IMG/VR virus record: IMGVR_UViG_3300033571_012949
Location: 1 to 22,526 of that record
DNA length: 22,526 bases
Source of the DNA: a virus
Direction: 5' to 3' (one strand)
Part shown: positions 1 through 22,526 of the stretch, piece after piece
How positions within the stretch are numbered: position 1 is the first letter of the stretch
How the letters are laid out: every line of letters starts with the position of its first letter
Made by a program: the position numbers and the translations under genes
The notes under the pieces: generated by a model
What the model was told of the DNA's origin: nothing
What the model saw: only the letters and a program-made list of their open reading frames with translations
Database searches by the model: none

Positions 1-186
1 CTCAATCCGCCCTTCGCCCGCGTCGCTGAAGTACGCGTACACGTCTCCCCGCGGCGTCGGGAACACAAGGTCCGACCCCGGACCATCGCTCGGATTGTAC
101 CAGTACGGCGTCACGCTCCGCAGCGGCACGCCGTCAGCGTGGACGTCGCGCATGGGGAGGAAGTCGAGGTAGCGTGGGTACATCAT
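1..186 (-). CDS. Hypothetical protein, 3' end beyond the left edge
   Basis: The reverse strand is open from an ATG at 186-184 to the window edge, giving 62 residues with no stop (start MMYPRYLDFLPMRDVHADG). The start overlaps the stop of the gene to its right as TGATG, and a G-rich stretch (CTGGGGGG, in the end of that gene) can serve as ribosome binding site, so the two are probably translationally coupled. The protein is rich in aromatic residues, prolines and glycines (for example PYWYNPSDGPGSD and DVYAYFSDAGEG), without a signal peptide or membrane segment in the visible part. I do not recognise the family. The reading frame looks real because of the coupling and the natural amino-acid composition. 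It belongs to the leftward operon, which in temperate phages often carries integration or lysogeny functions, but nothing in these residues shows that. Confidence 0.6.
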   Translation of the reverse strand, partial: MMYPRYLDFLPMRDVHADGVPLRSVTPYWYNPSDGPGSDLVFPTPRGDVYAYFSDAGEGRIE

Positions 187-494
187 CACACACCCCCCAG
201 GATCGGCTTGCCCATCTGCGGGCGCGTCTGGCGGTCCCATGCGATAGCGTCCGCCGTCCGCGGCGCGTCCTCGGCCTCGAGCCACAGCGCCATGCCGACG
301 CGCGCCAGCACGTCCTCAAGATACGTCGCCGCGTTCTCCACGCCGCTCAGCGTCTTCGTGTGCTGGTCGCGAAGGTCGATGCGGCGGTGAAGCAGCGCCT
401 TCTCGATCTCGAGGATCTGCGCGTTGGCGCGCGCCAGCGCAGTCGCAAGCGCGTCCAGGCTGGTCAGGGTTTCGGCGGTGGCGGGGGGGTGCAT
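186..494 (-). CDS. Small coiled-coil hypothetical protein
   Basis: 102 residues starting MHPPATAETLTSLDALATAL. I chose the ATG at 494 over one 42 bases upstream because GGAG lies seven bases before it (505-502 on the reverse strand) and because the upstream start would fall within the promoter/operator region. Residues 8-60 are a heptad-like run of leucine, alanine and charged residues, likely a coiled coil. The C-terminal part contains DVLARVGMALWLEAEDAP. No catalytic motif is visible and I do not recognise the family. It is the first gene of the leftward operon and lies directly downstream of the putative operator-controlled promoter at about 552-523, so it should be repressed in lysogeny if the operator assignment is right. 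Confidence 0.6.
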   Translation of the reverse strand: MHPPATAETLTSLDALATALARANAQILEIEKALLHRRIDLRDQHTKTLSGVENAATYLEDVLARVGMALWLEAEDAPRTADAIAWDRQTRPQMGKPILGGV

Positions 495-522
495 GGTGCG
501 GCTCCAGTGCGTGACTGGGGAG

Positions 523-570
523 ACGCTACCGTACACATCCTGTGTCGGTCAATACTCAAAATGTGTACGC
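523..570 (-). promoter_or_regulatory. Left operator and putative leftward promoter
   Basis: The forward strand at 529-548 reads CCGTACACA, then TCC, then TGTGTCGG. This is the operator found to the right of the repressor with one base missing in the second arm. A further half-site TGTGTACGC lies at 562-570. On the reverse strand TTGACC (552-547) sits as a -35 box, and TAGCGT (528-523) is a weak -10 at an 18-base spacing, so the operator fills the promoter. The likely ligand is the repressor encoded at 589-1245 or the Cro-like protein. Operator identity is inferred from the repeat of the same word on both sides of the repressor gene. Confidence 0.6.
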
Positions 571-588
571 CCGAAACAGGGCGCGCGT

Positions 589-1245
589 TCACAGGTCGGT
601 GAGAACCTTGATCACGCGGCCGACGACCTCGACCCTTCCTCTGGGGAAGATCGTGTCGTGGGGAAGGGTGCTTTCCGGCTCAAAGCGGGCCGGGTTCGAC
701 CGGTAAGTCTTAAAGGTTGTCTCGCCGTCGCAAATGAAGATGTAGCGCCGGCCCTCGCGCAGTTCTCGGTCCAACGTATTCACGACAATGGTCGAGCCGC
801 TGGGCGCGATCCTGTTCATGCTTTCGCCTGACACGCGCAGCGCGATTAAGCCTTCGGCATCTTCGGCCGGGACGGCAATACGTTCGCAGTCGTCAAGAGA
901 AACAACCGCGTCCTGTGAGGCAAAGCTGTTTGCAGAAGACCAAGAAACCAACGGAACCCACACGACGCCCGTCTCGATAGCCACGAGACTGGACGGCGCC
1001 CCCAACACCATCACCTCGCTTAAGGTTATCGGTGGGTCGCCTTTTCCGACAAGAGCCTTGACAAGCTTCTCAAGGATCTCCGGCGGCACGTAGTTCCGCG
1101 ACCTGGCGCCGTCCTGCTCATACCGCTGGATGCCGCTGGGATGCTTGAACCCCAAGGCTTTCGCCAGCGCAGGACGCGACAAGTTGGCGCGCTTGCGGAG
1201 CTCGCGGAAGCGCGCACTCGCCGAATCGTGAACGGGCGGGGTCAT
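589..1245 (-). CDS. CI/LexA-like phage repressor (HTH plus S24 peptidase)
   Basis: 218 residues from the ATG at 1245 (MTPPVHDSASARFRELRKRA). Longer upstream extensions would run through the operator and into the divergent gene, so I reject them. Residues 10-55 form a helix-turn-helix (RFRELRKRANLSRPALAKAL), and residues 95-218 form an S24/LexA-type peptidase domain. The catalytic serine is in SGESM (Ser142) and the lysine in TTFKTY (Lys179). Such proteins maintain lysogeny by binding operators and are normally inactivated by RecA-stimulated self-cleavage. The linker, about residues 80-115, has no obvious Ala-Gly or Cys-Gly cleavage pair, so cleavage may use another bond or be lost. The gene points away from the early operon and is flanked by matching operators, the classic position of an immunity repressor. 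Function is well supported; its induction route is not. Confidence 0.9.
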   Translation of the reverse strand: MTPPVHDSASARFRELRKRANLSRPALAKALGFKHPSGIQRYEQDGARSRNYVPPEILEKLVKALVGKGDPPITLSEVMVLGAPSSLVAIETGVVWVPLVSWSSANSFASQDAVVSLDDCERIAVPAEDAEGLIALRVSGESMNRIAPSGSTIVVNTLDRELREGRRYIFICDGETTFKTYRSNPARFEPESTLPHDTIFPRGRVEVVGRVIKVLTDL

Positions 1246-1301
1246 GCCGCCGTTCTGACTCTGGTCGCCAGACACATTCCACGTCCGTGTTTCGAGGGCG
1301 C

Positions 1302-1331
1302 TTGACGGACCGTACACAGCGTGTGTACGGT
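1302..1331 (+). promoter_or_regulatory. Right operator and putative early rightward promoter
   Basis: A perfect inverted repeat occupies 1310-1330: CCGTACACA, spacer GCG, TGTGTACGG. TTGACG at 1302-1307 is a good -35 box, and TACGGT at 1326-1331 is a weak -10 at 18 bases, so repressor binding would cover the whole promoter. The predicted transcription start falls at or next to the ATG at 1339 of the Cro-like gene, and there is no Shine-Dalgarno before that ATG, so the message may be leaderless. The palindrome is seen directly; promoter and ligand are inferred. Confidence 0.7.
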
Positions 1332-1338
1332 TGGCGAC

Positions 1339-1581
1339 ATGATAACTCACCGTGACCTGCTGAAGCGATGGCCCTCTTACGAGGCCGTGCGCGAAGATCT
1401 TGCCGAACAAGGCGTCGACCTCTCCCCGTTTGCGGTTCGCCGCTGGGCGCAGCGCCAATCGGTCCCTTTCGACTACTGGCCGTTTCTGGAGAACGCCGCG
1501 CGCAAGCGCGGGTTCACGGCGACCTCGAATGAGTGGCTGCGCGCGCGCAAGTCGCGCGTCTGGGCGCGGAAAGCAGCATGA
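1339..1581 (+). CDS. Cro-like small DNA-binding protein
   Basis: 80 residues starting MITHRDLLKRWPSYEAVRED. The frame is open upstream to a GTG at 1321, but that start lies inside the operator, so the ATG at 1339 is preferred. The pattern RWPSYEAVREDL, then FAVRRWAQRQSVPFDYWPFL (residues 30-49), is the compact helix-turn-helix arrangement of Cro/YdaS-like regulators widespread in alphaproteobacterial phages, with the VRRWAQR-x-S-x-P-x-x-YW stretch as recognition helix and turn. The C-terminal tail is very basic (LRARKSRVWARKA). It is the first gene rightward of the operator, divergent from the repressor, and overlaps the next gene by ATGA. The expected role is to oppose the repressor and commit to the lytic programme. 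Family membership is recognised from the pattern only. Confidence 0.75.
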   Translation: MITHRDLLKRWPSYEAVREDLAEQGVDLSPFAVRRWAQRQSVPFDYWPFLENAARKRGFTATSNEWLRARKSRVWARKAA

Positions 1582-2138
1582 CCTGGCTCGGCTGGACAGA
1601 CGCCGCCATCGCCAAGGCGCGCGCCATGTGGACCGAAGGCAAGAGCGCCACCGAGATCGGCCGCGAGCTCGGCGTCTCGCGCAGCGCGGTGCTCGGCAAG
1701 CTGCACCGCCTCGGCCTCACGGGCTTCACCATCCGCAAGCGCAAGTCGCCGCACCGCTCCTACGGCGGCGTCGTGCTCGCGCGGACGATGGCTGCGCGCA
1801 CGAAAAAGCCGGCGACCGTCGTCGCTGAGAAGGCGCCGCCGTCGCTGCCGGCCACGCCGCCGATCGACGCTGCGCCGCTGCGTCTCACGCTCCTGCAGCT
1901 TCAACGTCACCAGTGCCACGCGGTCACGGACCTGACCGCGCAGGCGCTTTACTGCGGACACCCGGTTCGTCCGGGTTCCGCTTACTGCCCCGCGCATCAC
2001 GCGCGGTTTCATCAGGGGGCTACCCATGAAGAGAAGAAAGCCAACCGGATGGCACACGCTCCTCGCGTCGCTGCCGAAGCGCCGGCGCACGCCGCTCCAG
2101 CCGTCGTCGCCCGACGAACTGCAAAGGCTGGTGGCTGA
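1578..2138 (+). CDS. gcrA: GcrA-family cell-cycle regulator
   Basis: 186 residues from the ATG at 1578, overlapping the preceding stop as ATGA. Residues 4-47 (LGWTDAAIAKARAMWTEGKS, then ATEIGRELGVSRSAVLGKLH) match the GcrA N-terminal helix-turn-helix. That domain in Caulobacter reads WTDERV...LWLDGLSASQIA...TRNAVIGKVHRLGL. The C-terminal GcrA signature is also present as HQCHAVTDL, LYCGHPV, SAYCPAHHARF (Cys113, Cys126, Cys137, His140/141), the part that contacts RNA polymerase sigma-70 domain 2 in the characterised protein. The host protein binds GANTC-methylated promoters and activates cell-division genes. Here it is in a phage early operon, so it may redirect host or phage transcription. 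The last 38 residues, Ala-rich, overlap the next gene and are not typical of the family. An alternative is a general phage transcription factor without methylation dependence. Confidence 0.88.
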   Translation: MTWLGWTDAAIAKARAMWTEGKSATEIGRELGVSRSAVLGKLHRLGLTGFTIRKRKSPHRSYGGVVLARTMAARTKKPATVVAEKAPPSLPATPPIDAAPLRLTLLQLQRHQCHAVTDLTAQALYCGHPVRPGSAYCPAHHARFHQGATHEEKKANRMAHAPRVAAEAPAHAAPAVVARRTAKAGG

Positions 2139-2241
2139 GGCGCTCGAGGCCGGGCGCGTGACGCACGCGCCGCACGGATACGCATACGGATACGAACCGG
2201 CCCGCTGCGAGGTCGGCACGTGGGACGGGAGGAAGTCGTGA
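2026..2241 (+). CDS. Small basic hypothetical protein overlapping gcrA
   Basis: 71 residues starting MKRRKPTGWHTLLASLPKRR. The start is supported by a strong AGGGGG about seven bases upstream, within gcrA. The first 113 bases overlap the gcrA 3' end in another frame. The stretch ELQRLVAEALEAGRVTHAPH, followed by GYAYGYE, resembles short phage proteins that carry a helix followed by a V-T-x-x-P-x-G-x-A turn, so the C-terminal half looks like genuine protein. The N-terminal 25 residues are strongly basic and might bind nucleic acid. It ends overlapping the GTG start of the next gene. Function unknown. Confidence 0.6.
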   Translation: MKRRKPTGWHTLLASLPKRRRTPLQPSSPDELQRLVAEALEAGRVTHAPHGYAYGYEPARCEVGTWDGRKS

Positions 2242-2450
2242 CGCTGCGAGAACTTGCCGCCTATTTGCGGTCCAGCGGATTTGAAGCCGAGACCGAGTGC
2301 GTTGAGCACGCGCTCGATGTGCTTGTCGACCTGATTGCGAACACGGAAGTTCCGTCAGGCGACGACCACGACGTCTATTACTTCATCCCGTCGAAGCACC
2401 TCCAGACGATCTACAACAACGCGCGCGCGCTGACGGGGCTTTACCCATGA
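2238..2450 (+). CDS. Small acidic hypothetical protein
   Basis: 70 residues from a GTG at 2238 (read MTLRELAAYLRSSGFEAETE). I chose this start because GGGAGGA lies just upstream and because it overlaps the previous stop as GTGA. A start 18 bases earlier lacks this placement. The protein has two amphipathic helices, an acidic middle (NTEVPSGDDHDVYYF) and a Tyr/Asn-rich end (HLQTIYNNARALTGL). No catalytic motif or membrane segment is visible. The tight coupling to both neighbours shows it belongs to the early operon. Family not recognised. Confidence 0.6.
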   Translation: MTLRELAAYLRSSGFEAETECVEHALDVLVDLIANTEVPSGDDHDVYYFIPSKHLQTIYNNARALTGLYP

Positions 2451-2554
2451 ACGAACTGGCATCCGCCCTCGTCGCCGTCGCGACCATGTGGGGCTGCTAC
2501 ATGATCGGCTTCCTGCGCGGCTTCGCGCACAGCGCGAAGGAGCCGCGGCAATGA
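2447..2554 (+). CDS. Tiny single-span membrane protein (35 aa)
   Basis: The frame reads MNELASALVAVATMWGCYMI then GFLRGFAHSAKEPRQ. The start overlaps the previous stop as ATGA and its own stop overlaps the next start as ATGA. Residues 4-24 are hydrophobic and long enough for one membrane helix, followed by a positive tail, which predicts N-terminus out and C-terminus in. It is below the length that most gene finders accept, but the exact 4-base overlaps on both sides support translation. Function unknown. Confidence 0.55.
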   Translation: MNELASALVAVATMWGCYMIGFLRGFAHSAKEPRQ

Positions 2555-2715
2555 TCTGGGCTCTGCGCATCCTTCTGCCCTGGCTCGCCTCCGGCGCGGC
2601 GCTTGGCGTCGCCATGTGGTTCGCGATGAACGTCAACGCGTGGCTCGTCCTGCCGGGCATCCTGCTCGCGGCGATGCTGGCGACGGCGCTGTTTCCGCCG
2701 GAGGCCGCGCGATGA
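2551..2715 (+). CDS. Small two-span membrane protein (54 aa)
   Basis: Starts MIWALRILLPWLASGAALGV and continues with a second hydrophobic run, WLVLPGILLAAMLATALFP. Two membrane helices are separated by the short AMNVNA turn and almost no soluble part remains. Both ends overlap neighbours as ATGA. It is the second of three consecutive tiny membrane proteins. No holin or exclusion signature can be assigned from the sequence, but those are the usual roles of such phage proteins. Confidence 0.6.
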   Translation: MIWALRILLPWLASGAALGVAMWFAMNVNAWLVLPGILLAAMLATALFPPEAAR

Positions 2716-2891
2716 TCATCCTCGGCCTTTTCCTCACCGGCATGGGCACGACGCTCGCGCTGCTCGACACGCTCGGCCTGTACCTGGGGCCGGGCTGGCA
2801 CGGATTTCTGATCACCGCTGCGGGCGCTGCGCTCACCGTGGCGGCGTGCATTCCGAAGCGCCGCTCGTCGGCGAAGGAGAACAACCAATGA
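2712..2891 (+). CDS. Small two-span membrane protein (59 aa)
   Basis: Starts MIILGLFLTGMGTTLALLDT. Hydrophobic segments lie at about residues 2-24 and 31-47, followed by a basic, hydrophilic tail (IPKRRSSAKENNQ). The start overlaps the previous stop and the stop overlaps the start of the nuclease gene, both as ATGA. It is the third tiny membrane protein in a row in the early operon. Function unknown; a membrane anchor for replication or a superinfection-exclusion factor are possibilities that the sequence cannot decide. Confidence 0.6.
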   Translation: MIILGLFLTGMGTTLALLDTLGLYLGPGWHGFLITAAGAALTVAACIPKRRSSAKENNQ

Positions 2892-3757
2892 GATCCGGGC
2901 GCGAGTTGGCGTCTGGTGTGCGCGAGCCTGCTGTCGGGGGGTCGACCCCGGCGGCAGGCGACGCGTTCATCGCCCACAATCTTCCCTTCGAAACCTATCT
3001 CCAGCGCGGCGACGTCTCCAAGTCGACGCTGTGGACGCTCTACACCAAGAGCCCGGCGCACGCGCTGATCGAGAAGGAGCCGTCGCCCGCGATGCAGCTC
3101 GGCAGCGCCGTGCATTGCGCCGTGCTCGAGCCGGACACCTTCGACGAGCGCTTCGTGCGGGGGCCGGACGATCGCCGCGGCGTCAGGTGGAAGGAGGCCC
3201 TCGACGAGCACGGGGCGAAGCTGCTCACCAGCGGCGACTACGACGACGCGCTGCGCATCCGCGATGCGCTGCAGCGCGACCCGCTGGTGCGCCGCCTCAC
3301 GACCGGCGACGTCTGGCGCGAGGTGTCTGGCTTCTGGCGCGACCCGGAAACCGGTCTCGTCGTGCGCTGCCGGCCGGACGCCTATCGCCCGTCGCTGCGC
3401 CTGATGGCGGACGTAAAGACCACGACCGACGCGCGCGCGACGACCTGGCGCAAGCGCGTCGCGGAGTTCGGCTATCACGCGCAAGAGGCGCTCTACACGG
3501 ACGGCTGGCGCGCGTGCGGCATGGAGGTCGACGCCTTCGTGTTCATCGCCGTCGAGACCAGCGCGCCTTACGCGCACTGCGTCTTCGATCTGGCGCCCGC
3601 CGCTGTCGACGAAGGACGCGCCGCCATGCGCGAGGCGCTCCAGACCTTCGCCCAATGCAAGGCCGCGAACCGCTGGCCCGCATACCCGAGCGAACCGCAG
3701 TCGCTCGACATCCCGTCGTGGGCTTACCGCCTGACGACGCCTACCGCCGTCTCGTGA
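2888..3757 (+). CDS. RecE-like PD-(D/E)XK exonuclease
   Basis: 289 residues, ATG at 2888 overlapping the previous stop, with GGAGA upstream. After a 29-residue low-complexity start, residues 30-55 (HNLPFETYLQRGDVSKSTLW) open the PDDEXK_1/exodeoxyribonuclease VIII C-terminal fold. Catalytic elements in order are GSAVHCAVLEP (His76), RPDAY (Asp164), ADVKTT (Asp175 and Lys177) and GYHAQEALYTDGW (Gln199, Tyr203), the RecB-family nuclease set. Such enzymes resect double-stranded DNA 5' to 3' and load the paired annealing protein. The recT gene follows ten bases downstream, which strongly supports a RecE/RecT-type pair. Usual phage homologues have about 250-350 residues, so this looks complete. Confidence 0.88.
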   Translation: MRSGRELASGVREPAVGGSTPAAGDAFIAHNLPFETYLQRGDVSKSTLWTLYTKSPAHALIEKEPSPAMQLGSAVHCAVLEPDTFDERFVRGPDDRRGVRWKEALDEHGAKLLTSGDYDDALRIRDALQRDPLVRRLTTGDVWREVSGFWRDPETGLVVRCRPDAYRPSLRLMADVKTTTDARATTWRKRVAEFGYHAQEALYTDGWRACGMEVDAFVFIAVETSAPYAHCVFDLAPAAVDEGRAAMREALQTFAQCKAANRWPAYPSEPQSLDIPSWAYRLTTPTAVS

Positions 3758-3767
3758 GGAGGGACCA

Positions 3768-4613
3768 ATGACCACCGCAGTGACCACCCGTTCAGAAGAG
3801 CCCATCGAGCGTACGATCGCCGCGATGGAGGACAAGTTCGCCGCAGCGCTCCCCGCGCACATCCCGCCGCAGCGCTTCGTGCGCACGACGATCTCGGCGC
3901 TCGCCAACCCCATGCTCTCGCGCGTCCGCGACACGCCGGCCGGGCGCAAGTCGATCTATGACGCCTGCCTGAAGGCCGCGTCGGATGGCCTGCTGCTCGA
4001 CGGGCGCGAGGCCGCGCTCGTGGCCTATCGCCAGAAGTCTGGCGACGAGTGGATCGACGTCGCGCAATACATGCCGATGGTCGCGGGCATCATGAAGAAG
4101 GCCCGCAACTCCGGCGAGATCGCCTCGCTCGTGTGCCAGGTCGTCTACGCGAACGACCTGTTTGAGATCGACTATGTCAGCGCCGAAGCGCCGATCACGC
4201 ACCGGCCCGACCTCGCCAACCGTGGCGAGATGATGGGCGTCTACGCCGTCGCGCGGTTCAAAGACGGCTCGTGGTCGCAGCCCGAATACATGAGCGTCGA
4301 GCAGGTGCAGGCCATCCGCAAGCGCTCGCGCGCGGCAGAGAAGGGGCCGTGGGTCACGGACTTCGCCGAGATGGCGCGCAAGACCGTCATCCGCCGGCTC
4401 TCCAAGTACCTGCCGTCATCGACGGACAAGGACGGCTTCAGCGAAGTCGTCCGCCGCGACGATGACCTCTATGCCCAGGACGACGCGCCAACGCTGCAGG
4501 CCGTGGCCGCGCCCGCCAAGAAGTCGGCCGCTGCGGTGCTCGCCGCGCCGGCCGTGGTCGAGGTCGCGCACGACGCCGACACGGGCGAGGTCGCTGACGG
4601 CGACGACGTCTGA
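3768..4613 (+). CDS. recT: RecT single-strand annealing protein
   Basis: 281 residues starting MTTAVTTRSEEPIERTIAAM, with GGAGGG just upstream. RecT-family landmarks occur in order: LPAHIPPQRFVRT (residues 29-41), GLLLDGREAALVAY, AQYMPMVAGIM, ANDLFEIDYV, GVYAVARFKDG, and PWVTDFAEMARKTVIRRLSK (about residues 199-218). The protein anneals complementary single strands and promotes strand invasion together with the exonuclease, so it serves phage recombination and repair. The C-terminal 45 residues are Ala-rich and acidic, as usual for the family. Length is normal and no defects are seen. Confidence 0.93.
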   Translation: MTTAVTTRSEEPIERTIAAMEDKFAAALPAHIPPQRFVRTTISALANPMLSRVRDTPAGRKSIYDACLKAASDGLLLDGREAALVAYRQKSGDEWIDVAQYMPMVAGIMKKARNSGEIASLVCQVVYANDLFEIDYVSAEAPITHRPDLANRGEMMGVYAVARFKDGSWSQPEYMSVEQVQAIRKRSRAAEKGPWVTDFAEMARKTVIRRLSKYLPSSTDKDGFSEVVRRDDDLYAQDDAPTLQAVAAPAKKSAAAVLAAPAVVEVAHDADTGEVADGDDV

Positions 4614-4627
4614 CCGGAGACGCGGCG

Positions 4628-6064
4628 GTGGAGCTGAGACCCTACCAACAAGAAGCGATCGACCGCACGCGCCAGGCGCTGCGGTATCACCGCCGCGTCC
4701 TCCTCACTGCGCCCACGGGCGCGGGCAAGACCGCTATGGCTGCGTTCATGCTCAAGGGCGCCGTCGAGCGCGGCATGCGCGCGTGGTTTTTGGTGCATCG
4801 GCGCGAGCTGGTTGAGCAGACCGGCAAGACGCTCGAGCGCGTCGGCGTCGACCACGGCTTCGTCGCGTCCGGTTTCCCGGTCTCGTACCGCAAGCCTGTC
4901 ACGCTGTGCTCGGTGCAGACCGTCGTGCGCCGCCTCGATCGGCTGCCCAAGCCGGACCTTCTCGTCTGGGACGAGGCGCATCACTGCGCCGCCGGCACTT
5001 GGCAGCGCATCGCCGAGCACTTCCCTGACGCCTACCATGTCGGGCTGACCGCTACGCCGGAGCGCCTCGACGGCAAGGGTCTCGACGATATGTTCCGCGC
5101 GCTCGTGCCTGGGCCGTCGATCTCGTGGCTGATTGAGAACGGCTACCTCTCCAAGTACCGCGTCTGGTCGCACCCGGCGCCGGACGTCTCCGACGTCCGC
5201 ATGCGCGGCGCTGACTTCGACGCGAGCGCGCTCGAGGAGGCGATGGACCGGCCGCACATTCTCGGCGATGCCGTGCGTCAGTTCACGGACATCTGCCCGA
5301 ACGCGCGCGCCGTGGCGTTCTGCGTCAGCGTGCAGCACGCGATCCACACGCGCGACGCCTTCCGCGCCGCTGGCTACGCGGCCGAAGAGCTTGACGGCGG
5401 CGTCGATGGGGCCACGCGGCGGCGCATCGTCAACGCCTTCCGCCGCGGCGAGGTTCAAGTGCTCACGTCGATTGACCTGTTCGGCGAGGGGTTCGACCTC
5501 CCTGAACTCGAGGCCGCGATCCTGCTGCGTCCCACGGCGTCGCTCGGCCTCTACATGCAGCAGGTCGGGCGCGCGCTGCGCACGGCGCCGGGCAAGCCCT
5601 ACGCGATCATCCTTGACCACGCCGGCAACGTCCCGCGGCACGGACTGCCGGACGACGATCGTGCGTGGACGCTCCAGGGCCGGAAGAAGCGGAAGGGCGG
5701 GGGCGCGCCGACGAAGGTCTGCCCCGGCTGCTTCGGCACGGTCCCGGCCGCTGCGCTCACCTGCGAGCATTGCGGCCACACGTTCAAGATCGCTGCACGC
5801 GAGATCGATGAGCGCCACGGCGTGCTTGAGGAGATGGACGTCGAGGCGCGGCGGCGGGCGCGGAACGCTGAGGTGGCGCGGGCGCAGACATACATGGATT
5901 TGATCCGGATTGAGAAGGCTCGCGGATACAGGCGGGGGTGGGCGATGCACGTTTGGAACGCGCGCTATGCTGGGGAATTAGGCCGACAAATGACGCCTGA
6001 AATGGATAGACACGCGCGCGCGGCCGTTGATGCTTCCCCAGTACGCGCGGAGTCCGCGTCGTGA
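4628..6064 (+). CDS. DEAH-box superfamily 2 DNA helicase with zinc ribbon
   Basis: 478 residues from a GTG at 4628 preceded by GGAG. Superfamily 2 motifs are all present: Q-like MELRPYQQEAI, Walker A APTGAGKT (28-35), DEAH (115-118), motif III TAT in GLTATPERLDG (141-143), and motif VI QQVGRALR (311-318). Four cysteines, CPGC (365-368) and CEHC (379-382), form a probable zinc ribbon in the C-terminal part. This is the helicase type found beside primases in phages of this kind (UvsW/RadD-like), for fork remodelling or replication. The stop overlaps the primase start as GTGA. The C-terminal 70 residues after the zinc ribbon are Arg-rich and unassigned. Confidence 0.9.
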   Translation: MELRPYQQEAIDRTRQALRYHRRVLLTAPTGAGKTAMAAFMLKGAVERGMRAWFLVHRRELVEQTGKTLERVGVDHGFVASGFPVSYRKPVTLCSVQTVVRRLDRLPKPDLLVWDEAHHCAAGTWQRIAEHFPDAYHVGLTATPERLDGKGLDDMFRALVPGPSISWLIENGYLSKYRVWSHPAPDVSDVRMRGADFDASALEEAMDRPHILGDAVRQFTDICPNARAVAFCVSVQHAIHTRDAFRAAGYAAEELDGGVDGATRRRIVNAFRRGEVQVLTSIDLFGEGFDLPELEAAILLRPTASLGLYMQQVGRALRTAPGKPYAIILDHAGNVPRHGLPDDDRAWTLQGRKKRKGGGAPTKVCPGCFGTVPAAALTCEHCGHTFKIAAREIDERHGVLEEMDVEARRRARNAEVARAQTYMDLIRIEKARGYRRGWAMHVWNARYAGELGRQMTPEMDRHARAAVDASPVRAESAS

Positions 6065-8280
6065 CGCAAGACAACCGCCTCCTCAAAGCCGCCCTAGCCT
6101 ATGCCGCCCGCGGCTGGCACGTCTTCCCGCAAGCCCGCGAAGGCAAGGCCCCGCTCGTCACGAACGGCCACAAGGACGCCACGACCGATCGCGCGCGCAT
6201 CGAGGCGTGGTGGCGCAAGTGGCCCGACGCCAACATCGGCATCAGCGTCGAGGCGTCCGGCCTCTTCGTGCTCGACGTCGATTGCAAAGACGGAAAGCCC
6301 AGCGGGCACGAGACGCTCGCCGAGCTCTGCGCCAAGCATGGCGCGCTCCCTGTCACCGTCGAGGCCGTCACCGGATCCTATCAGGCCGGGCGCGGCCGGC
6401 ACTTCGTGTTCAAGGCCTTTCCCGGCTGCGGCAACACGGACGGCAAGATCGGCCCCGGCATCGAGACGAAGGCGCGCGGCGCGTTCACCGTCGCGCCCTC
6501 GCACCACGCAAGCGGCGCGTCCTACCAGTGGGTCAACAAGCCGTCCGCGACGCCGATCGCCGATGCGCCCGCGTGGGTCGTCGAGTGGTTCCAGGCCCGC
6601 GAGCGCGAGCGCGCCGAGGCGGCAGCCCGCGTCGCCGCCATGCCGAAGGTCGACCCGTCGAAGCTGTCGGACCGCTACGCCGCGCGCGCGCTTGAGGACG
6701 AGACCCGGGCCGTGTCGCAGTGCCAGGTCGGGCGCGCCAACCAGCTGAACGTCTCGGCGTTCAAGCTGGGCCAGCTTGTCGGCGCCGGCGTCCTCAACCA
6801 CGCCGAGGCCGAGGGTAGCCTCATGAGCGCCGCCGTCGAGTGCGGGCTCGTCAAGGACGACGGGTTCCGCGAGTGCCAGCGCATCGTCGCGGGCGGCTTG
6901 CGCGACGGCGCGCAGAAGCCGCGGCAGATCCCCGAACGCGCGCCGCCGGTCCGTCCGGCGCGGGCGCAGCCCCTGCGTGTCGTTGAGCACGCGGCCCAGC
7001 CGCAGCAAGGCGGGGCGTCGACAGCCCGCGCGCCGCAGCCGGAGCCTGTCGTCGACCTGCGCGACCAGATGGTCGAGAACCAAGACGGCGGCGTGAAGCG
7101 GCAGTCGTTTCACAACGCCATCGTCATGCTGATGAACCTGCCCGAGACGGCGGGCCTGTTCGTCTACGACGAGTTCCGCCAGCTCATCATGGTCTCGCGC
7201 CGGCCCCCTTGGGCGCTCAACGGCTTCCGCCCTGGCCCGCTGACCGACGTCGACATTTCCGGCTGCCGTATGTGGCTCGAGCGCCAGCACGTTGCGCTCG
7301 GCAAGAACGACATGTTCAGCGCGATCGAGTATGTGGCCGGCCAGGCGCACATCAACCCCGTGAAGGACTATCTCGAGCGGCAGGTGTGGGACGGCGTCGA
7401 GCGCCTCGACCATTGGCTGATCGACTTCCTGGGCGTCGCCGACACCAACTTTGCCCGCGCGGCCGGCGCGAAGTGGATGATCAGCGCCGTCGCCCGCGTG
7501 CTCGCGCCGGGCTGCAAGGTCGACACCATGCTGATCCTCGAGGGGCCGCAGGGGCTGAAGAAGTCCAGCGCGCTGCGCCTGCTGGCGACGTTCGACGACG
7601 AGGCCTTCTTCACCGACGAGATCGCCGCGCTCGGCACCAAGGACGCCGCGCAGCAACTGCAAGGGAACCTAGTCGTCGAGATGGCCGAGCTTGACGCGCT
7701 GGGCAAGGCGGACGTCACGGCCATCAAGGCCTTCCTCACGCGCCAGATCGACAAGGTGCGGCTGCCCTATGCCCGGACGGTCTCGCACCTGCCGCGGTCG
7801 TGCGTGTTCGCCGGCACGGTCAATCCGGACGGGACGGGCTACCTGCGCGACCCCACGGGCGGACGCCGGTTTTGGCCGGTCCTCTGCACCGCGATCGACC
7901 TCGCCGCGCTCAAGGCCAAGCGCGAGCAGCTCTGGGCCGAGGCGGTGCATCGCTTCCGGGCGGGGGAGACGTGGTGGATCGAGGACGAGGTCGTGCTGGC
8001 CGAGGCCCGCGCGGCGCAAGCCGACCGCGCCGAGGTCGATCCGCTCGCCGTCAAGGTCGACGCCTTCCTGCGCGACAAGACGCGCGTGACGACCGAAGAG
8101 GTCATCTTCGAAGCCTGGGAAATTCCCGCCCAGCACGCCACGCCCGGCATCTACCGGCGCGCGGCCAATGCGCTCTACGGGCTGGGCTGGAAGCGGAAGA
8201 AGATCAAACTGCCGACGGGGAAGACGCGTTGGGCATTTTACGACCCGTCCGCGGTGTCGGAGTGGTCGGAACAGGGCTAA
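6061..8280 (+). CDS. Primase-polymerase fused to VirE-type helicase
   Basis: 739 residues from a GTG at 6061 that overlaps the helicase stop. Residues 7-160 are an archaeo-eukaryotic-type prim-pol domain: ALAYAARGWHVFPQ, NIGISVEASGLFVLDVDCKD (metal-binding Asp72 and Asp74), GRGRHFVFKA (His114), and FTVAPSHHASGASYQW. Residues 290-340 are a Pro/Ala/Gln-rich linker. Residues 430-620 are a virulence-associated E (VirE) P-loop domain: KDYLERQVWDGVERLDHWL, Walker A EGPQGLKKSS (494-503), Walker B region NLVVEMAELDAL, and GTVNPDGTGYLRDPTGGRRF with the usual FWPV end. The enzyme would prime and unwind at the phage origin. The candidate origin repeats lie 350 bases downstream. It overlaps the opposite-strand nuclease gene by 77 bases. 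Confidence 0.92.
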   Translation: MTQDNRLLKAALAYAARGWHVFPQAREGKAPLVTNGHKDATTDRARIEAWWRKWPDANIGISVEASGLFVLDVDCKDGKPSGHETLAELCAKHGALPVTVEAVTGSYQAGRGRHFVFKAFPGCGNTDGKIGPGIETKARGAFTVAPSHHASGASYQWVNKPSATPIADAPAWVVEWFQARERERAEAAARVAAMPKVDPSKLSDRYAARALEDETRAVSQCQVGRANQLNVSAFKLGQLVGAGVLNHAEAEGSLMSAAVECGLVKDDGFRECQRIVAGGLRDGAQKPRQIPERAPPVRPARAQPLRVVEHAAQPQQGGASTARAPQPEPVVDLRDQMVENQDGGVKRQSFHNAIVMLMNLPETAGLFVYDEFRQLIMVSRRPPWALNGFRPGPLTDVDISGCRMWLERQHVALGKNDMFSAIEYVAGQAHINPVKDYLERQVWDGVERLDHWLIDFLGVADTNFARAAGAKWMISAVARVLAPGCKVDTMLILEGPQGLKKSSALRLLATFDDEAFFTDEIAALGTKDAAQQLQGNLVVEMAELDALGKADVTAIKAFLTRQIDKVRLPYARTVSHLPRSCVFAGTVNPDGTGYLRDPTGGRRFWPVLCTAIDLAALKAKREQLWAEAVHRFRAGETWWIEDEVVLAEARAAQADRAEVDPLAVKVDAFLRDKTRVTTEEVIFEAWEIPAQHATPGIYRRAANALYGLGWKRKKIKLPTGKTRWAFYDPSAVSEWSEQG

Positions 8281-8590
8281 CGTCTACCGCCGCCCCGATC
8301 GCCGCCAGCGCCTCCTCCGGCGACCGCACGCACGCCGCCACACCGCCCGCCGCCCGCACGGCGTCGAGGAACGCCGCCTGCTGCTCCGTGAGCCGCCCGC
8401 GCTTGGTCTTCACCTCGAGCGCAAGGAACCGGCCGTCCGGCGTCCAGCCGATCAGATCCGACGACCCCGGCGCGAGGCCGTAGCGGACGACGTGGTTTTT
8501 GTAGCGGGCCTGGCCGACGTTGTTGCGGAACACCCGGGCTCCGGCGCGGCTGAGCGCCAGCAGGATGGGGCCGTAGAGGTCGCTTTCCAT
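8204..8590 (-). CDS. VRR-NUC domain nuclease
   Basis: 128 residues on the reverse strand from an ATG at 8590 (MESDLYGPILLALSRAGARV). Residues 15-95 match the VRR-NUC fold: VFRNNVGQ, GLAPGSSDLIGWTPDGRFLA, LEVKTKRGRLTEQQAAFL and GGVAACVRSPEEA. The active-site candidates are Asp45, Glu59 and Lys61 (E-V-K), with Gln70. Members cut branched or replication intermediates and are common beside phage primases and helicases. A GTG 15 bases upstream is an alternative start, and no strong Shine-Dalgarno decides between them. The last 25 residues overlap the primase gene on the other strand and do not belong to the domain. It is the only reverse-strand gene right of the repressor and should be read from a promoter in the repeat region at 8600-8880. 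Confidence 0.85.
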   Translation of the reverse strand: MESDLYGPILLALSRAGARVFRNNVGQARYKNHVVRYGLAPGSSDLIGWTPDGRFLALEVKTKRGRLTEQQAAFLDAVRAAGGVAACVRSPEEALAAIGAAVDVSPVPTTPTPRTGRKMPNASSPSAV

Positions 8591-8938
8591 ACCCCATGAA
8601 CTCACCCCGGCCGAAGTGGGCGGTGAGGGCCGGTTCCTCCAATTTGGGGGAACCGAGGGGTTTGGGGGAACCGAAAAAACCCTTGCGCGCCAACGCGGTT
8701 CCCCCAGGTTCCCCGGTTCCCCCAAAAAACGAGACAACATTATATGTACCCCCACACCCCTAAACCACTTTCACTCTTTCTCTTTGGAGGAACTGGAGGA
8801 ACCAGAGGAACTACGTTGAAATGACATAGGAAAAATAGGTTCCCCCGGTTCCCTATTCGACATTGTGGGGGAACCGCCGCAGACTCACCCCTGCGCACAC
8901 CCAGACACCCCCTCGCGCCCTTCGTTCAGGAGGGCCGA
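8591..8938. repeat. GGRGGAACCG repeat array, candidate replication origin
   Basis: This 348-base gap between divergent genes carries about twelve copies of a 10-base word. Exact GGGGGAACCG (either strand) lies at 8646-8655, 8664-8673, 8696-8705, 8714-8723 and 8867-8876. Variants lie at 8631-8640, 8706-8715, 8786-8795, 8795-8804, 8804-8812, 8837-8846 and 8846-8855. Those at 8786-8812 are a perfect-period 9-base tandem. Between the clusters are AT-richer stretches (around 8724-8748 and 8818-8840, with ATTATATG), unlike the surrounding GC-rich DNA. Repeats in both orientations with an AT-rich segment, next to primase and DnaA-like genes, resemble an iteron origin. A partition or multi-site operator is the alternative. 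Confidence 0.6.
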
Positions 8939-9265
8939 ATGCAAGAGTTCACGCAGGGCAGGGACGAGATGTGCCGGCGCCTGGCGCGCTGGCTGGCCGA
9001 CGAGTTCGGGCACGATCACGAGGCGCTGCGGAGATGGCTCCTCCTCGCGGAGGCTCGCGCCAACGCCGACCGCGCGGCCAGCGCCCGTATCCTTGAGACG
9101 CATCTCGACGCAGACGCCGCCGCCAAAGCCGCCAGCGCCGCCGTAGACGCCCTCGCCGAGGCCGTGGGCAGGCTGCCAGCCAAAACCACGGGAGCGGCTC
9201 CAGCGCCCGCCAGAAACGGCACGGAGCGCGTCCTGTACGCACCGGGGGCAGGAGCCGCCCCATGA
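8939..9265 (+). CDS. Hypothetical Ala-rich protein (108 aa)
   Basis: The ATG at 8939 follows a strong AGGAGGG. The protein starts MQEFTQGRDEMCRRLARWLA and has charged amphipathic helices to about residue 45 (FGHDHEALRRWLLLAEARAN). An Ala/Asp-rich helical stretch follows, then a Pro/Ala-rich tail. No enzyme motif is seen and I do not recognise the family. It is the first gene rightward of the repeat array and overlaps the next start as ATGA, so it opens the small operon that ends with the DnaA-like regulator. A small replication or regulatory accessory protein is a guess from position only. Confidence 0.65.
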   Translation: MQEFTQGRDEMCRRLARWLADEFGHDHEALRRWLLLAEARANADRAASARILETHLDADAAAKAASAAVDALAEAVGRLPAKTTGAAPAPARNGTERVLYAPGAGAAP

Positions 9266-9372
9266 GCCGCGACGCCATCGCCGAGCTGCTCGCTTTCGTC
9301 GCCGCCGGGTTTGCCATCGTGTTCCTGGGCGGGCTCGCGCTGATCCTCTTCGCCGCAGGAGTTCTGCCATGA
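9262..9372 (+). CDS. Tiny single-span membrane protein (36 aa)
   Basis: Reads MSRDAIAELLAFVAAGFAIV followed by FLGGLALILFAAGVLP. Almost all residues from 8 on are hydrophobic, giving one long or two short membrane helices. It overlaps both neighbours by ATGA, and this is the main evidence that it is translated. It lies between the Ala-rich protein and the regulator. Function unknown. Confidence 0.5.
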   Translation: MSRDAIAELLAFVAAGFAIVFLGGLALILFAAGVLP

Positions 9373-10049
9373 CGCTCACCCCACGCGACCAAGCTGCCGC
9401 CGTCATCCGGCGCGCGGCGCATCTGACGGGCTGCACGCCGGAGGATGTCGTTGGCCGCAATCGGCTCCCCGCTGCGGACCTCGCGCGCGTCAAGGCGTAC
9501 CGCGCGCTGCACGAAGACTATGGGTGGAGCATCGCCCGCATCGCCCGCTTCTTCGGCCGCGAGCGCTCGCCGGTCCGGCGCGTCATCGCCGCGGCGCGCG
9601 AGCGGGGCGTCGCCCTGCGCGATCCTGTCGTCCGCACGCCAGACGAACGCGCCTATGAACGCGCTCTCGACCGGCTCGAGGACCTCGAGGATTTCGTCAA
9701 GCGCATCACCGGCCAGCACCTCGTCTACGCCCTGCGCGACCGGCTCGGGCTGCCGATGTGGCAGGCTCTGCCGCTCGCCATCATCGTCGAGGCGCACCCG
9801 CGCGTCGTGTCGATGGAAGGCGTTTGCGAACAATACGAATGCGCGGCTGAGCAGTTGAGGTTCGGGCAGGGGCAGCCGATCTCGTCCGCGCTCGTGAAGG
9901 TCGCGGTGTCGAAAATCCGGACTCGGTTCAATAAGCTGGGCCTCGCGGACCCGATCGTCTCAATCCGGCCCAATGGGTTCCGCGTGAGCGCCGATATGCA
10001 CCCGTGGTTCGTTGCGAATTTCGGGCTTGATACCGTGCGCGGGCGGTAG
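9369..10049 (+). CDS. DnaA domain IV-like / OmpR-type winged-helix regulator
   Basis: 226 residues starting MTLTPRDQAAAVIRRAAHLT. Residues 12-78 follow the pattern of DnaA domain IV: TGCTPEDVVGRNR, ARVKAYRALHED, GWSIARIARFFGRERSPVRR. The DnaA box-reading signature DHTTV is replaced by ERSPV (65-69), so a different DNA target is expected. A charged helix (DERAYERALDRLEDLEDFVK, 92-111) links to a second domain at about 128-207. It contains PLAIIVEAHPRVVSMEGVCE and VKVAVSKIRTRFNKLG, then IVSIRPNGFRVS, the recognition helix and wing of OmpR/PhoB/CtrA-type domains. There is no AAA+ ATPase and no receiver domain. It is the last gene before the late block and is followed by twin palindromes, so it could be the late-gene activator or an origin-binding protein. 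Domain calls are by eye. Confidence 0.78.
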   Translation: MTLTPRDQAAAVIRRAAHLTGCTPEDVVGRNRLPAADLARVKAYRALHEDYGWSIARIARFFGRERSPVRRVIAAARERGVALRDPVVRTPDERAYERALDRLEDLEDFVKRITGQHLVYALRDRLGLPMWQALPLAIIVEAHPRVVSMEGVCEQYECAAEQLRFGQGQPISSALVKVAVSKIRTRFNKLGLADPIVSIRPNGFRVSADMHPWFVANFGLDTVRGR

Positions 10050-10051
10050 GG

Positions 10052-10123
10052 GTCATAGCTGTGACGCTCAACATCGGCCCCGCATCAGCGCTCGCGCTTG
10101 GGGGTGTGGGTCATAGCTATGAC
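10052..10123. promoter_or_regulatory. Pair of 14-bp palindromes, candidate operators
   Basis: GTCATAGCTATGAC at 10110-10123 is a perfect palindrome. GTCATAGCTGTGAC at 10052-10065 is the same with one change. The two are 58 bases apart and both are preceded by G. They begin two bases after the stop of the DnaA-like/winged-helix gene and lie about 165-235 bases before the first late gene. The simplest reading is a dimer-binding operator pair for a regulator, perhaps the one encoded just upstream. No convincing -35/-10 pair is visible with them. Confidence 0.6.
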
Positions 10124-10287
10124 TCACTACGCAGCGCCGACATCTTCCGTTCCCGGCGCTTTCATGTACCTCTCAGATGCGCTCCTCTGCGCGGCCTCGC
10201 CCGATGCGGTCCGGCTCGCGTGAGGAGCAAAGCGGCGCTAGCCCCCTCGCTTCCGCGTAGGGGAGCGCACAAAACAGGAGACGCGTC
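10124..10287 (+). other. Structured non-coding leader before the late operon
   Basis: No convincing gene is present. Nested inverted repeats dominate: GCGCTCC (10179-10185) with GGAGCGC (10262-10268), GCTCCTC (10181-10187) with GAGGAGC (10222-10228), and a hairpin CCCCTCGC-TTCC-GCGTAGGGG at 10243-10263 with one bulged T. The first two pairings are mutually exclusive, so the transcript could switch between a short and a long stem. No T-run follows, so it is not a simple Rho-independent terminator. An AGGAGA at about 10276 serves the next gene. A late-leader or antitermination-like element is possible but unproven. Confidence 0.4.
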
Positions 10288-10551
10288 GTGGCCGGACCCG
10301 CGAACGTCAAGGCAGTAGAGTTCGCGCGAGGGTCTCGGCAACAGCCGTCGCCCACAACCGCGCAACCGGAAGTGATCACGAAGGCGGACGTGCGCCATGC
10401 GCGCATGCTCGGCGGTGTGGTGGGTTTTATTTGCGGCCTCGTCGTCATGTTCCTGACGATCTGGACCGCGACAATGTGGACGGCCGAGACAACGGTCGAC
10501 ACGTTTGGACGTGGTGTTGCTCTCGGAAAGGCAACGACCGATGGACACTGA
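10288..10551 (+). CDS. Small single-span membrane protein
   Basis: 87 residues from a GTG at 10288 preceded by AGGAGA. A 40-residue polar, Gln/Pro-containing N-terminus is followed by a clear membrane helix at about 41-64 (MLGGVVGFICGLVVMFLTIW) and a short polar C-terminus. No lipobox or enzyme motif is visible. It is the first gene of the late block and overlaps the next gene by 11 bases. Family not recognised. Roles in lysis or membrane association are possible but not shown. Confidence 0.6.
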   Translation: MAGPANVKAVEFARGSRQQPSPTTAQPEVITKADVRHARMLGGVVGFICGLVVMFLTIWTATMWTAETTVDTFGRGVALGKATTDGH

Positions 10552-10927
10552 ACTGAACGGCGCAACGCTGGTCACACCAGTCGCGCCGCCGGCAGAGACA
10601 GAAGCGGACCTGCTGCGCAGGGTCACGGTCACGCGCGCCAACGCCGTCGAGGCCGAGGCCCGGCTGCGCGAGCTGTCGGCGAAGCGCGACAACGCCGTCG
10701 CAGAACTCGACGCCAAGGTCGCAGCAGCGCGAGAGGCGCTGGTCGACGCACACTCTACTTTCCGCGCCGCGCAACAGGCCCTCATCGCCCGCGTCGCGAT
10801 CGATCCTGTCGCATCCGTGCCCGCGCCGGCTTGGCCCAGCGTCGAGGCCGTCACCTCTGCGTCGTCGGTCGAGATGGATGACGACGATTATGATGCCGTC
10901 CTGCGGGCGGCGTCGGGGCGGGCGTGA
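10541..10927 (+). CDS. Coiled-coil hypothetical protein
   Basis: 128 residues from the ATG at 10541. An upstream ATG at 10505 is in frame, but it would overlap the previous gene much more, and GGAAAGG precedes 10541. Residues 20-85 are a long predicted coiled coil (EADLLRRVTVTRANAVEAEA, RLRELSAKRDNAVAELDAKV). The C-terminal 40 residues are Pro/Ala/Ser-rich and end with an acidic patch (EMDDDDYDAVL). It overlaps the terminase small subunit start by one base. In podoviruses such proteins next to terminase genes are often of unknown function. Confidence 0.65.
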   Translation: MDTELNGATLVTPVAPPAETEADLLRRVTVTRANAVEAEARLRELSAKRDNAVAELDAKVAAAREALVDAHSTFRAAQQALIARVAIDPVASVPAPAWPSVEAVTSASSVEMDDDDYDAVLRAASGRA

Positions 10928-11424
10928 TGGCTGGCGGTAGGCCAAGCGCCTACCGGCCTGAGTTCGCCGAGCAAGCGCGCAAACTGTGCGAAATGGGCGC
11001 GACCGATTGGGATTTGGCCCAGTTTTTCGAGGTCAACACGACCACGATCTGGCGCTGGTCGCAGGTGCACGACGAGTTTTGCAACGCCCTAAAGGCCGGC
11101 AAGGAAGCAGCTGACGAGCGCGTGGCGCGCAGCCTTTACCACAAGGCGATCGGCTACTCGCGCGAAGCCGTGAAAATCATGCAGTACGAAGGGGCGGTCA
11201 TCGAGCAGCCCTACGTCGAGCACACCGCGCCAGATACGACGGCCGCGATCTTCTGGCTCAAGAACCGCCGGCCGAAGGAATGGCGCGACAAGACCGACGT
11301 CGAGATGACCGGCAAGGACGGCGGGCCGATCCAGACGGAAGACGTCACCGCCAAGGAAATCGCTCGGCGCATGGCCTTCGCGCTGGCCGCAGGCTTGAAC
11401 GATGACGGCAGCCAACCTGCTTGA
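10927..11424 (+). CDS. terS: Terminase small subunit
   Basis: 165 residues, ATG at 10927 overlapping the previous stop as TGATG; a GTG at 10924 adds one residue. It opens MAGGRPSAYRPEFAEQARKL, then a helix-turn-helix, MGATDWDLAQFFEVNTTTIW (about 23-42) with RWSQVHDEFCNALKAGKEAA. This is the DNA-recognition part of phage small terminases. The middle has SLYHKAIGYSREAVKIMQYE, and EHTAPDTTAAIFWLKNRRPK is a family-typical stretch. The protein recognises the packaging site and stimulates the large subunit, encoded just downstream with a 23-base overlap. Confidence 0.88.
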   Translation: MAGGRPSAYRPEFAEQARKLCEMGATDWDLAQFFEVNTTTIWRWSQVHDEFCNALKAGKEAADERVARSLYHKAIGYSREAVKIMQYEGAVIEQPYVEHTAPDTTAAIFWLKNRRPKEWRDKTDVEMTGKDGGPIQTEDVTAKEIARRMAFALAAGLNDDGSQPA

Positions 11425-12988
11425 TGACCTGCTGAAGCGGTATCAGGCGCTGCCTGAGAAGACGCAGAAGCAGGTGAAGGCCGACGCGCTGGCCGCAACC
11501 AAAGGCATGCTGTGGTGTCCGAACCCCGGACCGCAGACGCAGGCTTACTTCAGCTCCGCCGACGAACTCTTCTACGGCGGGCAGGCCGGCGGCGGCAAAA
11601 GCGACCTGATCCTGGGCGTCGCGCTTAACGAGCACACGATCAGTCGCATCTTCCGCCGGCAGCACAACGATCGCCAGGCGCTGATCGATCGGCTCGCCGC
11701 GATCCTCAAAAGCCGCGACGGCTACAACGGCAGCGACCACGTCTGGCGCATCCCGGGCGGCGACAAGGTCATACGCTTCGGCGCCATGTCCGACCCGTCC
11801 GCGTGGGAGCGCTACCAAGGTGACGCGACAGACCTGAAGGGTTGGGACGAGCTAACGCAGTTTCGCGAGAACGAATACCGCACGGTCAACGCGTGGCTGC
11901 GGACCACGAAGCCGAAGCAACGCGTCCGCATCATCGCCGCCGGCAACCCGCCCGTGACGCCGGAGGGCCTTTGGGTCGTCAACTACTGGGCGCCGTGGCT
12001 CGATCCGCGCCACGCCAACCCGGCCAAGGCGGGCGAGCTTCGCTGGTTCACGACGATCGACGGCGAAGATGTGGAGGTCGACGCGTCCTGGCGCGGTGTC
12101 GACGGCAACGGGGCCGAGATCAAGCCCAAGTCGCGCACGTTCATTCCCGCAGCGCTGAGCGACAACCCCGACCTGCTCGAGACGGACTACGCCTCGACGC
12201 TGTCGGCGCTGCCGAAGCACCTGCGCGACGCGCTGGCTGAGGGCAAGTTTCAGGCGGCGCTCGAGGACGACGCGTGGCAGGTGATCCCGACAGAGTGGAT
12301 CCTCGCTGCGCAGCAGCGCTGGCAAGCCACGCTCACGCCGCCGCGCATGACCTGCCTTGGCGTGGACGTGGCGCAAGGCGGGCCGGACGAGACGGTCGTC
12401 GCGCCGCTGCATGGTGTGTGGTTCGCTGAGCCGATCGTGCGCAAGGGCGTCGACACCAAGAACGGCCGGGCCGTGGCGGCACTGATCTTCGAGCACCAGC
12501 GCGACGACGCGCAGATCAACATCGACTGCACGGGCGGCTGGGGGCTTGGGGCGCTCGAGCATATGGTGTCGAACGGCATGCCGGCTGTGTCGTGCGTTGC
12601 GTCGGCGGGCTCCACGGCCATGTGCCGCGACCGCAAGTTTGGCTTCGTGAACAAGCGTGCCGAGTGGTGGTGGCGGTTCCGCGAGGCGCTCGACCCGGAG
12701 CGCGGTGACAACGTGGCGCTGCCGCCCGGCCGGCGCATCGTGTCCGAGCTGGCGAGCGCGCGCTATCGCCTGACGAACCGGACGCAGATCCTGATCGAGT
12801 CGAAGGCCGACATCATTAAGCGCATCGGCATGTCGCCGAACGTGGCCGACGCGATCATCATCGCCTGGGCCGAAGCCGAGAACGGCATCCGCGCGACGCG
12901 GCCGAGCGCGATCCGGCGGGAGCAGGGGCGCAAAGGGCGCTCACCGCCCGTGCAACGCCAATACTCCAAGGTCATCGGCAAGCGATAA
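11402..12988 (+). CDS. terL: Terminase large subunit
   Basis: 528 residues from the ATG at 11402. ATPase domain: Walker A GGQAGGGKSD (59-68), Walker B DLKGWDEL (Asp149, Glu150), coupling motif IIAAGNPP (177-184). Nuclease domain: acidic metal ligands in CLGVDVAQGG (Asp322), INIDCTGGWG (Asp375) and NVADAIIIAWAEA (Asp483), the RNase H-like arrangement of viral large terminases. It cuts concatemeric DNA and drives it into the prohead through the portal. Complete, normal length, with no broken motif. It follows the small subunit with a 23-base overlap, which implies coupled synthesis. Confidence 0.96.
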   Translation: MTAANLLDDLLKRYQALPEKTQKQVKADALAATKGMLWCPNPGPQTQAYFSSADELFYGGQAGGGKSDLILGVALNEHTISRIFRRQHNDRQALIDRLAAILKSRDGYNGSDHVWRIPGGDKVIRFGAMSDPSAWERYQGDATDLKGWDELTQFRENEYRTVNAWLRTTKPKQRVRIIAAGNPPVTPEGLWVVNYWAPWLDPRHANPAKAGELRWFTTIDGEDVEVDASWRGVDGNGAEIKPKSRTFIPAALSDNPDLLETDYASTLSALPKHLRDALAEGKFQAALEDDAWQVIPTEWILAAQQRWQATLTPPRMTCLGVDVAQGGPDETVVAPLHGVWFAEPIVRKGVDTKNGRAVAALIFEHQRDDAQINIDCTGGWGLGALEHMVSNGMPAVSCVASAGSTAMCRDRKFGFVNKRAEWWWRFREALDPERGDNVALPPGRRIVSELASARYRLTNRTQILIESKADIIKRIGMSPNVADAIIIAWAEAENGIRATRPSAIRREQGRKGRSPPVQRQYSKVIGKR

Positions 12989-13003
12989 TCGCGGAGCCGC
13001 GCC

Positions 13004-13210
13004 TTGTCATTTCGAGCCCCCAAAGCCCCACCGCCGCCGCCCCCGCCGACGCCGCTGCCGGTCGAGACGCAGCCGGACATCCGCCAGAAGGCGCAGGCCG
13101 AGATCGAGAAGTCGATGAACCGCAAGGGCCGGGCGTCGACCATCCTGTCCGGGCAGCTCGGCGACACGTCGCAGCCGACGCTTGCCAAGAAAACGCTGCT
13201 GGGGGGCTGA
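13004..13210 (+). CDS. Small Pro-rich phage protein (68 aa)
   Basis: Begins at a TTG (13004), read MSFRAPKAPPPPPPP, with CGGAG 7-8 bases upstream. After the proline run it has PDIRQKAQAEIEKSMNRKGR and ASTILSGQLGD. The word RKGRASTIL followed by Gly and Leu/Asp recurs in short proteins encoded near the terminase and portal of podoviruses and other phages. It is probably a virion or head-assembly accessory protein. The TTG start is the only plausible initiator before the conserved region. Confidence 0.65.
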   Translation: MSFRAPKAPPPPPPPTPLPVETQPDIRQKAQAEIEKSMNRKGRASTILSGQLGDTSQPTLAKKTLLGG

Positions 13211-13213
13211 GGT

Positions 13214-13684
13214 ATGAGCTTCGTCATCTCCTCGTCCTTCATCCGCCCGGCCGACACGACCGCTTACGCGTCGGGCGATCTTGTCGCCAACAGCACCACG
13301 GCGGGCAGCGTCGTGCCGCTCGACTTCGGCGTGCTCGACGGCGTCGTCGAAGGCTTCCGTCTGCGCAAGACCAGCGCGGGCGTGTCCGGCGCGACGTTCC
13401 GGCTCTGGCTCTACGCGCTGCCGATCACCGTGGCGCTGCCGACCGTCGTCAACGGCGACAACGGTGTACTGTCCATCTCGACGCTGGCGGGTTTCGTCGG
13501 CCGCATGACCTGCGCGTCGATGGAGACGCACGCTGCGCTCGCGCAGGCCTGGGGCGTGCTGAGCCCCGACGATGCGCTGCGCTACTTCGTCGGCGGTCAG
13601 CGCCTGGTCGGGCTGCTCGAGGCGCGCGGCGCGTACACGCCGGTCAGCGCTGAGACCTTCGAAATCACGGGCGTCTGCGTCTGA
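13214..13684 (+). CDS. Phage structural protein (156 aa)
   Basis: Starts MSFVISSSFIRPADTTAYAS and has a run typical of a beta-rich virion protein: GDLVANSTTAGSVVPLDFGV, KTSAGVSGATFRLWLYALP, PTVVNGDNGVLSI. The RPADTTAYASGDLVANSTTA segment is a recurrent phage motif that I recognise from structural genes beside terminase, but I cannot name a function. The coding region overlaps the next gene by one base (TGATG). Expected location is the virion; decoration or neck protein are options. Confidence 0.65.
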   Translation: MSFVISSSFIRPADTTAYASGDLVANSTTAGSVVPLDFGVLDGVVEGFRLRKTSAGVSGATFRLWLYALPITVALPTVVNGDNGVLSISTLAGFVGRMTCASMETHAALAQAWGVLSPDDALRYFVGGQRLVGLLEARGAYTPVSAETFEITGVCV

Positions 13685-14973
13685 TGCCGTCGTTCGCCGC
13701 GCGCAGTCCTGTCCTTGGCATTGGCCGCGGCGCGTCCGGCGGTCTGCGCGGGCGGCTGCTCGAGGCGGCGCTGTCGGGGCTGCTGCTCGACTTCACGAAC
13801 CAAGAATACTGGGTGCGCGGGCGGCGCTCATCGTCGCTGCTCGCCATTCCCGGCTGGTCCTACACCCGCTCCGGCACGGCCTACGACCTCGCCGGCACGA
13901 CCTCATTCGGCGCGAACACGCCGCGGCGGACCAGCGCGGGGCTGCTGGTGGAGGCGGCCTCCACCAATCTGGCGCTGTGGTCGCAGGACACGAGCAACGC
14001 CGCTTGGACGAAGGACGGCGGTTCGATCACGTCCACGACAGCGCCAGCGCCAGACGGAACAGCTACGGCCTGCGTCTTCACTGAGAACACGGCAAGCACA
14101 CCGCATCGGATTTATCAGGCTGTCACAGTCTCGTCCGGGGCAACGGTAACGTGGTCCGTGTTCTTGTCTGCGGGCACGCGTCGTTTCGTGGCCGTGGGCG
14201 TGGGCAACGGCGCAAACTACTTCTCTGTGCGCGTAGACACGCAAACGTGGACGCTGGGCGCGACGCAATCTGTCGGGACCGGGGTTGGCACGGCTGCCAC
14301 CATCACAGCAGTCGGCGGCGGCATGTACCGCATCAGCGTGACCGGGAACATTCCGGCGACAACATCTTACTTCTGTTTCGCCTCCGGCAACTCAATCTCG
14401 TCCGGGGACATCGGCGAAAGCTACCTCGGCACAAGCGCGACCATCGTTTCTTGGGGCGCGCAACTCGAAACCGGCTCCGTCGCGTCCTCCTACATCCCCA
14501 CCACCACCGCATCCGCATCGCGCGGGGCCGATGCGGCGAGCATCACGGGGCTCACGTTTAGCGGGGCGCATTCGGTGGTGGCGCTGACGGGGGTGAAGGG
14601 GGCGGCGGGAACGGAAAACCTGTTCGCTCTTGACGCGGGGTCTACGGCTAACCGAACGGTCATTTACAACGGGGCAGGCTTCCGCGGTTTTGTCGACTCC
14701 GGCAGCGTCAACCAAGCGGATCAGCTTCTCGGCACATGGTCATCGTCAGCGCAGGCCGTTGCTTTGCGTGTCAATACAAACGACGTGCGCGGTGCTGTTG
14801 CGGGCTTGCTCGGCGCGGCCGACACGACCGTTACGCTTCCAGTTGGCACTTTGGCCCGCCTCTTCCTTGGGCAGAACGGCGGCGGCGGCGGTCAACTCAA
14901 CGGCCTCATCCAACTCCTCGCCATCCTCCCGCGCGCCCTGAGCGACGGCGAATTGACCGGGGCGACCGCCTAA
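13684..14973 (+). CDS. Phage head-spike/fibre-like protein
   Basis: 429 residues starting MPSFAARSPVLGIGRGASGG. Residues 35-60 contain LLLDFTNQEYWVRG, then the pattern NLALWSQDTSNAAWTKDGGS, TAPAPDGTATACVFTENTAS, YQAVTVSSGATVTWSVFLSA, GGMYRISVTGNI and WGAQLETGSVASSYIPTTTA. This is the jelly-roll, carbohydrate-binding-like module found in phage head-spike and fibre proteins. The C-terminal third is a second beta-rich lectin-like region (DAASITGLTFSGAHSVVALT). It probably contributes to host-surface binding. Its place between terminase and portal is unlike a classic tail-fibre gene at the end of the late operon. It ends with TAATG overlap to the next gene. Confidence 0.72.
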   Translation: MPSFAARSPVLGIGRGASGGLRGRLLEAALSGLLLDFTNQEYWVRGRRSSSLLAIPGWSYTRSGTAYDLAGTTSFGANTPRRTSAGLLVEAASTNLALWSQDTSNAAWTKDGGSITSTTAPAPDGTATACVFTENTASTPHRIYQAVTVSSGATVTWSVFLSAGTRRFVAVGVGNGANYFSVRVDTQTWTLGATQSVGTGVGTAATITAVGGGMYRISVTGNIPATTSYFCFASGNSISSGDIGESYLGTSATIVSWGAQLETGSVASSYIPTTTASASRGADAASITGLTFSGAHSVVALTGVKGAAGTENLFALDAGSTANRTVIYNGAGFRGFVDSGSVNQADQLLGTWSSSAQAVALRVNTNDVRGAVAGLLGAADTTVTLPVGTLARLFLGQNGGGGGQLNGLIQLLAILPRALSDGELTGATA

Positions 14974-15332
14974 TGCGCCGCCCGCTCACCGACACGCTCC
15001 TGCTCGCCGCGCTCATCCTCGTGGCGCTCGGCATCGCGTTCGTCCTGTCCGGCTGCACGTCAGTCCGCGCGGTGACGCAGGCCGTGCAAGCGCCGCCTGA
15101 GCGCTTCCGTGGCCCCGCGCCGGTCGTCTATCTGCAAGCCGGCGCGGTCGCGAAGGAGTGCGGCAATCCGCTGTACGTGTCGTGCGCGGTCCCCATGCCG
15201 GAAGGCGTGGCCGGGCCTGACTGGCGCATCGTGACGCCGGACCCTTGCACGTATGACGAGACCTATGCGCGGCTTGTCTGCCACGAGCTGGGACATGCAC
15301 AAGGCTGGACGCGGGAGCATGAGCGGAAATGA
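14973..15332 (+). CDS. Putative lipoprotein with zinc-protease motif
   Basis: 119 residues. MRRPLTDTLLLAALILVALG begins a signal sequence ending in the lipobox L-S-G-C (25-28), so Cys28 would be lipidated and the protein anchored in a membrane facing the periplasm. The C-terminus contains HELGHAQGWTREH (104-116), a zinc-binding HExxH with a further His at +12. The catalytic residues would be His104, Glu105, His108 and possibly His116. Four other cysteines (63, 71, 92, 103) could form disulfides. It lies in the structural block, coupled to both neighbours (TAATG and ATGA). A periplasmic role in lysis, entry or maturation is inferred. I cannot name a family. Confidence 0.7.
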   Translation: MRRPLTDTLLLAALILVALGIAFVLSGCTSVRAVTQAVQAPPERFRGPAPVVYLQAGAVAKECGNPLYVSCAVPMPEGVAGPDWRIVTPDPCTYDETYARLVCHELGHAQGWTREHERK

Positions 15333-15598
15333 TCCTGCCGAACGCGTCCCTTGTGCTTGGCCCGATCGTGATTGACGGCGTGCCTGGAAGCCATTGGAAC
15401 GTCGCGCGTTCGCACATGACGCCGGACCTGCAAGCACATGAGGTCATGCCGGCAACGCCGGCCGTCGTGTGGGCGGGCGACGAGTACGATGGCAGCGCCT
15501 GGCGCGACACGGCGTTTCTGGTGTTCCCGGACGATGCGAGCGCGCTGCAAGCGCTGCTGGCGGCTGGGTTGGCGATGGAGAGCGGCAATGGCGTATGA
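15329..15598 (+). CDS. Small hypothetical protein (89 aa)
   Basis: Starts MILPNASLVLGPIVIDGVPG, overlapping the previous stop as ATGA, and overlaps the portal start by 11 bases. It looks like a small globular, beta-rich domain (ATPAVVWAGDEYDGSAWRDT, FLVFPDDASALQALLAAGLA). No motif is recognised. The tight packing between lipoprotein and portal suggests a virion or assembly role. Confidence 0.6.
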   Translation: MILPNASLVLGPIVIDGVPGSHWNVARSHMTPDLQAHEVMPATPAVVWAGDEYDGSAWRDTAFLVFPDDASALQALLAAGLAMESGNGV

Positions 15599-17558
15599 CG
15601 CTGAGCAGCAGCCGACGCCCGACAAGGCGCGCGTGCTGGAGATGCTCCAGCACTCCGACCGCCTGTTCGTGGCGCAGCGCCAGCAGTGCATGCTGTGGCA
15701 GTCGCTCGCCGAGCTGTTTTTTCCCGAGCGGGCCGACTTCATCAGCCAGCGCGCCGAGGGCGCGGAGCGCTACGAAGGCATCTTCGACAGCGAGCCGCAG
15801 CTCATGCGGCGGGACCTGGCGAACAACCTGGGCGCGATGCTCCGGACACGGGGCCGTGACTGGTTCTTCCTGCGCGCCGCGGACGAGCGCCTCATGGAAG
15901 ACGAGGCGGCGAAGGTCTGGTGCGAGGAGGGCACGCGTCGGATCCGGAACGTGATCTATTCGAGCCGCGCCAACTTCACGGCCGCAATGGCGCAGAGCGA
16001 CCACGACTACGTGTGCTTCGGCAATGCGGTCGTGCGCCACACGTTCAACCGCGACGAGAGCGGCCTGCTGTTCGCCGCGGCGCACCTGCGCGACTGCGCT
16101 TGGTCCGAGAACGAAGAAGGCGCGGTCGACGAGATGCATGAGAAGATGCATCTGCCGCTGCGCAAGGTGGGCCAGCTGTTCGGTCCGGAGCGCCTGCCGC
16201 CAAAGCTGCGCGACCAGTTGCAGAAGGATCCGACGCAGAAGGTCTGGCTGCGCCGCATCGTCAAGCCAATGGACGAGTACGCGAACCGCCAGCGCGGCGT
16301 GGTCTATCCGCGCGATGCTCGGTTCTCGTCGGTCTACGTGCTCGAGGAAGAGTGCGCGCCCCTAGCCGAGACGTTCTTCCGCACGTTCCCGTACTGGATC
16401 CGTCGCTGGATGACGGTGTCGGGCGAGGCGTACGGGCGCAGCCCGGCGGCCGGCGTCGCGCTTGCGGATGCGCGTACGCTCAACGTGGCGCAGGCCGCGC
16501 TGCTCAAATCGATCGAGTGGGCGGTCGATCCGCCGAAGGTAGCGGTTGATGACAGCGTCGTCGGCGAAATCCGTCTTGAGGCGGGCGGCATCACGTATGT
16601 CGACGCGGAAGGCTGGGAAGCGGGCAAGGGCGAGCCGATCCGCTCGCTGACGGCTGGCAACCCGAGCGTCGGCCATGACTTCATGGACCGCGGCCACATG
16701 CGCCTTGGCCGCGCGTTCTTCCAGAATTTGCTCAAGCTGCCCGAGCGCGAGATGACCGCGTACGAGGCCGGCGAGCGCATGGAAATGTACACGCGCGAGG
16801 CCGCGCCGATCTTCGAACCTATGGAGGCCGAGAACGGCATCCTGATGGAAGGCGTGTTCGAGCGCTGCCTCTACAAAGGCCTGTTCGACGAACCGCCGGA
16901 AGCGCTGCAAGGCACGGAAGCGCGCTTCGAATTCGAGACGCCGCTGTCGATCGCGATGCGCAAGATGCGCGCGAACCAGGCGCAGCAGGCGAAGGCGTCG
17001 CTGGCGCAGTCCGCGCAGCTCGCGCCGGAGATCCTCGACAACGTCAACTTCGACCAGATGACGCGCGACGAGCTCGAGGGCATCGGCCCGATCAAGTGGC
17101 TGCGCCCGAAGGAAGAGGTCGCCGCGATCCGGCAGCAGAAGGCCGAGGCTGCTGCGCAGGCGAAGCAGGAAGCGATGATGATGCAGGCCGCCGAGATGGC
17201 GGCGAAGGCGCGGCCGGAGACGTTAGCCGCGGCCGAGAACGGCATGAGCCAGCTGCAAGGTGAGGGCGGCGAGCAGGGCATGGAGCAGCCGCAGCAGGGC
17301 GGGGGTGCGGGCATCGACTGGGCCGCGCTGATGAGCGGAGCGGCGCCTGCGGATATGGGCGGCGGGGCAATGCCGCAGCAGGCGGCTGCGCCAGCGCCGG
17401 CCGCGCCGCCTGCGGAGGACCGCCTCGCCAGCATCCTCGAGGCGCAAGGGTCGATGTTCGCGCAGGCGCTGGACCGCCTTGGCGAGAAGCTGACAGCGCC
17501 GCGCGTCGCGGTGCGCGACAAGGACGGCAAGATCACGGGGTCGCGCGTCGATGGCTGA
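15588..17558 (+). CDS. Portal protein (podovirus head-to-tail connector)
   Basis: 656 residues from the ATG at 15588, preceded by GGAGA in the overlap with the gene before. Residues 1-480 follow the bacteriophage head-to-tail connecting family: LQHSDRLFVAQRQQCMLWQS, LAELFFPERADF, DSEPQLMRRDLANNLGAMLR, DYVCFGNAVVRHTF, GEAYGRSPAAGVALADARTL, and MTAYEAGERMEMYTREAAPI. It forms the dodecameric ring through which DNA is packaged and to which the tail binds, typical of T7 and BPP-1-like podoviruses. The C-terminal 130 residues are Ala/Gln/Met/Gly-rich low-complexity with no predicted fold. Length is somewhat above the 500-600 typical of the family because of that tail. Confidence 0.9.
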   Translation: MAYDAEQQPTPDKARVLEMLQHSDRLFVAQRQQCMLWQSLAELFFPERADFISQRAEGAERYEGIFDSEPQLMRRDLANNLGAMLRTRGRDWFFLRAADERLMEDEAAKVWCEEGTRRIRNVIYSSRANFTAAMAQSDHDYVCFGNAVVRHTFNRDESGLLFAAAHLRDCAWSENEEGAVDEMHEKMHLPLRKVGQLFGPERLPPKLRDQLQKDPTQKVWLRRIVKPMDEYANRQRGVVYPRDARFSSVYVLEEECAPLAETFFRTFPYWIRRWMTVSGEAYGRSPAAGVALADARTLNVAQAALLKSIEWAVDPPKVAVDDSVVGEIRLEAGGITYVDAEGWEAGKGEPIRSLTAGNPSVGHDFMDRGHMRLGRAFFQNLLKLPEREMTAYEAGERMEMYTREAAPIFEPMEAENGILMEGVFERCLYKGLFDEPPEALQGTEARFEFETPLSIAMRKMRANQAQQAKASLAQSAQLAPEILDNVNFDQMTRDELEGIGPIKWLRPKEEVAAIRQQKAEAAAQAKQEAMMMQAAEMAAKARPETLAAAENGMSQLQGEGGEQGMEQPQQGGGAGIDWAALMSGAAPADMGGGAMPQQAAAPAPAAPPAEDRLASILEAQGSMFAQALDRLGEKLTAPRVAVRDKDGKITGSRVDG

Positions 17559-18993
17559 CAATGTTCCCATCACCCCCGGCACGGGCGCCAATATTGCGAC
17601 CGACGATATCGGCGGGGTCAACTATCAGCGCATCAAGCTGACGCTGGGCGCGGACGGCGCGGTTGATGGTGGCGTGTCGTCGGGCAATCCTATGCCGGTG
17701 ACAGGCACGGTCACGGCGACGGGGCCACTGACGGATGCGCAGTTGCGGGCGTCGTCGGTGCCGACCCGCATTGCGTCTTATGCGTATCCGATCAGCACGG
17801 CGAACAGCTCGACATCGCAGCTTACGGCGGGCTCGACTTTCACCGGGACGTGGGAGACGCCGCAGGACCAGCCGTCGCTGTCGATCCTTCTGACGAGCGA
17901 CCAGAACACGACCATTACGGTGCAGCAGGCGATCGATGTGGCGGGCACGTTCCGCGCGCCCGACATCGTGTTCTACGCGCGCGCAAACGAGGGCTTCGCG
18001 CGCTCGCTGACGATCAACGGCAACTATGTGCGCATCACGGCCCAGAACACGGGCGGCAGCACCACGACGACGTTTAACTGCAACGTGGCGTTCGGCACTT
18101 TTGGCGACGCCGATGCAACTGGCGTTCAGCCGGTGACGGAACTGCCGCTCGTCCTGACGGGACAGGCCGCGCAGACGGCGACGGTCAACAATATCCTGAC
18201 GCCCACGGCGGGCACGGCGGGCATCAACGTTTCGGGCTATCGCAGCGCGTCGGTGCAGGTGGTCAGCACCGGCACGGGCGGCACGTTCATCTTCGAGCAG
18301 AGCAACGACAACGTGAACTGGCGACCGCTGCCGGTGTTCAACGCCGAGCTTGTAACGGGCGTGCCGATTACGGCGGCGATCACGGCGTCGGCTTCGCAGA
18401 TCATTTACACCTTCCCAATCCGTGGAAACTTCCTGCGCCTGCGGATCGCCACGCTGATCACGGGCGGGTCCATTCAGGCGTTCTCGCGGCTTTCGGCGGA
18501 CCCGTGGACGCCTGCCGCTGCGCTTGTGGCGTCGAACGTGGCGGCGAACTTGCTGGCGCAGGTGTCGGGCACTGTCACGGCGAACATCGGCACGGGGTCG
18601 CTCGCGGCGGGTACGAACGCGATCGGTGATGTCGGCATCCAAGCCCGCGCCAACGCAACGGGCGCGGCGAGCATCCATCACTTTGTCGCGGCGGCCAGCA
18701 CGAACGCTTTGAACATCAAGGCCAGCGCAGGCCGTGTGCTCGGTTGGTCGCTGGCGAACACGACGGCGTCTTGGCGATACCTCAAATTGCACAACACCGC
18801 AGGCGCTCCGACTGCCGGCGCTGGTGTCGTGGCGACGATCGGCATTCCGCCGAACGGCATTGCGCGACTCGCGATCCCGGCCGGCATCGGCTTTGCGACC
18901 GGCATTGCGCGGACGTGCGTGACCGGAGCTGCTGACGCCGATGCGACGGCGACCGCGGCCAGCGACGTGGTTGGCGACATTTACTTCGCCTGA
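17551..18993 (+). CDS. Virion structural protein, beta-rich (480 aa)
   Basis: Starts MADNVPITPGTGANIATDDI and continues GGVNYQRIKLTLGADGAVDG, the stock N-terminal motif of many phage structural and fibre-like proteins. The remainder is Thr/Ala/Gly/Val-rich, with repeated beta-strand patterns such as VSGYRSASVQVVSTGTGGTF and FEQSNDNVNWRPLPV, and a discoidin/coagulation-factor-like sandwich around residues 205-310. The start overlaps the portal gene end by eight bases. A tail or capsid appendage is likely. The exact role cannot be read off. Confidence 0.68.
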   Translation: MADNVPITPGTGANIATDDIGGVNYQRIKLTLGADGAVDGGVSSGNPMPVTGTVTATGPLTDAQLRASSVPTRIASYAYPISTANSSTSQLTAGSTFTGTWETPQDQPSLSILLTSDQNTTITVQQAIDVAGTFRAPDIVFYARANEGFARSLTINGNYVRITAQNTGGSTTTTFNCNVAFGTFGDADATGVQPVTELPLVLTGQAAQTATVNNILTPTAGTAGINVSGYRSASVQVVSTGTGGTFIFEQSNDNVNWRPLPVFNAELVTGVPITAAITASASQIIYTFPIRGNFLRLRIATLITGGSIQAFSRLSADPWTPAAALVASNVAANLLAQVSGTVTANIGTGSLAAGTNAIGDVGIQARANATGAASIHHFVAAASTNALNIKASAGRVLGWSLANTTASWRYLKLHNTAGAPTAGAGVVATIGIPPNGIARLAIPAGIGFATGIARTCVTGAADADATATAASDVVGDIYFA

Positions 18994-19520
18994 TGTCCCT
19001 TCTGCTCCTCTTCCGCGGCGAAGCCTCGCCACCCCCGACGCCGACCGAAGACGTCGCGACGAGCCGCTACCAGCTGCGCCTGGCCGCAGAGCGCCGCGCA
19101 CGCGTTGAGGCTGGCCGCGCTGCTTGGCGGCGTATCACGGCGGTCGGGCAGTGGAGCGATCTGCGGGAAGAGGTTGCGCAGTCGGCGCGCGCGTACTCGC
19201 GCGGCGCGCTCGAGACGCTGCCGGCCGAAGACGCGATGGCGTTCGACGCGTGGGAAGCGTGGCGACCGCGGACCTTCGCGCTGCTTGAGGCGGAAGCTGA
19301 CGCCGTCGAGGCGCGCGCTGCCGCGCGGAAGCGACAGGTCGAGGCGGATCTAGCCGCAGCGAAAGAGGCGCGACGCCAAGCGTGGGTCGCCAAGCAAGAA
19401 GACGAAGCTCGCCGCGGAGCGGCTCGCGCGTTGCGGGAAAAGCAAGCCGCGGTCGCGGCGGCGTCGATCGCTGCGGCCGAGGATGACGAGGAGGCGGCGA
19501 TCATGCTGTTGCTGCTGTGA
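18993..19520 (+). CDS. Coiled-coil structural-region protein with LLLL ends
   Basis: 175 residues starting MSLLLLFRGEASPPPTPTED and ending EEAAIMLLLL. Between the two leucine runs lies a long, charged, Ala/Arg/Glu-rich coiled coil (about 25-160). The first residues, MSLLLLF followed by Pro-rich sequence, recur at the start of small phage structural proteins. Both hydrophobic ends flanking a rod suggest a linker that docks at each end, which is inference. Coupled to neighbours by TGATG and GTGA overlaps. Function unknown. Confidence 0.6.
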   Translation: MSLLLLFRGEASPPPTPTEDVATSRYQLRLAAERRARVEAGRAAWRRITAVGQWSDLREEVAQSARAYSRGALETLPAEDAMAFDAWEAWRPRTFALLEAEADAVEARAAARKRQVEADLAAAKEARRQAWVAKQEDEARRGAARALREKQAAVAAASIAAAEDDEEAAIMLLLL

Positions 19521-19810
19521 CGAAGAAGGCTGCGCCGAGCGGCGCGCCAGCGCCCGATCCCATCACAGTCAACGCGATCCGCGCGGTGTTCCGCGGCACG
19601 GCGTCGCCGGGCCAGCAGAAGCGCGCGATGGTCTATCTGCTCAACGATCTCGGCGGCGTGACTGCGATTGAGGGCGCGGGGCTGAGCGCGGAGGAGCGCG
19701 CCTTCGTGGCGGGCCGGCGCTGGGTCGCCATGAATTTCGCGATGCTCGGCGGGGCACGGCTGATCGGCTTCGATCCGGAGCCTGACGCCGCGCCGGAGAC
19801 CGCGCGCTAA
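19517..19810 (+). CDS. Small phage protein, Bbp19-like (97 aa)
   Basis: From a GTG at 19517 overlapping the previous stop. Read MTKKAAPSGAPAPDPITVNA then IRAVFRGTASPGQQKRAMVY, LLNDLGGVTAIEGAGL and EERAFVAGRRWVAMNF. The pattern of a short helix, FxGT-x-x-G-Q, a leucine-rich helix and AGRRxVG/A matches the small Bbp19-like proteins encoded between portal and scaffold in BPP-1-type podoviruses. I recognise this by pattern and position only. Probable head or connector accessory. Confidence 0.6.
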   Translation: MTKKAAPSGAPAPDPITVNAIRAVFRGTASPGQQKRAMVYLLNDLGGVTAIEGAGLSAEERAFVAGRRWVAMNFAMLGGARLIGFDPEPDAAPETAR

Positions 19811-19825
19811 CCAACCGCTCTACGC

Positions 19826-19844
19826 GCTCCCGTCATCTGGGAGC
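19826..19844 (+). promoter_or_regulatory. Hairpin directly in front of the scaffold start codon
   Basis: GCTCCC (19826-19831) and GGGAGC (19839-19844) can pair around a 7-base loop GTCATCT, and the stem ends on the base before the ATG at 19845. The only Shine-Dalgarno-like bases (GGGAG) are buried in this stem and sit too close to the ATG for normal use. Translation of the scaffold may be limited by this structure or depend on coupling to the upstream gene. Confidence 0.5.
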
Positions 19845-20762
19845 ATGACACTTGAAGCACCCTCTGCACCGACTTCCGGCGATGGCGTCCCTCCCACCCA
19901 GCCTGCGGCGCCGGTTGGTGGCGCGCCGGCCTCTGGCGTTTCAGAACCCTCGCCAGATGCCGGCGCTGCTGCCGACGATTGGCGCGCGTCCTGGGCCGAT
20001 GCGCTGAAGCTGGACGAGAAGGGGCGCGAGCGCCTTGGGCGCTTCAACGCGCCGCATGAGGTGTGGAACAGCTACCTCAACGCCGAGCAGAAGCTGAGCG
20101 ATCGGCGCGCGGTTCGCATCCCCGACGCCAACGCGACGCCGGAAGAAGTCGCGGCCTGGAACAAGGCGCGCGGCGTTCCGGACACACCGGACGGCTACAA
20201 GGTCGACGTTGCGCCGCCGGAAGGCCTTGAGCTTGGCGATAGCGACAAGGCAGTGCTCAAGGCGCTGACGGTCGAGGCGCACAAGCGCGGCTTCGATCCT
20301 GGCGTCGTGAACTTTGCGCACGAGTTCTTCTATCAGCAGGCGGCGGAAGCTGCGGCGCAGCAACTGGCGCGCGCGGACACTGCGGCGGCTGACGCCGAGA
20401 AGGCGCTGCGCCGCGAGTGGGGTCGTGAGTACGACACCAACGTCAAGTGGGCGTCGGCTGCGGCGACGCAGTTTGGCCTTGGTGAAGCGCTCAACGCCGT
20501 CATGGCCGATGGCTCGCGCCTTGGCGACAACCCAGTCGTCATCAAAGCGATGGCGCAGATCGGGCGTCTGAACGCCGAAGACCCGTTCATGCTGCAAGCC
20601 GCCGGCCAGGGCAATGGCAAGGGCGTCGAGGATCGCAAGCGCGAGCTGATGGAGCTGCGTCGCACTGATCCAGGGCGGTACGCGAGCAGTGAGGTTCAAG
20701 CCGAGTTGGAGCGCATCAACACTGCGCTCGCCCGGCGTCAGGAATTGGCCGGCGCCAGATAG
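19845..20762 (+). CDS. Scaffolding protein
   Basis: 305 residues, ATG at 19845 as no in-frame start lies nearby. The first 45 residues are a disordered Pro/Ala/Gly/Ser stretch. Then comes the motif WADALKLDEKGRERLGRFNA, FNAPHEVWNSYLNAEQKLSD, and PDANATPEEVAAWNKARGVP, DTPDGYKVDVAP. This is the opening of phage capsid-assembly scaffolds of this gene order. The rest is a largely helical, charged protein (EAAAQQLARADTAAADAEKA). It directs prohead assembly and is removed before DNA entry. It is immediately upstream of the capsid gene, as usual. No protease domain is visible. Confidence 0.82.
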   Translation: MTLEAPSAPTSGDGVPPTQPAAPVGGAPASGVSEPSPDAGAAADDWRASWADALKLDEKGRERLGRFNAPHEVWNSYLNAEQKLSDRRAVRIPDANATPEEVAAWNKARGVPDTPDGYKVDVAPPEGLELGDSDKAVLKALTVEAHKRGFDPGVVNFAHEFFYQQAAEAAAQQLARADTAAADAEKALRREWGREYDTNVKWASAAATQFGLGEALNAVMADGSRLGDNPVVIKAMAQIGRLNAEDPFMLQAAGQGNGKGVEDRKRELMELRRTDPGRYASSEVQAELERINTALARRQELAGAR

Positions 20763-20928
20763 GCGTCGGAGCGTGCGCGCGCGGCTTTCCGGCGATCGCC
20801 GCGCGTAGCACCTGGCTGGCAACCCGACTGCGGTCGGCCCCGCCCCGATAGGAAGGACGACGCGCGGCCCTCATGAGGCAACCCGCGCGGCGACCGGCAT
20901 CGCCATCGAGTAGACGATGGAGGCCGCA
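20763..20928 (+). other. Highly structured leader before the capsid gene
   Basis: No gene. Visible elements are a perfect palindrome CGGCGATCGCCG (20790-20801), and GCGCGT (20801-20806) able to pair with ACGCGC (20860-20865) around a branched loop. That loop contains a CCGAC-TGCG-GTCGG tetraloop hairpin (20824-20837). There are also a palindrome CCTCATGAGG (20869-20878) and a repeated word GGCAACCCG at 20818-20826 and 20877-20885. The strong GGAGG (20919-20923) that decides the capsid GTG start is at the 3' end. The gap is the longest inside the structural block and lies exactly where capsid output must be raised relative to scaffold. A promoter, mRNA-stabilising structure or regulatory RNA is inferred. 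Confidence 0.5.
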
Positions 20929-21777
20929 GTGACGGTCAACCTTATTACGTCCCAGTTCCGGACGCAGTTTTTCGACGAGTTCAAAATGGACTTCGACCGC
21001 AACCAGGCGCTCCTGCGCCAGACGGTGCGGTCGGATGGTCTGGTGCGTGGTGACACGGTTCGCTTCGACATCGTCGATCCGGCGGATACGGCCAACACGC
21101 GTGGCCGTGACGGCGCGATCCCGCTCTCGCAGCTTGGCCTGTCTCAGGTCACGGCGACGATCCGTGAGAACTTCAAGAAGTACCAGATCGACGATTTCGA
21201 CCTGTTCCGCGCCAACCCGAACACGCGCAACGCGATGATCAAGCGTGGCGTGGGCTCGATCAACAAGTCGGTCGATCAGCTCATCATCAACGAGCTGGAC
21301 ACCACGGTGACGCAGGTGTCGGGCACGGCGGCGGCGCTGTCGACGCTGGCGCAGGTGTCGTCGTGGATCACGACGCTGCTCAACAACGACGTCGCGCGCG
21401 ATGGTCGTCTGTGGGCGGTGATCACGCCGAACGCCGAGTTCCAGATGATGAAGATCAATGAGTACAAGTCGTCTGACTTCATTCGGATCGAGAACAAGCC
21501 CGCCGCCCAGGACGTGGTGCCGGGCTATCGCTCGTGGCTCGGCGTGAAGTGGCTCGTGCATACCGGCCTGACGGGTCGCGGCACGAACAACGCGCAGTGC
21601 TATATGTACCACGAGGACGCGCTCGGTCACAAGATCGACGGCGATCCGACCGTGCATCCCTACTACTACGAGCCGGAAGACCGGTACGAGTGCTGGGTGC
21701 GCGTGCGCCACGCCGCGCGTGTGGTGCTTCCGCGCGGCGTCTGCCGCTTCCGTCACGACGACACGGCCGCGTTCTAA
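20929..21777 (+). CDS. Major capsid protein
   Basis: 282 residues from a GTG at 20929 (read MTVNLITSQFRTQFFDEFKM). I chose it because GGAGG ends five bases before it; an in-frame ATG 12 bases upstream would place that Shine-Dalgarno inside the gene and has no good site of its own. Motifs of the podoviral capsid family (P22/BPP-like, HK97 fold) are DFDRNQALLRQTVRSDGLVR, GDTVRFDIVDPADTANT, ENFKKYQIDDFDLFRANPN, and LWAVITPNAEFQMMKINEYK. The end is positive and compact (RVRHAARVVLPRGVCRFRHD). It forms the icosahedral shell. The scaffold gene upstream and a small possible decoration protein downstream agree with this assignment. Confidence 0.85.
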   Translation: MTVNLITSQFRTQFFDEFKMDFDRNQALLRQTVRSDGLVRGDTVRFDIVDPADTANTRGRDGAIPLSQLGLSQVTATIRENFKKYQIDDFDLFRANPNTRNAMIKRGVGSINKSVDQLIINELDTTVTQVSGTAAALSTLAQVSSWITTLLNNDVARDGRLWAVITPNAEFQMMKINEYKSSDFIRIENKPAAQDVVPGYRSWLGVKWLVHTGLTGRGTNNAQCYMYHEDALGHKIDGDPTVHPYYYEPEDRYECWVRVRHAARVVLPRGVCRFRHDDTAAF

Positions 21778-21789
21778 GGAGCACTCACC

Positions 21790-22116
21790 ATGCCGTACGA
21801 TACTCGTTATCTTGCTATCAAGCAGCACATCCCGAACGAAGTCGGGGGCCAGGAATGGTGGTACGACACGACCGACGCGGTCACGGTCGTGCGCGCCGCG
21901 AACTACATCACCGACGCCCTCGCGCGCGGGATGGAGAAGGGTGACATCATCTGGGTCCGTGTGTGGTCGGCCCTGCCGAACACCTCCACGGCTAAGCAGA
22001 CGGCGGTCGCCACAGCGCCTACGTTGACGGGCATTCAGCAGATGCTGGTGCTCGGCGTGACGTCGGCCGGCGCTGACTTGTCGGACGGCTCGGCCATCAC
22101 GGCGACGAACACGTAA
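21790..22116 (+). CDS. Small virion protein downstream of capsid
   Basis: 108 residues starting MPYDTRYLAIKQHIPNEVGG, with AAGGAG upstream. The protein has QEWWYDTTDAVTVVRAANYI, TDALARGMEKGDIIWVRVWS and a Thr/Ala-rich C-terminus. The pattern of a beta-rich fold with a motif GMxxGDxIxV occurs in short proteins directly after phage capsid genes, thought to be decoration or head-stabilising proteins. It is followed by two hairpins and a T-run, so it is the last gene of this transcription unit. Assignment by position and pattern. Confidence 0.65.
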   Translation: MPYDTRYLAIKQHIPNEVGGQEWWYDTTDAVTVVRAANYITDALARGMEKGDIIWVRVWSALPNTSTAKQTAVATAPTLTGIQQMLVLGVTSAGADLSDGSAITATNT

Positions 22117-22177
22117 GCGGCCTAACCAGCCGCTCACTGAGACGGGCGATGGTTCATCATGGGCCATCGCCCGTTTT
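22116..22177 (+). terminator. Tandem hairpins with Rho-independent terminator
   Basis: AGCGGC (22116-22121) pairs with GCCGCT (22129-22134) around CTAACCA. Then an 11-bp perfect stem, ACGGGCGATGG (22142-22152) with CCATCGCCCGT (22164-22174), is followed by TTTT (22174-22177). This is a classic intrinsic terminator at the end of the capsid cluster. The adjacent first hairpin is unusual but may add strength. Confidence 0.8.
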
Positions 22178-22192
22178 CCGTTTGGAGGGTTC

Positions 22193-22526
22193 ATGCCGCC
22201 GGTTCGCGCTATTCCGAAGTCACTGGATCTGGAGGTCGAAGGCTCGTTCCGCGGGCGCTTCTACTGCCGAGTCCCGGTCGAACACGGGCCGGAGGCGGTG
22301 GCCGCGCCGGCTTACTTTGGCGACGAGGCCGCGAAGACGAAGCTGCGCGAGGGCGACCGGATCGAGGTCGAGCCCGAGGATATGTCGTGGATGGGCGAAC
22401 TGGTCGTGCGCGCAATCGTGCTGCCGTCGCGCGAAGTCGTGACGCGTTGGGTCGTGGGGCCGATTATGTTCGACGTGCCAGCGACGGACGCGGGCGATTT
22501 CAATATTTCCTGGCGCGGCAAGGCCA
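22193..22526 (+). CDS. Hypothetical phage protein, 3' end beyond the right edge
   Basis: The ATG at 22193 follows GGAGGG. It is open to the window end, 111 residues: MPPVRAIPKSLDLEVEGSFR, GRFYCRVPVEHGPEAVAAPA, then EVVTRWVVGPIMFDVPATD and ISWRGK. The visible part is beta-rich with a GDRIEVEPED turn and no signal peptide. It begins a new unit after the terminator, although read-through is possible. Family not recognised; a tail or head-completion protein is expected at this position in podoviruses. Confidence 0.65.
   Translation, partial: MPPVRAIPKSLDLEVEGSFRGRFYCRVPVEHGPEAVAAPAYFGDEAAKTKLREGDRIEVEPEDMSWMGELVVRAIVLPSREVVTRWVVGPIMFDVPATDAGDFNISWRGKA

Follow-up and report, generated by a model that had tools for sequence, protein, structure and literature searches.

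The window analysed here is a whole 22.5-kb IMG/VR record (22,526 nucleotides) and may be only part of a phage genome. Its genes run from a minus-strand S24-type repressor through GcrA-like, exonuclease VIII-like, RecT, helicase and PrimPol-VapE genes and a set of small genes to the two-domain regulator that is the subject of this analysis; 3′ of the regulator lie a 238-bp gap, two small genes and the genes for the small and the large (BPP-1-like) terminase subunit. This gene content is that of a temperate tailed phage. In bacterial genomes, most of the terminase relatives found occur in alphaproteobacterial MAGs, and from these relatives and the GcrA-like gene (1533-2138, plus strand; PF07750, E 1e-23; a putative cell-cycle regulator) we infer an alphaproteobacterial host. 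The repressor gene (589-1458, minus strand) encodes a helix-turn-helix and an S24 peptidase, and its motifs suggest that the self-cleavage Ser (GESM) and Lys (TTFK) are kept, unlike in RogA, the GafYZ repressor of Caulobacter. A VRR_NUC-type nuclease gene (8204-8755, minus strand) lies on the other strand from the replication and late genes. Copies of GGTTCCCCC/GGGGGAACC, both direct and inverted, cluster at 8630-8880, between the nuclease gene and the group of small genes that leads up to the regulator, and form a possible origin or operator region. The features surrounding the regulator gene are as follows:

9262..9372 (+): 36-aa predicted membrane peptide (from translation), its stop overlapping the regulator start (ATGA)
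9357..9361 (+): Shine-Dalgarno sequence AGGAG of the regulator gene
9369..10049 (+): two-domain regulator gene (P0001), 226 aa
10050..10287 (+): 238-bp gap from the regulator to the late operon; proposed late-promoter region, from gene order
10288..10551 (+): 87-aa membrane protein that opens the proposed late operon, with a GTG start and AGGAG at 10276-10280
10924..11424 (+): terminase small subunit (phrog_309, E 2e-50)
11402..12988 (+): terminase large subunit, BPP-1-like

The coding signals of the regulator gene are good: it starts with ATG, is preceded by a ribosome site and overlaps the upstream gene. An earlier note, made from the DNA letters only, had read the product as two DNA-binding folds in one 226-residue chain without AAA+ or receiver parts, and had proposed structure prediction and separate profile searches of both halves. 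These analyses returned two different folds, the second of them a winged helix, and together with shuffle and domain searches they bear the reading out; neither an AAA+ nor a receiver domain was found in the protein by Pfam and domain-library searches. The regulator thus consists of two different DNA-binding domains, a GafY/HdaB-like N-terminal half and an OmpR/CtrA-type winged helix (wHTH) in the C-terminal half, arranged as follows:

9402..9581 (+), residues 12-71: GafY/HdaB-like (DnaA domain IV-type) DNA-binding domain, from hhalign, phmmer to a phage DnaA-IV protein, and Foldseek to the DnaA DNA-binding domain (low-confidence model)
residues about 55-78: helix-turn-helix of this domain, with ERSPV at residues 65-69, where the earlier note had placed it
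9639..9746 (+), residues 91-126: long helix, from the AlphaFold model and alignment to phage wHTH proteins
9756..9986 (+): OmpR/PhoB/CtrA-type winged helix (hhalign probability 91, AlphaFold pLDDT 89, Foldseek probability 1.00)
residues 130-142, 149-162 and 173-189 (helices) and 196-206 (wing): winged-helix elements in the AlphaFold model

Judged by sequence comparison, the N-terminal half is a DnaA-IV-type fold akin to GafY/HdaB, the N-terminal part of GafA, and not DnaA itself. In Pfam, Bac_DnaA_C (PF08299) aligns in register over residues 12-69 but far below its cut-off (14 bits vs 31.5; E 0.04 with the whole protein, 0.01 with the N-terminal half), and it is surpassed by the generic HTH_29 (E 4e-5), although the latter covers only residues 49-85; likewise, PRK06030.1-3 scores 12 bits against a curated cut-off of 136 (E 0.13). 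Profile-profile comparison was decisive for the assignment: aligned by hhalign to nine GafY-type proteins that had not been found with the regulator as query (a DUF6456 neighbour was verified for six), the N-terminal half reaches a probability of 91% and a score of 41.2, compared with at most 21.4 for 200 shuffles, controls that preserve composition and not helical periodicity. Against 30 bona fide DnaA domain IV sequences the score is 18.2, which is not above the shuffles (at most 24.3) and amounts to noise. The best chromosomal match to the N-terminal half is a small protein that we identify as the GafY of a GafY-GafZ pair, because its downstream gene encodes DUF6456 (E 1e-41); GafY-GafZ is the split form of the gene transfer agent (GTA) activator GafA (PMC9632790, PMC9638019). 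The phage with the closest terminase (59% identity) encodes a stand-alone 122-aa DnaA-IV protein, itself a clear Bac_DnaA_C member (E 3e-16), that matches the regulator at E 6e-6 in phmmer. By Foldseek, the AlphaFold model made with no alignment resembles the DNA-binding domain of Mycobacterium tuberculosis DnaA (probability 0.98, 2.6 Å over 70 columns), with a low model confidence (pLDDT 48).

The earlier description of this half as DnaA domain IV-like therefore holds for the type of fold, and not for DnaA proper. DnaA as a replication initiator is recognised by an AAA+ domain and the DHT signature in domain IV; the regulator, at 226 aa, has no AAA+ domain and carries ERSPV. The change from DHTTV to ERSPV, from which a new sequence preference had been proposed, is present, but its histidine-to-arginine step is not specific to this protein: arginine occupies the DHT histidine position in 11 of the 12 GafY-type proteins compared (L061, L062 and L157-L166; only L166 differs), in versions such as RDRST and RDRTT. 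Since the arginine is already found in these proteins, ERSPV represents a further step from GafY, in which the D-to-E and T-to-P changes are its own, rather than a unique break from DnaA.

The C-terminal half (residues 87-226) comprises a helical linker and an OmpR/PhoB/CtrA-type winged helix. Pfam and PDB sequence searches gave it no recognised match, and no library model detects it; matches to POTRA and SecD (E 0.07-0.26) were dismissed as chance. With a profile of 27 alphaproteobacterial OmpR domains, it comes out on top of 2000 shuffles and the 1140 phage decoy ORFs that were scored, with the recognition helix and wing in register. When this profile is combined with phage wHTHs, hhalign gives a probability of 91% over 87 columns and a score of 36.7 (shuffles of the same kind at most 19.9). 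A profile of pattern-selected phage wHTHs alone failed to recognise the regulator, because every member had been chosen for its CtrA recognition helix, and the match appeared once the bacterial OmpR domains were added. In an alignment to nine phage wHTH proteins, residues 91-126 fall on their N-terminal coiled coil, and AlphaFold supplied with the phage wHTH alignment models the C-terminal half at pLDDT 89.3, a model that depends on an alignment containing wHTH proteins and so is not independent of the assignment. The best PDB matches of this model are the DNA-binding domains of AdeR, ArlR, SaeR, CovR and PhoB (Foldseek probability 1.00), mostly at 2.1-2.7 Å over 80 columns for OmpR-class domains; a three-helix core and a C-terminal beta-hairpin wing superimpose on PF00486-class domains, and three helices plus a beta hairpin had been present here in the earlier unaligned, low-confidence run as well. 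The nearest single relative is the stand-alone wHTH protein of Brevundimonas phage Strzyga (USN16779), a weak match (E 0.2, covering 82% of the half) that is itself linked to Trans_reg_C at E 4e-4. The OmpR/CtrA-like winged helix that the earlier note placed in this half is supported by profile, model and structural match; the receiver that would define an OmpR-family response regulator was not found by Pfam.

Searches of viral contigs, GTDB genomes, phages and plasmids returned no significant full-length relative of the whole regulator or of either half, an absence that is weak evidence, given that these peptide- or pattern-seeded scans find close relatives and can miss moderately diverged ones. 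A two-anchor DNA pattern for the fusion retrieved only the regulator's own gene, and a second pattern retrieved nothing. Among the ORFs around related terminases, phmmer detected no regulator homologue; a Bac_DnaA_C match was absent from 37 of the 38 related phage records searched, and in the phage closest by terminase only the stand-alone DnaA-IV protein was found. A 13-sequence alignment of loose N- and C-terminal domains was misaligned and was discarded. In these sequence searches, then, no second protein with the exact pairing of a GafY-like domain and a wHTH was found.

The 238-bp gap that follows the regulator gene contains two GTCATAGCT(A/G)TGAC palindromes, both candidate operators:

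10052..10065 (no strand): copy 1, GTCATAGCTGTGAC, with one mismatch to copy 2
10110..10123 (no strand): copy 2, GTCATAGCTATGAC, a perfect palindrome

The two lie 58 bp apart and are the sole such sites in the window at up to three mismatches; the half site GTCATAG occurs four times in the window against 0.5 expected. Because a comparable pair arises somewhere in 40 of 300 simulated windows (13%), the case for the palindromes rests on their location before the late operon, a location noticed after the fact. No sigma-70 consensus promoter was recognised in the gap, and the window contains neither a DnaA box nor a TTAA-N7-TTAA CtrA site. The window has three copies of the ACTATG block of the Caulobacter crescentus GafY element, a number that chance alone would give, and none lies in the palindromes; the likeness of the CTATG half site to this block is only a hint.

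The most likely role of the regulator, as judged from its setting, is activation of late transcription at the 10050-10287 gap. This reading is favoured because of the gene's position before the late operon, its kinship to direct activators, and the paired palindromes, and on balance we lean towards a phage transcription activator of late genes built from two modules that circulate in alphaproteobacterial phages and GTAs. In phage lambda, the Q gene holds the same position, as the last gene before the late operon. The regulator would be expressed from the end of the early/replication operon and bind, probably as a dimer, to the two GTCATAG palindromes just downstream of its own gene, where it may recruit host RNA polymerase to a weak promoter, such that transcription of the terminase and structural genes would start at the gap. 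As the protein has no phosphorylation domain, its activity would track its amount, and late genes would follow early ones. Precedents for such recruitment exist in GafY, which acts via region 3-4 of sigma-70, and GafA, which acts via the omega subunit; both directly activate structural operons of phage-like type (PMC6363796, PMC9638019, PMC11150451, PMC9632790). Because the same fusion was found nowhere else, the proposed function has no covariation or conserved-synteny support.

The palindromes could also suit a repressor or a lysogeny/early-gene switch that shuts off transcription behind its own gene, as paired palindromes are typical of operators and GafA, too, regulates its own promoter (PMC9638019). 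However, the window already encodes an S24-type repressor, and the palindromes sit downstream of the regulator gene and upstream of the late operon rather than at an early promoter; we consider this reading unlikely. Replication control, in which the DnaA-IV-like half would bind near the origin of phage or host under modulation by the wHTH half, was the role first proposed for HdaB (GafY), originally described as a chromosome replication regulator (as cited in PMC9632790). The DnaA-IV-type fold, the position of the gene after that of the primase-helicase, and the naming of such genes as “DNA replication initiation” in some phages all agree with it; yet the profile matches GafY rather than DnaA, neither an AAA+ domain nor a DnaA box is present, and HdaB/GafY has since been recast as an activator of GTAs with no regulatory part in oriC-based replication (PMC9632790), which makes such a role here quite unlikely. 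The earlier suggestion that the protein bridges late promoters and origin repeats agrees with the gene position as far as the late promoters go. The bridging itself is not supported: the window has no DnaA box or CtrA site, and no evidence of binding to origin repeats emerged. That the two-domain reading is over-interpreted, and that the chain has a common HTH of transposase or ParB type ahead of a helical stretch resembling a wHTH by accident, is very improbable: the N-terminal half does match HTH_29 as noted, ParB-like phrog_1033 (E 0.003) and an IS630 transposase (E 0.0045), and the C-terminal half escapes the library models, but both halves pass profile and shuffle tests, the unaligned, low-confidence AlphaFold run gave a DnaA-like N-terminal half and the C-terminal helices and hairpin mentioned above, and the Strzyga protein connects the C-terminal half to Trans_reg_C.

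The late-activator reading is set within a wider group of phage proteins. Receiver-less CtrA-like wHTH proteins recur among alphaproteobacterial phages. In Roseobacter phage RDJL3 (UFK26651; L178:2650-3489) and Paracoccus phage vB_PmaS-R3 (AJD83149; L176:2650-3450), a DUF6456/GafZ-like region, a CtrA-type wHTH (Trans_reg_C) and a GafY-like HTH are joined in one protein; both are annotated “CzcR-like response regulator,” and no receiver is seen in either. RcSalem gp58 combines DUF6456 with Trans_reg_C, and in RDJL Phi 1 the HTH-DUF6456 protein gp38 adjoins the lone wHTH gp37 on the same strand, in accord with the report that gp38 is a GafA homologue and that GafA and a receiver-less CtrA lie close together there (PMC6363796). 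On contig L196 (3350-4017, minus strand), a wHTH gene and a DnaA-IV-like gene stand back to back with a one-base overlap, matching the window regulator in split form and with the order changed. No convincing gafZ (DUF6456) profile match was obtained in the window. A gafY-gafZ pair also occurs in freshwater “Bacteriophage sp.” MW462191 (L182:2339-3597), next to genes for protease II and a sulfur acceptor protein, neighbours that suggest this record may contain bacterial chromosome. The literature, as far as covered, describes GafA, GafYZ and the action of host CtrA on phage promoters (PMC9437464), and no such fusions were found in it.

A tentative reading of this distribution is that one late-activator kit (a GafY-like domain, a receiver-less CtrA wHTH and GafZ/DUF6456) has been split, fused and re-ordered among alphaproteobacterial phages, that GafA/GafYZ and the CtrA dependence of some GTAs are relics of it, and that in the window protein the kit is reduced to a minimum of two modules, which may bind DNA and recruit RNA polymerase without GafZ. 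The regulator probably turns on late genes and links virus and GTA control. GafA, GafY and GafZ are known from GTAs, and their phage counterparts have been little studied beyond the remark on RDJL Phi 1 (PMC6363796); fused and permuted modules in phages suggest where GTA control, and its tie to CtrA in some species, could have come from, in a form concrete enough to test. In addition, a plausible late-gene activator can be named for phages with no recognised one, and several phage “CzcR-like response regulator” genes are re-labelled.

Compared with known systems, the regulator is a variant of the phage/GTA activator kind that is new in its domain pairing; the earlier view that it belongs to no named family stands for the exact domain order, and not in the broader sense, given close known relatives in GafA, GafYZ and the RDJL3-type phage regulators. 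With GafY/HdaB (C. crescentus CCNA_01111, and the “hypothetical protein” matches of NCBIfam PRK06030) it shares the DnaA-IV-type domain, the substitution of arginine for the DnaA histidine (ERS/RDR) and, by analogy, a proposed role as activator of a phage-type structural operon. However, GafY is short (ORFs of about 110-190 aa among those compared), stands alone with gafZ next to it and has no wHTH, whereas the GafY-like domain of the regulator is fused to one. Like GafA (R. capsulatus rcc01865), which activates a phage-like cluster (PMC6363796, PMC9638019), it joins a DnaA-like N-terminal domain and a different C-terminal DNA-binding domain in one chain; GafA ends in a DUF6456/sigma-like part and has an omega-binding domain in the middle, whereas the regulator ends in an OmpR/CtrA-type winged helix and has no DUF6456. 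The stand-alone coiled-coil and CtrA-like wHTH proteins of phages (Strzyga USN16779, L188, L196, L225 and RDJL Phi 1 gp37) have a receiver-less OmpR-type wHTH, often after a helix, as in its C-terminal half, but have no N-terminal DnaA-IV/GafY domain, and the pattern-selected ones retain the CtrA recognition helix (KIIDVF.CK) that is missing from the regulator. Finally, RDJL3 UFK26651, vB_PmaS-R3 AJD83149 and RcSalem gp58 likewise join a GafY-like HTH and/or DUF6456 to a receiver-less CtrA-type wHTH; the RDJL3-type order is DUF6456-like, wHTH and C-terminal GafY-like HTH, whereas the regulator has two of these three modules in another order, with the GafY-like domain first and the wHTH last.

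Follow-up and report, generated by a model that had tools for sequence, protein, structure and literature searches.

Comparative evidence for a pseudoknotted leader element with two matched modules upstream of phage capsid genes

The capsid gene and its leader

We analyzed a 22.5-kb virus fragment from IMG/VR (67.6% G+C); its whole stretch of 22,526 nucleotides is called the window below. Protein matches indicate genes for an exonuclease, RecT, a helicase, a primase-helicase, the terminase small and large subunits, a head-tail adaptor (portal), a scaffold/protease-like protein and a major head protein. No tRNA genes were found in the window. The protein encoded at 1533-2138 matches GcrA (E 9.6e-24), a cell-cycle regulator of alphaproteobacteria; the match suggests that the host of this phage is alphaproteobacterial.

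A first-pass annotation of the window, made from its sequence alone, had described the leader of the capsid gene as the only sizeable gap between structural genes. This description is confirmed for the stretch that runs from the portal gene through the gene following the capsid gene, where the leader is the sole large gap and all other neighbors overlap or lie 12-34 nt apart. The capsid gene probably starts at GTG 20929, which we prefer to the listed ATG 20917 because the N-termini of related proteins align at the GTG; the ATG is upstream of the Shine-Dalgarno sequence. The features of the locus are as follows, where those inside the leader are predicted by the comparisons described in later sections.

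19845..20762, + strand: scaffold/protease-like gene (phrog_458 protease, E 2.8e-7; phrog_3742, E 1.2e-39)
20763..20928, + strand: untranslated leader from the scaffold-like gene to the capsid gene (ORF table; gap kept in most relatives)
20773..20811, + strand: predicted hairpin P1 (constrained fold, partner-swap test, pair counts)
20778-20785 with 20798-20805, + strand: P1 inner stem (partner-swap z -10.8)
20773-20776 (GTGC) with 20808-20811 (GCAC), + strand: P1 outer stem (partner-swap z -4.7)
20791..20796, + strand: predicted pseudoknot strand GGCGAU in the P1 loop (pair counts, RNAalifold, G.U and A-U variants)
20814..20844, + strand: predicted hairpin P2, module copy 1 (fold, partner-swap test, covariation); the A strand GGCAACCCG (20818-20826) comes first and the B strand GGCCCC (20836-20841) second
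20861..20889, + strand: predicted hairpin P3, module copy 2 in the opposite polarity (fold, partner-swap test, letters matching copy 1); the B strand (20866-20870) comes first and the A strand GGCAACCCG (20877-20885) second
20899..20904, + strand: predicted pseudoknot tail AUCGCC, partner of 20791-20796 (swap and variant data, pair counts, RNAalifold)
20903..20920, + strand: possible extra hairpin CCATCG / CGATGG (by eye)
20919..20923, + strand: Shine-Dalgarno sequence GGAGG, five bases before GTG 20929 (role from sequence inspection)
20929..21777, + strand: major capsid protein gene (PHROG 3437 major head protein, E 3e-39; Pfam Phage_capsid_2, E 8.6e-23)

It is nearly certain, judging from the comparison of relatives, that the leader element consists of three hairpins, two of which carry one and the same 4x1 internal-loop module, and of a pseudoknot that joins the P1 loop to the tail. 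The asymmetric internal loop shared by P2 and P3 reads GG-CAAC-CCG opposite GG-C-CC. The P1 stem and the pseudoknot use separate bases, and therefore both can coexist. The possible hairpin at 20903..20920 shares positions with the pseudoknot tail and borders on the Shine-Dalgarno sequence; by eye, something like it is present in a few close relatives only (e.g., L243, L247 and L362).

Features of the single sequence and their chance level

The first-pass annotation had called the leader highly structured and listed a 12-bp palindrome (CGGCGATCGCCG at 20790-20801), a 10-bp palindrome (CCTCATGAGG at 20869-20878), a 6-bp stem closing a branched loop with a TGCG tetraloop hairpin (CCGAC-TGCG-GTCGG at 20824-20837), the word GGCAACCCG at 20818 and again 59 bases later at 20877, and the Shine-Dalgarno sequence GGAGG. 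All of these features are present, but their meaning changes in part. The palindromes arise incidentally from the P1 loop and from P3, the supposed branched loop is really hairpin P2 with its 4x1 internal loop, and the repeated word is real and corresponds to one strand of the module found in two hairpins of opposite polarity. The pseudoknot between 20791-20796 and 20899-20904 had been missed, so that the earlier account of the structure was incomplete.

Taken alone, these features are unimpressive when compared to chance. The folding energy of the leader is no better than that of shuffled sequences (z -0.30; 68 of 200 shuffles are as good), and we accordingly dropped folding energy as evidence of structure. 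A repeated 9-mer occurs in 62 of 270 stretches of the same length, the word GGCAACCCG (with at most one mismatch) is found at the chance rate across the window, and palindromes are mildly enriched, with one of 12 bp seen where 0.08 were expected. Because such single-sequence features are weak, the case had to be decided with relatives. A listing of the relatives' leaders reveals that the palindromes are not kept, while the stems, internal loops and pseudoknot are.

Relatives and covariance models

No DNA similarity to isolate phages or phage records was found, and direct queries of viral contigs with the capsid or portal gave no matches. The related viral-contig loci came from a terminase query and from profile searches, which yielded partly overlapping sets of loci that we kept (80 for the portal, 45 for the terminase, and 80 + 80 + 42 for the capsid). 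A search of genome contigs with a window-type capsid profile found no relative. In most of the 40 capsid-matched loci, the capsid gene is preceded by a gap of roughly 50-315 nt; the gap is short in Hodr (39 nt) and MT838907 (19 nt), and our script found none in L024. In the Hodr record (L004, OQ414635.1) the locus tags bear the name of another phage, Baldr. A further record, PQ492659.1 (L006, Limnohabitans phage DC33), has Inoviridae in its taxonomy line; since this 39-kb record encodes terminase and head-tail adaptor matches, the taxonomy is probably misfiled.

Side-by-side reading of the gaps in the clade of the window (capsid identity about 42-55%) revealed a common plan. From 5' to 3', the first hairpin contains GGCGAU in the loop and the second has a GGNNAACCCG-like A strand followed by GGCCCC; after a linker comes a third hairpin in which the strand order is reversed, and then a tail that ends in AUCGCC. 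We built a first covariance model, R1, from 21 sequences with 20 pairs. The window, itself a training sequence, matches R1 at 20761-20904 with 85.7 bits (E 3.9e-17). Over 100 sources, R1 gave six strong matches (E <= 3.3e-11), namely the window, L008, L009, L088, L089 and L091, and the next match had an E of 0.33. A search of 92 sources yielded 48 matches, of which 39 had E <= 5.2e-7 and the other nine E >= 0.041. A lack of conservation among related phages had been named with the first-pass annotation as a refutation; these searches gave the opposite result and support its view of a structured capsid-gene leader: 39 of the 40 loci L213-L252 have one strong match each, located just upstream of the capsid gene and on its coding strand, although many of the 39 are training sequences or copies of them; L213 (partial), L251 and L252 were outside the training set. 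The exception, L242, begins inside the capsid gene. Nine loci fetched later provided a clean test, and the element is present in seven of them, with scores of 65-80 bits (E <= 6.4e-14). The other two, L361 and L363, match R1 weakly (E 0.05 and 0.09), yet both modules can be read in them. At 1310-1500 of these two loci there is an insertion inside the P2 loop, and the tail reads UCGCAA.

These comparisons show an element of about 130 nt that is linked to the capsid gene in cis; each phage has a single copy, immediately upstream of that gene. L008 and the training sequence L228 come from opposite ends of one contig. This 54-kb contig, IMGVR_UViG_3300048839_000345, has the element at both ends (L008 16881-17021; L228 3-143), and its end repeats therefore cover the element.

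Support for the stems and the pseudoknot

We folded 21 sequences one by one under a constraint that kept GGCGAU and AUCGCC free. P1 and P2 were mostly returned, and P3 was returned in most sequences; several sequences gave other folds for parts of P2 or P3 (e.g., L216, L221, L225 and L228). We also used a partner-swap test, in which the duplex energy of each genome's own strands is compared to that of strands exchanged among genomes (N=30). For the inner and outer stems, respectively, z was -10.8 and -4.7 in P1, -7.6 and -4.7 in P2, and -5.1 and -7.3 in P3, with -9.5 for the whole P3 stem. A closing stem below P3 was unsupported (z -1.4), and six mispaired controls ranged from -0.9 to +1.4. 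An earlier run with N=21 agrees, its controls ranging from -1.9 to +1.7.

We also counted pairs in an alignment, A9, of 30 sequences and 30 pairs. Of its cells, 82.3% are paired, compared to 73.5% in shuffles and 33-48% when strands are slid; 21 pairs have changed on both sides (14.0 in shuffles), there are 93 compensatory cells (43.3 in shuffles, with 0 of 500 as high), and the covariation score is 0.262 versus 0.138. None of 500 shuffles reached the real value on any of the five measures, where it should be considered that kinship of the sequences inflates such shuffle-based scores. The count for P1 is low (58%), which we think results from a register shift between genomes, as the alignment was not fitted to P1. 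Thus, structure-supporting substitutions, whose absence had likewise been named beforehand as a refutation, are present in both the stems and the pseudoknot.

RNAalifold, which was not told of the pseudoknot, picks the GGCGAU-AUCGCC helix along with P2 and two P3 pairs. All counted cells of the pseudoknot are paired across the 30 sequences, and at one point G-C has become A-U through changes on both sides. Its outer pair is G.U in three of the 30 (L238, L241 and L244), and the next pair is G-C in L345 and L352, G.U in L351 and A-U in L349. Over 3.3 kb, L349 and L351 share 97.6% identity, and their elements differ by a single base, which is in the pseudoknot. L251, which is misaligned at this point, has GGCGAC with GUCGCC, i.e., a U-A to C-G exchange, and L363 by eye has UUGCGA with UCGCAA. 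Overall wobble counting favors no strand (G.U makes up 90 of 1103 pairs for the coding strand and 70 of 1086 for the opposite one), and individual stems disagree: the P1 inner stem favors the coding strand (37 versus 7) and the P1 outer stem the opposite one (4 versus 30). Considered alone, the pseudoknot favors the coding strand, with G.U in 4 of 30 and A.C in none.

Modules that match within a genome

The A strand of the module varies by genome (CAAC, CUAC, UUAC, UUAU and others), and within a genome P2 and P3 agree. On average, 7.0 of 8 letters match within genomes compared to 5.3 after swapping, a level reached in 0 of 10000 permutations, and in 21 of 30 genomes, where 2.5 were expected, P2 and P3 have the same letter at all five variable positions. 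This last count is lowered by four rows that look out of register (L215, L217, L218 and L226). The permutation ignores descent, and its numbers thus overstate independence; yet many module types obey the rule. The opposite strand follows suit: rows with UAUCC (L228, L232 and L238) have GGACC in both hairpins, and most others have GGCCC.

The pair L232 and L236 is instructive, as their DNA is 90.6% identical and their module letters differ together in both copies. The capsid proteins of L232 and L009 are 99.65% identical, and L009 and L236 are identical in DNA. This comparison argues against the capsid protein as the reader of the module letters; recombination of the P2-P3 segment could also explain it.

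Variants in a wider clade

Leaders in a wider clade contain on average 1.5 GGNNNCC words each, compared to 0.4-0.5 in coding controls. Such words within the same leader are identical more often than in shuffles (0.18 versus 0.068; 0 of 2000), and the same measure is not significant in three coding controls. Under a strict two-word pattern, i.e., two GGNNACCC-like words 18-48 nt apart, 41 of 106 distinct wider-clade leaders qualify; shuffles gave a mean of 0.3 and at most 2, and the coding control gave 1 of 106. A central hairpin is supported by partner swaps (z -5.6). We rejected a long-range pairing, suggested by eye, of the first GGCCCC with the last GGNNACCCC, for which swaps of the flanks gave z 0.9 and 0.0.

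Module order and polarity differ in this clade, and more distant capsid relatives often lack modules. By eye, hairpins in the rhizobial loci L311-L315 and L320 have the strand order of P2 in the window. In some of the loci L311-L315, further copies of the module are apparent upstream of about 4870, beyond the two copies closest to the capsid gene. Contigs of Rhizobium, Mesorhizobium, Chelativorans, Pelagibacterium and Serratia marcescens are among the named carriers of the capsid relative (29 loci).

A second covariance model, R2 (30 sequences, 24 pairs), found nothing significant among 100 wider sources, where the best E was 0.037, or among 32 sources of which 29 were genome-contig loci (best E 0.019). 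Several weak R2 matches are located in the capsid leader, and we regard them as no more than suggestive. The genome of L301 contains two R2 matches (E 5.9e-4 and 0.004), one of which we take as chance, as it sits among ordinary chromosomal ORFs.

Known families, terminators and literature

The first-pass annotation could not place the leader in a known riboswitch or terminator family, and our searches agree. At the curated gathering score, Rfam 15 has no matches in the window, 15 relatives and 10 further loci. A permissive scan of 20650-21050 returned only Cupriavidus-1, on the other strand and with 16.3 bits versus a threshold of 45.5. No intrinsic terminator (a G+C-rich hairpin followed by a T run) is present in 20763-20928; the nearest terminator-like site on the + strand, 20948-20964, is inside the capsid gene. 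Similarly, we found no sigma-70-type promoter-like site in 19000-22526, and no sequestration of the Shine-Dalgarno sequence as a general feature among relatives.

A literature search found no description of the element, which could still be contained in a 2017 survey of 224 candidate RNAs or its supplements. The passages on phage in PMC2864571 and PMC8040213 do not describe it. The element is apparently undescribed, both in this phage and in its many relatives. The P22 scaffold protein is said to autoregulate; our search of the literature on scaffold autoregulation returned nothing on phage.

Possible function

Comparison establishes the fold; RNA as the working form, a partner and the direction of control are what we infer. 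In view of the position of the element, its pseudoknot and its matched modules, the simplest reading would be an operator contacted at both modules by one partner. We estimate the probability at about one half that the element is a cis-acting operator of this kind, with a single partner reading both modules. Control would probably be translational, and would probably set how much shell protein is made. The element would act as RNA within the mRNA leader, and its modules would be two half-sites for the partner, most simply a dimeric or multivalent protein. This might be the scaffold, the capsid protein, some other protein of the phage or one of the host. Whether the partner is bound or not might decide if the pseudoknotted fold is stabilized or melted, and so alter either ribosome access to the capsid message or the life of that message. 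As a result, the level of capsid protein could differ from that of the upstream scaffold gene on the same transcript.

Other explanations must be considered. The compact fold might mark or protect the 5' end of a processed capsid mRNA, such that the capsid message, for which the need is greatest, outlives the scaffold part and the modules are nuclease- or fold-stabilizing motifs. The element is indeed flanked by adjacent late genes with different needs, the leader lacks a terminator and the region of the ribosome-binding site (RBS) after the tail is short (24-72 nt), but a role in processing or stability leaves unexplained why the modules within a genome need to match, and we regard it as unlikely. 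If the modules instead touched each other, the match would be structural and no external reader would be needed, which fits both the agreement of copies within a genome and the joint difference of L232 and L236 despite near-identical capsid proteins. Such docking of internal loops is improbable, given that a fixed contact would hardly allow the module order and polarity to differ as they do in the wider clade.

It is also conceivable that each module binds one small ligand or ion, as in two-site riboswitches, for we do find two like modules, whose letters change together, in a compact pseudoknotted leader. Most riboswitch pockets are strongly conserved, whereas the module letters vary widely (16 type pairs in 30 genomes); moreover, the element precedes a virion gene and has no Rfam match. 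We thus consider tandem aptamers quite improbable. Least credible, and in our view very improbable, is a role at the DNA level or in trans, with the element serving as a hairpin site in DNA or as an independent small RNA, e.g., in packaging. The overall wobble counts do not fix the strand and in that respect would permit such a role, but the element without exception immediately precedes the capsid gene and is oriented like it, and the pseudoknot variants use G.U on the coding strand.

Returning to an operator read by one partner, we can extend it, tentatively and at somewhat less than even odds, to a new and widespread family of phage leader RNAs in which a co-evolving partner reads a matched pair of modules, each phage having its own, and thereby sets capsid output. 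Among Proteobacteria (Rhizobium, Mesorhizobium, Chelativorans, Pelagibacterium and others), phages and probable prophages have variants with other module orders and polarities ahead of their capsid genes.

Comparison to known systems

Glycine-type tandem riboswitch aptamers have two like binding modules per leader, with pockets that are strongly conserved across species; in contrast, the letters of the window-type modules drift between genomes and match within them. An MS2-type coat-protein operator is a single hairpin of an RNA phage that represses the replicase gene, and is similar in being an RNA site whereby a virion protein could limit translation. The rpsO (S15) operator is not known to have twin modules. 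According to the mention of it in PMC3014915, this E. coli operator contains a pseudoknot. It thus shares with our element a pseudoknot in a translational operator of a structural component's mRNA, and it differs in that the binder is a ribosomal protein and the gene is bacterial.

The closest parallel is the operator of T4 gene 32, which in the relevant passages of PMC3014915 and PMC535899 consists of a pseudoknot of about 28 nt followed by UUAAA repeats, and is bound by gp32. As described there, it is like our element in that a pseudoknot is located in a phage mRNA leader upstream of the RBS, an arrangement that comparative evidence also supports here, and both diverge between related phages. 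The T4 pseudoknot is 67 nt upstream of the RBS, and in our case, over 29 loci, 24-72 nt separate the end of the tail from the capsid start. Unlike the T4 operator as those passages present it, our element has about 130 nt, three hairpins and two matched internal-loop modules, is G+C-rich and precedes a capsid gene. Inspection of 20905-20928 revealed no T4-type UUAA(A) repeats between the pseudoknot and the start.

To our knowledge, the post-transcriptional setting of the capsid:scaffold ratio in tailed phages is little understood, and proven pseudoknot operators in phage leaders are few. T4-type gene 32 is described in a 2010 review as perhaps the only viral translational autoregulation by a pseudoknot (PMC3014915). 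The present element is a compact example with natural variant pairs (L349/L351 and L232/L236), and its matched-module rule predicts which changes one partner should tolerate. If a partner were found, it might be a phage protein in a previously unseen role of RNA binding, and the matched modules could provide a collection of mutually distinct RNA-protein pairs.

Other repeats in the window

Two further repeats were observed in the window. The gap after the primase-helicase gene (8643-8726) contains an inverted repeat of the words TTTGGGGGAACCG and CGGTTCCCCCAAA, which are 84% complementary. A 31-nt unit with the near-palindromic sequence GGTCATAGCTRTGAC occurs twice (10042-10072 and 10100-10130), 58 nt apart; the pair is situated at the end of an HTH-like gene (9369-10049) and resembles an operator pair.
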